Source: Roseobacter sp. SK209-2-6 (GTDB lineage: Bacteria; Pseudomonadota; Alphaproteobacteria; Rhodobacterales; Rhodobacteraceae). Taken from it: a stretch of 64,000 bases of DNA. The stretch is from assembly GCF_000169455.1 (NCBI RefSeq), contig NZ_AAYC01000007.1:124001-188000 (forward strand). Direction: 5' to 3'. Position numbers and translations under genes: made by a program. The notes beneath the pieces are model-generated. The model was not told the origin of the DNA. It worked only from the letters and a program-made list of their open reading frames with translations, and searched no databases. Of the stretch, positions 1 through 64,000 are shown piece by piece. Numbering within the stretch: position 1 is the stretch's first letter; each line of letters starts with the position of its first letter.

Positions 1-656
1 TTTACATTCGCAAGATCGAGAGTGACGGAACGCTAAAGGACGTTTTCCTCTCTGATCGCCGCGATCCCAATAGCAGTGTGACCTATACCGGATCAGAAGC
101 CTTTTTGGTCCGTGATGGCGAAAAAACCCATCTCATCATGGTCAATGGTATGGCGCAACGCTTCACCAAAGATACACGGCGCCTCTCAACCACCAATTTC
201 TCTGATTTCTCCTATGACATCAGTGCGCTGGCCCGCAAATCCGCTGACCGATCCAGGAATATTCGTGCAATCCCCAGCCTAGAGATTCTGACCGCCCGAG
301 AACAGATCACCAATACCGATGGCTATAGTGCCGGGGCGCTGGCGGAGGAGCTGCACCTGCGCTTTGCCCGCGCATTGGTCTGCGTCACGGTTGCCCTAAT
401 TGGTTTCTCCGCTCTGATGCTTGGAACCTTTTCCAGATTTGGCGTCTGGCGGCAGGCGCTTCTGGCCTTTTTGCTGCTCATTCTGGTGGAGGGGCTACGC
501 GGTGTAGTCTCTGAACCCGTCCTCAAAGACCCGACCCTCTGGCCGCTGATCTACCTGCCTGCGGTTACCGGCCTGATCATCGCCGCTGGCTTTTTGCAGC
601 TTGCAGCTCGCCCCACCCGGATCAAGAAAATGCCTCAACCGGGAGCCGCAACATGA
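1..656 (+). CDS. lptF: LPS export permease LptF, 5' end outside the window
   Basis: This is the C-terminal part of an inner-membrane YjgP/YjgQ-family permease. With LptG and the ATPase LptB, LptF lifts lipopolysaccharide out of the inner membrane. The frame is open from base 3, before any start codon, so the gene begins outside the window. The visible part is a periplasmic jellyroll tail followed by three hydrophobic helices between about bases 355 and 615, as expected for the family C terminus. The stop overlaps the lptG start in an ATGA, which implies translational coupling. The identification rests mainly on the directly following lptG and lptD. Confidence 0.9.
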   Translation, partial: YIRKIESDGTLKDVFLSDRRDPNSSVTYTGSEAFLVRDGEKTHLIMVNGMAQRFTKDTRRLSTTNFSDFSYDISALARKSADRSRNIRAIPSLEILTAREQITNTDGYSAGALAEELHLRFARALVCVTVALIGFSALMLGTFSRFGVWRQALLAFLLLILVEGLRGVVSEPVLKDPTLWPLIYLPAVTGLIIAAGFLQLAARPTRIKKMPQPGAAT

Positions 657-1756
657 AGCTGGATCTCTATTATGCGCGGCGGTTTGCGCAGTGGTTCTTG
701 GTGATTACCGGCGTTTTGATGACATTGGTGGTTCTGATCGACCTGAGCGAGCAAATCCGCCGGTTTGATGCTTTTGATCTGAGTGCGGGCCAAATCCTGG
801 GACTTACACTGCTCAACGCGCCTGCGGCGATGAATGAATTCCTGCCCTTGATTATGATCCTGACAACGATTGTGCTTTTTGTTGGCCTCGCGCGCAGTAG
901 TGAGCTGGTGGTCACCCGCGCAATTGGGCGCTCTGGCATTCGCGCACTTGCGGCACCCGTCCTCGTAGCGGCTTTGATTGGGGTTTTGGCGGTTAGCACC
1001 CTCAACCCGATCGTTGCGGCAACGACGAACCGTTACAAAAGCCTGTCAGACAGCTACCGCACCGGTGGCCCCTCGGTCCTTTCTCTCACCGGAGAAGGGC
1101 TCTGGTTGCGACAGGGCAGCCCCAGCGGTCAATCCGTTGTCCATGCTGCCGGATATGGTGGCGGGCGTGAGGAGATCATTCTTTATGACGTCACCATCCT
1201 GACCTATGGCAAGGATTCAGGCCCTCGCACCCGGACCCAAGCGCGGAGTGCTCGACTTGAAGGCTCGGACTGGGTTTTGCAGGATGCCAAGGTCTGGCCT
1301 CTGTCTGCCTGGACCAACCCAGAGATTTCTGCAGGCGAGCATCAAGAACTGCGGATCCCCACAACCCTGACCCAGGACCGGATCCGTGACCGGTTGGATG
1401 CCTCTGACGGGATTTCGATCTATGATCTGCCACAGACAATCCGCGAGCTGGCAGAGGCGGGCTTTGCCACCAAAAAGCATGAAGTCTGGTATCAGGTTGA
1501 ACTTGCCCGCCCGTTCTTTTTGATTGCTATGGTTCTCGTCGGGGCAGCCTTCACCATGCGCCACACAAGGTTTGGTGGAACCGGCATGGCGGTGCTGACG
1601 GCAGTCCTTTTGGGGTTTGGCCTCTACTTTATCCGGAATTTTGCCCAGATCCTGGGGGAGAATGGCGAAATTCCAGTTGCACTTGCCGCTTGGGCGCCGC
1701 CTGTGGCATCAATTTTGCTGACCCTCGGTCTGCTCTTACACGCGGAGGACGGTTAA
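653..1756 (+). CDS. lptG: LPS export permease LptG
   Basis: A 367-residue YjgP/YjgQ-family permease, the partner of LptF in the LptB2FG transporter. Three N-terminal membrane helices (about residues 13-33, 58-80 and 97-120) are followed by a periplasmic domain of roughly 150 residues and three C-terminal helices from about residue 275. The length is normal for the family. It starts inside the lptF stop (ATGA), with a GGGAG ribosome-binding site upstream, and ends one base before lptD. The lptF-lptG-lptD order puts the inner-membrane pump and the outer-membrane acceptor in one transcription unit. Confidence 0.95.
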   Translation: MKLDLYYARRFAQWFLVITGVLMTLVVLIDLSEQIRRFDAFDLSAGQILGLTLLNAPAAMNEFLPLIMILTTIVLFVGLARSSELVVTRAIGRSGIRALAAPVLVAALIGVLAVSTLNPIVAATTNRYKSLSDSYRTGGPSVLSLTGEGLWLRQGSPSGQSVVHAAGYGGGREEIILYDVTILTYGKDSGPRTRTQARSARLEGSDWVLQDAKVWPLSAWTNPEISAGEHQELRIPTTLTQDRIRDRLDASDGISIYDLPQTIRELAEAGFATKKHEVWYQVELARPFFLIAMVLVGAAFTMRHTRFGGTGMAVLTAVLLGFGLYFIRNFAQILGENGEIPVALAAWAPPVASILLTLGLLLHAEDG

Positions 1757-1757
1757 T

Positions 1758-3920
1758 ATGCGCCGTGCCCTTTTGCTTTCCGTGGTCCTGCCCTGGATAG
1801 TTTTCTCTGGCCCTGTTCCGGCCCAGACACAGCCACCAGCAAGCGAAACCACCAAGCCAGCAGCCCTGGTCGCTGATCAGGTCTTTATCACCTCAGACCG
1901 TCGCCTGATTGCCAAAGGCAATGTGGAGGCTTTTCAGGCAGATATTCGCCTGCGTGCAAAGAGCATAACCTTTGATCAAACCGATGGCGCCCTTCAAATC
2001 GAAGGACCGATCCGCATTGATCAGGGCGGCGAAATCACGATTTTGGCTGATGCCGCCGAGATGGATCGTAGCCTACGCGATGGGATCTTGATGGGCGCGC
2101 GCATGGTGTTCCAGCAGCAGTTGCAGCTTTCATCTTTGCAGATGAGCCGCACCGCCGGGCGCTATACACAGCTTTATAAGACCTCGGTTACCTCCTGCCA
2201 TGTCTGCGAGGACGGTCGCCCCCCTCTCTGGCAAATTCGAGCCGAGCGCGTCATTCATGACCAATTGGAACAACAACTCTATTTCGAACATGCGCAGCTG
2301 CGCGTTCTGGATGTGCCTGTGTTCTATTTCCCGGCGGTTCGTCTGCCGGATCCGACCCTGGAACGGAGCAGCGGCTTTCTGGTTCCCTCGACGCGCACGA
2401 CCTCCAACCTTGGGACTGGCGCAAAGATCCCTTATTTCTTCACGCTTGGCCCTCACAAGGACCTGACGCTTTCGCCCTATTTGTCGCCAAAGACCCGAAC
2501 CTTGGATTGGCGCTATCGCCAGGCCTTTCACCGTGGCAATATCGAATTGAATGGTGCTTATACCCGTGATGATCTACAGCCAGGCGAAGGGCGAGGCTAT
2601 ATCTTCGCAGAGGGCAACTTCCATCTGCGAAGCGGCTACCGTTTTGAATTTGATCTTAAAACTGTTTCCGATGATGGCTATATTGCGGATTACGGCTTGC
2701 CTGACAAAGATCGATTGCGCTCAGAGATCTCTCTAACCAAAGCAGAACGAGCAAGCCTGATAAGAGCGCGCTTGATCAATTTCAAAACCCTGCGTGACAG
2801 CGAGGATCAGGAGCTTATCCCCTCCTCCATCATTGATATTTTCTACCAACGCCGTTTCTTCCCAAACCAGATTGGTGGCGAAGCGCGTACGACTTTCGAG
2901 CTCTTGGGACTTAATCGCAGTTCCGACATTCAAGGCAATCTTACCAATGCAAATGGGCGAGATCAGGCCCGGTTCACCGCCGATTTTGATTGGCGCAGAA
3001 ACTGGATTTTTGCCGGCGGCACGGAGCTGAAATGGGAAATCGGTGCAGCTGCCGATGGGTTCATTACCTATGATGATGCCTTTTTCTCGGAATATGCCAC
3101 ACGCGTTACACCACGCAGCGCCTTGACTCTGCGGCGACCTATGACCCGAAGAGAGGCATCTGGCGCAACCCAGCATCTTGAGCCAATTCTTCAGCTTGGC
3201 TGGAGCAATTCCTCCGGCGACACAACCGCCAGCGAGGAAAGCGATTTTGTCGAGTTCGACCAGGGCAATTTGCTGTCGCTCTCTCGTTTCCCTGCCTCGG
3301 ATGCACGTGAAGACGGGGTTGCCCTGGCCTATGGATTCAATTGGGCACGCTTTGCCCCCAGCGGCTGGCAAGCGGCGGCCAGCATCGGCCAAGTTATACG
3401 TCAGGACGCTGATACACGCTTTACCAAAAGCTCTGGCCTGAGCGACACAGCGTCTGACCTGCTGTTGGCGGGCCAGATCAAGTTCAACAACGAGCTGGCC
3501 CTCTCGGCTCGTGGGCTGCTCAATGATTCAATCAACTTTTCAAAAGCCGAAGTGAGAGGCGATTGGAAACGCGATGACCTTTCCTTGACCGGCAGCTATC
3601 TCTGGTTGGGCAGCGATCCCGCAGAAGGTCGCAGTAGCGAAACCTCTGAGGTCTGGGTTGATGGCTCTTATGAGATCTCCCCCAGTTGGAAAGCCAGCGC
3701 CAATCTGCGCTATGATATTTCCGATGCCCGCGCCACACGAGCAGGCCTGGGCCTCGCCTATAGCAATGAATGCGTTACGGTCGACCTTTCGGTCAACCGC
3801 CGCTATACCTCAACAACAAGTGTTGATCCCTCGACAGATTTTGGATTTACCATCTCTCTGAACGGGTTCTCCGTAAACAACGGCAGCAAACAGTACAGGC
3901 GATCATGCAGAAATTCCTGA
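1758..3920 (+). CDS. lptD: LPS-assembly outer membrane protein LptD
   Basis: A 720-residue outer-membrane protein that inserts LPS into the outer leaflet. A signal peptide covers about residues 1-23. An OstA/LptA-like jellyroll follows at about 35-145, and then a long C-terminal region rich in alternating polar and aromatic residues, as expected for a beta barrel. A CHVC pair near residue 148 and cysteines near 671 and 717 are candidates for the inter-domain disulfides known in LptD. It follows lptG by one base, and its 3' end overlaps the next gene by 16 bases. That next gene is a SurA-type chaperone, a protein that in other bacteria helps LptD fold. Confidence 0.93.
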   Translation: MRRALLLSVVLPWIVFSGPVPAQTQPPASETTKPAALVADQVFITSDRRLIAKGNVEAFQADIRLRAKSITFDQTDGALQIEGPIRIDQGGEITILADAAEMDRSLRDGILMGARMVFQQQLQLSSLQMSRTAGRYTQLYKTSVTSCHVCEDGRPPLWQIRAERVIHDQLEQQLYFEHAQLRVLDVPVFYFPAVRLPDPTLERSSGFLVPSTRTTSNLGTGAKIPYFFTLGPHKDLTLSPYLSPKTRTLDWRYRQAFHRGNIELNGAYTRDDLQPGEGRGYIFAEGNFHLRSGYRFEFDLKTVSDDGYIADYGLPDKDRLRSEISLTKAERASLIRARLINFKTLRDSEDQELIPSSIIDIFYQRRFFPNQIGGEARTTFELLGLNRSSDIQGNLTNANGRDQARFTADFDWRRNWIFAGGTELKWEIGAAADGFITYDDAFFSEYATRVTPRSALTLRRPMTRREASGATQHLEPILQLGWSNSSGDTTASEESDFVEFDQGNLLSLSRFPASDAREDGVALAYGFNWARFAPSGWQAAASIGQVIRQDADTRFTKSSGLSDTASDLLLAGQIKFNNELALSARGLLNDSINFSKAEVRGDWKRDDLSLTGSYLWLGSDPAEGRSSETSEVWVDGSYEISPSWKASANLRYDISDARATRAGLGLAYSNECVTVDLSVNRRYTSTTSVDPSTDFGFTISLNGFSVNNGSKQYRRSCRNS

Positions 3921-5185
3921 CCACAGTCTCCTCCGCGTCTCTGATCCGGCATGCAATGCACAAATTTTCCGTATCGGCTCGGCTCCTAGGCGCTGCCTTT
4001 GCTCTGACCTTCGGGCTTGGGTTTGCGCCATCACTTGAAGCCCAAAGCCTTTTTGCACCTGCAATTACTGTAGATAGTGCTGTCATTACCAATTATGAGC
4101 TCGACCAACGTGAGCGGTTCATGGCCCTGTTGCGGACCCCTGGGGATATCGCTGAAAAAGCGCGGGAAGAATTGATCGATGATCGGCTGAAGCTTGCCAT
4201 ACTTGACGAGTTTGGCATTGAAGTCGACGACGAAGAAATCAAACAGGGCATGACGGAGCTTGCCGGGCGGGCAAATCTCTCTCTGGAAGAGTTCCTGGGA
4301 GTGCTGAGGCAAAATGGCATCGCCCCCGAGACCGTGCGTGACTTGACCAGGGTTGGCATCAGTTGGCGCAACTTCCTGGGCGCTCGCTATTTGTCTCAGG
4401 CACGTCCGACTGAAGAAGAAATCGACCGTGCCATGGGCCAAGCGGGCTCTGGCGGGGTTCAGGTTCTGCTGTCAGAGTTGATCGTTCCGATCAATGAGCA
4501 AAATGCCAGCCAAGTTGAGCAGTTCATTCAACAAGTCGGCAAGCTGAAAAGCTATGACGCCTTCTCCTCTGCTGCGACTCAATACTCTGCTGCGGACAGC
4601 CGCAACAACGGCGGCCGCCTGCCTTGGATGAATCTCACGAAACTCCCTCCGCAGCTTCAAGCAGTTGTTTTGGAACTCGATCTTGGTGAAATCACCGAAC
4701 CCGTGCCGTTGCAGGGGGCCGTTGCCCTGTTCCAGATGCGCGGGTTGCGGGAAATTGTTGGCGGTACCCAGCGCTATGCCGCCATCGAATATGCAGCCTA
4801 TTACATCCCTGGTGGGCGCAGCCCAGAGGCCCTGGCCGAGGGGCAGAAGATCATCAACCAGGTTGATACCTGTGATGATTTTTACGGCATCGCCCAGGGT
4901 CAGGACCCTTCTGTGCTGGACCGCCAGAGCCTGGTACCTGGGGAGATTCCGCGCGATATCGGTATCGAACTGGCTAAACTGGACCCCAATGAGACCTCTC
5001 TGACCTTGACCCGAAATGAGGGCCAAACCCTGATGCTGCTCATGCTCTGTGGCCGCACAGCGGAGCTCGGTGAGGGTCAGTCCCGTGAGACAGTGGCAAA
5101 TGCGTTGACCCAACAGCGGATCAACTCCTACTCGCAAAGCCTGCTCAATCAGCTGCGCGCCGATGCGCGGATTGTTGAAAAATGA
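3905..5185 (+). CDS. surA: SurA-type periplasmic chaperone / peptidyl-prolyl isomerase
   Basis: A 426-residue periplasmic chaperone for outer-membrane proteins. A signal sequence lies at about residues 18-47, ending in an LEAQS cleavage region. A SurA N-terminal helical domain follows at about 50-165, then a parvulin-type (PpiC/rotamase) region at about 180-285. The first ATG lies within the lptD coding region. An ATG at 3956 would give a shorter and equally plausible signal peptide, so the start is uncertain. The stop overlaps pdxA in an ATGA. The lptD-surA-pdxA-rsmA order matches the classic surA-pdxA-ksgA arrangement of proteobacteria. Confidence 0.88.
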   Translation: MQKFLTTVSSASLIRHAMHKFSVSARLLGAAFALTFGLGFAPSLEAQSLFAPAITVDSAVITNYELDQRERFMALLRTPGDIAEKAREELIDDRLKLAILDEFGIEVDDEEIKQGMTELAGRANLSLEEFLGVLRQNGIAPETVRDLTRVGISWRNFLGARYLSQARPTEEEIDRAMGQAGSGGVQVLLSELIVPINEQNASQVEQFIQQVGKLKSYDAFSSAATQYSAADSRNNGGRLPWMNLTKLPPQLQAVVLELDLGEITEPVPLQGAVALFQMRGLREIVGGTQRYAAIEYAAYYIPGGRSPEALAEGQKIINQVDTCDDFYGIAQGQDPSVLDRQSLVPGEIPRDIGIELAKLDPNETSLTLTRNEGQTLMLLMLCGRTAELGEGQSRETVANALTQQRINSYSQSLLNQLRADARIVEK

Positions 5186-6156
5186 CAGGTCCCAAAGCGC
5201 CTATCGCGCTGAGCTGCGGCGAACCTGCTGGCATCGGGCCAGAGATCGCCGCTCTGGCCTGGATGGAACTGCGGCAGGATTGCCCCTTTGTCTGGATCGG
5301 TGATCCGCGCCACCTGCCCGCCGGTGTGCCCATCACAGAGATCTCAGACCCTTCCCAGGCCGCATCCGTTGTTGCCAAATCCATGCCGGTTCTCCCCCTC
5401 AGCTTTGCGGGCAATGCCGAAAAAGGCGTAGCCGACCCGCGCAATGCCGCCGGGGTCATCCGCGCGATAGAGACTGCGGTAGATCTGGTGCAAGACGGCA
5501 AAGCCTCAGCGGTCTGCACCGCACCGATCCACAAAAAGGCGCTGATCGATGGTGCGGGTTTTGCCTTTCCCGGCCATACGGAGTTTCTGGCCCATCTCGC
5601 AGGTGGGTCCCAGGTGGTGATGATGCTGGCCAGCCCACAGCTGCGCGTGGTGCCTGCGACAATCCATATCGCCCTCTCTGAGGTGCCCAAGAAGCTGACG
5701 CCGGATCTTCTGCGCAATGTCACTGCAATCACGGCTGAGGGATTGAAGACCCAATTCTCCATTCCCTCCCCGCGTATCGCCATTGCAGGCCTTAACCCTC
5801 ATGCGGGCGAAGGTGGTGCCATGGGGCAGGAAGAGCTGGATTGGATCACAGATCTCATCAGAACACTGCGCGGCGAAGGGCTGGATGTTACCGGCCCGCA
5901 TCCCGCTGATACCTTGTTTCACGCCGCGGCGCGCAAATCCTATGATGCCGCGATCTGCATGTATCACGATCAGGCGCTGATCCCGATCAAGACCTTGGAT
6001 TTCGACCGTGGGGTCAATGTCACCCTAGGCCTGCCCTTTATCCGCACCTCTCCGGATCACGGCACTGCCTTTGACATCGCGGGCACCGGCAAGGCGAGCC
6101 CTTTCAGCCTGATCGAAGCGCTTTTGCTGGCCCGGAGCATGGCAGCAGGTTCTTGA
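5182..6156 (+). CDS. pdxA: 4-hydroxythreonine-4-phosphate dehydrogenase
   Basis: A 324-residue NAD-dependent enzyme of the DXP-dependent pyridoxal phosphate pathway. It oxidises 4-phosphohydroxy-threonine, and the product feeds PdxJ. Family signatures are visible: GEPAGIGPE near the N terminus, metal-ligand histidines in PGHTEF (about residue 132), LNPHAGEGG (about 205) and MYHDQAL (about 260), and RTSPDHGTAFD near the C terminus. Its start codon overlaps the surA stop by 4 bases. About 90 bases separate it from rsmA. Confidence 0.96.
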   Translation: MTGPKAPIALSCGEPAGIGPEIAALAWMELRQDCPFVWIGDPRHLPAGVPITEISDPSQAASVVAKSMPVLPLSFAGNAEKGVADPRNAAGVIRAIETAVDLVQDGKASAVCTAPIHKKALIDGAGFAFPGHTEFLAHLAGGSQVVMMLASPQLRVVPATIHIALSEVPKKLTPDLLRNVTAITAEGLKTQFSIPSPRIAIAGLNPHAGEGGAMGQEELDWITDLIRTLRGEGLDVTGPHPADTLFHAAARKSYDAAICMYHDQALIPIKTLDFDRGVNVTLGLPFIRTSPDHGTAFDIAGTGKASPFSLIEALLLARSMAAGS

Positions 6157-6246
6157 CCCTGTGCACCCCACTGCCTATTGCGGCCCTAACTTAACTCAAC
6201 CCAGTGGCGCTTCCCGGTGGCGCTTCTGGCGCTGCGGAGCGTGACC

Positions 6247-7092
6247 ATGAGCACCATCGACAACCTGCCCCCTCTGCGTGAGGTGATCGAAACCCATCAG
6301 CTTTCGGCCCGCAAATCGCTGGGGCAGAACTTTCTGCTGGATCTGAACCTGACCGCAAAGATTGCCCGTCAGGCCGGTGATCTGAGCGAATGCGACGTGC
6401 TGGAAATCGGCCCCGGCCCCGGCGGGCTTACGCGCGGCCTTCTGGCCGAAGGTGCGCGCCGGGTTCTTGCGGTCGAAAAAGACGCCCGCTGCATGCCTGC
6501 CCTCGCCGAGATCTCTACAGCCTATCCGGGGCAACTGGAGGTAATCAACGGCGATGCGCTGGAGGTAGACGCTCTGGCGCATCTGACCCCTCCGGTGCGC
6601 ATTGCAGCCAACCTGCCTTATAATGTTGGCACAGAACTGCTGGTACGCTGGTTGACACCAAAGGAATGGCCGCCCTTCTGGCAGAGCCTCACCCTGATGT
6701 TCCAACGTGAAGTGGCCGAGCGCATCGTGGCGCAGCCGGGCTCAAAGGCCTACGGCCGCCTGGCATTGCTGGCCCAGTGGCGCGCCGATGCCCGTATTGT
6801 GCTTGCTCTGCCACCAGAGGCCTTTAGCCCACCACCAAAGGTCCATAGCGCGGTTGTGCATCTTACCGCCCTTGCGGAACCTCGATATCCTGCTGATGCG
6901 GCGACCCTGTCGCGGGTGATCGCTGCCGCCTTTAACCAGCGCCGCAAGATGCTGCGCGCCAGCCTGAAAAGTGTCGCGCCGAACATCGAAGACCATCTAA
7001 TCGCCGCTGGCATCAAGCCCACCGAACGCGCAGAGCAAGTGAGCCTGGAAGAATTCTGCGCCCTGGCGCGCAGCCTGAAACCACTAGAGTAG
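6247..7092 (+). CDS. rsmA: 16S rRNA (adenine(1518)-N(6)/adenine(1519)-N(6))-dimethyltransferase
   Basis: A 281-residue KsgA/RsmA methyltransferase that dimethylates two adenines near the 3' end of 16S rRNA during small-subunit maturation. It has the GQNFLLD entry motif (about residues 26-32), the SAM-binding EIGPGPGG (about 53-60) and the catalytic NLPYN (about 122-126), then a C-terminal helical domain. The ATG at 6247 is chosen over an upstream in-frame codon at 6217 because a GGAG sits 7 bases before it and the family N terminus begins there. It ends the lpt-sur-pdx-rsm run. Confidence 0.95.
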
Positions 7093-7155
7093 ACCACCAG
7101 AGTAGAACTGCGGGTAGGTCCACTGGATGTGAACCAATGGGCAGGTGATCCGTTC

Positions 7156-8043
7156 TCAGTCCAGATCTTCCCATTTAAAGGCATTCCCCGCAGCAGAGAC
7201 CCGACCCAGAGAGGGAAGCGCAAAATGGTGACCCAGAACCAGGCATCCGCTTTCTGCGGCCTGCTCTAGCAAAGAAATTCGCGAGGTAACGGCGCTCTCT
7301 GCGTCATGGTCATACTTGAAATGCCATTCCGGGTGCTGACATTGTGCGGTGGTATGAAGAGCATCCCCTGTGATCAGCGCCGTCTTTCCGCCGCTTTCGA
7401 TCCGAACAGAAACGTGCCCAGGTGTATGTCCAGGGGTCGGGATCAAGGTAATGCAATCTCCCAGCCGATGGCCCTCTAACACCAGTTCTGTTTGTCCCGC
7501 CTCGATGACCGGCAGGATGCTTTCCTTATAGGTATCGCTGTCACGTCCGCGCTGCAGCTCTTCGTCCGCCCTGGGCATGAGGTACTGGGCATTGGCAAAT
7601 GTCGGCACCCAACGTCCATCTTGCAACCTGGTGTTCCAGCCTATGTGATCCGCGTGCAGATGGGTGCAAAGCACATAATCCACATCAGCCGTAGTCAGCC
7701 CCGCCGCTGCCAGGGCGGACAGGAACCGGGTGTCAGATCGACCATGCCACTCCGGATCATCTGGATGGGTCTTATGGTTTCCGACACAGCTATCCACCAG
7801 GATATTGTGAGAGGGGGATTTCAGCAAAAAACCCTGTATCGGCAGAATCAATTTGCCAGAGGTTGGGCATAGACTATTCGGCACCAACTCCTCTATCCGC
7901 GCCCCAACCTCGGGTCCTGCCGTTGGAAACAGCTCTTCCGGCCTGAGGAAAGGACCATGGATTTCGAGCAACCTCCAAACTTCAACATCTCCAATTTTGC
8001 AAAGCACTTTAGCAATTCCTCTTACTAAAAAGTTCACCGGCAC
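7156..8043 (-). CDS. MBL-fold metallo-hydrolase
   Basis: A 295-residue metallo-beta-lactamase-fold hydrolase. The zinc-binding signature THLHADHIGW is at about residue 125, followed by TPGHTPGHV, a TGDALH aspartate motif and a C-terminal GHHF histidine. It resembles the quorum-quenching lactonase and other small-ester hydrolase branches of the superfamily, but the substrate cannot be read from sequence. The start is a GTG with a weak ribosome-binding site and could lie further in. No signal peptide is evident. It stands alone, convergent with rsmA, with the DUF4167 gene upstream on the same strand beyond a terminator. Confidence 0.8.
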   Translation of the reverse strand: MPVNFLVRGIAKVLCKIGDVEVWRLLEIHGPFLRPEELFPTAGPEVGARIEELVPNSLCPTSGKLILPIQGFLLKSPSHNILVDSCVGNHKTHPDDPEWHGRSDTRFLSALAAAGLTTADVDYVLCTHLHADHIGWNTRLQDGRWVPTFANAQYLMPRADEELQRGRDSDTYKESILPVIEAGQTELVLEGHRLGDCITLIPTPGHTPGHVSVRIESGGKTALITGDALHTTAQCQHPEWHFKYDHDAESAVTSRISLLEQAAESGCLVLGHHFALPSLGRVSAAGNAFKWEDLD

Positions 8044-8113
8044 CAGGCTCGGCAGACCTTTGGGCGAAGCTTCAGTCTCTTCTCAAATTGAGCACAACAC
8101 TCGCTCCAAAGGC

Positions 8114-8149
8114 AAAAAAAACCCGCCAGTCGAAGACAGGCGGGTTTTT
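8114..8149 (-). terminator. Rho-independent terminator after the DUF4167 gene
   Basis: An 11-bp stem (AAAAACCCGCC, 8117-8127, with GGCGGGTTTTT, 8139-8149) is followed on the minus strand by a run of eight T. It lies just past the end of the DUF4167 gene. The A/T flanks on both sides would also let it work in the other direction. Confidence 0.85.
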
Positions 8150-8164
8150 CTATTGTCACCGAGA

Positions 8165-8929
8165 TTATTCCGCGGCCTCGGGCGCGTCGGGCGTATCCTC
8201 CGCCTTGGGTTTTGGTTTGGGCTTGGCCCTTGCGCGCGGCTTGGCCTTGGGCTTGGCCTCCTTTGCCGCTGCCTCACCTTCGGTCGAGGCCTCTGAAGCT
8301 GCCGGGGTATCCCCCTCTGTAGCCGGAGTTGCCTCTGCAGCCTCAACCGGCTTTGGAGGCGCCTTGCGTGCGCGAGGCTTGCGAGGAGCGGGTGCTTTTT
8401 TCGCAGGGTTCACTTCCTGCTTGCTCTCTGGTGTTTCCACCAGGCCGCTGCTGGTATCGCCATTTCCGGCATCACGCGGGTCAATGACATCCGGCTGGGG
8501 CGCCTCTGCAGGATCCTGAGCAGCAGCAGGAGCCGCCGCAGGCTGCGGTTGCTCAGCAGCGGCTGCCTGTTTGGCGGTAGCTTCCCGCTCCTGGCGCTCA
8601 AGCCGCTCTGCGCGTTCTCGGTCGCGCTCTGCCTGGCGTTCGCGGTTCTGACGCTCCTGCTCTTCACGGCGCGCATCGATCTCTCGCTGAGCTTCAGTCA
8701 ACATGCGCAGATAATGCTCTGCGTGCTGCTGGAAGTTCTCAGTGGCAACTCGGTCATTGCTCAGCTGTGCATCGCGGGCAAGCTGGTTGTATTTATCAAT
8801 GATCTGCTGCGGCGTGCCACGCACCTTACCCTCTGGGCCGGAGCTGTCGAAGACGCGGTTAACTACATTGGCCCCATTGGGGCGATTCCGGTTCGACTTG
8901 GAACGCGAACGTGATTTTGACGATCTCAT
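8165..8929 (-). CDS. DUF4167 domain protein with Ala/Pro/Lys-rich tail
   Basis: A 254-residue protein. The N-terminal third is strongly basic (runs of RSSKSRSRSK) and then matches the DUF4167 pattern: VFDSSGPEGKVRGT, then a helical stretch around QQHAEHYLRML. Residues from about 85 are charged coiled-coil-like, and then A/P/E/K-rich low complexity to the end. DUF4167 proteins are common in alphaproteobacteria, and the basic N terminus suggests nucleic-acid binding, but no function is established here. It follows prfA and prmC on the same strand, an arrangement often seen in this class. Confidence 0.85.
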   Translation of the reverse strand: MRSSKSRSRSKSNRNRPNGANVVNRVFDSSGPEGKVRGTPQQIIDKYNQLARDAQLSNDRVATENFQQHAEHYLRMLTEAQREIDARREEQERQNRERQAERDRERAERLERQEREATAKQAAAAEQPQPAAAPAAAQDPAEAPQPDVIDPRDAGNGDTSSGLVETPESKQEVNPAKKAPAPRKPRARKAPPKPVEAAEATPATEGDTPAASEASTEGEAAAKEAKPKAKPRARAKPKPKPKAEDTPDAPEAAE

Positions 8930-9116
8930 ATGCCTAACGTCAGCCTTAATTCCGTTTGTAGCGGGTCAATTCCTCTGCGCCATCGCGTCAGGTGACCAAC
9001 TATTTTTTGGGCTTGGTGTCGCTGGGAGGTAGAAGAACCTCGCCCTGGTTGGAAGCGACAACTTGAGTAACCATTTTCCCCTGCTTCAAACAAGGGGGCC
9101 AGAGCCTTTTTTGAGT

Positions 9117-9154
9117 GTTTTTCTTTAGAAAACGCAAATTTTTTAAAGAAAAAC
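9117..9154. repeat. AT-rich inverted repeat downstream of prmC
   Basis: GTTTTTCTTTA (9117-9127) and TAAAGAAAAAC (9144-9154) form a perfect 11-bp inverted repeat with a 16-base spacer, in an otherwise GC-rich region between prmC and the DUF4167 gene. It could form a hairpin in the prmC mRNA or be a protein-binding site for the DUF4167 promoter. No standard terminator structure is seen here. Confidence 0.55.
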
Positions 9155-9158
9155 GGGT

Positions 9159-10022
9159 TCAAAGCGGGTTTTGAGCCACGACAACCCGGTCCCGCCCGTC
9201 CAAATCCGGCAATACCCGGATTTCAAGCAGCCCGGCTTCCGCCAGCAGTGCTGTGACGTCACGCCCCTGACTTGGTCCGATTTCCAGAAGGAGGCGCCCA
9301 CCCGGCAAGAGATGTTCGCGAACACTGGCAGCGATCTGCCGGTATGCCCCCAACCCATCCCCGCCATCCGTCAGTGCCATTTCAGGCTCGTGACTGCGCA
9401 CCTCCGGGGAGAGATCCTGCATTTCAGGCAGCGCAATATAAGGCGGGTTGGACACCACCAGATCAAACTGCCCCGTAACATTCGAAAACCAGTCAGACTG
9501 CTGAATATCAATCCGTTCTTCGACCCGGTGCAAAACCGCATTGGCGCTGGCCTGCAGGCAGGCAGCCTCACTCAGGTCCACCCCAAACCCCGAGGCCTTG
9601 GGCTGCTCTGCGAGCAGGGTGACCAAGATACAGCCAGAGCCCAGCCCCAGATCCAAAACCCGTTCAAAGGGCTGCGCAAGTGCTGCTTCGATCAGGCATT
9701 CCGTCTCTGGACGCGGATCAAGGACATCTCCCGAAACCTTGAACCGGCGACCGTAAAACTCACGTTCGCCGATCAGATGTGAAACCGGCACCCGAATTGC
9801 GCGTAGCGAAATCAGCTGCTCGTAGCGCTCAGCCACCTCCGGCTCCAATTCCTCAGGCGCGATGAGGGTCACCCGGCTGGCTTCGATCCGGGCGGCATGG
9901 GCCAAGAGGATACGGGCGTCACGGGCAGGATCTTCAACGCCTGCGGCCCGCAACCGCGCCGCCGCAGCTGCCATCGCCTGGGCAGCTGTTCCGCCGCTAT
10001 ATCCTGCTCCCGGGGCGCTCAT
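9159..10022 (-). CDS. prmC: Peptide chain release factor N(5)-glutamine methyltransferase
   Basis: A 287-residue SAM-dependent methyltransferase that methylates the glutamine of the GGQ motif in release factors, raising termination efficiency. An N-terminal helical domain (about residues 1-95) is followed by a Rossmann methyltransferase core with a SAM-binding motif (DLGLGSGC, about residue 120) and the substrate-amide motif NPPY (about 190). Its start overlaps the prfA stop by 4 bases, so the enzyme is translationally coupled to its substrate. Confidence 0.95.
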
Positions 10023-11074
10023 TGTGACATTTCGCTCAGCAGGCGGGCCTGATGATCGGCGGTGAGCGCATCGATGATTTCATCCAGATCGCCCTGCATG
10101 ATCTGGTCCAGCTTATAAAGGGTCAGGTTGATACGGTGATCAGACATGCGCCCCTGCGGGAAATTATAGGTGCGGATCCGCTCCGAGCGATCACCGGAGC
10201 CAACCTGGCTGGCCCGATCCGCTGAGCGCTCGCTATCGATGCGCTGGCGTTCCAGATCATAAAGCCGGGTTTTCAGCACCTGCATGGCGATCTCACGGTT
10301 GCGGTGCTGCGATTTCTCCGAGCTGGTCACCACAAGCCCGGTGGGCAGGTGGGTGATCCGCACCGCGGAATCGGTGGTGTTCACATGCTGTCCTCCGGCT
10401 CCGGAGGACCGCATGGTATCGATCCGCAGATCATTGGCGTCGATATGAATATCCACATCCTCGGCCTCGGGCAGGACTGCGACAGTTGCGGCAGAGGTAT
10501 GGATGCGCCCGCCACTTTCGGTGACCGGCACCCGCTGCACCCGATGCACGCCACTTTCGTATTTCATTCGGGCAAAGACATTCTCACCCTTGATATGAAC
10601 CACGACCTCCTTGATGCCGCCCAGTTCGGTGGCCTGTTCTTCGATCACCTCAAACTTCCAGCCCCGCGCCTCGGCATAGCGCTGATACATGCGCAACAGG
10701 TCCCCGGCAAAAAGCGAGGCCTCATCGCCGCCGGTTCCCGGGCGGATCTCCAGCATTGCCGGGCGTGTATCCGCCGCGTCTTTGGGCAAAAGTGCCAGTT
10801 GCAGCGCATGTTCCGCATCCGGGAGAGCCGCCTTCAGCGTCGGAATTTCCTCCTCGGCCAATTCCTTCATATCGGGATCAGCCAACATGACCTCGGCCTC
10901 TTCGAGATCCGCCAAAAGCTGTCGATAGGCGCAGATTTGCTCGGCCACCGGCTTGATCTCGGAGTATTCGCGCGCCAGATCGGCGATTTCGGCGCCACTT
11001 GCCCCCTCGGCCATAGCGGCTTCAAGGTATTGGAAGCGTTGCAGGATCTGTTCCAGACGCTCTTCGGGGATCAT
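10019..11074 (-). CDS. prfA: Peptide chain release factor 1
   Basis: A 351-residue class I release factor that reads UAA and UAG. It carries the RF1 stop-recognition tripeptide PVT (about residue 185) and the catalytic GGQ loop in SGAGGQHVN (about residues 224-232). The length is standard. The start is an ATG with a GAGG ribosome-binding site. It is first of the prfA-prmC pair and diverges from the small secreted-protein gene at 11147. Confidence 0.97.
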
Positions 11075-11146
11075 GCGCAGGCCTCACACATTCGGAAGTT
11101 GTATCTGCCGCTTTGGCAGTTTCGGTTTCTGTGATATGCTAGAGCC

Positions 11147-11434
11147 ATGCAACATGCCAGAGTTCTTATCGCTTTCGTCCTTTTCGGTCTTGCATCCCCG
11201 TCACTGGCTGATGTGACAGGTCCCGGCGGCAAAACTATTGATTGCTATTGCACCGACAAAGCGGGTGCTCGCGTCGAACTGGGTGAATTCCGCTGTCTAC
11301 AGGTGGATGGGCGGCAGTTCATGGCGCAGTGCCAGATGTCGCTGAATGTGCCGATGTGGCGCGAGGTGCAGACAACCTGCCTCTCGGCACACTTGCCTGT
11401 CTCTGATCCGCCGGAACACCTTCCAGCCCTTTGA
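11147..11434 (+). CDS. Small secreted cysteine-rich protein of unknown function
   Basis: A 95-residue protein with a clear signal peptide (about residues 1-21, ending in SLA). The mature part has five cysteines, including a CYC pair, spread over about 45 residues, which suggests a disulfide-stabilised periplasmic protein. No family is recognised with confidence. It is divergent from prfA across a 72-base spacer. The signal peptide followed by a cysteine-rich mature region makes chance coding unlikely. The last 15 residues are proline-rich and look disordered. Confidence 0.65.
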   Translation: MQHARVLIAFVLFGLASPSLADVTGPGGKTIDCYCTDKAGARVELGEFRCLQVDGRQFMAQCQMSLNVPMWREVQTTCLSAHLPVSDPPEHLPAL

Positions 11435-11548
11435 CTTAGGTCGCGAGTTCCAGACCAGAGTAGCCGTTCCATGACTTTAGTTTTTGGGCGTCACGCCTGA
11501 ATGCATCATAAGAAACTTCGCCAAACACAGAACAACGCCCTGTGAGGA

Positions 11549-11983
11549 TTAGTTTTCAATCACAGAAGGGCGCTCTGGCATCTGTGCCAGCCATTCATCC
11601 ATGCGGGATTTATTGCTGCCAAGGTCGGAGCGGCCAAAACGCAGACGGGCATAGACCTTCAGAAGGTCTCCATCCTGCTTTGCGGTGGTGTAATCGGGAA
11701 AGCCAATCACTTTGGTGCGGGTCACATAGGTGGCCATGCCATCTTCAACCGAGCCGGTCAGCAACTTGGTACGCGGGGCGCTGGTGGCGATCTGGTTGAA
11801 ATGGTGCAGCCCTTCGGGGCCTGTGCGTATCACCCGGAACACGCCGCCACGAAAATCTTTATCTTCGTTAAGCTCAGGCTGCGCATTCCAGTCCAAGGGA
11901 TCCACCGGCGCCAGCCGGATTGCCCCCAGAACAATTGCCACCGCAGCCAGCAAAATCCAGACCAGCATCATTACTTTCCCCAT
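11549..11983 (-). CDS. DUF1499 family membrane-anchored protein
   Basis: A 144-residue protein with one N-terminal hydrophobic helix (about residues 5-22) and a DUF1499 domain. A recognisable segment is the YVTRTKVIGFPDYTT region near residues 85-100, followed by a charged LRFGRSD stretch. The domain occurs widely in proteobacteria and plastids, with no assigned biochemistry. It lies just downstream of agmatinase on the same strand, about 70 bases away, and may be co-transcribed with it. Confidence 0.8.
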   Translation of the reverse strand: MGKVMMLVWILLAAVAIVLGAIRLAPVDPLDWNAQPELNEDKDFRGGVFRVIRTGPEGLHHFNQIATSAPRTKLLTGSVEDGMATYVTRTKVIGFPDYTTAKQDGDLLKVYARLRFGRSDLGSNKSRMDEWLAQMPERPSVIEN

Positions 11984-12054
11984 CGTCTCCCTGCCCCTCT
12001 CTTACGGCCTCTCCCCTGGCCGGCCCACCCTAGAGGATGGGTCCTGACAAGAGG

Positions 12055-13002
12055 TTAGCGTGTTTTGACGCCTGGGAGAACGCACATCATCTCATAGAGC
12101 AAATTCGCCGCAGTCAGCGCAGTATTGCCTGAGTTATCGTAAGGGGGGGAAACCTCCACCAGATCACAGCCAACGATATTGAGCCCTTTGAGCGCGCGGA
12201 TCAGCTCCAGCGCCTGCGGTGTGGTTAGTCCGCCAATTTCTGGCGTGCCGGTGCCTGGCGCATAAGCCGGGTCCAGGCTGTCGATATCATAGGTTACATA
12301 GACAGGCCGGTTGCCGATGTCGCGGCGGATTTCGGCACCCATACCATGCAGGCTGCGGCCCCACAGTTCCTGTGCCGGGAAATGCTGAAAGCCCCAGCTC
12401 TGCGCCTCTTTGAAATCATCGGCGCCATAGCCTGTGCCGCGGATACCAATCTGATAGGTCTTGTCAGAGGTAATGAGCCCCTCCTCATGCGCGCGGCGGA
12501 AGACGGTGCCATGGGTCTCGCGCTCACCAAACATCTCGTCATTCACATCCGCATGGGCATCCACATGCACCAGGGCAACTGGCCCGTATTTGGCCGCAAT
12601 TGCGCGCAGGATCGGCAGGGTGATCGAGTGATCTCCGCCCATGGCCATAGGGATGACACCTCCTGAGAGGATAGCGTGATAGCTGTCTTCGATAATGCGC
12701 AGGCTGTCCTTCAAAGAGAAAGTATTGATCGCCAGATCACCAATGTCGGCGGCATTGAGGTGATCAAAGGGTGCCGCCCCTGTCGCCATATTATAGGGCC
12801 GCAACATAGCGCTTTCGGCACGGATCTGCTTGGGGCCAAAACGAGTGCCAGAGCGCCAGGAAGCGCCGATATCCATCGGCACGCCAAGGAAAGCCACATC
12901 CAGCCCCTCAAGCGAGGTCGCCTGCGGCAGGCGCATAAAGGTATTGGGCCCGGAAAACCGCGCCAGATCGTTTCCGCTGATCGGTTGATTGAACTCAGCC
13001 AT
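12055..13002 (-). CDS. speB: Agmatinase / ureohydrolase
   Basis: A 315-residue manganese-dependent ureohydrolase, most likely splitting agmatine to putrescine and urea. Metal-binding motifs are intact: GGDHS (about residue 121), VDAHADVND (about 143-151) and DIDSLDPAY (about 224-232). The GTGTPEIGG segment is typical of agmatinase-like members. The ATG at 13002 is preferred to a GTG five codons upstream. Guanidinobutyrase or another ureohydrolase specificity cannot be excluded from sequence. No other polyamine gene is adjacent. Confidence 0.88.
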   Translation of the reverse strand: MAEFNQPISGNDLARFSGPNTFMRLPQATSLEGLDVAFLGVPMDIGASWRSGTRFGPKQIRAESAMLRPYNMATGAAPFDHLNAADIGDLAINTFSLKDSLRIIEDSYHAILSGGVIPMAMGGDHSITLPILRAIAAKYGPVALVHVDAHADVNDEMFGERETHGTVFRRAHEEGLITSDKTYQIGIRGTGYGADDFKEAQSWGFQHFPAQELWGRSLHGMGAEIRRDIGNRPVYVTYDIDSLDPAYAPGTGTPEIGGLTTPQALELIRALKGLNIVGCDLVEVSPPYDNSGNTALTAANLLYEMMCVLPGVKTR

Positions 13003-13369
13003 TCTCTGCTCAGCCACTCTTTCTTGTCTTCTGCCTCAATGACAGATGTTGTTGCGTCCCACTTGCCAAAAGGCAATAGCAGTTGCACGCCTGCTGTCAA
13101 AGAGGGAAGCCGCGCTAATCGTTGATCCGCCTCTGTCTTTTACCCTTTGGGCAGCCACCTTTAGCACAGACGGAGGATCTAGATTTACGGAAATAGGCAC
13201 TAACACAACAGGGAAAGGCAGCTCGACTTCACGACCAGGCTTCGCGTGGTCTGACCTGTCCCCCGGTAGTCCCTCAGTCGAAACCGGGAACCACTGAATA
13301 TTTTCACTGAGCTAAGAGAGTTCCCTTCAAAGGGAAAGCCGAGCGGCGATTTCGCCACTCGACTTTGGC
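13003..13369. other. Non-coding gap between speB and the metalloprotease gene
   Basis: About 370 bases with no convincing coding region. It must hold the speB promoter, which I could not pin down. A small TTGCC/GGCAA stem-loop occurs near 13068, and the weak terminator described separately is at the right end. Codon usage of the short open frames does not look coding. Confidence 0.5.
13326..13361 (-). terminator. Possible terminator after the metalloprotease gene
   Basis: On the minus strand a 9-bp stem with one G-T pair (plus-strand arms CGAGCGGCG at 13340-13348 and CGCCACTCG at 13353-13361) precedes an interrupted T-rich stretch, TTTCCCTTT. The stem is good but the T run is weak. Confidence 0.4.
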
Positions 13370-14464
13370 TTAGCGGTAACCGGCAATGAAGGGTGCCATC
13401 TCTTCAAACATCCGAACATTATTTGCGGTGGCTGTACCTGCGGGGGAGCCATTCGGAAACTGCACATTTGGGTTTGAGTACATTCCCGACGACAGCGTAT
13501 TGGCTGTGCCGCTGGCACCTGGGGTCGTAACAAAGGTGCGGTATCCCTTGTTGCTCGCATCAGCCCCCTCCACGGCATAGGCATAGGAGTAAGCCGCGTT
13601 CGGCCTGCAAGGCGCTGTAGGGCTAACATTAGCCTCCAGATGACTTCCGCCAAGAAGATGACCGATCTCATGTGCAAATGAATAGGTTGAGCCAGCAGGG
13701 ACGGTTGCGGCAAAGGTGACTTCGGAGTTGGGTTGCCCGTCACAGGGGCCGCGGGCCAGGCCACCTCCGCCCAGCGATCTCGGGGCGAGTCCGATCACCA
13801 AATCAGCTTGATACTGGTTCCGCAGCGCCTGCAAAGAACTGTTGTTCTGAATATCGGATAGTCCAGCGCTAAAAGATGAAAACTCCGGCATGGTGTCAGA
13901 AGAATCTGCCAAAACCAATTCCAGACTTGTCGCGCCAGATAAGGTGAAGGCATCGTTTACGGTTTTTACAAGCTTGGCTTTCCACTCAGCGATCGTGACC
14001 TTGTAGGCCTGCTCGATATCGATGACCGCTTGTGGCGTCGGCAATAGCAAGACCTTGATTTGATGCGGCCCACTTTCGATGGTTATAGTCCGTGAAGCAT
14101 TCACTTGTCTGTTGGTGACAACCCGGATTTGGTCTCCGGATTCCACCGAAATCTCGGAAGAGATCGAACTGGACCACTCATACCTGTACTTCCGCGGCTT
14201 ATTGGTACCGGCCAAATGGTTCACTTCCATGTAGTTCACGATCAGTGTGGCTTTCTCCGTCCCGCTGGAACTGTACAAATACACACTGATACCCGGATCG
14301 GTATCGAGGTTTGACACGATGTCTCCGGAAACGGTTACCGATCTGTCCTGGCTATCATAGACCGCAGACTGGACGTTTATAGCGATTTGTGCGCTGACCT
14401 GCGCTCCTAGAAGGGCCGTCCAGACAAACATCAATGCAAAGAGTAGTCGCTTGGGGATTTTCAT
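13370..14464 (-). CDS. Secreted zinc metalloprotease (metzincin, reprolysin-like)
   Basis: A 364-residue exported protein. A signal peptide covers about residues 1-26 (ending in VSA). A beta-rich, Ig-like N-terminal region extends to about residue 130. The catalytic domain has the metzincin zinc site HEIGHLLGGSH (about 265-275) and, some 60 residues later, a MYSNPNVQF segment that can serve as the Met-turn. The FxNNVRM-like tail after it is common in bacterial M12B-like and peptidyl-Asp endopeptidases. The ATG at 14464 is preferred over a GTG three codons upstream. The target is unknown. It is monocistronic, with a large empty gap upstream. Confidence 0.85.
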   Translation of the reverse strand: MKIPKRLLFALMFVWTALLGAQVSAQIAINVQSAVYDSQDRSVTVSGDIVSNLDTDPGISVYLYSSSGTEKATLIVNYMEVNHLAGTNKPRKYRYEWSSSISSEISVESGDQIRVVTNRQVNASRTITIESGPHQIKVLLLPTPQAVIDIEQAYKVTIAEWKAKLVKTVNDAFTLSGATSLELVLADSSDTMPEFSSFSAGLSDIQNNSSLQALRNQYQADLVIGLAPRSLGGGGLARGPCDGQPNSEVTFAATVPAGSTYSFAHEIGHLLGGSHLEANVSPTAPCRPNAAYSYAYAVEGADASNKGYRTFVTTPGASGTANTLSSGMYSNPNVQFPNGSPAGTATANNVRMFEEMAPFIAGYR

Positions 14465-14870
14465 TTCTCTCACTCTCTAAAGGGGATTGTCGTTCCATCC
14501 ACAGCACCTTGAATTACTCTCCCTAACGGCGAGTTACCAAGAGTCAGTTCAATTCATAAAATACATTTCGGACAAATTTGTGATGTCTCACGACCAGCTG
14601 GATCTAGCAGGATCTGCGAAAGACCTTCCAAGTTCTGACCTGCGATGGAAACGGGAATTGCCCCACTGATCATTGAGAAATGGCATGCACCTAGAGCCAG
14701 CGTGCGCCAAAAAGTCAACGCAGCGACAGAGCCTCGTTTCTCAAAGCACAGATTCTGACATCCGCTTTGGGCCCGCCACCTGCAGGCACTGCTCTTGGCA
14801 ATCCAAGTGGCAGCTTTGCTTGGGCGACAGCGCCGTCATTCCAGCACTAGAATGACCGCCCTGATCTGCG
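14465..14870. other. Non-coding gap upstream of the metalloprotease gene
   Basis: About 400 bases, somewhat AT-richer at 14530-14600, with no convincing gene. It should hold the metalloprotease promoter. Two short perfect inverted repeats lie at the right end, just after the M20 gene: GTCATTC/GAATGAC (14835-14841 and 14850-14856) and GCCCTGA/TCAGGGC (14858-14864 and 14871-14877). The second overlaps the M20 stop. They may help end or stabilise the M20 transcript, but neither has a T run. Confidence 0.5.
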
Positions 14871-16046
14871 TCAGGGCAATGGCTGAGCGCGTTCCACCAA
14901 ACGTGCAAAGAACGACGCGCCAATGGGCGCGATCTCATCATTGAAGTCATATTTGGGATGATGCAGGCCAGCCCCTTGTCCCTGCCCCAAAAACAAGTAG
15001 GAGCCCGGGCGGGCATTCAGCATATAGGCAAAATCCTCTGCACCCATTTCGCGCCCGGCTTCGCCTTCCACCTTTTCTGACCCGGAGATCTCTCCAGCGA
15101 CATCCACAGCAAAGCGGGTTTTTTCGGCGTCATTCACCGTTGCCGGATATCCGACCTCATAGTCCAACTCAGCTGTGACCCCATAGCTGGCAGCCTGGCC
15201 CGCGACGATTTCCTGCATCCGGCGCATCACCATGGCCTGCACCTTGGGGTTAAATGTCCGCACAGTCCCGTTGATATAGGCCGTATCAGGGATCACGTTA
15301 TCAACTGTGCCTGTGTGGATCTGCGTCACCGAGATGACCAGATCCTCCAGCGAGTGGTGATTGCGGCTGACGATGGTCTGCATCGCCTGTGCAATGCCGC
15401 AGGCGGCCATCACCGGATCACGGGTCTCATGCGGCATGGCGCCATGGCCACCCTGCCCCTGGATGTGCACATGAAAAGTATCCACCGCCGCCATCAAAGG
15501 CCCCGGCGTTGTCAGAAAATGCCCTACCGGCAGGCCCGGCGCATTGTGCAGCGCATAGACCTCGCCAATGCCAAAGCGCTCCATGATGCCCTCTTCCACC
15601 ATGATGCGGGCGCCACCGATGGCTTCTTCGGCGGGTTGAAAGATCAGCGCCACGCGGCCCCGGAAGTTCCGCGTCTCCGCCAGGTATTTCGCTGCTCCCA
15701 ATAACATCGTGGTATGGCCGTCATGACCACAGGCATGCATATTGCCCGCGTGTTCAGAGGCATAGTCGACACCAGTTTCCTCCGGAATCGGCAAGGCATC
15801 CATATCGGCACGCAGGCCAATCGTGGGCCCCTCTCCTGCCGCATTACCCTGCCCGTTGATGATCGCAACCATGCCGCTGGTGGCGATCCCCTCATGCAGC
15901 TCATCGACGCCGATTTCGCGCAGCCGCTCCGCCACAAAGGCCGCTGTTTTGGGCAGATCCAGCGCCAGTTCCGGGATCTGATGCAATGCTTGGCGCCAGC
16001 CCTTCATCTCTTCGGCAAAATCTGCGATGCGGTTTACGACGGGCAT
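14871..16046 (-). CDS. M20 family amidohydrolase (hippurate hydrolase type)
   Basis: A 391-residue metal-dependent amidohydrolase of the peptidase M20D group, which hydrolyses N-acyl amino acids, hippurate or auxin-type conjugates. It has the RADMDALPI motif (about residue 82), the metal-site HACGHDGHTTML (about 107-118), QPAEE (about 140) and the dimerisation-domain GGHGAMPHE. The ATG at 16046 is chosen over one at 16124 because an AGGAG lies 9 bases upstream and the family N terminus (NRIADFAEEM) follows. It diverges from mazG across only 64 bases. Confidence 0.9.
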   Translation of the reverse strand: MPVVNRIADFAEEMKGWRQALHQIPELALDLPKTAAFVAERLREIGVDELHEGIATSGMVAIINGQGNAAGEGPTIGLRADMDALPIPEETGVDYASEHAGNMHACGHDGHTTMLLGAAKYLAETRNFRGRVALIFQPAEEAIGGARIMVEEGIMERFGIGEVYALHNAPGLPVGHFLTTPGPLMAAVDTFHVHIQGQGGHGAMPHETRDPVMAACGIAQAMQTIVSRNHHSLEDLVISVTQIHTGTVDNVIPDTAYINGTVRTFNPKVQAMVMRRMQEIVAGQAASYGVTAELDYEVGYPATVNDAEKTRFAVDVAGEISGSEKVEGEAGREMGAEDFAYMLNARPGSYLFLGQGQGAGLHHPKYDFNDEIAPIGASFFARLVERAQPLP

Positions 16047-16110
16047 GGGGCTGGACTCCTGTGCGGGACTCGGGATTGATGCATCTGACACTTTAAGCAG
16101 ATGAGCCGCA

Positions 16111-16968
16111 ATGCCTGAAACCACCGCAAAACCCGCAAGTGACCCAGCGTTGAACGAGGATCTGATTCATGACCGCAGAGCAGGCATCGAGCGCCTCCTC
16201 GCGATCATGTCCCGCCTGCGCGATCCGCAGAACGGCTGCCCCTGGGACATCGAGCAGGATTTCAGCACCATCGCGCCCTATACCATTGAGGAGGCCTATG
16301 AGGTCGCCGATGCCATCGAGCGCGAGGCCTGGCAGGAGCTGAAGGGCGAGCTGGGCGACCTTCTGTTCCAATCGGTCTTTCACGCGCAAATGGCTGCGGA
16401 AGCCGGGCATTTCACCTTTCAGGATGTGGTTCAGACCATGTCGGACAAGATGGTCTCGCGCCATCCACATGTTTTTGGCGATGAGAGCCGGGATAAATCC
16501 GCCGAACAGCAGACCCGTGACTGGGAAGCGATCAAGGCGGCGGAGCGCGCGGGCAAGGCCGAGACCGGAACACTGGGTGGGGTCGCGGTAGGTCTGCCGG
16601 CCCTGCTCCGGGCGTATAAATTGCAAAAACGCGCCGCCCGCGTCGGCTTTGACTGGCCGGACGCCAGCCATGTGATCGACAAGATCCAGGAAGAAAGCGC
16701 CGAGCTGGTCGAGGCCCGCGATCACCTCACCCCGGACAAGATTGAAGAGGAATTCGGTGATCTGATGTTTGTCATGGCCAATCTCGGCCGTCATCTGGGC
16801 GTCGAACCAGAAGCCGCCCTGCGCCGCGCCAATGCCAAGTTCATCCGCCGCTTCGAAGGGGTCGAGGCCCGGCTTGCCGCCCTCGGCAAACGGCCGGAAG
16901 ACAGCGATCTGGCCGAAATGGACGCGCTCTGGGATGCGGTGAAGGAAACCGAAAGAGTAAAAACCTAG
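16111..16968 (+). CDS. mazG: Nucleoside triphosphate pyrophosphohydrolase MazG
   Basis: A 285-residue house-cleaning NTP pyrophosphatase with two tandem MazG domains. The first includes CPWDIEQDFSTI and the acidic EEAYEVADAIE cluster. The second includes EEFGDLMFVMANL and the ANAKFIRRFEGVE helix. The length fits the long proteobacterial MazG. The start has a GAG-type ribosome-binding site. It shares a short divergent spacer with the M20 amidohydrolase gene. Confidence 0.94.
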   Translation: MPETTAKPASDPALNEDLIHDRRAGIERLLAIMSRLRDPQNGCPWDIEQDFSTIAPYTIEEAYEVADAIEREAWQELKGELGDLLFQSVFHAQMAAEAGHFTFQDVVQTMSDKMVSRHPHVFGDESRDKSAEQQTRDWEAIKAAERAGKAETGTLGGVAVGLPALLRAYKLQKRAARVGFDWPDASHVIDKIQEESAELVEARDHLTPDKIEEEFGDLMFVMANLGRHLGVEPEAALRRANAKFIRRFEGVEARLAALGKRPEDSDLAEMDALWDAVKETERVKT

Positions 16969-17082
16969 CCCCTTCTCTTCATCTTTCCATAAATATCCAA
17001 AATCAGCATTTGCAGCACGGGGCCAAACCTGGACTTTCTGCCGCGCCGCTGCGACTTTTTCCCTTTACGACAGGACAGATCC

Positions 17083-18024
17083 ATGAGCCCGCGCAAGATC
17101 ATTATCGATACCGATCCCGGACAGGACGATGCGGTTGCCATCCTCTTGGCTCTTGGCAGCCCGGAAGAACTCGACCTCCTCGGCATCACCTGCGTGGCGG
17201 GCAATGTGCCGCTGGAGCGCACCAGCATCAATGCCCGGATCACCTGCGAGGCGGCCGGCCGCAGCGATATCCCGGTCTTTGCCGGGCGCAGCGCGCCGCT
17301 GGCGCGCGCCCTGGTCACCGCCGAGCACGTGCATGGCAAAACCGGGCTGGACGGACCGGAACTGATCCCGCCGCAAATGCCCCTGCAGGATCAGAATGGC
17401 GTCGATTTCATCATCAACACCCTGCGCCGCGAGGCGCCGGGCAGTGTCACCCTCTGCCCGCTCGGCCCGCTTTCAAACATTGCCGATGCCCTGCAGCGCG
17501 CACCTGATATTGCAGAAAGGATACAAGAGATCGTCCTCATGGGCGGGGCCTATTTCGAGGTGGGCAACATCACCCCGGCGGCAGAGTTCAATATTTATGT
17601 GGATCCGGAAGCGGCTGACATCGTCCTGAAATCCGGCGTGAAAATCACCATGATGCCGCTGGATGTCACCCACAAAGCACTCGCCACTCGCCCCCGGATT
17701 GAGGCCATTCGCGCCCTGAACAGTAGGGTCGGAACCTTCACCGCCGAAATGCTGGATTTCTTCGAGCGTTTCGATGTGGAGAAATACGGCTCCGAAGGCG
17801 GGCCTTTGCATGACCCCTGCGTCATTGCCTATCTGATCCGCCCAGATCTCTTCTCTGGCCGCAAGGTCAATGTCGAGATCGAGACCAAGTCAGAGCTGAC
17901 CCTGGGCATGACCGTGGCCGATTGGTGGGGGGTCACTGACCGCAGCCCCAACGCCATGTTCATGGGTGATCTCGATGCGGATGGTTTCTTTGCGCTGATC
18001 ACCGAACGTCTGGCCCGGTTGTGA
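17083..18024 (+). CDS. Nucleoside hydrolase (inosine-uridine preferring type)
   Basis: A 313-residue ribonucleoside N-ribohydrolase that releases ribose and a free base. The calcium-binding aspartate cluster DTDPGQDDA is at residues 9-17, with GGAYFEVGNITPAAEFN near 155-170 and the late HDPC metal-site segment. The length is normal. Its stop overlaps the next start (GTGA), so it is coupled to a GrpB-family gene. Base preference cannot be read from the sequence. Confidence 0.9.
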   Translation: MSPRKIIIDTDPGQDDAVAILLALGSPEELDLLGITCVAGNVPLERTSINARITCEAAGRSDIPVFAGRSAPLARALVTAEHVHGKTGLDGPELIPPQMPLQDQNGVDFIINTLRREAPGSVTLCPLGPLSNIADALQRAPDIAERIQEIVLMGGAYFEVGNITPAAEFNIYVDPEAADIVLKSGVKITMMPLDVTHKALATRPRIEAIRALNSRVGTFTAEMLDFFERFDVEKYGSEGGPLHDPCVIAYLIRPDLFSGRKVNVEIETKSELTLGMTVADWWGVTDRSPNAMFMGDLDADGFFALITERLARL

Positions 18025-18554
18025 GCCTCATTGCCCCACCCGACCCCACCTGGCCTGCCCAGGCTCAGGTCGAAGCGGACCGCTGGCGCGGCGCGGATCT
18101 GGCAGGGTTGATCGCGGTGCACCACATCGGCTCCACCTCTGTGCCGGGCCTGCCCGCAATGCCGATCATTGATTTGCTGCCGGAGTTCGTGGATGAGGCT
18201 GCAATGGATGCCGCCCGGCCCCGGATCGAGGCCTTGGGCTATGAGTGGCTGGCTGAGTTCGGGTTGCCCGGGCGCCGCTATTGCCGCCGGGATGATACGG
18301 CAAGTGGCAAGCGTCTGGTCCAGGCCCATTGCTATGCTAAAGGCTCATCGGAAATCACCCGTCACCTGGCCTTTCGCGATGCCCTGCGTGCCAATGCGCC
18401 GTTGCGCGCCGCCTATTCCGCGGTCAAAGGCAAATGCGCCGCCCTGCATCCCGGTGACCATCAGGCCTATGGCGCCTGCAAATCGCCCTGGATCGAAAAG
18501 GCAGAGGCCCGCGCGGTAGCCGACTACTTGCAAAAGAAGGATCGCCCGTTATGA
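18021..18554 (+). CDS. GrpB family protein (nucleotidyltransferase-like fold)
   Basis: A 177-residue GrpB/UPF0157 protein. The family signature HHIGSTSVPGLPAMPIID is seen at about residues 34-51, with a conserved aspartate as in the nucleotidyltransferase superfamily, and RHLAFRDALR around 113-122. The GTG start overlaps the nucleoside hydrolase stop by 4 bases and the stop overlaps the next ATG by 4 bases, so three short genes are tightly coupled. Some GrpB domains are fused to dephospho-CoA kinase, but no reaction is established for stand-alone members. Confidence 0.85.
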   Translation: MSLIAPPDPTWPAQAQVEADRWRGADLAGLIAVHHIGSTSVPGLPAMPIIDLLPEFVDEAAMDAARPRIEALGYEWLAEFGLPGRRYCRRDDTASGKRLVQAHCYAKGSSEITRHLAFRDALRANAPLRAAYSAVKGKCAALHPGDHQAYGACKSPWIEKAEARAVADYLQKKDRPL

Positions 18555-19000
18555 GTGCCGCCCTGCATCTGGCCCGTCAGGAACATCTGGAGAAACTCCT
18601 GCCTATGGTCGCCGCCTTCCATGCGGAGGAAGGGCTGGAGAGCAGCGAGGAGCACCGCCGCGCTGGCATTGAACCGCTGCTGGAGGGAATCCCCTATGGT
18701 GCAGTCTACATCATCGGCCCCACCCGCGCGCCCATTGGCTATGTGGTGGTGACCTTTGGCTGGTCGGTTGAATTCGGCGGCATGGACGCCTTCATCGATG
18801 AGCTTTACATCCGCCCGCCGGTGCGCGGCCGCGGCATCGCCAGCGAGGTGCTGATCGAATTGCCAAAAACTCTGGGCGAAGCAGGTATAAAAGCACTGCA
18901 TCTGGAAGTGGACCGGGGCAATGAGACTGCCCAGCGGCTCTACCTTCGTTGCCGCTTCCAGCCGCGCGACAACTACATGCTGATGACCAAACTGCTCTGA
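18551..19000 (+). CDS. GNAT family N-acetyltransferase
   Basis: A 149-residue single-domain GNAT protein. The acetyl-CoA pyrophosphate-binding motif is VRGRGIASEVL (about residues 95-105), and the LEVDRGNETAQRLYLRCRF segment near the C terminus is typical of motif B. The substrate is unknown. It is last of the three-gene run with the nucleoside hydrolase and GrpB genes and converges on a second, unrelated GNAT gene 13 bases away. Confidence 0.87.
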   Translation: MSAALHLARQEHLEKLLPMVAAFHAEEGLESSEEHRRAGIEPLLEGIPYGAVYIIGPTRAPIGYVVVTFGWSVEFGGMDAFIDELYIRPPVRGRGIASEVLIELPKTLGEAGIKALHLEVDRGNETAQRLYLRCRFQPRDNYMLMTKLL

Positions 19001-19013
19001 GGGTAAGCCAGCG

Positions 19014-19469
19014 CTACAGAAGCAAACGCAGCCTCGGCCCGGTCTCCTGAAAGCCTTGGTGCTGGTAAAAAGCCAGCGTCCGCTGCCAGGCAGGCTGATC
19101 CGGTGCCCCGACCTCCAACCGCTGCCAGCCGCGCGTACGCCCCAGTGCAGCGCAGGCTTCGATCAGACGCGCGGCCACCCCTTGCGAGCGGTATTCCGGC
19201 AGCACATATAGTTCTGTGACCTCGCCAAAACGCCCGCCCGCATAGATCGCTGCACATTGATTGAGCATGACCAGGCCAATTGGAGCTCCGGCCTCCGATC
19301 CGTCAAGGGCTGCAAATCCCGTAACATCTTCACTGCGCAACAGCTCCGCTGCGGTCTTTGCCAAGGGCGCCGGATCAAAGACCTCGCCCCCGGTCAGCTC
19401 CTGCAAAAGCGCAGCAATCATTTCCCCAGCCAGAGCGGCATCTTCTTCAGCGATTTCACGGATCTGCAT
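19014..19469 (-). CDS. GNAT family N-acetyltransferase behind a perfect palindrome
   Basis: A 151-residue GNAT protein with the acyl-CoA motif YRSQGVAARLIEAC (about residues 94-107) and a C-terminal RTLAFYQHQGF segment. The substrate is unknown. It begins with ATG at 19469. The 30 bases ending 3 bases before it form a perfect palindrome that contains the GAGGG ribosome-binding site (see 19473-19502). This points to control by a repressor or by RNA structure. Confidence 0.85.
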   Translation of the reverse strand: MQIREIAEEDAALAGEMIAALLQELTGGEVFDPAPLAKTAAELLRSEDVTGFAALDGSEAGAPIGLVMLNQCAAIYAGGRFGEVTELYVLPEYRSQGVAARLIEACAALGRTRGWQRLEVGAPDQPAWQRTLAFYQHQGFQETGPRLRLLL

Positions 19470-19472
19470 CTC

Positions 19473-19502
19473 ACCCTCATAATTTGATCAAATTATGAGG
19501 GT
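19473..19502 (-). promoter_or_regulatory. 30-bp perfect palindrome covering the ribosome-binding site of a GNAT gene
   Basis: A perfect 30-bp palindrome centred on TTTGATCAAA, with outer arms ACCCTCATAA and TTATGAGGGT, sits just upstream of the start codon at 19469. In the mRNA the GAGGG Shine-Dalgarno lies in the 3' arm of the potential hairpin. In DNA it has the form of an operator for a homodimeric repressor. There is no T run, so it is not a terminator. Confidence 0.75.
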
Positions 19503-19559
19503 AACTTATCTGCCACCCGGAAGAACGCAAGGGCCCAAGAGTTCATAGAAATTCAGGAC

Positions 19560-20012
19560 TCAAAGAAAGCGGTAGTCCTGAAAGGCCGCCGCCTCCCCGT
19601 GCTTGACACCCTGCGCGTCTATAAGGGGCCAGATCACCGCATTGCGGATCTCGAACCGCCGTCCACTGGCGCTGATCCGGATGCCCGCATAATTCTCGAC
19701 AAAGCCCTTTACGCGCATTTCGGCAAACATTGCATCCCGCTGGGCCCGATGTGCGGGCTCCGCTGTCAGCCTAGAGGGCAGCGCCGTCAGCTCCTCCCAG
19801 CACATCTCCCACAGCTCTTGCGCCGCCAGATTGCCATATGTCAGAACCGGATCCGCCGCCCCATCATGAGACAGGATCGGGAATGGCGCATGATAGAGCG
19901 CCTTGGCACCCCGGTCCGGCAGGAGCGCGCGACCGGTAATCCCCAAATGCGATGCCGCCAGCAATTCGGCATGGCCCGCCTGGTATCCGTTCCCTGGTGC
20001 TGGGCAATTCAT
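19560..20012 (-). CDS. MEKHLA domain protein
   Basis: A 150-residue stand-alone MEKHLA (PAS-related) domain. Recognisable segments are SHDGAADPVLTYGN (about residues 46-59), ELWEMCWEELTALPSRL (about 62-78) and the GIRISASGRRFEIRNAVIW strand region. In plants this domain follows HD-ZIP III proteins. In bacteria it occurs alone, and its ligand is not known. The ATG at 20012 forms an exact ATGA overlap with the stop of the upstream DUF2971 gene, so it is preferred to the GTG at 20027. Confidence 0.8.
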   Translation of the reverse strand: MNCPAPGNGYQAGHAELLAASHLGITGRALLPDRGAKALYHAPFPILSHDGAADPVLTYGNLAAQELWEMCWEELTALPSRLTAEPAHRAQRDAMFAEMRVKGFVENYAGIRISASGRRFEIRNAVIWPLIDAQGVKHGEAAAFQDYRFL

Positions 20013-20680
20013 CTGCGCCTTGGCCACAAATTCTTTTTCTTCTGTTTTACTACCGAAAAAGTGCGGAAGGCCCGTCTAGTCGGGATCACTTCAACATTCA
20101 TTCCCTGAGTAACTTCTTCGATGTCTTCGATGGTCAATTTAGAGTTCTGCCCCAGGTATACTTCCCGCAAACACAAGTCCCCGCCAAAACCAAAAAAGAA
20201 GTTCCCATCGCAATCCGGCTCTTTTCCCTCCAAAGGAACCATTAATCGAACTTCTTGCTCATATGCCCATTCAATTGACTTTGTGCCGAAAAGTTCTTCC
20301 ATCCTATTTTCACTTACATGCTGGAAGAAGTTTTCATTGGTGATCCCCGGATAAAACCTCTCTGAGGAATAGGTAACATTGAAGCTTTCTTCGGCGTTCA
20401 CATCAAACGCGAAGCAAACACCTTTATGTTTGTCTGCATAATGAGACCACATGATCGGGCTCTTCCACGTTCTAGATAGGCAGACTAAGCCGTGCTCATC
20501 ATTAATTTTTTTCATGAGCTTTCTAACCGTCTCCCTGGTGCTTCGGTCAGAAAAATCGACTGCTTCTAACTCAAAGACGTCGTTACATTGCGAGAATCTG
20601 CTCACTTTAATGCGCTGGTTCTTAAGGTTTTCAACAGCGTGCTCTGAAGAAGAGTAATAGTAGACGCGCCTAGTTTTCAT
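20009..20680 (-). CDS. DUF2971 domain protein, AT-richer than its surroundings
   Basis: A 223-residue protein with the DUF2971 pattern: an N-terminal VYYYSSSEHAVENLKNQ segment and a CLSRTWKSPIMWSHYADKHKGVCFAFD core at about residues 65-93. DUF2971 proteins are scattered in bacterial accessory regions, often near defence genes, with no known biochemistry. The ATG at 20680 is preferred because the frame upstream runs into the eno terminator. The gene is visibly AT-richer than its neighbours, which suggests acquisition. Its last residues are a basic tail, QKKKNLWPRRR, and its stop overlaps the MEKHLA start. Confidence 0.78.
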   Translation of the reverse strand: MKTRRVYYYSSSEHAVENLKNQRIKVSRFSQCNDVFELEAVDFSDRSTRETVRKLMKKINDEHGLVCLSRTWKSPIMWSHYADKHKGVCFAFDVNAEESFNVTYSSERFYPGITNENFFQHVSENRMEELFGTKSIEWAYEQEVRLMVPLEGKEPDCDGNFFFGFGGDLCLREVYLGQNSKLTIEDIEEVTQGMNVEVIPTRRAFRTFSVVKQKKKNLWPRRR

Positions 20681-20696
20681 TTCAAAAATCCCAAAC

Positions 20697-20728
20697 AAAA
20701 AAACGCCCCGGACATTAATCCGGAGCGT
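20697..20728 (-). terminator. Rho-independent terminator of eno
   Basis: A 10-bp stem (plus-strand arms ACGCCCCGGA, 20703-20712, and TCCGGAGCGT, 20719-20728) with a 6-base loop is followed on the minus strand by seven T. It ends the enolase transcript 33 bases past the eno stop and separates it from the DUF2971 gene. Confidence 0.9.
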
Positions 20729-20760
20729 AAAGCAATTCAAGTAAGCAGGTTTCGCAGTGC

Positions 20761-22125
<1,365 letters not shown>

Positions 22126-22215
22126 TTATTTCACTTGGTTAGGGCTAACATTTTCCTGTTTGCGCAACCGGTAACGGGAACGGGAGCCCGGCGACAGGGG
22201 CGCCTGACTGTGACT

Positions 22216-23139
22216 TCACGCCGCAGGGCTGGCACAGGCGCGTTGGCGGGCTTCCTCCCGGGCTTCTCTTTGGGCCTGTTTCACCATGCGGCGCTCGCGC
22301 ATGAAGGTATAGAGACCGGAGCCAATGATCAGCCCTGCCCCGCATAGGGTCAGCGCATCGGGTCGCTCGCCAAAGACGATAACCCCCACCAGGATCGAAA
22401 ACAAAAGCCTGCTGTAGCGAAAAGGCGTGATGGCAGAGGCATCACCGATCCGCGTTGCGACGACGATTGCATAATAGCCGAGTACCCCAAACAGGATGCC
22501 ACCCAGCATCATGCCGCCCTGGCGCAGATCTATTCCTCGCGCCTGTTCCCCAGTGATCAACAGCAAGGCCAACCCGGCCAAGATCAGTGAGGCAAAGGCC
22601 TGAAAACTCACCACAGTGGAGGAGATGTTGCTGTCCACCAGCCGGGTCAAAAGATCCCGCGCGGCAATTGCCAGCACCGCCAGAAGCACCAGGATGACCG
22701 AAGGATCAAACCCGTCCAGCCCTGGACGCACAATCATCATAACCCCGGCAAAGCCAACGCAGATCGCACTCCAGCGGCGCCAGCCGACCTGTTCGCCCAG
22801 GAATAGCGCTGCCCCCATGGTGATCACCAGCGGCAGTGCCTGAAACACCGCAGCAACAGTGGAAATGTCCACCAGCGACAGGGCCGTGGCAAAGGCCATG
22901 GCCCCCAGGGCCTCCGCCGCCGACCGCAAAAGCACAACCCCGCGCCAAGCCTTGGGGGCAAAAAGGTTCTCGCCCTTGATCAGCGCCATGACGGCAAAAA
23001 CGGATCCGCTGCCGACGCCCAGCATGATCAGGATCTGCCCTACAGGAATTTCACCGGAGAGGCGCTTGATAAACATATCTTCCAGCGTGAAAGCCGCCAT
23101 GGAAGCAATGATGAAGAGGATCCCATTGAGGTTGTTCAT
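22216..23139 (-). CDS. EamA/DMT family transporter
   Basis: A 307-residue inner-membrane protein with about ten hydrophobic helices in two EamA repeats, the architecture of the drug/metabolite transporter superfamily. The first repeat begins at residue 5 and the second near residue 150. The C terminus is a basic, cytosolic-looking stretch rich in E, R and A. The start has an AGGAG 9 bases upstream. The substrate is unknown. It lies between eno and the Fur-family gene on the same strand, with spacers of about 180 and 264 bases, so it is probably its own unit. Confidence 0.87.
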   Translation of the reverse strand: MNNLNGILFIIASMAAFTLEDMFIKRLSGEIPVGQILIMLGVGSGSVFAVMALIKGENLFAPKAWRGVVLLRSAAEALGAMAFATALSLVDISTVAAVFQALPLVITMGAALFLGEQVGWRRWSAICVGFAGVMMIVRPGLDGFDPSVILVLLAVLAIAARDLLTRLVDSNISSTVVSFQAFASLILAGLALLLITGEQARGIDLRQGGMMLGGILFGVLGYYAIVVATRIGDASAITPFRYSRLLFSILVGVIVFGERPDALTLCGAGLIIGSGLYTFMRERRMVKQAQREAREEARQRACASPAA

Positions 23140-23403
23140 GCGCGCGTCTCCTAAAGAATGCCGCCATCGGATCCACCGGGACTACCCGGTAAAATCGGAT
23201 CCAATCCGGGGCAACCCGACCTTGATGGGGGCAAAAGCGATGTCGCTCAAGCATGTTTGCGACAGCTTGCAAGAGAGTTTGTGAGGACATTCATCACAGA
23301 TATTGATGAATTCATCCACCCCGCACCCTTACAGGATCTAAGCACGGAAGCTTTTTGCCCAAACGAATGAGCTGCCGCCAATTGGACCCAGGACAGCCAG
23401 CGT

Positions 23404-23811
23404 TTAGTCGGTCTTCTTTGGAACCCCGTAGAGCTCCAGCCGATGGCCCTTCAACTGATACCCCAGCTTGGCTGCAATCTTCTCTTGCAGGGCCTCAATC
23501 TCTGGATCGCAGAATTCGATCACCTTACCGGTGCTGAGATCAATCAAATGGTCATGGTGATCGCGGTCCGCATCTTCGTAACGCGCGCGCCCATCACCAA
23601 ATTCCAGCCGGTCCAGAATACCCGCCTCTTCAAAAAGTTTGACGGTGCGGTAGACTGTCGCCAGCGAAATCCCAGCATCCAGGGCACTGGCGCGGGCGTA
23701 GAGCTCTTCCACATCCGGATGATCCGCGCTTTCCTGCAGCACCTTGGCAATGACACGGCGTTGTCCGGTCATGCGCAGTCCTTTTGCTTCACATCGGGCG
23801 ATAATCGTCAT
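23404..23811 (-). CDS. Fur-family metalloregulator (Fur/Mur type)
   Basis: A 135-residue Fur-superfamily repressor. The winged-helix DNA-binding part spans about residues 1-80 (GLRMTGQRRVIAKVL and the recognition helix SLATVYRTVKLFEEAG). The dimerisation part carries the metal-binding HHDHLID motif. The zinc-site CxxC pairs of enterobacterial Fur are absent. In Rhodobacterales such proteins are usually Mur (manganese) or Fur/Irr-like iron regulators, and the sequence alone does not separate these. The start is uncertain: an ATG at 23889 with a GGTGAG ribosome-binding site would add 26 residues, whereas 23811 matches the usual family N terminus. Confidence 0.85.
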   Translation of the reverse strand: MTIIARCEAKGLRMTGQRRVIAKVLQESADHPDVEELYARASALDAGISLATVYRTVKLFEEAGILDRLEFGDGRARYEDADRDHHDHLIDLSTGKVIEFCDPEIEALQEKIAAKLGYQLKGHRLELYGVPKKTD

Positions 23812-24173
23812 TGGCGTCCAGCTTTCATCCGCTTGCTTGGGGACCTTGTTTACTGAAAGTCGCGGGCTACGAAAACAGGAATTCGTCATTATCTCACCAT
23901 TGACTTTATCCACAGAAGCCTTCATTGCCGCGACAGGCATCCCTCCCTGCCGCGTGAGCAGAGACATCCGGACGCGCCACCGCGCGACCCCTCCCGATGT
24001 TTAGTGAAGTGCCGATGTTCCCAAAATCACGCGTGGGGCTACTCGCAATTCCCGGCGGTGCGGCATTCGGCCTGCGCTGCCCGAGGGTTTTGCCCCATTT
24101 GCGCCGCTCGACGGGATATTTCCCAGCGGCACCCTGGCCTGCGGATGTCCTGCGGGCCGCGAAAGGACGAGAC
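23812..24173. other. Divergent spacer between the Fur-family gene and the helicase gene
   Basis: About 360 bases between two divergent genes. Open frames run through it on both strands but lack family similarity. It should hold both promoters and any 5' leader of the helicase mRNA. Autoregulated DEAD-box genes often have long leaders, but no specific structure was identified here. Confidence 0.45.
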
Positions 24174-25505
24174 GTGACTGAATTTTCTTCTATGGGCCTG
24201 CCCAAACATATCCTGACCCGATTGGCCAATATGGGTCTTAAAGACCCAACGCCGATCCAGGCCCGCGCCATCCCCCACGCGCTGAACGGCGAAGACGTTC
24301 TGGGCCTGGCCCAGACCGGCACCGGCAAAACCGCCGCCTTTGGGGTGCCGCTGATCTCGCGGATGTTGGACTATGGGCGCAAGCCCGCCGGCAAGACCGT
24401 ACGCGGGCTAGTACTGGCCCCAACGCGTGAGCTGGCCAATCAGATCGCTGAAACCCTGAAGGCCCTGACCGAAGGCACCCCGATGAAGGTCGGCCTGGTG
24501 GTGGGCGGCGTTTCCATCAACCCGCAGATCTCTCGCATTGCCCGCGGCACCGATATTCTGGTGGCAACTCCGGGCCGTCTTCTCGACATCCTGGACCGCG
24601 ACGCGCTGGACCTGGGCTCTTGTGATTTTCTAGTTCTGGATGAGGCCGACCAGATGCTGGACCTCGGCTTTATCCACGCCCTGCGCAAGATCTCGGCCCT
24701 GCTGCCCGAAGAGCGTCAGACCATGCTGTTTTCGGCCACCATGCCCAAGCAGATGAATGAGATTGCCAATTCCTACCTGAAACGCCCTGTGCGGATCGAA
24801 GTAACACCTCCGGGCAAGCCTGCCGCCAAGGTCACACAATCGGTGCATTTCATCGCCAAGGCAGAGAAGCTCTCGCTGCTGAAAGAGCTGCTGGCCAATC
24901 ACAAGGATGAGCGCACGCTTGTTTTCGGTCGTACCAAATACGGTATGGAAAAGCTGATGCGGGTGCTGGAGAAGGCCGGTTTTGCTGCCGCCGCGATCCA
25001 CGGCAACAAGAGCCAAGGCCAGCGCGAGCGCGCCCTTGCCGCTTTCAAATCCGGTGAAATCAAAGTGCTGGTGGCCACCGATGTGGCGGCGCGGGGCCTT
25101 GATATTCCTGATGTGAAATTCGTCTATAACTACGAATTGCCTAATGTGCCTGACGCTTATGTGCACCGGATCGGTCGCACCGCGCGGGCAGGCAAAGATG
25201 GTGAAGCCGTTGCCTTCTGCGCGCCGGACGAGATGGAAGAGCTGAAGGCGATCCAGAAGGTGATGAAGATCACCATCCCCACCGCCTCCGGTCGCCCCTG
25301 GGAGGCGATGCCGGACCCGGCCGCCCCCCGTGGCGGACGCCCCGGCGGACATGGCGGCAATGGCGCAGGCAAGCCAGGCGGTAAACCCGGCGGCCAGCGC
25401 CGTCGCCGTGGTGGCAAGGGCCGTGGCAAACCACAGGGTGCCGCCACCCCCAACCCAGGCCGCAGCAGCAGCAAACCCGCAGGTGCCAAACGGCAAGCCC
25501 GCTAG
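24174..25505 (+). CDS. DEAD-box ATP-dependent RNA helicase (RhlE-like)
   Basis: A 443-residue RNA helicase. In order it has the Q motif (GLKDPTPIQARAIP, about residues 20-33), motif I AQTGTGKT (about 46-53), motif Ia PTRELA, motif II DEAD (about 158-161), motif III SAT, and in domain 2 RGLDIPD and HRIGRTARAG. The last 70 residues are Gly/Arg/Pro-rich, a likely RNA-binding tail. The GTG at 24174 is chosen because AAGGA sits 6 bases upstream. The longer frame to 23997 has no helicase similarity. A strong terminator follows. Such helicases act in ribosome assembly and mRNA decay, often in the cold. Confidence 0.92.
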   Translation: MTEFSSMGLPKHILTRLANMGLKDPTPIQARAIPHALNGEDVLGLAQTGTGKTAAFGVPLISRMLDYGRKPAGKTVRGLVLAPTRELANQIAETLKALTEGTPMKVGLVVGGVSINPQISRIARGTDILVATPGRLLDILDRDALDLGSCDFLVLDEADQMLDLGFIHALRKISALLPEERQTMLFSATMPKQMNEIANSYLKRPVRIEVTPPGKPAAKVTQSVHFIAKAEKLSLLKELLANHKDERTLVFGRTKYGMEKLMRVLEKAGFAAAAIHGNKSQGQRERALAAFKSGEIKVLVATDVAARGLDIPDVKFVYNYELPNVPDAYVHRIGRTARAGKDGEAVAFCAPDEMEELKAIQKVMKITIPTASGRPWEAMPDPAAPRGGRPGGHGGNGAGKPGGKPGGQRRRRGGKGRGKPQGAATPNPGRSSSKPAGAKRQAR

Positions 25506-25531
25506 GTACAGGCTGGGCTAAACCCGTATAG

Positions 25532-25563
25532 GAGCCCCCCTCGAATCAATGGGGGCTCTTTTT
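25532..25563 (+). terminator. Rho-independent terminator after the helicase gene
   Basis: GAGCCCCC (25532-25539) pairs with GGGGGCTC (25551-25558), followed by five T. It starts 27 bases past the helicase stop. Confidence 0.9.
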
Positions 25564-25616
25564 CATCATGAGAGAAGCTTTCGCTTTCCAGAGCATCAGC
25601 AAACAAAGGCCACTTA

Positions 25617-25658
25617 AAGGTCTCCTCCACTCTCTTTAAGGTCTCCTCCACTCTCTTT
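25617..25658. repeat. Exact tandem duplication of 21 bp
   Basis: Two directly adjacent, identical 21-base copies (25617-25637 and 25638-25658), each beginning AAGGTCTCC and ending CTCTTT, lie between the helicase terminator and the DUF4279 gene. Exact identity suggests a recent slippage or duplication event. Confidence 0.9.
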
Positions 25659-25696
25659 GCTCGAAACTCGGTTAGTAAGATGAGCACATCACTCAG

Positions 25697-26167
25697 CTAT
25701 TTCTCTGTGTTGCGTAGAACTTCGAGTTGCTCACGAAGTTCTACCATTTCTTCATGGTGGTCCCCGAAGGAATATGTGTCGAACCAGAACTCAATTCCGA
25801 GTGCCGTAGCTCTCCTTTGGAGGTCGAAGTCCAACTCCCAGCTGAAGCTTTGATAGTAGTAACCAACGCAGACAAATTGCGTCCTGAACTTCTCTTTAAC
25901 ACGAAGAAGTCCCTCACGCTGGGGTTCGAGCCGCTTCAGAAGTTCGGACAGGTGATCGGAGAGGGTATCTTGATCGGTGAGACCACTGCCCAGTTTCCAC
26001 TGTGAACCCCGGCGCAAAAAGCTGCGCCCGTTTCTTTCAAACGGGTCACCCAGCTTCCAAACATCATTGGGTTCCAAATTTAGCAAATTGGAAACAAAAA
26101 CCGGGTCCTCAGTGCCTACAGCCCGAAAATAGGCATATTCTCGATCTGTTTCAGGTGGTGAGCTCAT
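25697..26167 (-). CDS. DUF4279 domain protein
   Basis: A 156-residue soluble protein that fits the DUF4279 pattern: YAYFRAVGTEDPVFVSNLLNLEPNDVWKLGD at the N terminus (split here over two strands) and a C-terminal LDFDLQRRATALGIEFWFDTYS segment. DUF4279 proteins are often found singly and some are thought to be immunity proteins of toxin systems. No toxin gene is beside this one. It is AT-richer than its flanks, stands alone and is bordered by a fresh tandem duplication, all consistent with an acquired gene. The function is unknown. Confidence 0.7.
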   Translation of the reverse strand: MSSPPETDREYAYFRAVGTEDPVFVSNLLNLEPNDVWKLGDPFERNGRSFLRRGSQWKLGSGLTDQDTLSDHLSELLKRLEPQREGLLRVKEKFRTQFVCVGYYYQSFSWELDFDLQRRATALGIEFWFDTYSFGDHHEEMVELREQLEVLRNTEK

Positions 26168-26223
26168 TCAAACATCCAAATTGGCCTCAACAAATGCTTG
26201 GCTTTTCCAATGGCTAACTCGCC

Positions 26224-27642
26224 TCAGGTGCCGCAAAACGTCGCTTCCACAGCCTCCCCCGGTGCAGGGGGACGCTGTAGATCAAGGTCCTGCGCCTCTT
26301 GCTCAAAGGGTTTGGAAAGGACCCTGTTCAGACGGTGGAACGGGTTAAAATCGCCCTCAAGTGCTGCGGCAATCACCTCTTCGATCCGGTGGTTACGGGG
26401 AATGAAAAGCGGATTGCTGGCGCGCATGACAATCTGCGAGCCACTTTCGCTTTCCAGTCGTTTTTGCCATTTGACATTCCAGGCATCAAAGGCACGCGGA
26501 TCCGTAAACTGATTGCGGGCCTTGCCGCTGGGCAGGGCCGCAAAGGTATTGGTAAAATCGGCTTGGTTCTCCGCCATCTGCTGCAAGAGGTCGCTGACCA
26601 GATCCATATCCTCGCTTTCCACCGTCACCAGGCCGATCTTGCGCCGGAACAACCGCAGCCATTCCGCTTCGATCAGCGACGGCATTGCATGGACAATCGC
26701 GGTCACCTCTTCCAGTACTTCATTGGGATCTTCCAATTGCTGGATCAGCGCAGTGGCAAATTGCGCAAGGTTCCAAACCGCAATGCTTGGCTGGTTTCCA
26801 AAGGCGTAGCGCCCCATGTGATCAATCGAGGAAAAGACCTTATCCGGGTCGTAATTGTCCAGAAAAGCACAGGGACCATAGTCGATGGTCTCACCTGAAA
26901 TGGCGCAATTGTCCGTATTCATCACCCCATGGATGAACCCAACAGACATCCAGGCCGCAATGAGGGCCGCCTGTTTGTCGCGCACCGCGCGCAGCAATCC
27001 GGTAACCCCATCAGCACCGGGAAAATGGCGTTCAATGGCGTAGCTGGTCAGGGTCTTCAGCGCAGAGCGATCACCGCGGGCAGCAAAGAACTGGAAGGTC
27101 CCCACCCGCAGGTGACTGGCAGCGACACGGGTCAGCACCGCACCGGGCAGACCGCCCTCGCGGCGCACAGTTTCGCCGGTACTAACCGCGGCCAATGCTC
27201 TGGTTGTGGGGATGCCAAAGGCATACATCGCTTCGGAGACTATGTATTCACGCAGAACCGGCCCCAGCCAAGCGCGACCGTCTCCCTGCCGGGAAAAAAC
27301 AGTGCGTCCGCTGCCCTTTAACTGAATATCTCGGCGCATCCCATCCTTGGCCAGCACCTCGCCAAGCAGGATCGCACGGCCATCTCCCAGCTGTGGATTA
27401 AATGTGCCGAACTGATGTCCTGCATAGGCCTGGGCCAGCGGTTCAGCACCCTCGGGTACAGTGTTTCCGGCAAAAACCTCTGCCAGTTCTCGCGCGTCCC
27501 CAGGCGTGATCCCCAGCATCTCTGCCAGCATAGCGTTAAAAACAATCAGCTCAGGCGCGCGGACGGGCTCCGGGGCCTGCCGCTGATAGAAGCCTGGTCC
27601 GAGTCGCACAAAGCTGTTGTCAAAGGGGATCTGCAGTGCCAT
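26224..27642 (-). CDS. selO: Protein adenylyltransferase SelO
   Basis: A 472-residue SelO (YdiU/UPF0061) pseudokinase that transfers AMP to protein hydroxyl groups, with a role in redox stress in other bacteria. Family segments are clear: QLGDGRAILLGE, the glycine-rich LKGSGRTVFSRQGDGRAWLG (about residues 108-127), RVAASHLRVGTFQFF, and the metal-site GVMNTDNCAISGETIDYGPCAFLD region (about 239-262). The single cysteine four residues from the end region (FCGT) is the position that is selenocysteine or redox cysteine in other SelO proteins. It diverges from the cupin gene across only 42 bases. Confidence 0.92.
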   Translation of the reverse strand: MALQIPFDNSFVRLGPGFYQRQAPEPVRAPELIVFNAMLAEMLGITPGDARELAEVFAGNTVPEGAEPLAQAYAGHQFGTFNPQLGDGRAILLGEVLAKDGMRRDIQLKGSGRTVFSRQGDGRAWLGPVLREYIVSEAMYAFGIPTTRALAAVSTGETVRREGGLPGAVLTRVAASHLRVGTFQFFAARGDRSALKTLTSYAIERHFPGADGVTGLLRAVRDKQAALIAAWMSVGFIHGVMNTDNCAISGETIDYGPCAFLDNYDPDKVFSSIDHMGRYAFGNQPSIAVWNLAQFATALIQQLEDPNEVLEEVTAIVHAMPSLIEAEWLRLFRRKIGLVTVESEDMDLVSDLLQQMAENQADFTNTFAALPSGKARNQFTDPRAFDAWNVKWQKRLESESGSQIVMRASNPLFIPRNHRIEEVIAAALEGDFNPFHRLNRVLSKPFEQEAQDLDLQRPPAPGEAVEATFCGT

Positions 27643-27684
27643 GGCTCAAAGATATTCAGCAGGACAAAGAAAGCCAGCCAGAAG

Positions 27685-28116
27685 ATGAGCAAAAAGATGA
27701 CTGCAGATGAAATAATAACAAAACTGCAACTAGAACGTCATCCCGAAGGGGGATGGTACCGCCAGACTTGGGTTGCCGAGAACGCGGGCCGCCCCAGCGG
27801 AACCTGCATCTACTTTCTACTCACCGCCGGAGAGCGCAGTCACTGGCACCGGGTCGATGCCACCGAGATCTGGCTCTATCATGCGGGGGCAGACCTGGTG
27901 TTGTCCCTGGCGGAAGATGAGGCTGGTCCGGCGCAGGACCACCTCCTCAGCCCGGACCTGACCAAGGGGATGCCGCAGATCATCGTGCCAGAACAGCACT
28001 GGCAAGCTGCGCGTAGCATGGGGGACTGGACTTTGGTCAGCTGCACCGTCTCGCCCGGGTTCCGGTTCGAAGGCTTTGAACTGGCCGCACCCGGATTTGA
28101 TATTCCACGCGGATAA
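27685..28116 (+). CDS. Cupin protein of the DUF985 family
   Basis: A 143-residue single-domain cupin. The RHPEGGWYRQTW opening (about residues 16-27) and the SHWHRVDATEIWLYHAG metal-site segment (about 51-67) match the DUF985 family. No activity is established for the family. The ATG at 27685 is preferred; the long upstream frame overlaps selO on the other strand and lacks similarity. The promoter must lie in or next to the 42-base spacer shared with selO. Confidence 0.82.
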   Translation: MSKKMTADEIITKLQLERHPEGGWYRQTWVAENAGRPSGTCIYFLLTAGERSHWHRVDATEIWLYHAGADLVLSLAEDEAGPAQDHLLSPDLTKGMPQIIVPEQHWQAARSMGDWTLVSCTVSPGFRFEGFELAAPGFDIPRG

Positions 28117-28177
28117 GTCGAATAAGATGGTCACAGGGAGATCAACATTTGCCAAATCTCGCCTGGCCGGATCATCC

Positions 28178-28513
28178 ATGGTCAGATTCGCAAGATTCAC
28201 CTGGCCAGTCTTTGCGTTGCTAGGCATCCTCTTATGGCAGGATCAGCAACCTCTGCCGGAATCTTTCCATCACGCCAAAGTTCTGAGGGTAGAGCGAGCT
28301 AACTCTATCAAGGGGGGAACCCTTTGGTTGGTTAAAGCCCAACTGGAAGCGCCGTCAGAAGTGACAACCGTCAAGCTGTCTAGGCTACGAATGAGCCCAA
28401 CAGGTCGCCCCCTCCTGCAGGCAGGAGAACCCGTTTGCTTGGCTTCCGCCACTCCTCTCCTGCGTACTCGTATGTATTGGGAAACCGTACCCTACAAATG
28501 TGATCCAAATTAA
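28178..28513 (+). CDS. Hypothetical protein with an N-terminal membrane helix
   Basis: A protein of about 111 residues if it starts at 28178. One hydrophobic segment (about residues 8-19, PVFALLGILLW) looks like a signal anchor, followed by a beta-rich region and a cysteine near the C terminus. I do not recognise a family. In-frame starts at 28127 and 28076 are possible, the last overlapping the cupin gene. The hydrophobic N terminus and coding-like composition support a real gene, but evidence is limited. It may be co-transcribed with the cupin gene. Confidence 0.5.
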   Translation: MVRFARFTWPVFALLGILLWQDQQPLPESFHHAKVLRVERANSIKGGTLWLVKAQLEAPSEVTTVKLSRLRMSPTGRPLLQAGEPVCLASATPLLRTRMYWETVPYKCDPN

Positions 28514-28650
28514 AGAGAACACCCAAAATCCAGGGCCCAAACGGCCCTGTCCTACGTTCCTCCCCACCTCAAGCATAGCTCCAGCGCCTTACAGTTCTGC
28601 CTCCCCTTGAGACAAATCTGCTGCCAGAAAAACCACCGCGTTAGAAGAGG

Positions 28651-28795
28651 GGTTTCGCTTTGGGCCTTGCCCAAAGCGACCCGCGCCGCGCGCGCCCTTT
28701 GGGCGCGCGCGGCGCAAGGCCCAAGGGCAGAGCGTGAATTTCCAATTCATGCAAAGCGCGCGGGAGCTCCCCTCCATCCCGACTTCAATTCGGGA
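28651..28795. repeat. Cluster of GC-rich extragenic palindromes (REP-like)
   Basis: Three nested structures fill this gap. CGCTTTGGGC (28656-28665) pairs perfectly with GCCCAAAGCG (28669-28678). GCGCCGCGCGCGCCC (28683-28697) pairs perfectly with GGGCGCGCGCGGCGC (28701-28715) around a TTT loop. TTGGGCCTTGC (28660-28670) can instead pair with GCAAGGCCCAA (28714-28724) to enclose the big hairpin. A further TCCCGA/TCGGGA stem (28777-28782 and 28790-28795) follows. No T runs are present, so this is more like a repetitive extragenic palindrome than a terminator. The region 28514-28810 holds no gene. Confidence 0.7.
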
Positions 28796-28810
28796 GAAGG
28801 GAACTAATCA

Positions 28811-29278
28811 TCACAGGCCTTTTAGTGCCTCTCGCAACCCATCTGGAAATACTGCAACGCCGTCGCGCTCCAAAGCATCAAGATCAAACCATCTGGCGCG
28901 GCAGAGCTGTCCGTTGTCCTCATGGAAGAGAATTTCATCCAGGTTTTCGAATGCCCCGTCAGGAAACTCAACCGCGGCCGCAAAGATAATCTCATGGCCC
29001 GTCGCACCCTCATGCAGATAAAGGTTCTCCAGTACCAAGGGCGCACCAGAAACCATGACCTCAACCTGCAACTCCTCCAGAAATTCCCGTTTCAAAGCTT
29101 GCTGCCAAGTCTCGCCAAATTCGATGGTTCCACCAAGGGGACGCACCCCCTTGAGGTGACCCGCATCATCATAGACCTCCGCCGCCAATAACCTGCCCTC
29201 GCGCCAATGCAGCCCCAGTGCCTTTACCTTGATTCTAGGCTGCGGCCGCCATGGCGTGGCCAAGGGATCACTGGGCAT
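28811..29278 (-). CDS. NUDIX hydrolase
   Basis: A 155-residue NUDIX protein. The box reads [18 protein letters not shown] followed by LEEL (about residues 48-69), which fits the GX5EX7REUXEEXGU pattern except near its end, where EELQ replaces the usual EEXG. Substrates of the superfamily are nucleoside diphosphates linked to another group, and the specific one is unknown. Its start lies 11 bases inside the end of anmK, so the two are co-transcribed and probably coupled. Confidence 0.88.
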
Positions 29279-30392
29279 TTGGCAGGCTCACAATTCCACC
29301 GCCGACACAGGCGCTGACCCCAGTCGTACCCGGGCAAGAGGTTGGCATCCCTCGGGCCACACGCACGGCGAGATAGGCAAAGGCCTGCGCCTCCAGCATA
29401 TCCCCATCCAGCCCCACCTCCTCGACCGGCATGACCGGGCAATCCAAAGAGACCTTCAGCATTTCCATCAACACCGGGTTCCGGCGCCCGCCGCCTGTCA
29501 CCAGAACCCGAGCAGGCGCTTCCGGGCAATGCTGCATGCCCTGCGCCACAGCGGCCGCACACATCGCGGTTAAAGTTGCAGCTGCATCACTGTCCGATAG
29601 CTCCCTAACCAGATTGATCATTTCTGAAAAATCATTCCGGTCCAGCGACTTCGGCGGCATTCTGGAAAAGTATGGCTCTGCCAGGAACAGCTCCAATGCC
29701 CCGGTTTCGACCGTGCCGGACATCGCGACAGCACCACCCTCATCCATGGGTTTGCCCTGACGCGCTGTCATCAGATCATTCACCGGCGCATTGGCGGGCC
29801 CTGTGTCAAAGGCAAGGAGAGCGCCCGGTTCCTCTGGCCTCTCAAAACGGGGATCCACATAGGTGACATTCCCCACCCCACCCAGGTTCAAAAAGCAAAG
29901 AGGTGCACCCGCAGAGATGTATTTGGCGCAGGCAAAATGGAAGAAAGGCGCCAAGGGTGCGCCCTCACCTCCCATTGCCACATCATCGCTGCGAAAATCC
30001 CAAACCACTGGTATCTGCAGCTCTTCGGCCAATCTGGCCCCATCCCCCACTTGCAGCGTGCCATTCTGACGCGGTGCGTGGGCCAGGGTCTGGCCATGCA
30101 CCCCCGCCAGATCGATCCCATCACAGAGGGCCGCATTCTGCCGAAGCGCACGCAGATGTACATCTTCAACAACCTGCGTCGCTGCCAAGACCTCCTCCCC
30201 ATGCCAATGGCCTAGCCCCGCACGCAAGATTTCACGCTCAGCGCTCTCATATGGGTGGTAGGCAGCGGGTCCAAATCCATGGATGTTCTCCCCATCGGTT
30301 TCGATCACCGCCAGGTCCACCCCATCCAATGAGGTCCCGCTCATGGCGCCCAGGGCGCGCAGCTTTCCTGTTCTTGCAATTGCCTTGCTCAT
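29268..30392 (-). CDS. anmK: Anhydro-N-acetylmuramic acid kinase
   Basis: A 374-residue kinase of peptidoglycan recycling. It opens and phosphorylates 1,6-anhydro-MurNAc to MurNAc-6-phosphate. Family signatures are [14 protein letters not shown] (about residues 16-29), [11 protein letters not shown] (about 98-108), [11 protein letters not shown] and the late [12 protein letters not shown] segment. The length matches the usual 370. It leads a two-gene unit with a NUDIX hydrolase and diverges from tyrS. nagZ, another recycling enzyme, lies 20 kb away. Confidence 0.95.
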
Positions 30393-30595
30393 CTCAGACC
30401 TGCCTCAGTTTGCGGGATCGGTGCCACTACCGCGCCATGCCGCCGCCTCCGCTCTCCCCTTCCTGATCGCACAGGGGTCAGAGCCATTTGTGCTTTGCCA
30501 TTATTCTACCGATACATTTTTGCGGGGAAAACAGGTTCCATGTATGGAAATTGCGAATTATACGGGTCAGCGCAAATCAATCACCGAGGCAGAAC

Positions 30596-31852
30596 ATGAC
30601 CTACCACCCCAAATCGGATTTCGTCGCCGTCATGATGGAACGCGGGTTCCTTGCGGACTGCACCGATTATCAAGGCCTGGATGAGGCCCTGATGCAGGGG
30701 GTGAAGCCCGCCTATATCGGATTTGATGCCACCGCGAAATCGCTGCATGTGGGCTCGCTCATTCAGATCATGATGCTGCGCTGGTTCCAGAAGACCGGCC
30801 ATCAGCCGATCACCCTCATGGGCGGCGGCACCACCAAGGTGGGCGATCCTTCTTTCCGTGCTGATGAACGTCCGCTCTTGGATGAGGCCGCGATCAACGC
30901 CAATATTGCGGGCATCAAGAAGGTCTTTGCCGCCTATATCGATTACGACACAGACGCGCCCAACAAGGCCCTGATGCTGAACAATGCGGAATGGCTGGAC
31001 GATCTCAATTACCTCGAATTCCTGCGCGACATCGGCCGCCATTTCTCGGTGAACCGGATGCTCAGCTTCGAGAGCGTCAAATCACGCCTCGACCGCGAAC
31101 AGTCCTTGAGCTTCCTTGAGTTCAACTACATGATCCTGCAGGCCTATGACTTCCTGGAGCTGAACCGCCGCTACGGCTGCATCCTGCAGATGGGCGGCTC
31201 GGATCAGTGGGGCAATATTGTCAATGGTATCGATCTCACCCGCCGGGTGCTGGACAATTCGATCTTTGGCCTAACCTCGCCGCTCTTGACCACCTCGGAT
31301 GGCAAGAAGATGGGCAAGAGCCAGGACGGTGCGGTCTGGCTCAACCCCGATATGCGCTCACCTTATGAGTTCTGGCAGTTCTGGCGCAACACTACCGATG
31401 CCGATGTGGGTCGTTTCCTCAAGCTCTATACCGAGCTGCCCATTGACGAATGTGAGCGCCTGGGCGCCCTGGCCGGATCCGAAATCAACGACGCCAAAAT
31501 TGTGCTGGCCAATGAGGTAACCAAGCTCTGCCACGGTGCCGAGGCCGCATTGGCTGCTGAGGCCACCTCGCGCGAAGTTTTTGAAAAAGGCGGCGTGGGC
31601 GATGACCTGCCAACCCTGTCGCTCTCTCCTGCGGATCTGGGTGACGGCATTTCCATCGTACAGCTCATTGTGAAATCCGGTCTGGCCAAATCCGGCAAGG
31701 AGGCCAAACGCTTGATCTCTGAAAACGGCGCCAAGATTGATGACCAACCGCTGACGGATGCAGGGCTGATGCTCGATGCAGGCGCGCTTTCCTCACCGAT
31801 CAAGCTCAGCGCAGGCAAAAAGCGTCACGCTCTGGTGCAGCTCACCGACTAA
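30596..31852 (+). CDS. tyrS: Tyrosyl-tRNA synthetase
   Basis: A 418-residue class I aminoacyl-tRNA synthetase. The HIGH-like motif is HVGSL in the [13 protein letters not shown] segment (about residues 42-54). The KMSKS counterpart is KKMGKSQ (about 236-242). A C-terminal S4-like RNA-binding domain begins near residue 355 ([21 protein letters not shown]). The ATG at 30596 has GAGG 8 bases upstream and is preferred to a longer frame. A strong terminator follows. Confidence 0.96.
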
Positions 31853-31876
31853 GGCTTAGCGAATATCAAACCCGCG

Positions 31877-31904
31877 AAAAGGAGCCCAAGTGGCTCCTTT
31901 TTTT
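31877..31904 (+). terminator. Rho-independent terminator of tyrS
   Basis: AAAAGGAGCC (31877-31886) pairs with GGCTCCTTTT (31892-31901) around a 5-base loop, and T continues to 31904. It starts 25 bases past the tyrS stop. Confidence 0.92.
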
Positions 31905-32037
31905 GTCGGACGGTCAGCTCCTATGGCAGATCCCATAGCACCAAGAAGCCAATCCAGAGATCGCCACCTGGAGCAAGAAGGCTCTCCGCAGGGTTTCTGC
32001 CTTCCAAAAAAAGAAACTCGGCATGTGAGGTAAAGCC

Positions 32038-32202
32038 TCACAAAAACAGCCAGTCCACCAGTGTCAGCAAGATAAAGATGGGCACCGAAAGGGCACAGGC
32101 CAGCAGGGCCGCAGCACTCAATGTCATACGCGGGTTGGGCGCGCTTTGCCCCAGAACCTTTACCGGTGATTTTCCGTCTGATTTCATGGGTCCATTAACC
32201 AT
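32038..32202 (-). CDS. Small single-pass membrane protein, 54 residues
   Basis: A short open frame that ends in a hydrophobic helix. Residues 1-25 are polar (with KSDGKSPVKVLGQ) and about residues 28-53 are strongly hydrophobic (LSAAALLACALSVPIFILL, then LVDWLFL). An internal ATG at 32187 would give 49 residues. It is divergent from the FemAB-like gene, 30 bases away. No ribosome-binding site is strong, and no family is recognised. The clean division into a polar head and one membrane helix supports coding, and similar short proteins are common in Rhodobacteraceae. Confidence 0.5.
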   Translation of the reverse strand: MVNGPMKSDGKSPVKVLGQSAPNPRMTLSAAALLACALSVPIFILLTLVDWLFL

Positions 32203-32232
32203 GATTTAGGTTTCCGAAGGGTAAATAAACCC

Positions 32233-33162
32233 ATGTTCGATTTCCTGCCTGCTGATGTCATGCCCCGCCCGATCCAACGCGACACCACCCCACCCAGCCT
32301 GCCACAATCGCCCGAATTCCGGCGCGCGCTTTTGGCTACCGGCCAAAGCCCTCTGGTCCTTGAAAATCTGGGCGACACTCTGGTTACACGCCGCCGCTTT
32401 GCGCTTGGGGTCTCCTGCGCCATGGTGAACCGCGCCCGTATCAAAAAGCCCCTGCGCTTGATTGAAAGCCTGCAGGAACAGGGCCTTGGGCGCACTCCGG
32501 TAATCCTCTCGCCAGAAGAGCCCGCAGCGGAGCTGGCGCAATATGGTGCGGTGCCCCTGCTCAGCCCCGCCCATGTGGCGAAATGGGATCTCAGCAGCGA
32601 TCGGGACAGCTTGCGCGCAGGCCTGCACCAAAAATGGCGCAACCGGTTGAAGCACGCCGAAGCTCATACCCTTCGCATCAGCCGCCAGAACATGCCGATT
32701 GATCCCTCTCACTGGTTGCTGCAGGCAGATCAGAAACAACAGGCCGCGCGCGGTTACAGCAGCTGGCCGCAGACCCTCACGCTCGCCTATGCCAGTGAAA
32801 ACCCAGGCCAGGCCAAGCTCTTTCAGGCTTTTGAGGGCAAGGAGGTCATCGCCGCTCTCTTGATCCTGCGCCATGGTGCGGCCGCGAGTTACCATATCTC
32901 CCACAGTACAGCGCGTGGCAAAGCACTCTCGGCCCATAATCTACTGCTGTGGCAGGCGGCCTGCTGGCTGCAGGACAAAGGTTGTCAGCACCTGGATCTG
33001 GGGCTGATCAATACCGAACACGCAGCGGGCCTCGCCCGTTTCAAACTGGGCACCGGGGCAGCGCTCTCCGCTCTGGGCGGAACCTGGCTGCACTGGCCCC
33101 CTGTTACGCCGCTTTTTGCTCCCTTGGCTCGGCTGGATCTGCGCAAAATGCACCCTGCCTAG
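32233..33162 (+). CDS. FemAB-like / GNAT-fold acyltransferase
   Basis: A 309-residue soluble protein. Its C-terminal half has the features of a FemAB- or BioF2-like GNAT domain: LHQKWRNRLKHAEAH (about residues 136-150), a LFQAFEGKEVIAALLILRHG strand pair, and SYHISHSTARGKALSAHNLLLWQAACW (about 220-246) with the acyl-CoA loop. The N-terminal half is less conserved. Family members often transfer amino acids or acyl groups to cell-envelope acceptors, but no substrate can be named. The ribosome-binding site is an AAGGG 10 bases upstream. Confidence 0.75.
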   Translation: MFDFLPADVMPRPIQRDTTPPSLPQSPEFRRALLATGQSPLVLENLGDTLVTRRRFALGVSCAMVNRARIKKPLRLIESLQEQGLGRTPVILSPEEPAAELAQYGAVPLLSPAHVAKWDLSSDRDSLRAGLHQKWRNRLKHAEAHTLRISRQNMPIDPSHWLLQADQKQQAARGYSSWPQTLTLAYASENPGQAKLFQAFEGKEVIAALLILRHGAAASYHISHSTARGKALSAHNLLLWQAACWLQDKGCQHLDLGLINTEHAAGLARFKLGTGAALSALGGTWLHWPPVTPLFAPLARLDLRKMHPA

Positions 33163-33257
33163 CGACAGAGCCGCAGGATAGTGCAACGCTGCGCTGGACA
33201 GGCCCCCTCTTGTGAGGTTATTGAACAGATGTTCATTTACCCGGAGGAGCCCCGCCC

Positions 33258-34013
33258 ATGAAACTCGCATCGACCCGCGCCATCATTACCGGTGGCGCCT
33301 CTGGCCTTGGTGAAGCAACCGCCCGCCATTTCGCCGCTTCCGGCGCCAAAGTGACGCTGCTGGACCGCGACACGGAGCGCGGTGCCCGCGTAGCCGACGA
33401 GATCGGCGGGTTCTTTGCCGAAACCGATGTCACCGACGAAGCCTCGGCCGAAGCAGCGATTGCCAAGGCCTCAGAAAATATGGGCGGCATCTCTGCCTGC
33501 GTGAACTGTGCAGGCATCGCCATTGGCATGAAAACCGTCAGCAAAGAAGGCGCGCATCCTCTGGGTGCATTCCAGAAGACCATCGACATCAACCTCGTCG
33601 GCACCTTCAATGTTGCCCGTCTGGCCGCAGTAGAAATCGCCAAGAACACACCCGAAGAAGATGGCGCACGCGGAGTGATCATCAACACAGCCTCCATCGC
33701 TGCCTTTGACGGCCAGAAGGGCCAGGCCGCCTATGCCGCCTCAAAGGGCGGCGTCGCCGGCATGTGCCTGCCCATGGCCCGAGACCTCGCCTCCTCTGGC
33801 ATCCGTGTGATGACCATTGCACCAGGGATCTTTATGACCCCGATGCTGGCAGGCCTGCCGGAAGAGGTCCAGGCCAGCCTTGCCGCCGATGTGCCAAACC
33901 CCGCCCGCCTGGGTGATCCGGCCGAATATGGCCGCCTGGCCGGTTTCATTGTCGAAATGGGCTATCTGAATGGTGAGGTCATCCGCATCGATGGCGCCCT
34001 GCGCATGCGCTGA
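33258..34013 (+). CDS. SDR family 3-hydroxyacyl-CoA dehydrogenase-like oxidoreductase
   Basis: A 251-residue short-chain dehydrogenase. It has the NAD-binding GGASGLGEATA (about residues 12-22), the DVTDEAS acidic switch, NCAG (about 81-84), a catalytic Ser in NTASIAAFDGQ and the YAASKGG catalytic pair (about 157-163), then TIAPGIFMTPML. It resembles 3-hydroxyacyl-CoA dehydrogenase type 2 (HSD10-like) proteins, which act in branched-chain and fatty-acid breakdown. The start has a strong GGAGGAG. It stands alone, so the pathway is inferred only from family resemblance. Confidence 0.88.
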   Translation: MKLASTRAIITGGASGLGEATARHFAASGAKVTLLDRDTERGARVADEIGGFFAETDVTDEASAEAAIAKASENMGGISACVNCAGIAIGMKTVSKEGAHPLGAFQKTIDINLVGTFNVARLAAVEIAKNTPEEDGARGVIINTASIAAFDGQKGQAAYAASKGGVAGMCLPMARDLASSGIRVMTIAPGIFMTPMLAGLPEEVQASLAADVPNPARLGDPAEYGRLAGFIVEMGYLNGEVIRIDGALRMR

Positions 34014-34038
34014 CCGCTTCGCGCTTCCTGTCCAGGGT

Positions 34039-34150
34039 TTGCGGGTCAAGGGCGGCAAAGCCGCCACGCGCAGCGTGGTTTATCCTTGAGGCGCAATTCA
34101 TGGAAAACACACTCGAATTGGCGTCTTTGAGGGGCAGATCTGCCCCTCAA
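34039..34150. repeat. Cloverleaf-like palindrome cluster and 24-bp perfect palindrome
   Basis: Two adjacent hairpins, GGCGGC/GCCGCC (34051-34056 and 34060-34065, loop AAA) and CCACGC/GCGTGG (34064-34069 and 34073-34078, sharing two bases with the first), are framed by TCAAGG/CCTTGA (34046-34051 and 34084-34089) and TTGCG/CGCAA (34039-34043 and 34092-34096), giving a folded cross-shaped element. A separate 24-bp perfect palindrome, TTGAGGGGCA-GATC-TGCCCCTCAA, follows at 34127-34150. The gap 34014-34280 contains no gene. The composition suggests a dispersed extragenic repeat. Confidence 0.7.
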
Positions 34151-34280
34151 GCGCTTCTCAGCAAGGCCTTCGCGCTGCGCCAGCAGCGCCTGGCCCAAGG
34201 CAGCACAAAGCGGGATTGGCGCAGCCAATGCAGCTGCGGGCGCGGGAGCCCCCGCCTGCCACTGCATGCTTCCGCCAGTT

Positions 34281-34637
34281 CTACAGCTTGTAGCGGCCGC
34301 CCCACTGCCCCAGGGCTTCGATCACCGGACAAAGCTCCAGCCCCTTTTCTGTCAGGCTGTATTCCACCCGAGGCGGCACCTCTGCATAGACCTTTCGGTG
34401 CACGATCCCATCGGCCTCCAACTCCCGCAGCTGCTTGGTGAGGCTGCGCTGGGTTACAGTCCCCAATTGACGCAGCAGCGCGTTGAAACGCATCTTTCCC
34501 GGCAGAAGGTGATAGATCACCATTCCCTTCCACTTGCCAGAGATCTGCTCCAATGCGGCCTCCACCGGGCAACCATCGCTGCAATCATAGCGCTGAAACC
34601 TGTCCTGGCGTCCGTCTTCTGTACCATTAGTATCCAT
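34281..34637 (-). CDS. HxlR family transcriptional regulator
   Basis: A 118-residue winged-helix regulator. The HxlR signature is intact: a cysteine in the CPVEAALEQISGKWKGMVIYHLL segment (about residues 22-44), then RFNALLRQLGTVTQRSLTKQLRELEADGIV and YSLTEKG. Members of this family often sense aldehydes, quinones or redox state through that cysteine and control a divergent enzyme gene. The ATG at 34637 with an upstream AGGG is preferred to a longer frame. It is divergent from a monooxygenase-like gene across 95 bases, its likely target. Confidence 0.88.
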   Translation of the reverse strand: MDTNGTEDGRQDRFQRYDCSDGCPVEAALEQISGKWKGMVIYHLLPGKMRFNALLRQLGTVTQRSLTKQLRELEADGIVHRKVYAEVPPRVEYSLTEKGLELCPVIEALGQWGGRYKL

Positions 34638-34732
34638 TTGTGCCCTATCTGCAGAAATTGTGCGTACTTGCGCGAAACCAATGCGGGCTTCATATCCGCA
34701 GCTCCAGAGCAAAACAACTTGGGAAGCTTGCA

Positions 34733-35020
34733 ATGCCCCTCACTATCCTTGCACAAATCACCGCCAAACCCGGCCACGAAGACCTGCTGCGCAGCGAACT
34801 GGAAAAGCTGGTTCCGGTAACCCGCGCCGAAGCAGGCTGCATCCGCTATGACCTGCATCGCGACAATGAAAACCCAGGCTTTTTCGCTTTCTATGAAACC
34901 TGGGAGAATCGTGAACTCTGGCAGGACCATATGAATGCGCCACATCTGGCCGCTTATATGGAAGCTACAGAAGGCGCAGTGGCTGAGTTCAGTTTGAACG
35001 AGATGACACAGACACTCTAA
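34733..35020 (+). CDS. Putative quinol monooxygenase (ABM domain)
   Basis: A 95-residue antibiotic-biosynthesis-monooxygenase (ABM/YgiN-like) protein. The ferredoxin-like fold is indicated by LAQITAKPGHEDLLRSEL at the N terminus, then EAGCIRYDLHRD and FFAFYETWENRELWQDHM (about residues 53-70). The family includes cofactor-free quinol monooxygenases. The start has GGGAAG upstream. The divergent HxlR gene suggests inducible control by a reactive or quinone-like compound. Confidence 0.85.
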   Translation: MPLTILAQITAKPGHEDLLRSELEKLVPVTRAEAGCIRYDLHRDNENPGFFAFYETWENRELWQDHMNAPHLAAYMEATEGAVAEFSLNEMTQTL

Positions 35021-35189
35021 TTCCATTGCCCGGCCGCAAACGGATTTGAGATACGGCGACCCATCAAGACTGTGCATCTCGTGAGGGTACAGCAAGCCCA
35101 AGAGGAGCGCACTTAGCCGCACTTCTTGGGTTTACACTTCGCTTACCAATCTAAATGAAGTGTGAAATCTAAAACTCTAATTTTACACA

Positions 35190-35209
35190 ATGTTTCGCGC
35201 GCGAAACAT
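35190..35209. promoter_or_regulatory. 20-bp perfect palindrome, candidate protein-binding site
   Basis: A perfect palindrome with arms ATGTTTCGCG and CGCGAAACAT sits in the gap between the ABM gene and the 3' end of the ABC-F gene. The GTTTC and GAAAC half-sites resemble those of chromosomal parS sites, but the six-base GCGCGC centre differs from the four-base ACGT centre of parS. No T run follows on either strand. Confidence 0.55.
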
Positions 35210-35240
35210 CCAGTGCAGGCACCTCTTTCCGGATCCGCCT

Positions 35241-37058
35241 TCAGGATCCGGATTTCTCTTCCAGCTCCAGCCACTCCTCCTCTGCAGACATCAGTTTTTC
35301 CTGACGCTCCACAAGGGCTTCCGTGGCTTTCTTGAACTTGACTGGTTCACGCGTGAATAGCTCCGGATCCGCCATCAGCTCCTGCAGCTTCGCAATTTCC
35401 TGCTCCAGGCGCTCGATCTCGGCGGGCAAGGCCTCGAGCCTGTGCTTTTCCTTGAAACTCAATCCCGCTTTGGGCTGGGCCTGCGGTTTGGCTTTTGGCT
35501 TTTCCGCTTTGGGCTTTTCCGCCTTGCTGGCTTTTTCCGCCCCCGGCAACCCGCCCCGCTGGGTGATGTAGTCACTCCAACCGCCCGCATAGGTAACGGC
35601 TTTGCCGTCCCCCTCCATGGCGATTGTCGCGGTGGCCACACGGTCCAGAAAATCCCGGTCGTGGCTGACCAGCAGCACAGTGCCGTCATAGCTGTCCAGA
35701 AGTTCCTGCAAGAGATCCAGGGTCTCCACATCCAGGTCATTGGTTGGTTCGTCCAGCACCAGAAGGTTGCTTTGCCGCGCCATCAGACGCGCCAGCAAAA
35801 GCCGCGCCTTCTCCCCGCCCGAAAGCGAGCGTACCGGTGCCCGCGCCTGGCGTTCATCAAACAGAAACTCTTTGAGGTAACCCACGACATGCTTTGGATT
35901 TCCGCGCACCATGACCTGATCTGCCTTGCCGGAAATCCCCAAAAGAGGATCCGAGGTCAGATTCTCCCAGAGGCTGGCATCGCCGTCCAATTGATCACGG
36001 GTCTGATCAAAAAAGGCGGTCTCAAGATTGGTCCCCAACGCCACCGCGCCCGCATCCGGCTGCTCCATGCCAAGGAGCATTTTCAACAGCGTCGTTTTAC
36101 CCGCACCATTTGGGCCGACAAAGGCGATCCTGTCGCCCCGCTGCACCTTGAGAGAGAAATTCTGCACGATCGCCTTATCGCCGAAGCTCTTGCTGAGCCC
36201 CTCCGCTTCAATCACTTTGCGACCGGATTTTGGCCCAGCTTCCAGCGCAAGTTCTGCTGCGCCCTGGCGCTTGATCTGACCCGCGCGCTCCGCCTTCAGA
36301 TCCTGCAGAGCCCGCACCCGGCCCATGTTGCGCTTGCGCCGGGCAGAGATACCTTCGACGGCCCAGCGACTTTCGCTTTTGATCAGGCGGTTCAGCTTGT
36401 GCCGTTGCTGATCTTCTTCTTCCCAGAGCTTGTCGCGCCAGGCCTCAAAATGCTCAAAACCCTTTTCCTGGCGACGCACCTGACCGCGATCCACCCAGAG
36501 CGTTGCCCGCGTCAGTGCCCGCAAGAAGGCCCGGTCATGGCTGATCAATACAAAAGCCGTGCGGGTGGATTTCAACTCTTCTTCGAGCCAGGTGATCGCC
36601 TCGATATCCAGATGGTTGGTCGGCTCGTCCAACAGCATCAGATCGGGCGCTTCTGCCATCAGTTTGGCGAGAGCAGCCCGGCGACGCTCTCCACCCGATG
36701 CGGTCTCCACCGGGCGCGACGGATCAAACTTCAGCCCTTCGCCGGCGCGCTCCACCTTGTATAATTCCCCTGGTTCCAGCCCTGAGGCGGCAAAATCTCC
36801 GAGGGTGGCAAAGCCTTCCATCTTGGGATCCTGCTCCATATAGCCGACACTGCGACCGGGGGGCACGACGATGGAGCCTTTGTCAGCTTCAACTATCCCA
36901 GCCATGACCTTCATAAGGGTGGATTTTCCCGATCCGTTGCGGCCAACAAGTGCGACGCGGTCTCCGGGTTGAACCACAAGATCGAGCTCGGAAAACACCG
37001 GGTCACCGCCGAAAGTCAGCGAAATACCGGTCATCTGCAAAAGAGGAATACGTGCCAT
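35241..37058 (-). CDS. ABC-F family ATPase (Uup-like)
   Basis: A 605-residue soluble ABC-F protein with two ATP-binding cassettes and no membrane segment. The first P-loop is GRNGSGKST (residues 39-47), with the signature SGGERRRAA. The linker of about 80 residues is charged. The second P-loop is GPNGAGKTT (about 317-325), with LSGGEKARL. A Lys/Ala/Pro-rich stretch and a C-terminal coiled coil (from about residue 535) are as in Uup. ABC-F proteins act on the ribosome, and Uup also affects DNA and ribosome biology in E. coli. It is transcribed on its own. Confidence 0.92.
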   Translation of the reverse strand: MARIPLLQMTGISLTFGGDPVFSELDLVVQPGDRVALVGRNGSGKSTLMKVMAGIVEADKGSIVVPPGRSVGYMEQDPKMEGFATLGDFAASGLEPGELYKVERAGEGLKFDPSRPVETASGGERRRAALAKLMAEAPDLMLLDEPTNHLDIEAITWLEEELKSTRTAFVLISHDRAFLRALTRATLWVDRGQVRRQEKGFEHFEAWRDKLWEEEDQQRHKLNRLIKSESRWAVEGISARRKRNMGRVRALQDLKAERAGQIKRQGAAELALEAGPKSGRKVIEAEGLSKSFGDKAIVQNFSLKVQRGDRIAFVGPNGAGKTTLLKMLLGMEQPDAGAVALGTNLETAFFDQTRDQLDGDASLWENLTSDPLLGISGKADQVMVRGNPKHVVGYLKEFLFDERQARAPVRSLSGGEKARLLLARLMARQSNLLVLDEPTNDLDVETLDLLQELLDSYDGTVLLVSHDRDFLDRVATATIAMEGDGKAVTYAGGWSDYITQRGGLPGAEKASKAEKPKAEKPKAKPQAQPKAGLSFKEKHRLEALPAEIERLEQEIAKLQELMADPELFTREPVKFKKATEALVERQEKLMSAEEEWLELEEKSGS

Positions 37059-37140
37059 GAAAGCCAGCTAAACTGCAGAAGGCCCGAGGTCAACGCCGTG
37101 CACAAAATCAGCAAAGATTGGGGTAGTGGTCCGATCCGCC

Positions 37141-37950
37141 CTAGCGCAGCAAGGCCCGAAAACCTGCTTTGCGCTTTTCCGGGATCGCCTCGATGTCCAG
37201 GGCGGTAAACACATGCATTGTTCCAAGATCACGGTCCTGCACCAGGTGATCGCTCACACAGCCCCCCAGGGTCAGGTAATTGCGCAAAAGCGGTGGCATC
37301 TGCCGCAGTGCCTGCGACAGGTCCAGATCTCTTGCCTGATCCCTGTCAGAGAGCAGATCAATGAATGTGATATACTCAGCTGCTTTCGCGCCGGGTTGCC
37401 AATCCGAAGGTGCCAGATACCGCGCCTGCAACAGTGCAAAGGCATGCAGGTAAAGGGATGGATCATTGCCCTGAAAGGAGGAACAGCCAATCAGCATTTT
37501 GATTTCCAGCCGCTCCACCATGACAGTCAGCCCGGCCCAGGCCAAACGGGCGACATCGGCGCCAGAGACATCTGGATCGATGCAAAAACGACCGAGCTCA
37601 CCAATCGAGCTGCCTGGTTTCAACCGCTGTAAAGCTGGCCCCAAACCATAGGATTGCGCGGTATAGCAACGCGCCATCTCCTGCTGGCTTGTTAAATGTC
37701 GCAGGCGAAAGACACCCAAAATGCGCCCGTCCACCTCACGCTCAACCAGGATATGGAAGCAAAAGCGGTCAAAGAGATCCTGATCCGCCTTTTCTCTTCC
37801 AAAACAACGCGCTCTCAACTCAGATGCATGTAATAGATCGGTTTCAGAACCTGCGAGGCGCACCCTGAAACCAGCCTTTACCAGAAGAACCTCACCTGAC
37901 GGCAGACCCCGCGGAGAAGGCATCTTTTCCTGCAATGTGCCCTCTGCCAT
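37141..37950 (-). CDS. OlsB/GlsB-type amino-acid N-acyltransferase for aminolipids
   Basis: A 269-residue member of the OlsB family, which joins a 3-hydroxyacyl group from acyl carrier protein to an amino acid to make lyso-aminolipid. Recognisable segments are ELRARCFG (about residues 42-49), FCFHILVE, the SSIGELGRFCIDP core and LIGCSSFQGNDPSLYLHAF. OlsB makes ornithine lipid and needs OlsA, often encoded beside it; no olsA is adjacent here. From memory, marine Rhodobacteraceae carry a second homologue, GlsB, for glutamine lipid. The lone context leans that way but does not prove it. The ATG at 37950 is preferred to one at 38013. Confidence 0.82.
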   Translation of the reverse strand: MAEGTLQEKMPSPRGLPSGEVLLVKAGFRVRLAGSETDLLHASELRARCFGREKADQDLFDRFCFHILVEREVDGRILGVFRLRHLTSQQEMARCYTAQSYGLGPALQRLKPGSSIGELGRFCIDPDVSGADVARLAWAGLTVMVERLEIKMLIGCSSFQGNDPSLYLHAFALLQARYLAPSDWQPGAKAAEYITFIDLLSDRDQARDLDLSQALRQMPPLLRNYLTLGGCVSDHLVQDRDLGTMHVFTALDIEAIPEKRKAGFRALLR

Positions 37951-38100
37951 CAGAATCCGTTTCCCAATTGCACCGCACCTGCGCAGCTCGCGCGCCCACA
38001 AGCAACCAGCCAAGGCATCCCTAGACCAAGAAGCCGAAAATCAGCTAAATCCCTAGACCGAAATTCAGCCCTCTTCTCTCCCAAAGGTCTGGCCCAGAGA

Positions 38101-38571
38101 TCACTCCGATATCAAATTGCCCGGGTTGAAGTTGCCAAGACTGCCAAGCAACTGACGCAAGAAGGTCTTATCCTGGACGCTGGAACTGGTCACGCGACGC
38201 TCCAGCGGGATAACCTTGCCATCCTCCAGGCTGTAGCGCTCCACCCCAGAGACAACATCACGAGCGTCAAAATTGATCGCAACAAGTTCACGTGAAACCG
38301 GTTTGATTGCGGAAACCCCGCGATGACGCATAGTGGTTGCCACATAGTAGTAGCCGCTTTCACTCAGCACGCCAGAGGCAGAGGGGACGCCTAGTGTTTC
38401 GGCCACGGAGTCCTTGGTATCGATCCCGACAACAACCTCTGCCAGTTCTTCTTCGGTTGGCACATAGCCATGCCGCTGATACCGCGCGCTGCAAGAGGCC
38501 AAGGCCGCCGCGGTCACAACCCATATCGCCAGTTTCGCTGCCGATTTAAACTGCCCTGTTTCTGCGCCCAT
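38101..38571 (-). CDS. BamE/SmpA/OmlA family outer-membrane lipoprotein
   Basis: A 156-residue lipoprotein. A signal peptide ends in the lipobox LASC (cysteine at about residue 26). The SmpA/OmlA-like domain is seen in VVVGIDTKDSVAETLGVPS (about 50-68) followed by GYYYVATTM. BamE helps the Bam complex insert outer-membrane proteins. The alphaproteobacterial members are divergent, so the role is inferred. The ATG at 38571 with GGGGA upstream is preferred to a longer frame. It is divergent from the DUF177-rpmF-plsX-fabH cluster. Confidence 0.82.
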   Translation of the reverse strand: MGAETGQFKSAAKLAIWVVTAAALASCSARYQRHGYVPTEEELAEVVVGIDTKDSVAETLGVPSASGVLSESGYYYVATTMRHRGVSAIKPVSRELVAINFDARDVVSGVERYSLEDGKVIPLERRVTSSSVQDKTFLRQLLGSLGNFNPGNLISE

Positions 38572-38671
38572 TATGTCCCCCGCGACACCAAATTCCATCA
38601 GCGGCTTGAACCCGCTTAGCATCCCGATTACCTAATGCAGCCTCTCGGTTCAAGAAACGAAAGTTCCCGTG

Positions 38672-39214
38672 ATGTCTGACAGTACCGCTTTGCGGGTCGC
38701 CGATCTGCCGCAAAACAGGCCGACCAAGTTCGATCTTCGCCCTGATGCCCCTGCCCTGGAGGCCTTGGCAACAGAGCTGGGCGTGAATGGGATGCGTAAA
38801 CTACGCTTTACCGGTGAGATCACCGCCAAAGGGCGCAAGGATTGGCAGCTTTCCGCTAATCTGGGTGTCACGCTGCTGCAGGACTGCGTTGTGACCCTGG
38901 AGCCCATGACCACACGAATCGACGAAAAGGTGGAGCGCCTATTCCTCTCCGATTATGCGGAACCAGACGATCCGGAGCGCGAGATGGAAGAGGATGAGCG
39001 GGTCGAACCTTTAAGCGAAGTGATCGATCCCGGAGAGGTTTTGGTCGAAGCCCTGGCTCTGCTGATCCCCGCCTATCCGCGCAAGGACGGGGCTGAACTG
39101 GGAGAGGCCGTCTATGCTGAACCTGGTGTTCAGGCCATGCGGGACGAAGACACCAAGCCCTTTGCCGGACTGGCCGCGCTGAAGAATCAGCTAGAGGACA
39201 AAGACCCAAATTGA
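38672..39214 (+). CDS. DUF177 (YceD-like) protein
   Basis: A 180-residue acidic protein of the DUF177/YceD family. Segments include a NLGVTLLQDCVVTLEPM stretch with the family cysteine, DEKVERLFL, and a conserved acidic EVIDPGEVLVEALALLIPAYP stretch. The gene stands upstream of rpmF in most bacteria and its plant homologue affects 23S rRNA levels, but its mechanism is not settled. The ATG at 38672 is preferred to the overlapping GTG at 38669. It heads a syntenic block for ribosomal protein L32 and early fatty-acid and phospholipid synthesis. Confidence 0.9.
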   Translation: MSDSTALRVADLPQNRPTKFDLRPDAPALEALATELGVNGMRKLRFTGEITAKGRKDWQLSANLGVTLLQDCVVTLEPMTTRIDEKVERLFLSDYAEPDDPEREMEEDERVEPLSEVIDPGEVLVEALALLIPAYPRKDGAELGEAVYAEPGVQAMRDEDTKPFAGLAALKNQLEDKDPN

Positions 39215-39459
39215 GCGGGATTGCGAAAGCGGCCTGATGATTTTTTGATAGAGCCGCTTTTCTCACTGGCATATACGGGGCCGCTCTCGTAAAAACCGCT
39301 TGCGCAGTCGAAGATTCTCGCTATTTTCGCGCGCTCATCGGAATTTTTGGTTGGACATCGGAGAGGCTGCGGCCTAAACGCCGCCTACCGATCTAACGAA
39401 CGAATGTGAAACGCGCCGCGGGCATGGCCCCAAGGCCCCAAGTAAACGAAGGTTGAGAC

Positions 39460-39666
39460 ATGGCCGTCCAACAGAACAAAGTATCCAAGTCGCGCCGCAA
39501 CAACCGCCGCGCGCACGATGCACTGGTTGCTGCAAACCCGAACGAGTGCTCCAGCTGCGGTGAACTGCGTCGCCCCCACCACGTCTGCCCTTCCTGTGGC
39601 CACTATGACGATAAAGAGATCGTTGCAGTGAACGACGAAGTGGAAATCGACGAAGACGCGGCATAA
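39460..39666 (+). CDS. rpmF: 50S ribosomal protein L32
   Basis: A 68-residue L32 with the basic N terminus ([16 protein letters not shown]) and an intact zinc-ribbon of two CxxC pairs (CSSC and CPSC). The acidic end EVEIDEDAA is typical of alphaproteobacteria. AAGG lies upstream of the ATG. About 245 bases separate it from DUF177. An imperfect hairpin in that gap (AAAGCGGC, 39226-39233, with GCCGCTTT, 39253-39260) could attenuate read-through, so rpmF may have its own promoter. Confidence 0.97.
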
Positions 39667-39706
39667 GCTCGCGACGATCACATTTCTTGCGGAGCGGATT
39701 TTTTGC

Positions 39707-40813
39707 ATGACGGGTAAACCCGATCAATCAGCCAACAAATCCGGCCGCATTGTGATTTCGGTTGACGCCATGGGCGGAGATGCCGGTCCTGCGGAAGTAG
39801 TGGCCGGCCTCGCTATGTCTGCGGACAAGAACCCCAATATCGGGTTCCTGCTGCATGGCCCCGAAGCGCAGCTGAAGCCTCTGGTTGCTAAAAAGCGCAT
39901 ACTGCAGGGCCGCGTCGAAATTCGCGACGCCCAAAAGGTTGTCACCATGGAGGACAAGCCCTCTCAGGTGATGCGCAATGGCAAGGGCACTTCGATGTGG
40001 TCCACAATCGAAGCGGTCAAGCAGGGCGAAGCAGCCGGGGCGGTTTCCTGTGGCAACACAGGCGCGCTGATGGCGCTTTCCATGCTGCGCCTGCGCAAAA
40101 TGCCCGGCGTGAACCGCCCGGCGATTGCCATTCTGTGGCCCTCGCGCAATCCGCAGGGCTTCAACGTGATGCTGGATGTGGGCGCGGATGTGCGCGCGGA
40201 TGCCCAGGATCTGTTGCAATACGCCCTGATGGGCACCTCCTATCTGCGCAATTCCATGGATATTGCCCGGCCCCGTGTCGGGCTTTTGAATGTCGGAACC
40301 GAAGAGCATAAAGGCCATGCGGAGCTGAAAGAAGCCCATGCCCTGATTGCGGAAAACGCAGAAAAGGCCAATTTCGACTTTGTTGGTTTTGTCGAAGGCA
40401 GCGACATCCCTGGCGATGCGGTAGATGTAATCGTCACCGATGGTTTCACCGGCAATGTCGCGATCAAAACCGGCGAAGGCACCGCCAGCCTGATCCGCAT
40501 CGCCCTGCGTGAAGCCTTTGAATATTCGTTCCTTTCCAAGATTGCCGCCCTGCTTGCAATGACCTCCCTTCGCCGGTTGTCCAAACGGATGGATCCGCGC
40601 CGCGTCAATGGCGGCGTCTTCCTGGGCTTGAACGGAACCGTGGTGAAATCCCATGGTGGTGCGGATGCGACCGGCGTCTCCGCTGCGATCAAACTGGCCT
40701 TCCGTCTGGCAGAGCATGGTTTTGCTGAAAAGCTGGCGGCGCGGGTTGCATCTGTGGTGGAGCTTACCCAAGATAAACCTGTTCCACAGGATGCTGAGCA
40801 TCCCTCCCAATAA
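39707..40813 (+). CDS. plsX: Phosphate acyltransferase PlsX
   Basis: A 368-residue enzyme that converts acyl-ACP to acyl-phosphate, the donor for PlsY in phospholipid synthesis. Signatures are VDAMGGDAGP at the N terminus, SCGNTGALMA (about residues 110-119), LDVGADVRADAQDL and VTDGFTGNVAIKTGEG (about 243-258). The length is standard. It lies 40 bases after rpmF and 21 before fabH. Confidence 0.97.
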   Translation: MTGKPDQSANKSGRIVISVDAMGGDAGPAEVVAGLAMSADKNPNIGFLLHGPEAQLKPLVAKKRILQGRVEIRDAQKVVTMEDKPSQVMRNGKGTSMWSTIEAVKQGEAAGAVSCGNTGALMALSMLRLRKMPGVNRPAIAILWPSRNPQGFNVMLDVGADVRADAQDLLQYALMGTSYLRNSMDIARPRVGLLNVGTEEHKGHAELKEAHALIAENAEKANFDFVGFVEGSDIPGDAVDVIVTDGFTGNVAIKTGEGTASLIRIALREAFEYSFLSKIAALLAMTSLRRLSKRMDPRRVNGGVFLGLNGTVVKSHGGADATGVSAAIKLAFRLAEHGFAEKLAARVASVVELTQDKPVPQDAEHPSQ

Positions 40814-40834
40814 GACCAAAAAGGCAGGCCCAGA

Positions 40835-41806
40835 ATGACGCGACGTGCAGTAGTGATTGGCACAGGACATTACCTCCCGGAACGGGTGGTTGAGAACGCG
40901 GAATTCGAGAAGACCCTGGATACCACGGATGAGTGGATTCGCAGCCGCTCCGGTATTGAGCGTCGCCATTTCGCAGCCGAAGGCGAAACCACATCCGATA
41001 TGGCCGCCGCTGCCGCCAAGGCAGCCCTGGCCGAAGCCGGGATGGAGGCTGAGAGCGTCGATGCCATCGTTCTGGCCACTTCTACTGCGGATCTGACCTT
41101 TCCTTCGGCCGCAACCATGGTTCAGTCAAAACTGGGCATGACCCGTGGTTTTGCCTTTGATGTGCAGGCCGTTTGTGCAGGTTTTGCCTATGCGCTGGCC
41201 AATGCCAATGCGCTGATCCTCTCTGGACAGGCTGATCGGGTGCTGGTGATCGGGGCGGAAACCTTTAGCCGGATCATGGATTGGACCGATCGCTCTACCT
41301 GTGTGCTCTTTGGCGATGGCGCCGGCGCCCTGCTCTTGGAAGCACAGGAAAGCGCTGGCACAAGCGATGATCGCGGCATCCTGGCCACCGATCTGAACTC
41401 CGATGGGCGCTACAAGGATCTGCTTTATGTGGATGGCGGCGTCTCGACCCAGAACACCGGCCATTTGCGCATGCAGGGCAACCAGGTCTTCCGCCATGCG
41501 GTTGAAAAACTGGCCAAAACGGCCAATACCGCGCTGGAGCGGGCGAATCTGACCACCGCTGATGTGGATTGGATCGTGCCGCATCAGGCCAATATCCGCA
41601 TCATCCAGGGCACCGCCAAGAAGATGGGCCTGTCGATGGATAATGTTGTTGTCACCGTTCAGGACCATGGCAATACCTCCGCCGCCTCGATTCCCTTGGC
41701 GCTTTCGGTTGGCAAATCACGTGGCCAAATCAAAGAAGGTGACCTGATCGTCACCGAAGCGATTGGCGGCGGCTTGGCCTGGGGTGCGGTGGTGTTGCGC
41801 TGGTAA
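40835..41806 (+). CDS. fabH: 3-oxoacyl-ACP synthase III (KAS III)
   Basis: A 323-residue condensing enzyme that starts fatty-acid chains from acetyl-CoA and malonyl-ACP. The catalytic triad is visible: Cys in FDVQAVCAGFAYAL (about residue 113), His in VPHQANIRII (about 249) and Asn in DHGNTSAAS (about 279). It follows plsX directly and precedes ihfA, the usual alphaproteobacterial order. Confidence 0.97.
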   Translation: MTRRAVVIGTGHYLPERVVENAEFEKTLDTTDEWIRSRSGIERRHFAAEGETTSDMAAAAAKAALAEAGMEAESVDAIVLATSTADLTFPSAATMVQSKLGMTRGFAFDVQAVCAGFAYALANANALILSGQADRVLVIGAETFSRIMDWTDRSTCVLFGDGAGALLLEAQESAGTSDDRGILATDLNSDGRYKDLLYVDGGVSTQNTGHLRMQGNQVFRHAVEKLAKTANTALERANLTTADVDWIVPHQANIRIIQGTAKKMGLSMDNVVVTVQDHGNTSAASIPLALSVGKSRGQIKEGDLIVTEAIGGGLAWGAVVLRW

Positions 41807-41846
41807 GCCGCTTACCGTGAAAGATACGCCTTGCAATTCATTGATA

Positions 41847-41876
41847 TTGACAGGGAAAATCCCCTGCCCCTATGCT
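41847..41876 (+). promoter_or_regulatory. Candidate sigma-70 promoter for ihfA
   Basis: TTGACA (41847-41852) and TATGCT (41871-41876) are separated by 18 bases, placing a start about 15 bases ahead of the ihfA ATG. A near-consensus -35 box between fabH and ihfA suggests that ihfA and merR can be transcribed independently of fatty-acid genes. Confidence 0.6.
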
Positions 41877-41898
41877 TTGGCAAACAACGGGGATTAGC

Positions 41899-42201
41899 AT
41901 GGGCGAAAAAACTCTTACACGCATGGATCTGAGCGAAGCCGTCTTCCGTGAGGTCGGCCTCTCCAGAAATGAAAGCGCACAACTGGTGGAGAGCATGCTG
42001 CAGCATATGTCAGATGCTCTTGTCCGGGGCGAACAGGTCAAGATTTCTTCTTTTGGGACCTTCAGCGTGCGCGATAAATCCGCTCGCGTTGGGCGCAACC
42101 CCAAAACCGGTGAAGAGGTTCCAATTCAACCCCGCCGGGTTTTGACGTTCCGCCCCTCTCACCTGATGAAAGACCGGGTGGCAGACGGAAACCGCAAGTA
42201 A
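41899..42201 (+). CDS. ihfA: Integration host factor subunit alpha
   Basis: A 100-residue DNA-bending protein of the HU/IHF family, which works with IhfB. The RMDLSEAVF start, [24 protein letters not shown] beta-arm with its proline, and [13 protein letters not shown] are all alpha-subunit features. The ATG at 41899 has GGGGA upstream; a longer frame to 41872 has no family support. Confidence 0.95.
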
Positions 42202-42241
42202 CGCTGCTTGCCCCAGCCGCCTGTCGGCCAAAGATAACAAG

Positions 42242-42257
42242 GCTCTTTGCAAAGAGC
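42242..42257. repeat. 16-bp perfect palindrome between ihfA and merR
   Basis: GCTCTTTG followed by CAAAGAGC forms a perfect palindrome 21 bases upstream of the merR start. It could be an operator for the MerR protein itself, or chance. MerR operators are usually longer and spaced within a promoter, which is not evident here. Confidence 0.4.
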
Positions 42258-42278
42258 GCGATCAACGGAACAGTGTAG

Positions 42279-44966
42279 ATGTCAAAATCACCCGACGCCT
42301 TCCGCACCATTAGTGAAGTCGCGGAGTGGCTTGGCGTGCAAGCCCATGTTCTGCGGTTTTGGGAAAGCAAGTTCACTCAGATCAAGCCGGTGAAACGTGC
42401 CGGGGGGCGTAGGTATTACCGCCCCGCTGATATGCTTCTCTTGGGTGGCATACGCAAACTGCTGTATCAAGACGGACTGTCGATCAAGGAAGTACAGGCC
42501 ATTCTGCGCGATCTCGGAATCGGCCATGTAAGTGAAATGTCCCATGATCTGGATGCGGCCGGCCCACCGGATGGCGACGGTGCAACCGGTTCCGCAGATA
42601 CCGCCGGATCAGGTAATGGGACCACTGGGGGAACCACCGAGGGGGAGGCCTCTGGCTCTGACAGTGCTACCGCCCAAGAATCCCTCGATGCGGCCCCTGT
42701 CCCGCTCCCCAGTGATGCGCCTGAGGTGCAAGAAGCCGCGGAAGGCCCTGGTGAGGTGTCGGATACCGCACCGATGGAGGCCAGTTCTGCTGCTGAACCC
42801 GCCCCGCTTGCACCAGCAACACCTTCAACGCCTGAGACAGCGCTTGAGGCAACACCAGAGAGCGTGTCAGACACCGTCGAATCGCAAGAGCTGCCACAGG
42901 AATCCCCGGTGGCGCAGACCCCAATCGCCCCCCTTGATGCACCTCAAGAGGAGCCCCTTGCGCCAGAAAGCCAGCCAGCTGAAGCGGCCCCCGCCGTAAC
43001 AATAGATGCGGCAACAATAGATGCGGCGACGCCAGATGCGGGCGCGCCTGTGACGGATGCGCCTCTGGATCAGCCCGCTGACCGGGGTGAGGAAGCCGCT
43101 GATGAAGCGCTCGCACAGCCTGCAAATGAGGTCGCCCCCGCAGCGCCACCTGCGCCTGTTGTTGATGCGCCCGCCGAAATGAGTGCACCCAAAGCCGAGG
43201 TCGAGGGCGAGTCCCAAGCAGTGGCTGAAACAGGCCCCGAGGAATCTCTCCCTGTAGCAACAGTTGCAGCAGTTGAGGAAATTGCTCCCGAAGCAGATGA
43301 TTTGGCCCAGCCAATTGCGGAAGAACCGGCTGCACCTGCTGCGCCTCTTGCAGATGCGCCCCAAGAGACACCTCAAATCACGGAACCTGACGAGGTTACT
43401 CTCGACACTGCAACCCCCGCTGCCCCATCGGAAAGCGAAACTTTGGCTCCTGCATCTAAGCCAGCCCCACAGCCAGAAGTAAGCGAACCAATTGAAACGG
43501 CAGCCGCAGCCGCGCCCCAGAGTCAGGATCTTGCGCCAGCTGAGCCAGAAGCTGTTGAGCAGGAACCTCAGGCTGAATTTGCACCTGCACCAGAGGTCGC
43601 TGGACCTGCTGAGCCAGAGCAAATGCGAATGGATCTGGACTCGCCTCAACCTCAACCGCAGGCCCAAGCCAATCCTCCTGTCGCAACAGCCTCCTCAGCA
43701 GTCGAGGGTGCAGCAAACGCGCCCTCCGATGCAGAGGCAAATGCTGAACCAACTGCAGAAACAGGCGCAGCTGCGCCAGCCGACCTAGATTCAGGCGGAA
43801 CGACACCGCCCCCGCCCGCAGAGAGCGAGGTCGCTGCCGCTACACCGGATTTGCCGTTGGACCCACCGGTCAAACCCGAACCGCATCACCTCAAACCGAA
43901 TATCACCGCAACCGCGCCACCTAGGGAAACACCCCAGGATGTGTTGGAAGCGGGGCGAAGAGCCCTGGAGCAACAAGAGGTGGCGGCTGAAGCGCCAGAA
44001 GCTCCTTCAGCCGAAGTTGAGGAGAGCGAAAACGCTGTTTCGCTGATAGAACAAGCGCCTGGTTCTATCAGCGAAACCACAACAGAGACACTGAGCACCG
44101 AAACGCCACCCCTGGATGCGCCCTTCGCAGAGGCCCCTCAGTCTGTGGATTCTCGCCTGGAACAGCCCGCTCCGCCCCCTTCTGCGCCAACATCAACCGT
44201 GGCAGAGACAGCAGCGGATCCAGCCCCGGCCCCTATAACACCAGAGGAGAGCCCCTGGTCCGGGGATTCAACGCCAGCAAGTGACCTCCCGCAGGATGTT
44301 TCCTCCACCAGTGTGCCCCCGCAGGCTGACCCGGTTCCGCAGACCCTGCAGGATGAGGTCCTACAGGAGAGCCCAGCCCCAACTGAAGAGGCCACAGCCC
44401 AGTTTGATGCACAGCCTGATGCACCACTCTCCGAAACAAGCACTGCAGAAGCAGACACCACGGAAGCGCATGTTGAGCAGGCTGCTGATGAAGACCTCAG
44501 CGCGATAGCTGATGTGCTTCAGGAATCCGCTGCTGAGATCCAGCCGGAGGCAGAGCCCGAGGCCCTCTCCGAAGTGCCCCCACTCTCGGCTGAGCCAGAA
44601 CCTTCAGTAGAACAACTTGCTGAAAGCGAAGAGCTTTCTGAGAGTGACCCTGAAGACGCCGGTTCCATCAGCACCCAACCTCTGGAAGAGGTCACGCCAC
44701 CACTGGATCAGGTAGAGGCTGTAGATACCGTCCCAGCCCCAGAGACTGCCGAAGATACTCCCCTTGCTGCCGAGCCCGCTCTCGCAGCAGCAGAGCCTGC
44801 GCGTCCCGCTATCATAGAGATCGAGGATGAGGATCTTGCTGCGCAGGCCGCTCTTCCCGCCGGTCTCCTTGCATTGCTGGCGCGGACCAAATCGATCCCA
44901 GCATCAGCCCAGAGCGAAGTTGCCGAATGTGTCGCCACCCTAAGAGGGCTGACCGGGCGCAGCTAA
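42279..44966 (+). CDS. MerR family protein with a very long acidic low-complexity tail
   Basis: An 895-residue protein. Residues 4-80 form a MerR-type DNA-binding domain ([21 protein letters not shown], then [21 protein letters not shown] split over its helices). From about residue 90 to 840 the chain is Ala/Pro/Glu-rich with few basic residues. A short basic island (around [19 protein letters not shown], about residues 548-566) interrupts it. The last 50 residues ([24 protein letters not shown] onward) look folded and conserved. MerR genes after ihfA are usual in alphaproteobacteria but much shorter. An exact 15-base tandem repeat at 42998-43027 shows one way the tail grows. The target genes are unknown. 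Confidence 0.85.
42998..43027 (+). repeat. 15-base in-frame tandem repeat in the merR tail
   Basis: Two identical adjacent 15-base units (42998-43012 and 43013-43027) encode a repeated TIDAA. The exact copy number and phase indicate replication slippage within the low-complexity region. Confidence 0.85.
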
Positions 44967-45005
44967 AAATTCATCCGGCACGGAAAAAAAAGTGGAATTA
45001 CCCTC

Positions 45006-45033
45006 TTGCTCCTGCCGGGAAAACCGCTAGAAC
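45006..45033 (+). promoter_or_regulatory. Candidate promoter of the tRNA-Pro gene
   Basis: TTGCTC (45006-45011) and TAGAAC (45028-45033) are 16 bases apart and end 10 bases before the tRNA. The position is right for a start at the tRNA 5' flank. Confidence 0.5.
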
Positions 45034-45043
45034 CCCTCTTCAA

Positions 45044-45120
45044 CGGGCTATGGCGCAGCCTGGTAGCGCGTCCGTCTGGGGGACGGAAGGTCGCAGGTTC
45101 GAGTCCTGCTAGCCCGACCA
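45044..45120 (+). tRNA. tRNA-Pro, anticodon GGG
   Basis: A complete 77-base cloverleaf. The acceptor stem CGGGCTA pairs with TAGCCCG, the D arm is GCGC-AGCCTGGTA-GCGC, the anticodon stem TCCGT pairs with ACGGA, and the 7-base loop CTGGGGG places GGG at positions 34-36. The T arm contains GGTTCGAGTCC and the gene encodes its 3' ACCA. G at position 37 fits proline tRNAs. A strong terminator follows directly. Confidence 0.97.
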
Positions 45121-45123
45121 AAA

Positions 45124-45159
45124 AACCGGTTGAGTGTTCCACACTCAGCCGGTTTTTTT
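45124..45159 (+). terminator. Rho-independent terminator of tRNA-Pro
   Basis: A 13-bp stem (45124-45136 with 45142-45154, one G-T pair) with a TTCCA loop is followed by T through 45159. It begins 4 bases after the tRNA. Confidence 0.95.
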
Positions 45160-45324
45160 GTTTTATTTCAGCATCCTGCCCCCATCAGAACCTGAACCTT
45201 CTAGTCAGATCTCCCCTGCTATCTTCCTAGTTTTTGCCAAAACCGTAAAAGGCTGCTATCGGTCTGCCACAACGTCCTCTCGGGCCCCTTTCCGGGTCCT
45301 TTCTGGCACCTAGGAGACTCGATC

Positions 45325-46404
45325 ATGACCGGTGTTTTGCCCAGCCAAGCCATTGAAAAAATGCTTGATCGCGCCGAGATCACGGTGAGCACGCCCCTTA
45401 CGGAGGGGCAGATCCAACCCGCCAGTCTGGATCTGCGGCTAGGCTCCGTCGCCTATCGTGTCCGCGCCTCTTTCCTGGCGGGGCAAGGCAGCAGTGTCGC
45501 GGATCGGATCAAAGAGTTCGAAATGCACCGCATCGACCTCAGCGATGGGGCCGTGCTGGAAAAGGGCTGCGTCTATGTCGTGCCCCTGATGGAGGGGCTG
45601 AACCTGCCGCAGGAGGTCTCTGCGGTGGCCAATGCCAAAAGCTCAACCGGGCGGCTGGACCTTTTGACCCGTACCATCACCGATGGTGGCGAAGAGTTCG
45701 ACCGCATCAAGGCGGGCTATCAGGGCCCTCTCTATGCTGAAATCTGCCCCCGCTCCTTTTCGGTTCTGGTGCGACCGGGCATGCGCCTCAATCAGATCCG
45801 CTTCCGCTCTGGTCAGGCGGTGCTCAGCGATGCTGAGCTCACGGCGCTGCATGCCGAAATGCCACTGGTCAATGGCCCTGCCGTCATCGAAGACGGTTTG
45901 GGATTCTCGGTCGATCTGCAGCTTCCCGGCGGGGATCTGGTTGGCTATCGCGCCAAACCTCATACCGGGGTGATCGACCTCGACCGGATCGGGGAATATG
46001 ACCCGCAGGATTATTGGGAAGAGGTGCGCAGTACCTCTGGGCGAATCATCCTGGATCCCGGCGCCTTTTACATTCTGGTCAGCCGCGAGGCGGTCCATAT
46101 CCCCCCTGCCTATGCCGCAGAAATGGCCCCATATCTGGCCATGGTCGGCGAATTCCGGGTCCATTACGCGGGATTCTTTGATCCCGGCTTTGGACATGAT
46201 GCAGCGGGCGGCAGTGGCTCCCGTGGTGTTCTGGAAGTCCGCTGCCACGAAGCACCCTTTGTGCTGGAGCACGGCCAGGTGGTCGGGCGCTTGGTCTATG
46301 AGCGGATGGCAGAGCACCCGGAACAATTGTACGGTTCAGGGATTGCCTCGAACTACCAGGGCCAGGGATTGAAGCTGTCCAAGCATTTCAAATCGCCAGC
46401 ATAG
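45325..46404 (+). CDS. dcd: Two-domain dCTP deaminase
   Basis: A 359-residue 2'-deoxycytidine 5'-triphosphate deaminase, about twice the usual Dcd length. Both halves have the trimeric dUTPase/Dcd fold. The first (residues 1-170) carries the IQPASLDLRLGS motif and ANAKSSTGRLDL. The second (about 190-359) carries a GFFDPGFGHD motif and a LEVRCHEAPFVLEHGQVVGRLVYE strand region. It makes dUTP (then dUMP) for thymidylate synthesis. Such tandem forms are common in alphaproteobacteria. AGGAG lies 8 bases before the ATG. Confidence 0.9.
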   Translation: MTGVLPSQAIEKMLDRAEITVSTPLTEGQIQPASLDLRLGSVAYRVRASFLAGQGSSVADRIKEFEMHRIDLSDGAVLEKGCVYVVPLMEGLNLPQEVSAVANAKSSTGRLDLLTRTITDGGEEFDRIKAGYQGPLYAEICPRSFSVLVRPGMRLNQIRFRSGQAVLSDAELTALHAEMPLVNGPAVIEDGLGFSVDLQLPGGDLVGYRAKPHTGVIDLDRIGEYDPQDYWEEVRSTSGRIILDPGAFYILVSREAVHIPPAYAAEMAPYLAMVGEFRVHYAGFFDPGFGHDAAGGSGSRGVLEVRCHEAPFVLEHGQVVGRLVYERMAEHPEQLYGSGIASNYQGQGLKLSKHFKSPA

Positions 46405-46443
46405 GTTTCGACCTGCAAAAAACCGCGCAGAAGAATCCATATT

Positions 46444-46926
46444 CTAGGCTGGCTTTACAAAACCCGGCTGTTCTAGTGGCTCTGACACACCGGCCTGAAC
46501 CGAACGTTCCAGATGGGTCGACAGGGTCATATAGGTGCGGGTGCCGCGCACGCCTTTGACGTCATAGATCTGCGACAACAGCCCCTCCAGCGCATGGGGG
46601 GAGGCAACCCGGACCTTTAGGATCAGACAAGTGTCGCCGGTGGCGGTATGAATTTCCTCTACCTCCGGCCAGTTCTCCAGCGCCATCAGCTCTGCGGTTT
46701 TGCCCCAGCCGGCCGTGTCCACATGAATAAAGGCCAGAAGCGGTTTGCCCACCGCAGGACCGCTCAGCTGTGCTACGGTCGATTTGATCACGCCAGAGGC
46801 GCGCATGCGTTTGACCCGTTCATGCACCGCTGGCGCCGAAAGTCCTACCGCAGCACTGATCACAGCATAGGACTGAGTCGCATCGCGGCTCAGCTCACCT
46901 AATATCTTTCGGTCCAACTGGTCCAT
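46444..46926 (-). CDS. Lrp/AsnC family transcriptional regulator
   Basis: A 160-residue regulator with the AsnC-type helix-turn-helix at the N terminus (LDRKILGELSRDATQSYAVISAAVGLSAPAVHERVKRM region, about residues 3-41) and a C-terminal RAM ligand-binding domain (ALLAF-like strand, then ATGDTCLILKVRV, about 95-107). It is divergent from an MFS transporter gene across 128 bases and probably controls it, perhaps in response to an amino acid. Confidence 0.9.
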   Translation of the reverse strand: MDQLDRKILGELSRDATQSYAVISAAVGLSAPAVHERVKRMRASGVIKSTVAQLSGPAVGKPLLAFIHVDTAGWGKTAELMALENWPEVEEIHTATGDTCLILKVRVASPHALEGLLSQIYDVKGVRGTRTYMTLSTHLERSVQAGVSEPLEQPGFVKPA

Positions 46927-47054
46927 ATGCGGCCCCTTCCCACGGTTATCCTGAATGGTATCTGTTTCTCATAAGCCGGGCCAGATGCCCGGTTCACAGA
47001 AAATTATTCAGCCTATATGTCATTACTCTGAAAACAGTTCGAGATCTATCCACT

Positions 47055-48305
47055 ATGTCTGCAGCTTCCCCAGGTCCTCTTCCGACCCAACCTCTATGGC
47101 AATCCATCCTGATCCTGATGAGTGCCATCGGCATTATTGGCGCCAATTCCCTACTGCTCTCGCCCTTGGTGACAGCGGTTGGGCAGGATCTGGCAGCGGA
47201 TCCGGGCGCGGTGATGCAGGCAGCCAGTGCCTATGGGCTGGGCGTTGCACTGGCAGCACTGACGCTGGCGCCCAAGGGAGATCGCATTGGTGCTGGTCGT
47301 CTGCTGCGACTGGCCCTGGCAGCGCTGACGCTGGGACTGGCGGCAAGCGGTTTGGCACCGGGTCTCTGGGGGCTGATCCTGGCGCAGGGGTTCTGTGGGC
47401 TTGCGGGCGGCGCTGCCCTACCCTCCATCTATTCGCTGGCGGCACGGATTGCACCCAAGGGGCGTGAGGCACGCACCGTAGGTCTGGTCCTGACCGGATG
47501 GACGCTCTCGATGGTGCTGGGGGTTACTGTCAGCGCCTGGGTCGCTGAGCTGGCCGGATGGCGGCAGGTCTATCTGGCACTTGCGTTGCTGGCCGCTCTG
47601 CTCTGGCTCTGTTCCAGAAGCCTCGCTAGGCTGAGCAGTGGTGCCAGCAGCCAGGTGGAAGCAGCTGCCAGCTCCCCTCTGACGGCGCTGCGGGTTCCGG
47701 GGATGCGCACGGGGCTCTTGGCCACTGCGCTACTGATGCTCAGCTTTTACATCACCTATTTCTACACCGGGGCCCATATCACCCTGGATCTGGGTCTCAG
47801 CACCGGGCAGGCCGGTTTGCTACCGCTGTTTTATGGGATCGGCTTTGGCCTGGCAGTTTTCTTTGATCCCCTGCTGGATCGGATCGGGCTGGCGCGTGCG
47901 ACCCCACCAATCTTTGTATTGATCACATGCAGTTATCTGGGCCTCGCCCTGACCTCTGGGCATTTTCTGGTATTGCTGGGCGTAACGCTCATCTGGGGGA
48001 TCTTCCAGCATCTTGGCCTCAACCTGCTGGTGGCGCGCCTGACCGCATTGGATCCAGACCAGCGCGGCGCGATCATGGGGCTTTATAGCACCATGACCTA
48101 TCTCTGCGTCTTTGCAGCCCCCTATGCGGGTGATCTGCTCTTTGGAGTTTGGGGATTGGTTGGCTGTCTCATTGCCTCTGCCTGCTTAACCGCGCTGGAA
48201 GCATTTGAGGCCGCAATCTCATTGCGACCAAGGCAGAAAACACCTGAGCCGACAGCATCTAAAAGCACTAAGTCTGATTGCGCCTCGCCCGGCGCGCCTG
48301 CCTGA
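47055..48305 (+). CDS. MFS transporter (drug/metabolite efflux type)
   Basis: A 416-residue inner-membrane protein with twelve hydrophobic helices in two six-helix halves separated by a cytosolic loop near residues 190-215. The first loop motif reads LAPKGDRIGAGRLL (about residues 73-86), a variant of the MFS motif A. It resembles DHA1-type efflux pumps such as sugar- or arabinose-efflux proteins. The divergent Lrp-family regulator suggests an amino acid or related export substrate. Its last 38 bases overlap a small convergent gene. Confidence 0.88.
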   Translation: MSAASPGPLPTQPLWQSILILMSAIGIIGANSLLLSPLVTAVGQDLAADPGAVMQAASAYGLGVALAALTLAPKGDRIGAGRLLRLALAALTLGLAASGLAPGLWGLILAQGFCGLAGGAALPSIYSLAARIAPKGREARTVGLVLTGWTLSMVLGVTVSAWVAELAGWRQVYLALALLAALLWLCSRSLARLSSGASSQVEAAASSPLTALRVPGMRTGLLATALLMLSFYITYFYTGAHITLDLGLSTGQAGLLPLFYGIGFGLAVFFDPLLDRIGLARATPPIFVLITCSYLGLALTSGHFLVLLGVTLIWGIFQHLGLNLLVARLTALDPDQRGAIMGLYSTMTYLCVFAAPYAGDLLFGVWGLVGCLIASACLTALEAFEAAISLRPRQKTPEPTASKSTKSDCASPGAPA

Positions 48306-48486
48306 TTTCACGCACCCTCTCGCGTTCGGCCCTGGCCTCCGCCTCGGCGGGGGTTTCCGGCTGCATGTGCTGCTTACGGGCCTTGCGCCCCCCTGGAAAA
48401 CTGCTGATGCCCCGGTCGATACCTGCATTGATCGCACGCCCAACCAGGCGGCGCAGGATCATCCTGAAGATCATGTCCATACTCAT
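48268..48486 (-). CDS. Short basic conserved protein, 72 residues
   Basis: A small protein with a hydrophobic-basic N terminus (MDMIFRMILRRLVGRAINAGIDRG) and a charged, Arg/Glu-rich C-terminal helix. This layout is one I have seen often in Rhodobacteraceae short proteins of unknown function. The start may be the ATG at 48480 instead. Its 3' end overlaps the end of the MFS gene on the other strand by 38 bases. Confidence 0.62.
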   Translation of the reverse strand: MSMDMIFRMILRRLVGRAINAGIDRGISSFPGGRKARKQHMQPETPAEAEARAERERVREIRQARRARRNQT

Positions 48487-48637
48487 TTCCGAGGGTCCCC
48501 TTGCTGCATCACCTTAGGCCTCAGGACTGCATAACAAGCAAAAGCGGCAATTCCTTGGCAGAGGCTACGAGCCGGCTGCGAAGAGCCAAGGGCAAACCAG
48601 GCGTAGTCAGCTCACGTAAGGCACGCAGCCCGCGCCT

Positions 48638-49324
48638 CTATTCTTCAAAGAGCTCTGGCTGTTCGCCGATTTCGTGCTCACCATCTTCGCCATGGCCAAT
48701 CGGCAATGCACCGGGTGGGGGCCGGTTTTCCAAGAGCCCTGCGGCGCGCAGCTCTTTTAAGCCGGGCAGGTCGCGGGCACTTTCGAGACCAAAGTGATCC
48801 AGGAAACTGGGAGTGACAACAAAGGTCACCGGACGGCCCGGTGTCATCCGCCGCCGTCCCAGACGGATCCATTCCATCTCCAGGAGCTGATCAATGGTGC
48901 CGCGTGAAACCGAAACACCGCGGATCTCTTCGATCTCAGCCCGTGTGACCGGCTGGTGATAGGCGATGATCGCCAGGGTCTCGATCGCGGCGCGGCTGAG
49001 CTTGCGGGTCTCGACGATCTCTTTCTGCATCAGGAAGCCGAGATCCGGCGCCGTTCGGACAGCCCAGGCATCGCCCACACGCACCACACGAACGCCGCGC
49101 CCCTCATAGCGCTTGCGCAGATGTTCCACCGCCTCGCCGGGATTGCAACCATGGGGCATACGGCCCGCAAGGTCGCGCAGGGTAACCGGCTCGGAACTGG
49201 CAAAGAGCACGGCTTCGACCATACGCTCCTGCTCGACCATAGGCGGCGCCTCAAACAGGCTATCACGCTCCAGTGGGCCGCCCTCTGGCTGCTCCGCCGT
49301 TTGATCCAAACCGTGATCGTCCAT
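48638..49324 (-). CDS. scpB: SMC-Scp complex subunit ScpB
   Basis: A 228-residue kleisin-associated winged-helix protein of the SMC condensin complex. Two winged-helix domains are visible, with EAVLFASSEPVTLRDLAGRMP (about residues 36-56) and LSRAAIETLAIIAYHQPVTRAEIEEIRGVS (about 110-139, split here by domain). The stop TAG overlaps nothing downstream. Its start shares one base with the scpA stop (TAATG), so ScpA and ScpB are made together. Confidence 0.94.
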   Translation of the reverse strand: MDDHGLDQTAEQPEGGPLERDSLFEAPPMVEQERMVEAVLFASSEPVTLRDLAGRMPHGCNPGEAVEHLRKRYEGRGVRVVRVGDAWAVRTAPDLGFLMQKEIVETRKLSRAAIETLAIIAYHQPVTRAEIEEIRGVSVSRGTIDQLLEMEWIRLGRRRMTPGRPVTFVVTPSFLDHFGLESARDLPGLKELRAAGLLENRPPPGALPIGHGEDGEHEIGEQPELFEE

Positions 49325-50121
49325 TAGTTTTCCTCGTCCAGGCTGCGCAGCTGAATCGCTGAGAAGCTCTCACTTTGGCGAATTTCCAACTTACCTTCCT
49401 TTACCAGCTGCAAAGAGGCCGCAAAGGTTGCCGCCGTGGCTGAGCGCCGCCGCACCGGGTCCGTGTGCCAGCCATCCGGCAGATAGCTCAGCATGTCGGT
49501 CCAGCTGCCGGTAAAGCCGATAAGGCTCCGCATGCGCTCCAATGCCTCTTCCATGGTATAGACGCTATCGCGGTCCATAACAAAGGGGCGGAAATCATCC
49601 TTGGTGCGAATGCGGGCATAGCCCTGCATCAGATCCAGCAGACTGGCGGAATAGGTCACGGAGCGGATGCGCTCCACATCTTCGCCCTTACCACGCGCGA
49701 AAAAGTCTCGCCCGCGCTGGTCGCGTCCCATAAGGCGCGCCGCCGCGTCTCTCATCGCCTGCAGGCGCTCCAGCTGAAAGGCCAGATGCGCCGCCAGTTC
49801 TTCGCCCGAGGGGCCCTCTTCCTCTGGGTCCGGCGGCAAAAGCAGGCGTGACTTCAGAAAGGCCAGCCAGGCGGCCATCACCAGATAGTCCGCTGCCAGC
49901 TCGATCCTGAGTTCCTTGGCCCGGTCCACAAAGGTCAGATATTGCCGCGCCAGCTCCAGCACCGAGATCCGGCGCAGGTCCACCTTTTGAGTGCGCGACA
50001 GCGTCAGCAAAAGATCGAGCGGCCCCTCATAGCCCTCGACATCGACAATCAGTGCCTCTGCGGCCAGCCGTTCCTCGACCGATTGCGTGGCGACGTCATC
50101 AAAGAGGTTCTGCTCAGACAT
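49324..50121 (-). CDS. scpA: SMC-Scp complex subunit ScpA
   Basis: A 265-residue kleisin that bridges the SMC heads in chromosome organisation. The N-terminal YEGPLDLLLTLSRTQKVDLRRISV region (about residues 30-53) is the family signature, and the C-terminal winged helix ends near residue 260. Its start lies 8 bases inside the end of nagZ. Confidence 0.95.
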   Translation of the reverse strand: MSEQNLFDDVATQSVEERLAAEALIVDVEGYEGPLDLLLTLSRTQKVDLRRISVLELARQYLTFVDRAKELRIELAADYLVMAAWLAFLKSRLLLPPDPEEEGPSGEELAAHLAFQLERLQAMRDAAARLMGRDQRGRDFFARGKGEDVERIRSVTYSASLLDLMQGYARIRTKDDFRPFVMDRDSVYTMEEALERMRSLIGFTGSWTDMLSYLPDGWHTDPVRRRSATAATFAASLQLVKEGKLEIRQSESFSAIQLRSLDEEN

Positions 50122-51136
50122 AGATCCTACCGCCCATCAGGGCGCTAAGTTCCGCTTCTGCCGCCTTGGTGTCAAGCGGCAGTGGATCCTGACGACGGGC
50201 AAGTGCAGCCTCTGCCCGGCGCTGTCCCGCCTCATCCATCAGTCCCGCCGCCTCTGCGACTGCCCGGCGCTCTGACAGAGGACCATTGCAATAGAGTGCC
50301 AAATCGCAGCCTGCCTGACGCGCAGCCGCGGCATTCTGGGCGGGCGTGCCGGTAAGCGCTTTCATCGAGATGTCATCGGTCATGATCAGCCCGTCAAAAC
50401 CGATGCCCTGGCGGATCATCTGCATGACCTTTGGTGACAGTGTGGCCGGGGTGCTGTCCAGCGCCTCATAGACAAGATGCGCTGTCATCCCCAAGGGCAA
50501 ATCATTGAGAGATTGGAACACTGCAAAATCACTTTGTTGCAATTCGCCAAGCGGGGCTGCGACCTGGGGCAGGTCCTTGTGGCTGTCAGCAATGGCGCGA
50601 CCATGTCCAGGCATGTGCTTTAGCACTGGCAGAACCCCACCATCCAGATGGCCTTGGGCCACTGCGCGAGACAGTGTCACCACCAAATCGGGCTGATCCG
50701 CATAGCAGCGGTTTTTCAGGAATGGGTGGGTGTCAGGTGTCACAAGATCCGCGCAGGGCGCGCAATTGCTATCAATACCCAAGGCCCGCAGCTCTTGCGC
50801 GATCAGCCGGTAGCGCAGGTACATCGCCCGCTCTGCCCTATCGCCTGCTTGCATGACATGATCCAGAGGCGGCAACCATTCACGCGCTAGCGGTGCGCGC
50901 AGCCTTTGCACCCGACCGCCTTCCTGATCGATGGTGATCAGACAGTCACGCCCGACGGCTTCGCGGAAATCACCGCAGAGTGCGCGCACCTGATCTGCGC
51001 TCTCGATATTGCGAGCAAAGAGGATAAAGCCAAAAGGGTCTGCCTCCCGGAAGAGGGACTTTTCTTCGGCGCAGAGCCGCAGGCCATCCGCATCAAGAAT
51101 GCATGCCCCATGGGATTTGCGACCAACAGCTGTCAT
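50114..51136 (-). CDS. nagZ: Beta-N-acetylhexosaminidase NagZ
   Basis: A 340-residue glycoside hydrolase family 3 enzyme of peptidoglycan recycling that removes GlcNAc from GlcNAc-anhydroMurNAc peptides. Signatures are the KHMPGHGRAIADSHKDLP loop with its catalytic histidine (about residues 162-179) and the nucleophile aspartate in MTDDISMKAL (about 240-249). The ATG at 51136 has AGGAGGT upstream and is preferred to one at 51163. It overlaps scpA by 8 bases, the common nagZ-scpA-scpB unit. Confidence 0.95.
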   Translation of the reverse strand: MTAVGRKSHGACILDADGLRLCAEEKSLFREADPFGFILFARNIESADQVRALCGDFREAVGRDCLITIDQEGGRVQRLRAPLAREWLPPLDHVMQAGDRAERAMYLRYRLIAQELRALGIDSNCAPCADLVTPDTHPFLKNRCYADQPDLVVTLSRAVAQGHLDGGVLPVLKHMPGHGRAIADSHKDLPQVAAPLGELQQSDFAVFQSLNDLPLGMTAHLVYEALDSTPATLSPKVMQMIRQGIGFDGLIMTDDISMKALTGTPAQNAAAARQAGCDLALYCNGPLSERRAVAEAAGLMDEAGQRRAEAALARRQDPLPLDTKAAEAELSALMGGRIYV

Positions 51137-51172
51137 GCGACCTCCTGCACCCACTGATTTCATTTAAACCGC

Positions 51173-51204
51173 AAAACGCCCACCCGGTGTGCGGGGTGGG
51201 CGTT
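51173..51204 (-). terminator. Rho-independent terminator of the SPOR protein gene
   Basis: An 11-bp stem (plus-strand arms AACGCCCACCC, 51175-51185, and GGGTGGGCGTT, 51194-51204) with an 8-base loop is followed on the minus strand by TTTTG. It separates the SPOR gene from nagZ. Confidence 0.75.
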
Positions 51205-51254
51205 ACCCGGTAAACCGGATCAATCCTGATGCCGATCCAATGCTTAGGCTCAGA

Positions 51255-52916
51255 TTAGCGGGTAGTCACCGGAATGCAATCCGCATTGCGGGCCACCAGA
51301 GCAGAGCAGAACCGACGCGCATCAGACAGGCCTTCAAATCCAACCGCACGCAGGCGGTAGAACGTACGGCCACCGCTTTCGGCGCGCTGCACTACCCGTT
51401 TTTTGCCATCCAGATAGTCCCCAAAACGCGAAGCAATCCGGTCCCATTCAGCGCGCGCAACTGCGGCACTTTCATAGGCGCCAAGCTGCGCCAGACGGGT
51501 GCCCGCAGGCAAGCTCGCGGGGTCCAGCTCTTCGGTGGCAGGACCCGACAGTTTGGCCGGTGTGGCCTGCGCCGGAGAGAACCTGGCAGGACGCAAGTTG
51601 GGACGCAGAGAGAGCTTGACCCCCGGCGCTTTGAGCAGGGCCAGCGCGGCTGGGGTGCTGCTCTCAATGGCCGCGACGGCTGTTGGCTGAAGGGGTTCAG
51701 GCTGCACAATCGCCGGAGACGAAGGTGTCGTCACCTGACCCAGACCCACCGGCGCCGAGGCCGAAACCGGCTCCAGATCACTGATGGGTTCGACCCCATC
51801 GGTCAACTCTGCCACCAATGCGTCGATGTCGCCATTTCGAAACGCCTCTGCGGCGTCCTCGGTTGACTGATTGCCTGCGGCCGGATCAGTCGACGTCAGA
51901 GCAATGACCGGCGCAGGATCCGCTGCGGGTGCCTGCAGGACAGAAGCAGGTTGGTCATCCTCGGTAAGCTCAATGGGCTGTGGTGCCAGGGTCAGGCGAT
52001 CTGCCGGTGCTTCAGCGGCACCAGTCGCGGCGACACTATTCACCGCCAGCCCCTGATGGTCCGCCTGACTGCCGCCTGGGTTTTCGGGCTGCACCCGCAT
52101 AGGACCCTCAACCGAGCGCACAACAGGAAGTCCGCTGACATCGCGCATCACCAGCTGATAGCCCCAGACACCCAAGCCAATAACCAGCGCAAACGAAGCG
52201 ACCGCGCCGAGAACGCTGGCGGCTTTTGTAAAACCGCGTCCCGAAGCGACCGGGGGCTGATACTGTTCGTTTTCATTGGCTGCGTCGTCATAGCCATAAT
52301 CGTCCACTTCAGCCCCGTCATACCCAAAGGAGGCGCCTGCCCCACGGTATACGGCCTGATCAGCGCGCAGGTCCTGCCCGGCGGTCGCTGCGTTTTCCAG
52401 CCCCGAAACCCCATAGTCCTGGCTGACATATTCGCCATATTCGCCGGAGCTCGGGTTCTGCGCATAGGCAGAGGCTAGCTCTGGCTCTGCCTTTGCAAAG
52501 ATACGCGGGCCCTGCCCTGCAGCGGCCTGCGATGCCGCATCCACGGGGGCCGCAGCCTGCGGAGCAGAGGCCTGGGCGCGCGCGCCCTGCACCTGCGTGA
52601 CCTCTAGACGTGGGCCTGTCGCGGAAGCTGTCGCGGCCTGCGACGCTGCATTGGCCGCGGGCAGATCCTGCGGCTCTGACACATAGTTGGAATAGAGATC
52701 AGGCCCTTCATGTGGGAACTGAGACCGATGCCCGGCCTGTGGTTGCGCCCTTGTGGCATGGACTGCCGGAGCATGGGTCACCTGTTGGTGACCATGATCA
52801 GGGGCCTGAAGATGGGGTTGAGCCTGTGTGGCTGAAGTCTCTGGTGCGGCACCCTCACTCTGGGAACCGCTATGGGAAAAGGCTGGGCCAGAGCCCGCCT
52901 GCGCAAAATACGCCAT
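51255..52916 (-). CDS. SPOR domain membrane protein
   Basis: A 553-residue bitopic protein. Residues 1-200 are Ala/Gln/Pro-rich and disordered. One membrane helix (SVLGAVASFALVIGLGVWGY, about residues 222-241) follows. A second low-complexity stretch leads to a C-terminal SPOR domain (about 475-553) that would bind denuded glycan strands at the division septum. The cytosolic N terminus is unusually long. The ATG at 52916 has GAGG upstream. It lies between argS and nagZ, a common alphaproteobacterial order, and probably acts in division or envelope maintenance. Confidence 0.87.
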   Translation of the reverse strand: MAYFAQAGSGPAFSHSGSQSEGAAPETSATQAQPHLQAPDHGHQQVTHAPAVHATRAQPQAGHRSQFPHEGPDLYSNYVSEPQDLPAANAASQAATASATGPRLEVTQVQGARAQASAPQAAAPVDAASQAAAGQGPRIFAKAEPELASAYAQNPSSGEYGEYVSQDYGVSGLENAATAGQDLRADQAVYRGAGASFGYDGAEVDDYGYDDAANENEQYQPPVASGRGFTKAASVLGAVASFALVIGLGVWGYQLVMRDVSGLPVVRSVEGPMRVQPENPGGSQADHQGLAVNSVAATGAAEAPADRLTLAPQPIELTEDDQPASVLQAPAADPAPVIALTSTDPAAGNQSTEDAAEAFRNGDIDALVAELTDGVEPISDLEPVSASAPVGLGQVTTPSSPAIVQPEPLQPTAVAAIESSTPAALALLKAPGVKLSLRPNLRPARFSPAQATPAKLSGPATEELDPASLPAGTRLAQLGAYESAAVARAEWDRIASRFGDYLDGKKRVVQRAESGGRTFYRLRAVGFEGLSDARRFCSALVARNADCIPVTTR

Positions 52917-53015
52917 GATCCGCCTCACTGCCCGCAGGGACCGGCAGGGCGATACCTGCGGGGCCACACTCGGGTCTCTTGAACTGCCTCAATCCGGCAC
53001 TTCGGGCGGTATTTG

Positions 53016-54761
53016 CTACCGCATCTCCTGCGCCGGTTTCACCCCAAGAATACCAAGACCTGCGGAAATAACAATGGAAACGCTGCGCGCGAGCGCCAAA
53101 TTGGCATGTGTTGCCGATTGGCTGCTCTCGTTAACAAATCGTAAACCTTCGTTACTTTTTCCGAGGTGGTACAATCCGTGCAGTTCGGACGCCAAATCAT
53201 AGAGATAAAAGGCGATCCGATGCGGTTCATTGGTACGGGCGGCAATCTCGACCTGACGCGGCCATTCGCCCAATTTCTTAACAACCGAGAGCTGGGCAGG
53301 ATCCGAGATCAGCGTCAGATCAGCGGATTTCAGCGTATCATCATCGCCCGCGATCCCCTCCGCTGCGGCACGCCGCAGTGTCGAGCAGATCCGCGCATTG
53401 GCATATTGCACGTAGAAAACCGGGTTGTCCTTGGATTGCTCCAGCGCCTTGTCGAGATCAAAGTCAAAGCCCTGATCGTTCTTGCGCGTCAGCAGCATGA
53501 AACGGGTCACATCCGGGCCCACTGCATCCACAACATCGCGCAGCATGACAAAGGTCCCTGCCCGCTTGGACATCTTGAATTCCTGGCCGTCCTTGAACAG
53601 TTTCACCAGTTGGCAGAGCTTGATGTCCAGGGGCACCTTGCCATCGGATAGCGCCGAAACCGCCGCTTTCATCCGTTTGACATAGCCACCGTGGTCAGCG
53701 CCGAAAATATCGATCAGCTCATCAAAGCCGCGGCTCACCTTGTCGTAGTGATAGGCGATATCGGGGGCAAAATAGGTCCAGGCGCCATCGGATTTCTTCA
53801 CCGCGCGGTCCACATCATCGCCGTGGTCGGTGGATTTGAACAGGGTCTGCTCGCGCGGTTCCCAATCATCGGGCTTTTTGCCTTTTGGCGGTTCCAGAAC
53901 ACCCTGATAGATCAGGCCTTTTTCTTCCAGCTCCTTCAGCGCAGCCTCGATCCGGCCGGTGCCATAGAGGGATTTTTCCGAATAGAAAACATCCATCTCA
54001 ATGCCAAGCCGGGCGAGATCCGCGCGGATCAGATCCATCATCGCATCGGTAGAGAACTCACGCACATCGGCCAGCCAGACATCCTCTGGCTGGTCCAGAT
54101 AGGCATCGCCAACCTTGTCTTTCAGCGCTTCACCTACGGGGACCAGATAGTCCCCCGGATAGGTGCCATCTGCAAAGGCAATCTCCTGGCCGTGGGCTTC
54201 GAGATAGCGCAGGTAGACAGAGCGCGCCAGCACATCGACCTGCCCTCCCCCATCGTTGATGTAGTATTCACGGGTGACGTCATAGCCCGCATAGGCCAAA
54301 AGCGAGGCCAGCGCATCGCCAAAGACGGCGCCACGGGTATGGCCCACATGCAAGGGTCCGGTTGGGTTAGCCGAGACATATTCCACATTGACCCGCTTAC
54401 CCGCCCCCTGGTCAGAGCGGCCAAAATCGGTTCCGGCCTTCAGCACCGCATCCACGACACCCTGCCAGACAACCGGCGCCAGCCGCAGGTTGAGGAAGCC
54501 CGGACCGGCCACTTCTGCCGAGGTGACGCGCGCGTCCGCTGCCAGCTTCCCCGCCAGCGCCTCTGCGATGTCGCGCGGCTTCATCTTGGCCGGTTTCGCC
54601 AGCACCATGGCCGCATTGGTCGCCATATCCCCATGGGCGGCATCGCGTGGCGGCTCAACCGCGACATTGGCAAAATCCAGCCCCTCGGGCAGCGCGCCCT
54701 CGGCGCTCATTGCGGTGAGGCTGTCGATCACAAGCGAACGGATATCGGTAAAGAGGTTCAT
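53016..54761 (-). CDS. argS: Arginyl-tRNA synthetase
   Basis: A 581-residue class I synthetase. The HIGH motif appears as HVGHTRG in the [19 protein letters not shown] stretch (about residues 128-146) and the KMSKS equivalent is KMSKRAG (about 396-402). An N-terminal add-on domain and a C-terminal DALR anticodon-binding domain (from about residue 455) are present. The length is normal. Confidence 0.96.
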
Positions 54762-54927
54762 AACTGGCGTCCCATTGGTTCAGGAGGGGATTACCACGCC
54801 CAGCCAAAGGGTCAAGCAGCTATGGCCCTCTGCGCTGGTAGGGCGCGACCGCTCACCCCGCAATATGGCCTCAAATCGGGCCTTCCATAGGCGGCGCGTG
54901 TCAGCTGAGGCTCAAAGCGGGTGCGCG

Positions 54928-55248
54928 CTAAAGGATTGCGTTCTGATCTTCCAGGATCTTGCCCCAAGTGTAGATCTCATAACTGCGCCAGGCGGGCTCA
55001 TAAAAGGGGTCGTTTTGCACCAGCGCCTCGACCTCTTCCCGTGTTGCAGCCTCAACAACCCAGAGCGCGCCACAAAAGGCCCCATCTGGTCCGGGTTTCA
55101 ATCCACCACCGATAAGCAGTTCCGGATGGGCCTTGGCATAGGCCACATGGGCGTCGCGTCTTGCCCTGTCGTCCCGAATGCGCTGCATCTCTGGTGTATC
55201 CTGAAAGATCACCGCCCAGCGCTGGGGTCTTTCCCCCACAGAGGTCAC
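54928..55248 (-). CDS. YciI family protein, copy 2
   Basis: A 106-residue YciI-like protein with a ferredoxin-like fold. It shares WAVIFQDTPEM, RRDAHVAYAKAHPEL, IGGGL and DPFYEPAWRSYEI segments with the gene immediately upstream, so the two are tandem paralogues. The GTG start overlaps the upstream stop by 4 bases (GTGA). The family has a His-Asp pair suggesting an enzyme, but the substrate is unknown. It lies 166 bases upstream of argS. Confidence 0.83.
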   Translation of the reverse strand: MTSVGERPQRWAVIFQDTPEMQRIRDDRARRDAHVAYAKAHPELLIGGGLKPGPDGAFCGALWVVEAATREEVEALVQNDPFYEPAWRSYEIYTWGKILEDQNAIL

Positions 55249-55544
55249 ATCTCTAACTTCTGCGAGGCGGAGGATTTGCTCCAGCAGGTGATTTTATAGC
55301 GGCGAAGCGAGGCCACATAGTAGGGGTCGCGCAGGATCAGACGCTCCACCTCATCACGGGCCTCTGCTTCGACGTTCCAGATGGCCCCAGGGAAATCCTG
55401 CATGGGACGCATCGCCAGCGAGCCACCAATCTGCAACTGCGGATTGGCCCGCACAAAGGCGATATGTGCATCCCGGCGTCGCTTATCGCCGCGGATCTTG
55501 CTCATCTCTGGGGCATCTTGAAAGGTGACGGTCCAACTTGCCAT
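55245..55544 (-). CDS. YciI family protein, copy 1
   Basis: A 99-residue YciI-like protein, first of a translationally coupled pair. Matching segments are WTVTFQDAPEM, RRDAHIAFVRANPQL, IGGSL and DPYYVASLRRYKI. The His in DAHI corresponds to the conserved family histidine. The C terminus (CWSKSSASQKLEM) differs from its neighbour. The two may form a heteromeric dimer. Confidence 0.83.
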   Translation of the reverse strand: MASWTVTFQDAPEMSKIRGDKRRRDAHIAFVRANPQLQIGGSLAMRPMQDFPGAIWNVEAEARDEVERLILRDPYYVASLRRYKITCWSKSSASQKLEM

Positions 55545-55683
55545 TGCACAACTGACTCTCTTACGGTTTCCCCTTAAAAAAGCAGTTGCATGCCATACTC
55601 ATAGGGCCAGTTCCAACAGGAGATGTATCCAAGAGGAGCATTTTCCCATTGCAGCATCGCTTTGAAAAAGTGAGTTTGCGGGA

Positions 55684-56334
55684 ATGTTGGAAAGCCAGAT
55701 CCTGCCTCTCTCACTCCTCGTGCTGATATGCCTTTCCATTGGCCTGTGGCTAAGCCCTGATTTCGTAGCCAGGATCGAGCGGCGGTTTCAGGCCCTGGCG
55801 GATCGCGTGATCCCTGTAGATGGCAGCGGTATTCGCAGCCTGACCAGCTGGGTTGCCCTGCTGGCGATTGCTGTTGCTTTGGGTCTACTGGTGAGTGGTA
55901 CTGCTGAGCCTGCCCGACTGACCTCCCCCGCAGCGCTGGCCTACGCCTATATCTGGGTCCTTATGCTGAGCGGGTTCAGCCTGATCCATTTCTCGGTCAC
56001 CGTACTCAGCGTGCTTTATCTGGCCAGCCGGCGCCGGGAGTTCCATCTGAAGCTTGAGCGGCTGTGGCGTGACACTTTTCTGTCGATGCTCTTGAACATC
56101 GCCAGTTTTGCCCTGCTGTTTCAATTGTTCGGCGTTGTGGACCCGACGGGTGAGATTACCACGCACTGGCGGGATTTGATCTATTTCTCCTCGGTGACCT
56201 TCTCGACCCTGGGATATGGTGACTTCCAGCCAGCCCCGCCCGCGCGCCTTTGGGCCGGGTTTGAGGCGATTATCGGCAATCTTCACCTGGGGATCTTTGT
56301 TGGCTCTATGCTGCTGACGGCAAAGGCGAAATAG
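55684..56334 (+). CDS. Potassium-channel-like membrane protein
   Basis: A 216-residue membrane protein with helices at about residues 5-24, 54-72, 85-112, 130-149 and 188-212. A pore loop at about 162-178 carries the selectivity filter TLGYGD in FSSVTFSTLGYGDFQP. Only one filter is present, so a functional pore would need four subunits. No cytosolic RCK or cyclic-nucleotide domain follows. The ATG is preceded closely by GGGA. It is monocistronic and convergent with the small gene at 56448. Confidence 0.85.
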   Translation: MLESQILPLSLLVLICLSIGLWLSPDFVARIERRFQALADRVIPVDGSGIRSLTSWVALLAIAVALGLLVSGTAEPARLTSPAALAYAYIWVLMLSGFSLIHFSVTVLSVLYLASRRREFHLKLERLWRDTFLSMLLNIASFALLFQLFGVVDPTGEITTHWRDLIYFSSVTFSTLGYGDFQPAPPARLWAGFEAIIGNLHLGIFVGSMLLTAKAK

Positions 56335-56447
56335 CAGTGGGTTTATCCGCAGGCATATAGCTAGGCCTGCCAACGGCGGAGACCTATGGCGCAAAGCACT
56401 GCCGTGTTGTCCGACTAGAGTGATCGAACCGTTAGGCCTGTGAAGGG

Positions 56448-56552
56448 TTAAAGGAAAAGCCCCACCAGCAGGAGCGCAGGCATGGCGATCAGCATGCAGA
56501 TGCTGACTTTGAGGTAGAATTTCTCTACCGATTTAAATCTTGCTTCTGTCAT
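56448..56552 (-). CDS. Small membrane protein, 34 residues
   Basis: A short frame with a near-perfect ribosome-binding site (AAAGGAGG, 6 bases before the ATG). It encodes a basic N terminus (MTEARFKSVEKFYLK) and one hydrophobic helix (VSICMLIAMPALLLVGLFL) that ends the protein. The ribosome-binding site and the amphiphilic-then-hydrophobic layout support a real small protein. No family is recognised. It lies between the channel gene and dgt with about 100 bases on each side. Confidence 0.6.
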   Translation of the reverse strand: MTEARFKSVEKFYLKVSICMLIAMPALLLVGLFL

Positions 56553-56660
56553 CTACGCCTCCTTTCCCTGTTAGGAATATAGGGGATTGATTGCCGAAAT
56601 GCAAATGCACAGCACCCGGTCCAGCCCTCTCTCTCCCCTACGCCTGCACTTCGTAAGTGG

Positions 56661-57824
56661 TTAGGGCGCCTGCCCAAAAATCCGCTCATATTGTTGCAGG
56701 GCAAAGCGATCGGTCATCCCGGCGATATAGTCAGACACAAGCCGCGCCAGGGCAACCTGATCCCCACCGTCGCCTGCCAGCACCTTGGCGGCATCCGCTT
56801 GCCAATGTTCCGGCATCTCGTCCGGGTTTTCCAGAAAATAGGGAAAAAGCGCTTCGACCACCGCTGCCATACGCTTTCGAACCTCCATTACCGATGGAGC
56901 GCGATACATCCGGCGGAAGAGGAAGGCCCGAATTTCCTTTAGGTCCGTCCAGATCGGAGCAGAGAAGGCAACAACCGCATGATCCAGGCCACGCACCTCA
57001 TCAACCGTTTGAACACCACTGCAGGTCAGGTTCTGACGGGCGGTGCCAATCACATCCTCCACCATGACCCCAAAGACCCGGCGCAGGGCCTCATGTCGCC
57101 GACGCAAGGAATCCAGCCCCGGATATTTCTGATCCACCTCACGGTAGGCCGCAGAAATGATCGGAAGCGTCATGATCTCCTCATCGGTGAAGAGACCCGC
57201 CCGCAGCCCATCGTGGAGATCATGGTTGTTATAGGCGATATCATCGGCCAATGCGGCCACCTGTGCTTCGGCACTGGCATAAGTATCCAGTTCAAGATCC
57301 ATCGCCGCATTGCATTCGGCCAGGGCCCAGGGCAGCTCTCCCACTACGGGACCATTGTGTTTGGCAATAGCCTCCAGCGTCTCCCAGCTGAGGTTCAGCC
57401 CATCAAATTCAGCATAGTGACGTTCCAGCGCAGTAACGATGCGGATTGCCTGGGCATTGTGATCAAAGCCCCCATAGGGCGCCATGGCCGCATGCAGCGC
57501 GTCCTCGCCGGTATGACCAAAGGGGGTGTGCCCCAGATCATGGGCCAGCGCCACCGCCTCTGTCAGCTCCTGGTTCAGGCCCAAGGCGCCCGCGATGGTG
57601 CGCGCCACCTGCCCCACTTCGATCGAATGGGTCAGCCGGGTGCGGTAGCTGTCACCTTCGTGCTCCACAAAGACCTGGGTCTTATGTTTCAGACGGCGAA
57701 AGGCGCTGGCATGAATGATCCGGTCCCGGTCGCGTTGATAGGGGGAGCGAAAGCTGCTTTCCTCTTCAGGGATGAGCCGCCCCCGGCTTTGGTCCGGTTG
57801 GGTGGCAAAAGGCGCATATATCAC
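56661..57824 (-). CDS. dgt: Deoxyguanosinetriphosphate triphosphohydrolase-like protein
   Basis: A 387-residue HD-domain dNTPase that cuts dNTPs to deoxynucleosides and triphosphate. The HD core is intact: RTRLTHSIEVGQVART (about residues 60-75), ALAHDLGHTPFGHTGEDAL (about 93-111) and a downstream DDIAYNNHD (about 190-198). The start is a GTG at 57824 or a TTG one codon upstream, with GGGAG before both. It is divergent from erpA across 86 bases. Confidence 0.9.
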   Translation of the reverse strand: MIYAPFATQPDQSRGRLIPEEESSFRSPYQRDRDRIIHASAFRRLKHKTQVFVEHEGDSYRTRLTHSIEVGQVARTIAGALGLNQELTEAVALAHDLGHTPFGHTGEDALHAAMAPYGGFDHNAQAIRIVTALERHYAEFDGLNLSWETLEAIAKHNGPVVGELPWALAECNAAMDLELDTYASAEAQVAALADDIAYNNHDLHDGLRAGLFTDEEIMTLPIISAAYREVDQKYPGLDSLRRRHEALRRVFGVMVEDVIGTARQNLTCSGVQTVDEVRGLDHAVVAFSAPIWTDLKEIRAFLFRRMYRAPSVMEVRKRMAAVVEALFPYFLENPDEMPEHWQADAAKVLAGDGGDQVALARLVSDYIAGMTDRFALQQYERIFGQAP

Positions 57825-57845
57825 CAATCTTTATCTCCCTAAATC

Positions 57846-57876
57846 TTGTCCCTTGCGCCGCAGCTTTCTATATAAT
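57846..57876 (+). promoter_or_regulatory. Candidate sigma-70 promoter of erpA
   Basis: TTGTCC (57846-57851) and TATATAAT (57869-57876) are spaced 17 bases to the first TATA. This places a start about 30 bases ahead of the erpA ATG at 57911. Confidence 0.6.
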
Positions 57877-57910
57877 GAGCTGCGCTGCAATACAGCATTG
57901 GAGAGACCGC

Positions 57911-58234
57911 ATGCATCTGCCGCCAAAAGTGACCGAAAGAGCCTTTGCCCGCCTGAACGAAATCGGCGCGGCAACCCAGGGTCAAGCGCTGCGTATCGCG
58001 GTGGAAGGCGGCGGCTGTTCCGGCTTTCAGTATGAGATCGCCCTGGACGCGCCCAAAGAGGATGACCTGGTGCTGGAAGGTCAGGGAGAAAAGGTCGTTG
58101 TCGACAGCATCTCGCTGCCCTTCCTGGAAAACGCCGTCATCGATTTCACCGAAGAGCTGATCGGCGCGCGTTTCACCATTGAAAATCCCAATGCCTCATC
58201 CAGCTGCGGCTGCGGCACCTCTTTCTCCATGTAG
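57911..58234 (+). CDS. erpA: Iron-sulfur cluster insertion protein (ErpA/IscA type)
   Basis: A 107-residue A-type carrier that delivers Fe-S clusters to apo-enzymes. The three ligand cysteines are visible in GGGCSGFQY (about residues 35-43) and the C-terminal SCGCGTSF (about 99-106). The ATG at 57911, with GGAGAGA upstream, gives the conserved KVTERAFARL start; an ATG at 57875 lies in the promoter region. ErpA and IscA are hard to separate by eye, and no isc or suf genes are nearby. Confidence 0.87.
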   Translation: MHLPPKVTERAFARLNEIGAATQGQALRIAVEGGGCSGFQYEIALDAPKEDDLVLEGQGEKVVVDSISLPFLENAVIDFTEELIGARFTIENPNASSSCGCGTSFSM

Positions 58235-58314
58235 CGCGCGCCTTGCGGCGCCAGCTTTCCAAACCCCTTGCTCCTTCACAGGCAAGCAATGCTCTTGATT
58301 GGGTTTTGCTCGGG

Positions 58315-59379
58315 TTATCTTACTGCCTGCATCTCTGCGCGCAGCTGCTGCCATAGCAAAAACAGCCCAGAGGTAATCACGATAAATCCCCCCAAAGATG
58401 TTCCGATTGTGGTCTGCTCCCCAAAGACCAAGGCGCCAATCACCAGCATCCAGACAAATTGCAGATTCATCAGGGCCGTCACCACATGGGCCTGCAGCAG
58501 ACGCAGAGCCACCACAGCCAACCAACGCGCCGCAAAGAGCAGCACTGCATAGGCAAGAACCCAACCAAAATCTGCCAGAGGCATATCCTGCCAGACAAAG
58601 GGCAACACCGGCAGCATCACCAGACAGAGCAACAGATTAGGGTATAGCACCTGCGGTAGATTGGTGCTGTCGTGACGGCTGATATGGCGCGCCAAAATCA
58701 TCGAGCAGGTCCCACAAAAGGCCCCCAGCAGTGCAATTGGATGCCCCCAGGTCAGCACTGCACTGCCACCATTTGAAAACAGGAAAAAGACCCCGGCGAA
58801 CCCCGCCAACAGGGCCGCCCAGGCGCCGGGGGCAACCCTCTCTTTCAATATCCAGCCAGACAGAACCCCGGCCATCAGGGGCATGAGCCCGATAAAGAGA
58901 AACACCTGCGCGAAAGGCAACAACCGAAAAGCGTAGAAAAAGCAAACCGCAGCAAGCAGCGCCGCAATTGACCGCAGCAACATCGCCATCGGGGCATTTG
59001 TGCGCCAGACCTGCGTATGGGGGACCGGAGCGCCGCCATTGGGCACCGCAGCAGATGCTGCCCGCCCGCTAGTTTGGGAAGAAATACTCCGCCCCGCGAG
59101 AAACTGGGACAGCTTTGAGAGCAGAAGACAAAGCCCAGCAACAATTGCACCGGAAAACACATAGAGTTGAGCGGGCGCATAGCCCTGGGCCAGAAGCTTT
59201 GTTATCCCATCCGCTGCAGAGATCGTACCAGTGTAAAGCAGTACCAAGAGCCCGCCTAAAATGGCGCCGCTCTTTAGGCGAATTTGGCCCGGCTGCCCCA
59301 TTCTGAGCCTGGGTCGCTGCTGCGTGGCAACCACCGGAGCTGCCCGCCTAGCCTGCTCTGGGCCAAAGGCCTTGGTCAT
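58315..59379 (-). CDS. EamA/DMT family transporter, third gene of the FSSGS operon
   Basis: A 354-residue inner-membrane protein with ten predicted helices in two EamA repeats (starting near residues 38 and 205). It differs from the DMT protein at 22216 by a hydrophilic N-terminal extension of about 35 residues and a polar loop near residues 104-125. The start overlaps the preceding gene by 4 bases (ATGA) with GGAGGTG upstream, so the two are coupled. The substrate is unknown. The operon context suggests a function linked with the FSSGS protein. The last bases run convergent with erpA. Confidence 0.85.
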   Translation of the reverse strand: MTKAFGPEQARRAAPVVATQQRPRLRMGQPGQIRLKSGAILGGLLVLLYTGTISAADGITKLLAQGYAPAQLYVFSGAIVAGLCLLLSKLSQFLAGRSISSQTSGRAASAAVPNGGAPVPHTQVWRTNAPMAMLLRSIAALLAAVCFFYAFRLLPFAQVFLFIGLMPLMAGVLSGWILKERVAPGAWAALLAGFAGVFFLFSNGGSAVLTWGHPIALLGAFCGTCSMILARHISRHDSTNLPQVLYPNLLLCLVMLPVLPFVWQDMPLADFGWVLAYAVLLFAARWLAVVALRLLQAHVVTALMNLQFVWMLVIGALVFGEQTTIGTSLGGFIVITSGLFLLWQQLRAEMQAVR

Positions 59380-60491
59380 GCGGCACCTCCCAGGGTTTCT
59401 GGGATCATGCCACTGCGGGCAAAATGCTCAAAAAACTCTCCAAAATGATTGGTGCTGCCTTCCGCCAGCAAAAGAAGCCCGGCCTGTGCCTCACTAAGAC
59501 CAGCGAGGATGCTCGCGCGCTGCCCACCCCAGTCCGCCCCCCTACCCACGCCTCCAGTAGAGGAACAGAAGATCAACTGCGAAAGCGCCTGCAATACACC
59601 CGGAACAACGGGTTGATGAAAGCTCACCCCGCCCCCCGAGGCCAGAGGTGCGGAGAAGGCCCCCCCATGGCGGGTGGCCCGCAGCCATTCCTGAACAAAA
59701 TAGACGTGATAATCATCCTGGCCGGAAAACCCGTCCTTCTGAACCTCAAACTGCTCCAAATGACACTGCAGCCAATGTTCCCATTGTCGTGGCACAGCGG
59801 CCCCCGCGTAGCGCAAAGCAACACAGACCTCTGCCAGAAGGTCCGCATCCTGGTCGAGCAAGGCCAGTAGTCCAACGTAGATCAAGCTTTGGTGCGCATT
59901 GGCGCTGAGGTCCGGCGCGGACCGCCCATATTGAGAGAGGTAGAATACTATATGGGTGAGCTCATAACCCGCCTTTTTGTTCGGCAGGCAAAACTGTGAG
60001 CTGGCCTCCATGAAGCGGTGCAATCGCTCCTGCAGGCCGGGAAAATCACATTTGACCCCGCGTCGCACCAGCAGGCGCTGCGCCTCAGCCCGTTGCAGAT
60101 CAGAAAGCTCCTGCTGTGGCAGGCCTTCGACCTGAACCCAGCGTGCCAGATCCGCAGCAATACCGTCTCTGCGAGATAGGGCAAAGCCGCCGCTGGCCGC
60201 CAGATCTTCTAGGTCCATGCAGATCGACAGGAAGAACCTGTAATAGGGACGAAAGAAAAACAGCGCGCGCCGGGCTTCCTGGTAGAAATCGCGCAAAGGC
60301 AAAAGAGCCTCCGCCGCCAAAGTAGGCCCTGTCCCCGTGGCCTCCAGAATATTCAGCAGCTCCGCGTTTTCTTTCAACCAGAGAACGCTTTGCTGGGGGT
60401 GGCGGGCCTGCGCGATTGAGTGGATCAATGCAGTCTGTGCCGCCTGCCCACGTCTGAGCCGCAACTCCGGAAACCTGAGGATTTCAACCAT
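59376..60491 (-). CDS. Protein of unknown family, second gene of the FSSGS operon
   Basis: A 371-residue protein, probably soluble and mainly helical. Visible features are an aromatic patch (ALFFFRPYYRFFLSICMDLEDL, split over its ends, about residues 74-95), a conserved-looking NKKAGYELTHIVFYLSQYG stretch (about 170-188), and a C-terminal TNHFGEFFEHFARSGMIPETL. No catalytic signature or signal peptide is seen. From memory, Rhodobacterales annotations contain a DUF6902 family in such a position, but I cannot confirm that this is it. AAGGAAG lies upstream of the ATG. It follows the FSSGS gene after 121 bases and overlaps the DMT gene by 4. Confidence 0.75.
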   Translation of the reverse strand: MVEILRFPELRLRRGQAAQTALIHSIAQARHPQQSVLWLKENAELLNILEATGTGPTLAAEALLPLRDFYQEARRALFFFRPYYRFFLSICMDLEDLAASGGFALSRRDGIAADLARWVQVEGLPQQELSDLQRAEAQRLLVRRGVKCDFPGLQERLHRFMEASSQFCLPNKKAGYELTHIVFYLSQYGRSAPDLSANAHQSLIYVGLLALLDQDADLLAEVCVALRYAGAAVPRQWEHWLQCHLEQFEVQKDGFSGQDDYHVYFVQEWLRATRHGGAFSAPLASGGGVSFHQPVVPGVLQALSQLIFCSSTGGVGRGADWGGQRASILAGLSEAQAGLLLLAEGSTNHFGEFFEHFARSGMIPETLGGAA

Positions 60492-60575
60492 CTCAACTTC
60501 CTTTCGTGCAATGCCTTTTCAGCGCTCAATCCCCGAACTGTGTGCAAGAAATGCACCTGCTTCTCTTCCGTGGCT

Positions 60576-60600
60576 GGCCCTCCTGGTTTTCAGGAAGGCC
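60576..60600 (-). promoter_or_regulatory. Hairpin between the FSSGS gene and the next gene
   Basis: On the minus strand GGCCTTCCTG and CAGGAGGGCC form a 10-bp stem around a 5-base loop, starting 12 bases after the FSSGS stop. One pair is G-U, which is a mismatch on the plus strand but a pair in minus-strand RNA. There is no T run. It may protect the upstream message or reduce read-through. Confidence 0.5.
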
Positions 60601-60612
60601 AAGGCAGGCTCC

Positions 60613-60978
60613 TCAGCTGCCCGAAGAGAACAGGTGCACCGCCTCCCCGGCCTCACGATCCACCAAGCTAACCGGGGCAGACCCAGAGGAAAACAATTCA
60701 ACCAGCCCCCCCTGGTCGCGGCTGATCTGGCCGCTGGGCGCTGAACCGGAAGAGAACATCTCTACCCCATTACCTGCCCAGGCTGCGGCGCGGGTGCTGA
60801 GCGAGCCAGAACTGAAGAGCTGCGCCCCGCAACCCCGCTCCATGGGTCCGTGTTCCGCAGAAATCGACCCGGAGGAAAACAATGAAACCCCGTCGCCTGT
60901 CAGCAGACATCCGCCTCTCTGCGCATTTGGATTTGAAGACGTGGCGACCTGAGCGGGAAATTTGTACAAAGCAGTCAT
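60613..60978 (-). CDS. Five-repeat FSSGS protein of unknown function
   Basis: A 121-residue protein built from five units, each ending in FSSGS (residues 34-38, 55-59, 75-79, 96-100 and 117-121), preceded by L or M, at intervals of 21, 20, 21 and 21. The last S is the final residue. Between motifs the sequence varies, with a G or V two to six residues before each. Codons differ in every copy. No signal peptide or membrane helix is present, and only two cysteines occur (24 and 50). I suspect this is what databases call DUF6749, from memory. The ATG at 60978 has GGAG 6 bases upstream; starts at 61020 or 61050 would add an N-terminal extension. Confidence 0.8.
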   Translation of the reverse strand: MTALYKFPAQVATSSNPNAQRGGCLLTGDGVSLFSSGSISAEHGPMERGCGAQLFSSGSLSTRAAAWAGNGVEMFSSGSAPSGQISRDQGGLVELFSSGSAPVSLVDREAGEAVHLFSSGS

Positions 60979-61346
60979 AAGGATCTCCATTTTTGAACCA
61001 AGACCACTTGAGGCTGACATGCATTTCCAAGGCAGGTGAAGCCGCGTCACTCAATCAAAGATTGCTCCTTTCCATTTACCCACTTCAATTACTCAATTGA
61101 GGTTACTGTTTATTTTTCAATAATTTATTACGCCCACAAGCCAGGGTTCAGACTATCCACAAGGCGGTATTTGCAAGGTCAATTCAAATTACCATAGATT
61201 GAATCCGCGATTTTTGCAAATCCACCGCCGAACCTGCCGCGAGTTCAGCCTGAACGATTCGACAATTCCCAGCGGATGCTTGCCCCCATAGCCGCTTTGC
61301 GCGATAGCTGTTGCCAGCCACAAATTCGGTCCCGCAGGAGAACCTC
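60979..61346. promoter_or_regulatory. AT-rich divergent spacer between the FSSGS operon and xth
   Basis: A 368-base spacer that is markedly AT-rich at 61050-61200. On the minus strand a TTGACC box (about 61178) with TGGATA 17 bases on is a possible promoter, which would give a 5' leader of about 170 bases for the FSSGS gene. A CTCAATTGAG palindrome lies at about 61092-61101. No clear promoter could be assigned for xth on the plus strand. Confidence 0.45.
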
Positions 61347-62153
61347 ATGAAAATCGCCAGCTTCAATATCAACGGCATCAAAGCGCGAGCCGCTGCTCTG
61401 CCTCAATGGTTGGATGAGGCGCAGCCGGATGTGGTTCTGCTGCAGGAAATCAAATCGGTAGATGAAGCTTTCCCGCGCGAACTCTTTGAGGAGCGCGGTT
61501 ACAATGTCGAAACCCATGGGCAGAAAAGCTTCAACGGCGTTGCCATCCTGTCAAAACTGCCCCTGGAGGATATTCGGCGCGGCCTGCCCGGGGATGACAG
61601 CGATGAGCAGGCCCGTTGGATCGAAGCCACAGTAGTGGGCAAACAGGCACTGCGTATCTGCGGCCTCTACCTGCCAAATGGCAACCCGGTTGAGCTGGAG
61701 GTGGACGGAAGCCCTGTGGCGGGTGGCAAATACGCCTATAAGCTTGCCTGGATGGAGCGGTTGCATAAGCGCGCGCAGGACCTCCTGGCGGAAGAGACCC
61801 CTGCCCTGATGGCGGGCGATTACAACATCATCCCCCAGGCCGAAGACGCCAAGCGCCCGGAAGCCTGGCGCGAGGATGCCTTGCACCGCCCGGAAAGCCG
61901 CGCGGCCTATCAGCAGATTGTGAACCTCGGCTTCACCGAAGCCTTCCGCGCCCGTCACCAAGGCCCTGGGCATTATTCCTTCTGGGACTATCAGGCGGGT
62001 GCCTGGAACCGAGATGATGGCATTCGCATTGATCATTTCCTGCTATCACCACAGGCCGCTGACCTACTGCGCGATTGCCAGATCGACAAAGAGATCCGCG
62101 GTCGGGAAAAGCCCTCGGACCATGTCCCAATCTGGGTGGATCTGGACCTGTAG
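61347..62153 (+). CDS. xth: Exodeoxyribonuclease III
   Basis: A 268-residue Mg-dependent AP endonuclease and 3' exonuclease of base-excision repair. Motifs are FNINGIKAR (about residues 5-13), QEIKS with the catalytic Glu (about 34), AGDYNIIP (about 152-159), and the C-terminal RIDHFLLS and SDHVPIW. The ATG at 61347 has AGGAG 7 bases upstream and gives the standard MKIASFNIN start. Confidence 0.94.
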   Translation: MKIASFNINGIKARAAALPQWLDEAQPDVVLLQEIKSVDEAFPRELFEERGYNVETHGQKSFNGVAILSKLPLEDIRRGLPGDDSDEQARWIEATVVGKQALRICGLYLPNGNPVELEVDGSPVAGGKYAYKLAWMERLHKRAQDLLAEETPALMAGDYNIIPQAEDAKRPEAWREDALHRPESRAAYQQIVNLGFTEAFRARHQGPGHYSFWDYQAGAWNRDDGIRIDHFLLSPQAADLLRDCQIDKEIRGREKPSDHVPIWVDLDL

Positions 62154-62301
62154 CTCCAACTCCCCAGAACCAATCATACCCAGCGGAGGCGCGTACTCCG
62201 CTGAAGGGGCCGGTTTGCAAGGGCAGTATTCAGATCCTAAAACAGGCATGCAAAACTGACTTTGCCGCAGCGCTGCCTAATCCAGTAATTTCAAAGCATA
62301 G

Positions 62302-63522
62302 CTAGGCTTGCTCTGTTTCCTTGGCCTTCTCGGTTGCCTTCCCAGAAGCCCCTTGCTCTGTCACATTGTGGCGATAGATCCAATCGAACTGCTGCACCAT
62401 CCGCGCCGGAGCCAGGCGACCGGCGGTCCTGAGGATCTGATGCGCGGGCCAGTTCAGTGGTGGGCGCAGGTGGTATTTCCAGGCATTGCTGGTCGCCGCA
62501 TCAACAACCTTTTCCGCCCGATCCTTTCGGCAGGCCTGATAGCAGGCCAGGGCCGCTGGAATATCACTGGGCGAGGCCTTAATGCACTGCCCCAGAACCC
62601 AGGCATCCTCTAGCGCCAGGTTGGCGCCTTGGGCCATGAAGGGCAGCGTTGGATGCGCCGCATCCCCCAGGAGCACCAAAGCGCCGCGATGCCAGTTGGT
62701 GGCCACCGGGTGGCGGAACAGGCCCCACAGCATGACTTCATCGATCTGGTTCATCAGCTGCCCAGCCACCCCGCCGAAACTGGCAAAAGCTGTTTTTACA
62801 TTCTCGGGCGCGTCCTGAATATGCCAGCCCTCATCCGCCCAGGCCTTGCGCTCTTGCACCGCCACCAGGTTCACCTTGCTGCCATCGCGCAGGGGATAGG
62901 CAACCAAATGGCGTCCTGGGCCCATGAAGACCTGCGCTTCATTTGGCAATTCAGAGGTATTCGGCACGATTGCCCGCCAGGCCACCTGCCCGGTAAACCT
63001 CGGCTGTCCTGCCTCATTCAGAGCCTTGCGCGCTTTGGAATGAAGCCCATCGGCTCCAATGATCAAATCGCCACCGCATTGAGCGCCATTTGCCAGTTGC
63101 AGAACCGGTTTTGGGTTATGCTCAACCCGCAGCACCTTTTGCAAGAGCCGGATCTGAACACCTTCCTCACGGGCGGCATCGGCCAGGATTTGGATCAGGT
63201 CTGCGCGATGCACAAAATAGAAGTTTAGATCCGAGGCATATTGCTCCAGATCCAGGCGCAGCACCTCTTGGCCTTGGCGATGGGAGCGCAGGACAACTGC
63301 CCGCGCGCGCGGCGACCGCCAGATCAGATCATCCTGAAGGCCGAGTTTGCGTAGAACGGCCATACCATTGGGCGAAATCTGCAAACCGGCACCAACCTCA
63401 GAGATCGCCTCGGCCTGTTCCAGAACAGTAACCTCTGCCCCCATGCGACGCAGGATGAGCGCAGCCGTCAGACCACCAATTCCGGCACCGGCAATCGTAA
63501 TATTGAGATGATCCAATGCCAT
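62302..63522 (-). CDS. FAD-dependent aromatic monooxygenase (salicylate hydroxylase-like)
   Basis: A 406-residue class A flavoprotein monooxygenase. The FAD-binding GAGIGG (about residues 11-16), the dinucleotide-ring VLEQAEAISEVGAGLQISPNG, GADGLHSKAR (about 150-159) and LLGDAAHPTLPFMAQGANLALEDA (about 275-298, split by motif) are all present. It resembles salicylate and 3-hydroxybenzoate hydroxylases. No ring-cleavage or transport genes are adjacent, so the substrate is open. The ATG at 63522 is preferred to one at 63552, which lacks a ribosome-binding site. Confidence 0.87.
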   Translation of the reverse strand: MALDHLNITIAGAGIGGLTAALILRRMGAEVTVLEQAEAISEVGAGLQISPNGMAVLRKLGLQDDLIWRSPRARAVVLRSHRQGQEVLRLDLEQYASDLNFYFVHRADLIQILADAAREEGVQIRLLQKVLRVEHNPKPVLQLANGAQCGGDLIIGADGLHSKARKALNEAGQPRFTGQVAWRAIVPNTSELPNEAQVFMGPGRHLVAYPLRDGSKVNLVAVQERKAWADEGWHIQDAPENVKTAFASFGGVAGQLMNQIDEVMLWGLFRHPVATNWHRGALVLLGDAAHPTLPFMAQGANLALEDAWVLGQCIKASPSDIPAALACYQACRKDRAEKVVDAATSNAWKYHLRPPLNWPAHQILRTAGRLAPARMVQQFDWIYRHNVTEQGASGKATEKAKETEQA

Positions 63523-63560
63523 TGGGGCGATTTCCCTGTCTTCGTATAGCATCCATATAC

Positions 63561-63589
63561 AAAAAACGCCGGGGCGACAGGCCCCGGCG
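63561..63589 (-). terminator. Rho-independent terminator of dksA
   Basis: CGCCGGGGC and GCCCCGGCG (plus-strand 63567-63575 and 63581-63589) form a 9-bp stem with a 5-base loop, followed on the minus strand by six T. It lies 30 bases past the dksA stop. Confidence 0.92.
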
Positions 63590-63618
63590 CTGATGTTTTT
63601 TGGTCAGAATTACGAAAA

Positions 63619-64000
63619 TCAGTCGTCGCGATGGACTTTTTCGCGCCGTTCGTGCCGCTCCTGAGCCTCAAGGCTCATAGTGGCAATCGGACGGGCATCC
63701 AGACGCTTCAAGGAAATAGGTTCTCCAGTCACTTCACAGTAACCGTATTCGCCTTCGTCAATTCTGCGAACTGCAGCATCGATTTTGGCAACCAATTTGC
63801 GCTGACGGTCTCTTGTGCGCAGCTCCAAAGCCCTATCGGTCTCTTCGCTGGCACGATCCGCAACGTCGGGAATGTTGCGGGTGTTGTCTTGCAGGCCTTC
63901 AATCGTATCGCGGCTATCTGCGAGCAATTCCTGCTTCCAATTCAGAAGTTTACGTCGGAAATACTCAAGCTGCCGATCATTCATGAAAGGCTCATCTTCG
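63619..64000 (-). CDS. dksA: RNA polymerase-binding factor DksA, 5' end outside the window
   Basis: A partial DksA, which with ppGpp resets transcription at rRNA and amino-acid promoters. An ATG at 63984 is not the true start: the frame stays open to the window edge and reads EDEPF before it, matching the usual N-terminal DksA sequence. The coiled coil is visible (VADRASEETDRALELRTRDRQRK) and the C-terminal helix ends in RREKVHRDD. In the zinc-finger region only one cysteine remains (YGYCEVTGEP); the other three are replaced. This is usual for alphaproteobacterial DksA and implies a fold without the four-cysteine zinc site. Confidence 0.93.
   Translation of the reverse strand, partial: EDEPFMNDRQLEYFRRKLLNWKQELLADSRDTIEGLQDNTRNIPDVADRASEETDRALELRTRDRQRKLVAKIDAAVRRIDEGEYGYCEVTGEPISLKRLDARPIATMSLEAQERHERREKVHRDD

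Follow-up and report, generated by a model that had tools for sequence, protein, structure and literature searches.

Several RiPP families are made from multicore precursors, among them the cyanobactins, the multicore graspetides and the fungal dikaritins, whose enzymes are YcaO proteins together with proteases, ATP-grasp enzymes and DUF3328 proteins, respectively. In the eukaryotic alpha-factor precursor of yeast, one short peptide of species-dependent sequence is repeated between diverging spacers, and this precursor passes through the secretory pathway and is processed by Kex2 and Ste13. The best-known signals of roseobacter-type marine bacteria are acyl-homoserine lactones. On the enzyme side, DUF6895 is named a lasso-peptide epimerase family in the title of an article (ACS Catal. 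2026, 16, 1757; reference 371 in PMC13352647), and MslH is described in PMC10406935 as a lasso-peptide RiPP epimerase whose two His/Asp pairs and metal act on the residue at the C-terminus. Within the library searched, our literature search on DUF6902, DUF6895, FSSGS and multicore repeats found no paper describing the system presented here, which lies in a 64,000-nucleotide stretch of Roseobacter sp. SK209-2-6 (contig NZ_AAYC01000007.1, positions 124,001 to 188,000; hereafter the window) and has the following features:

61347..62153, plus strand: xthA (exodeoxyribonuclease III; NCBIfam TIGR00195/TIGR00633), upstream slot border, outside the system
60613..60978, minus strand: predicted multicore precursor, 121 aa plus stop, N-terminus MTALYK, five FSSGS cores (re-translation)
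60865..60879, minus strand: core 1, FSSGS, residues 34-38 (re-translation)
60802..60816, minus strand: core 2, FSSGS, residues 55-59 (re-translation)
60742..60756, minus strand: core 3, FSSGS, residues 75-79 (re-translation)
60679..60693, minus strand: core 4, FSSGS, residues 96-100 (re-translation)
60616..60630, minus strand: core 5, FSSGS, residues 117-121, the precursor C-terminus (re-translation)
59376..60491, minus strand: DUF6902 protein, 371 aa, putative core-modifying enzyme (PF21843, E 2.2e-135)
59952-59954, minus strand: DUF6902 H180 (conservation)
59841-59843, minus strand: DUF6902 D217 (conservation)
59829-59831, minus strand: DUF6902 E221 (conservation)
59706-59708, minus strand: DUF6902 H262 (conservation)
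58315..59379, minus strand: DMT/EamA transporter, 354 aa, optional, possible exporter (PF00892, E 1.3e-14)
57911..58234, plus strand: ErpA/HesB-type Fe-S insertion protein (TIGR00049, over the cut-off), downstream slot border, outside the system

We consider it probable that this locus is a RiPP-type cassette of two genes, for a multicore precursor and the modifying enzyme DUF6902, to which an exporter is usually added. A first-pass annotation had left undecided whether the repeat protein is a repeated-core precursor, a multivalent docking scaffold or a repeated modification substrate; the first of these is now best supported, both by a core that is uniform within and varied between precursors and by the pairing of the precursor with DUF6902. 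Translating the minus strand anew from 60978 to 60613 reproduced the annotated 121-residue protein with its FSSGS spacings of 21/20/21/21 (starts at residues 34, 55, 75, 96, and 117), its final residue being the last S of the fifth copy, and likewise the five different Ser-Ser codon pairs (TCC-TCC, AGT-TCT, TCT-TCC, TCC-TCT, and TCT-TCG). Tandem Repeats Finder reported nothing at 60500-61100 with scores down to 30, indicating that the repeat exists in the protein only. Neither Pfam nor NCBIfam gave a family match for the precursor up to E 1, and the precursor showed no signal peptide as judged by eye and no obvious leader in its N-terminal stretch. Scans of the locus for promoters (2 versus 1.1 +- 1.1 in shuffles) and terminators (8 versus 4.7 +- 2.7) gave counts not far from those of shuffled sequence.

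To place the cassette in its wider context, we compared 394 genomes of the bacterial family sampled, 108 of which carry DUF6902. Matches to the repeat profile occurred in 98 genomes, all within these 108, and in none of the 286 DUF6902-negative genomes (Fisher p 9e-82); among the ten DUF6902-positive genomes without a profile match, seven had a diverged repeat precursor recognised by eye, one had a fragment at a contig edge, and two had none. At the level of loci, 113 of 116 had a repeat precursor at most about 0.6 kb upstream of DUF6902, including one (L040) in which the precursor and DUF6902 genes are both broken. A short gene-encoded precursor beside a dedicated enzyme gene, as expected of a RiPP, is thus the rule, with DUF6902 as the presumed enzyme. 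As a crude control, we asked which ORFs contain any tetrapeptide at least three times, and 94 of 102 precursors passed as did 209 of 6676 other ORFs; because this control is weak, it is recurrence and pairing that carry the argument.

The proposed three-gene operon fared less uniformly. In the window, there is a 121-bp gap between the stop of the precursor gene and the start of DUF6902, and the annotated 4-bp overlap between the DUF6902 (60491-59376) and DMT (59379-58315) genes was found as described. Across loci, the pairing of precursor and DUF6902 stood, but a strict three-gene unit did not: the DMT gene lies directly downstream in 87 of the 113 loci and is missing from the other 26, and we therefore rejected a strict transporter link. 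The surroundings are largely constant, with xthA upstream and divergent in 108/116 loci and an ErpA/HesB-type gene in 102/116. Most loci lie at one chromosomal slot, at which the cassette is either present or absent. The interval between these two borders in the window holds the three cassette genes only. A leader-binding protein, a protease and a classical peptide transporter are all absent from it, as are the lasso B (recognition/protease) and lasso C (asparagine-synthetase-like cyclase) genes. None of the three proteins matched a PADLOC anti-phage defence family up to E 0.1, neither DUF6902 nor the precursor had a match in PHROGs, and a relative of DUF6902 was not found among plasmids or viral contigs at the search sensitivity applied.

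The pattern of variation within the repeats is the new point of our analysis. Core statistics were based on 101 precursors with 666 units, from which units with fewer than two of four core matches had been dropped. These precursors showed 40 majority pentapeptides (for example FSSGS, FTSWS, FTSGL, FTCGL, and FITSC), and without this filter 89 of the 101 had one tetrapeptide in all recruited copies (mean core identity 0.97) and 12 had more than one. Identity at positions +1 to +4 was 0.98-1.00 within a precursor but 0.35, 0.77, 0.37, and 0.50 between precursors, and within-precursor identity of the spacer at -12 to -7 was only 0.25-0.35. P at +6 was well conserved between precursors (0.71), as were G at -6 and F at 0, the latter two partly by construction because both were in the matrix that recruited the units. 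Uniformity within and variation between precursors are expected if a lineage-specific core lies between recognition residues, and suggest that the motif is a variable core, usually uniform in one protein and different among lineages. A conserved recognition part joined to a variable core, the second RiPP hallmark, is accordingly present. Loss of FSSGS with retention of flanking residues had been named as evidence against a repeat-based system, and on this point the outcome was mixed: +1 to +4 vary between lineages and P at +6 is conserved, but the core is the same throughout most single precursors. Codon identity at identical residues was 0.46 in cores and 0.48 in spacers, confirming the earlier claim that selection acts on the peptide; with core codons as divergent as spacer codons, we rejected recent DNA duplication or conversion as the general reason why copies are alike. 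A tree of 99 tips and 39 core states gave 55 core changes, compared with a shuffled mean of 68.

The 371-residue protein, previously of unknown family, is a member of a Pfam domain-of-unknown-function family, DUF6902 (PF21843; 451.6 bits versus a cut-off of 27, residues 1-360 on profile positions 1-351). It also matched DUF6895 (PF21836) above the cut-off (61.3 bits versus 23.8, E 1.3e-16), and since the DUF6902 score is far higher, we placed its family as a sister of DUF6895. The two profiles align with each other (hhalign, E 3.4e-10) and are homologous in their central region, with the common residues Y-x-[LI]-T-H-x-x-F-Y...G, D-[LV]-x-x-E, and Y-H, but remain separate Pfam families with 19% identity over 155 columns. 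DUF6902 residues H180, D217, E221, and Y261-H262 match the invariant H188, D229, E233, and Y290-H291 of eight DUF6895 proteins (L302:5718-6686 numbering), the YH pair having been matched by eye as the hhalign match stops before it; D259 and Y261 are conserved in DUF6902 as well. In a survey of 112 DUF6902 proteins over 320 aa (four fragments dropped), H180 and D217 were absent only in L039 and L120, which are two of the three loci without this repeat among the 116; the third, L045, is a DUF6895-like outlier that keeps both residues. Conserved DUF6902 residues are hence lost where the precursor is gone, with the residues of L039 less surely aligned because it is a divergent copy (129 bits). DUF6895 genes adjoin short precursor-like ORFs in seven of eight loci read, and the DUF6895-like locus L297 had no recognisable precursor. 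These DUF6895 precursors combine a helical leader-like part with a W/Y-rich end, in contrast to the F-x-S-x-x multicores of DUF6902, and no lasso genes lie beside DUF6902 in the window. A conserved His/Asp/Glu/His set is reminiscent of MslH too, but MslH has a calcineurin-like fold, whereas searches of solved structures with the DUF6902 and DUF6895 profiles gave no convincing match (best E 0.24).

Together, these comparisons point to the following model. The short gene would encode a precursor with a stretch of about 30 residues followed by 2 to 20 units, each consisting of a recognition spacer ending in G-[DE]-x-[VT]-x-[MLA]-F and a core x-[S/T/C]-x-x at +1 to +4. DUF6902 would recognise the spacer and F and modify the variable core by means of H180, D217, E221, and H262, the set common to DUF6895 proteins; given the homology to DUF6895, peptide epimerisation is our leading guess for its chemistry. 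A housekeeping protease may then free many identical short peptides from each precursor, probably by cutting after +4, where most precursors themselves end (65/101), and export may fall to the DMT protein in loci that have one. A precursor with identical cores would provide dosage of one product. Lineage-specific cores would imply that something reads core identity, which makes signalling or self-recognition likelier than a structural role. The arrangement shares with known multicore RiPPs several cores per precursor and conserved recognition residues beside each, but the enzymes differ, DUF6902 being the constant partner here; it likewise recalls the yeast alpha-factor, which has no DUF6902 counterpart.

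Carrier-peptide pathways such as those of the pearlins and LysW are known, and amino acids and small molecules are the typical export substrates of DMT/EamA proteins. The motifs could accordingly be attachment points for a product of amino-acid size that DUF6902 and enzymes of the cell assemble or alter there, and that is then cleaved off and exported through the DMT protein, in keeping with the many precursors that end exactly at +4. We consider this improbable, as +1 to +4 differ among lineages yet are uniform in most precursors, which would be odd for a constant small product, the DMT gene is absent from about a quarter of loci (26/113), and the window's cassette has no ligase-type gene. 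Similarly improbable is an unprocessed repeat protein that acts in the cytosol, in assembly or regulation, by binding several copies of DUF6902 or a different partner: a copy number of 2 to 20, regular spacing and the lack of an apparent signal peptide would suit such a docking scaffold, but its motif should be conserved for a partner as conserved as DUF6902, and L145 (FCSAS x8) and L146 (FSSGS x8) differ at 2/4 residues, being among the DUF6902 pairs of 75-79% identity with cores differing in every copy. Less likely still is an antagonistic, bacteriocin-like peptide matured by DUF6902, in which frequent core changes and presence or absence at one slot would reflect an arms race rather than signalling, as the window's cassette has no further gene and hence no obvious immunity gene, most loci share one slot rather than indicating movement, and, at the sensitivity used, searches of plasmids and viral contigs found no relative.

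Returning to the multicore RiPP reading, the unannotated DUF6902 family would gain a likely substrate, likely catalytic residues and a testable reaction, and the abundant marine group that carries it a candidate short-peptide signal. A bolder extension, which we put forward only tentatively, is a new RiPP class, found widely among roseobacters, whose DUF6902 enzyme would modify, stereochemically or otherwise, many identical lineage-specific cores of 4-5 residues in alpha-factor-like fashion, one enzyme family accepting about 40 cores and the receptor being encoded elsewhere in the genome. Such a set of natural cores going with one enzyme family could be of use for peptide engineering, and the "uniform within, different between" pattern offers a computational search handle for similar systems.

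At residue 6, 74 of the 98 precursors carry K; start-codon choice had favoured A at residue 3 but not K, which makes the N-terminal consensus M-x-A-[LQ]-x-K in part a product of the method. Cores do not vary in the Leisingera (10 named) and Shimia (4) loci. In the long precursor of L048, Pfam matches to Herpes_UL35 and DUF4245 were rejected, because they look compositional and none of their stretches passes on its own. Duplication or conversion clearly contributes in some long near-identical arrays, such as those of L135/L048 with 20 copies.

Re-translation of the window's cassette agreed in every number checked with the first-pass annotation, which had described a 121-residue protein with five FSSGS copies, here termed the precursor, as the first gene of a three-gene operon.

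60978-60613, minus strand, precursor gene
60491-59376, minus strand, gene for the 371-residue DUF6902 protein (PF21843), after the precursor gene
59379-58315, minus strand, DMT/EamA transporter gene, overlapping the DUF6902 gene by 4 bp

The FSSGS repeat is present at the protein level only. No tandem repeat was reported in the DNA of the precursor gene, and searches of Pfam and NCBIfam up to E 1 returned no family for the precursor.

Pfam DUF6902 was detected in 108 of 394 genomes sampled across the window's family and in 4 of 240 genomes of a class-wide sample, three from this family and one, below the cut-off, from outside it. No DUF6902 relative was detected on plasmids or viral contigs at the search sensitivity applied. 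Among named genome contigs, a scan identified 388 relatives, the best 80 of which formed a named-contig set and include Phaeobacter, Leisingera, Ruegeria, Shimia, Tritonibacter and Roseovarius, together with entries labelled Rhodobacteraceae or Rhodobacterales and two labelled only Alphaproteobacteria.

Locus comparisons were based on 116 loci, comprising all but one of the 108 (a contig-edge fragment) together with eight further loci of the window's genus and an outlier. In 113 of these, a repeat precursor is located within about 0.6 kb upstream of DUF6902 (one broken, L040). Searching whole genomes with a profile built from six precursors (E 0.001) gave matches in 98 of the 394 genomes, every one DUF6902-positive (Fisher p 9e-82), and in 0 of the 286 DUF6902-negative genomes. 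Among the ten DUF6902-positive genomes lacking a profile match, seven carry a diverged precursor recognised by eye, two carry none and one has the contig-edge fragment. The transporter is optional, as the DMT gene directly follows DUF6902 in 87 of the 113 loci having enough sequence. At L040, from the window's genus, both precursor and DUF6902 are apparently broken, and the DMT gene and neighbours are still present. In most loci the cassette occupies one chromosomal slot, with xthA divergent and upstream in 108 and an ErpA/HesB-type gene present in 102 of the 116 loci. In 12 DUF6902-negative genomes, the HesB gene adjoins a dGTPase gene in all 12 and xthA is at most 1.5 kb away in ten. One of them, L306 from the same genus, has xthA and HesB about 84 bp apart, and this interval is an empty site; in others the gap reaches about 1.3 kb.

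To compare cores, repeat units were recruited by a matrix over positions -9 to 0 (F of the core being 0) with FSSGS-like seeds, leaving recruitment blind to +1 to +4. At least two units were recruited in 180 of 194 loci (the 116 and 78 named), and 11 of the remaining 14 hold repeats by eye, off-matrix or missed. The 101 precursors analysed from the 116-locus set (666 units; 2 to 20 copies each, median 6) have 40 majority pentapeptides, most commonly FSSGS (28), FTSWS (13), FTSGS (7), FSSGA (5) and FTSGL (4), with many singletons. When units with fewer than two of four core matches were left out, identity at +1 to +4 was 0.99, 1.00, 0.98 and 0.99 within precursors, compared to 0.35, 0.77, 0.37 and 0.50 between them. 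Without this filter, a single tetrapeptide is found in 89 of 101 precursors, and core identity averages 0.971. Spacer positions -12 to -7 reach just 0.25-0.35 within precursors. Codon identity at identical residues with four or more codons was similar in cores (0.46) and spacers (0.48), indicating that cores are kept uniform at the protein level. G(-6) (0.98 within, 0.97 between) and F(0) (0.93 and 0.89) are conserved throughout, partly by construction of the matrix, and P(+6), outside it, shows 0.81 and 0.71. At +2, 88 precursors have S as majority residue, 9 have T, 3 have C and 1 has N; 65 of the 101 have their C-terminus exactly at +4.

Ten named Leisingera loci share FSSGS, with a few YSSGS, and four Shimia loci share FTSGL, one with YTSGL; two Marivita loci carry different cores, and cores also vary among the Phaeobacter-named loci. 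A quick FastTree phylogeny of 99 DUF6902 proteins (34 of its 96 inner branches weakly supported) implies 55 changes of the tetrapeptide, compared to a shuffled mean of 68 and a minimum of 38 for 39 states, suggesting that the core is partly inherited and often switched. For example, the DUF6902 proteins of L145 (FCSAS, eight copies) and L146 (FSSGS, eight copies) are 79% identical, and every copy differs at two of four residues. Mixed cores within one precursor also occur (FTSGS and FTTSA in L197; FCSWS and FSSLS in L160). FSTSC and FSSGS are combined in L036 and in the Ruegeria loci L187, L192 and L211, which are possible intermediates of core switching. In L161, a second short open stretch with LFGSSC twice lies between the FTSGS precursor and DUF6902, possibly giving two precursors of differing core in one locus.

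The window's DUF6902 additionally matches the profile of DUF6895 (PF21836), and three of five DUF6895 proteins reciprocally match DUF6902 weakly, under its cut-off. Profile-profile comparison aligned the families at E 3.4e-10 (19% identity, 155 columns including H180 and E221). Invariant H, D, E and YH residues of eight DUF6895 proteins align to H180, D217, E221 and Y261-H262 of DUF6902, the YH pair by eye. H180 is retained in 110 of 112 DUF6902 proteins of >320 aa. The exceptions, L120 (H180R, D217S) and L039 (H180Q, D217L, E221R, H262T; a divergent copy whose alignment is less sure), come from two of the only three loci lacking the F-core repeat type. This joint loss, in two loci only, is the strongest indication that these residues act on the precursor. 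The third locus, L045, is a DUF6895-like outlier; all named residues are preserved there, and the short ORF upstream is of a different type.

Seven of eight DUF6895 loci examined (three Pseudomonadota genomes and four Streptomyces/Kitasatospora/Pseudalkalibacillus plasmids) also have a short precursor-like ORF upstream, separated from DUF6895 by one ORF in L302; some of these ORFs encode a unit that repeats or a 'SG[ILV]..' helix resembling a leader. At L297, a DUF6895-like locus, no precursor was recognised. The title of a reference cited by PMC13352647 names DUF6895 an epimerase family of lasso-peptide modification. The lasso epimerase MslH, which has another fold, uses two His/Asp pairs and Ca(II) to act on the C-terminal residue, as described in PMC10406935.

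Based on these sequence patterns, we read precursor and DUF6902 as a putative multicore RiPP system, in which DUF6902 would recognise the spacer and F of each unit and modify its core, many identical peptides then being released from one precursor. The putative peptide may be exported. Epimerisation is the leading candidate chemistry, although we consider it possible rather than probable; the alternative is a side-chain reaction, with which the nearly invariant S/T/C at +2 would likewise be compatible. Uniform cores within a precursor of the proposed RiPP system point to dosage of a single product, and lineage-specific cores to some reader of core identity, which leads us to argue for a signal-like role of the peptide.

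Positions 3451-7603 of L302 (Streptomyces fungicidicus plasmid p1) hold two adjacent DUF6895 genes, a cytochrome P450 gene and two ORFs of 231 and 62 aa, possibly an uncharacterised RiPP cluster. The DUF6895 proteins at L301 6722-8455 and L300 6983-8737 have a C-terminal extension. That of L301, which gave no useful match to solved structures by sequence, contains QQSTGGAFG, a stretch we take to resemble the repeats of alpha-alpha toroid cyclases. Elsewhere in the window, a 216-aa membrane protein (55684-56334, plus strand) without an NCBIfam match at E 1e-10 is presumably K+ channel-like, with one pore motif (TLGYGD).
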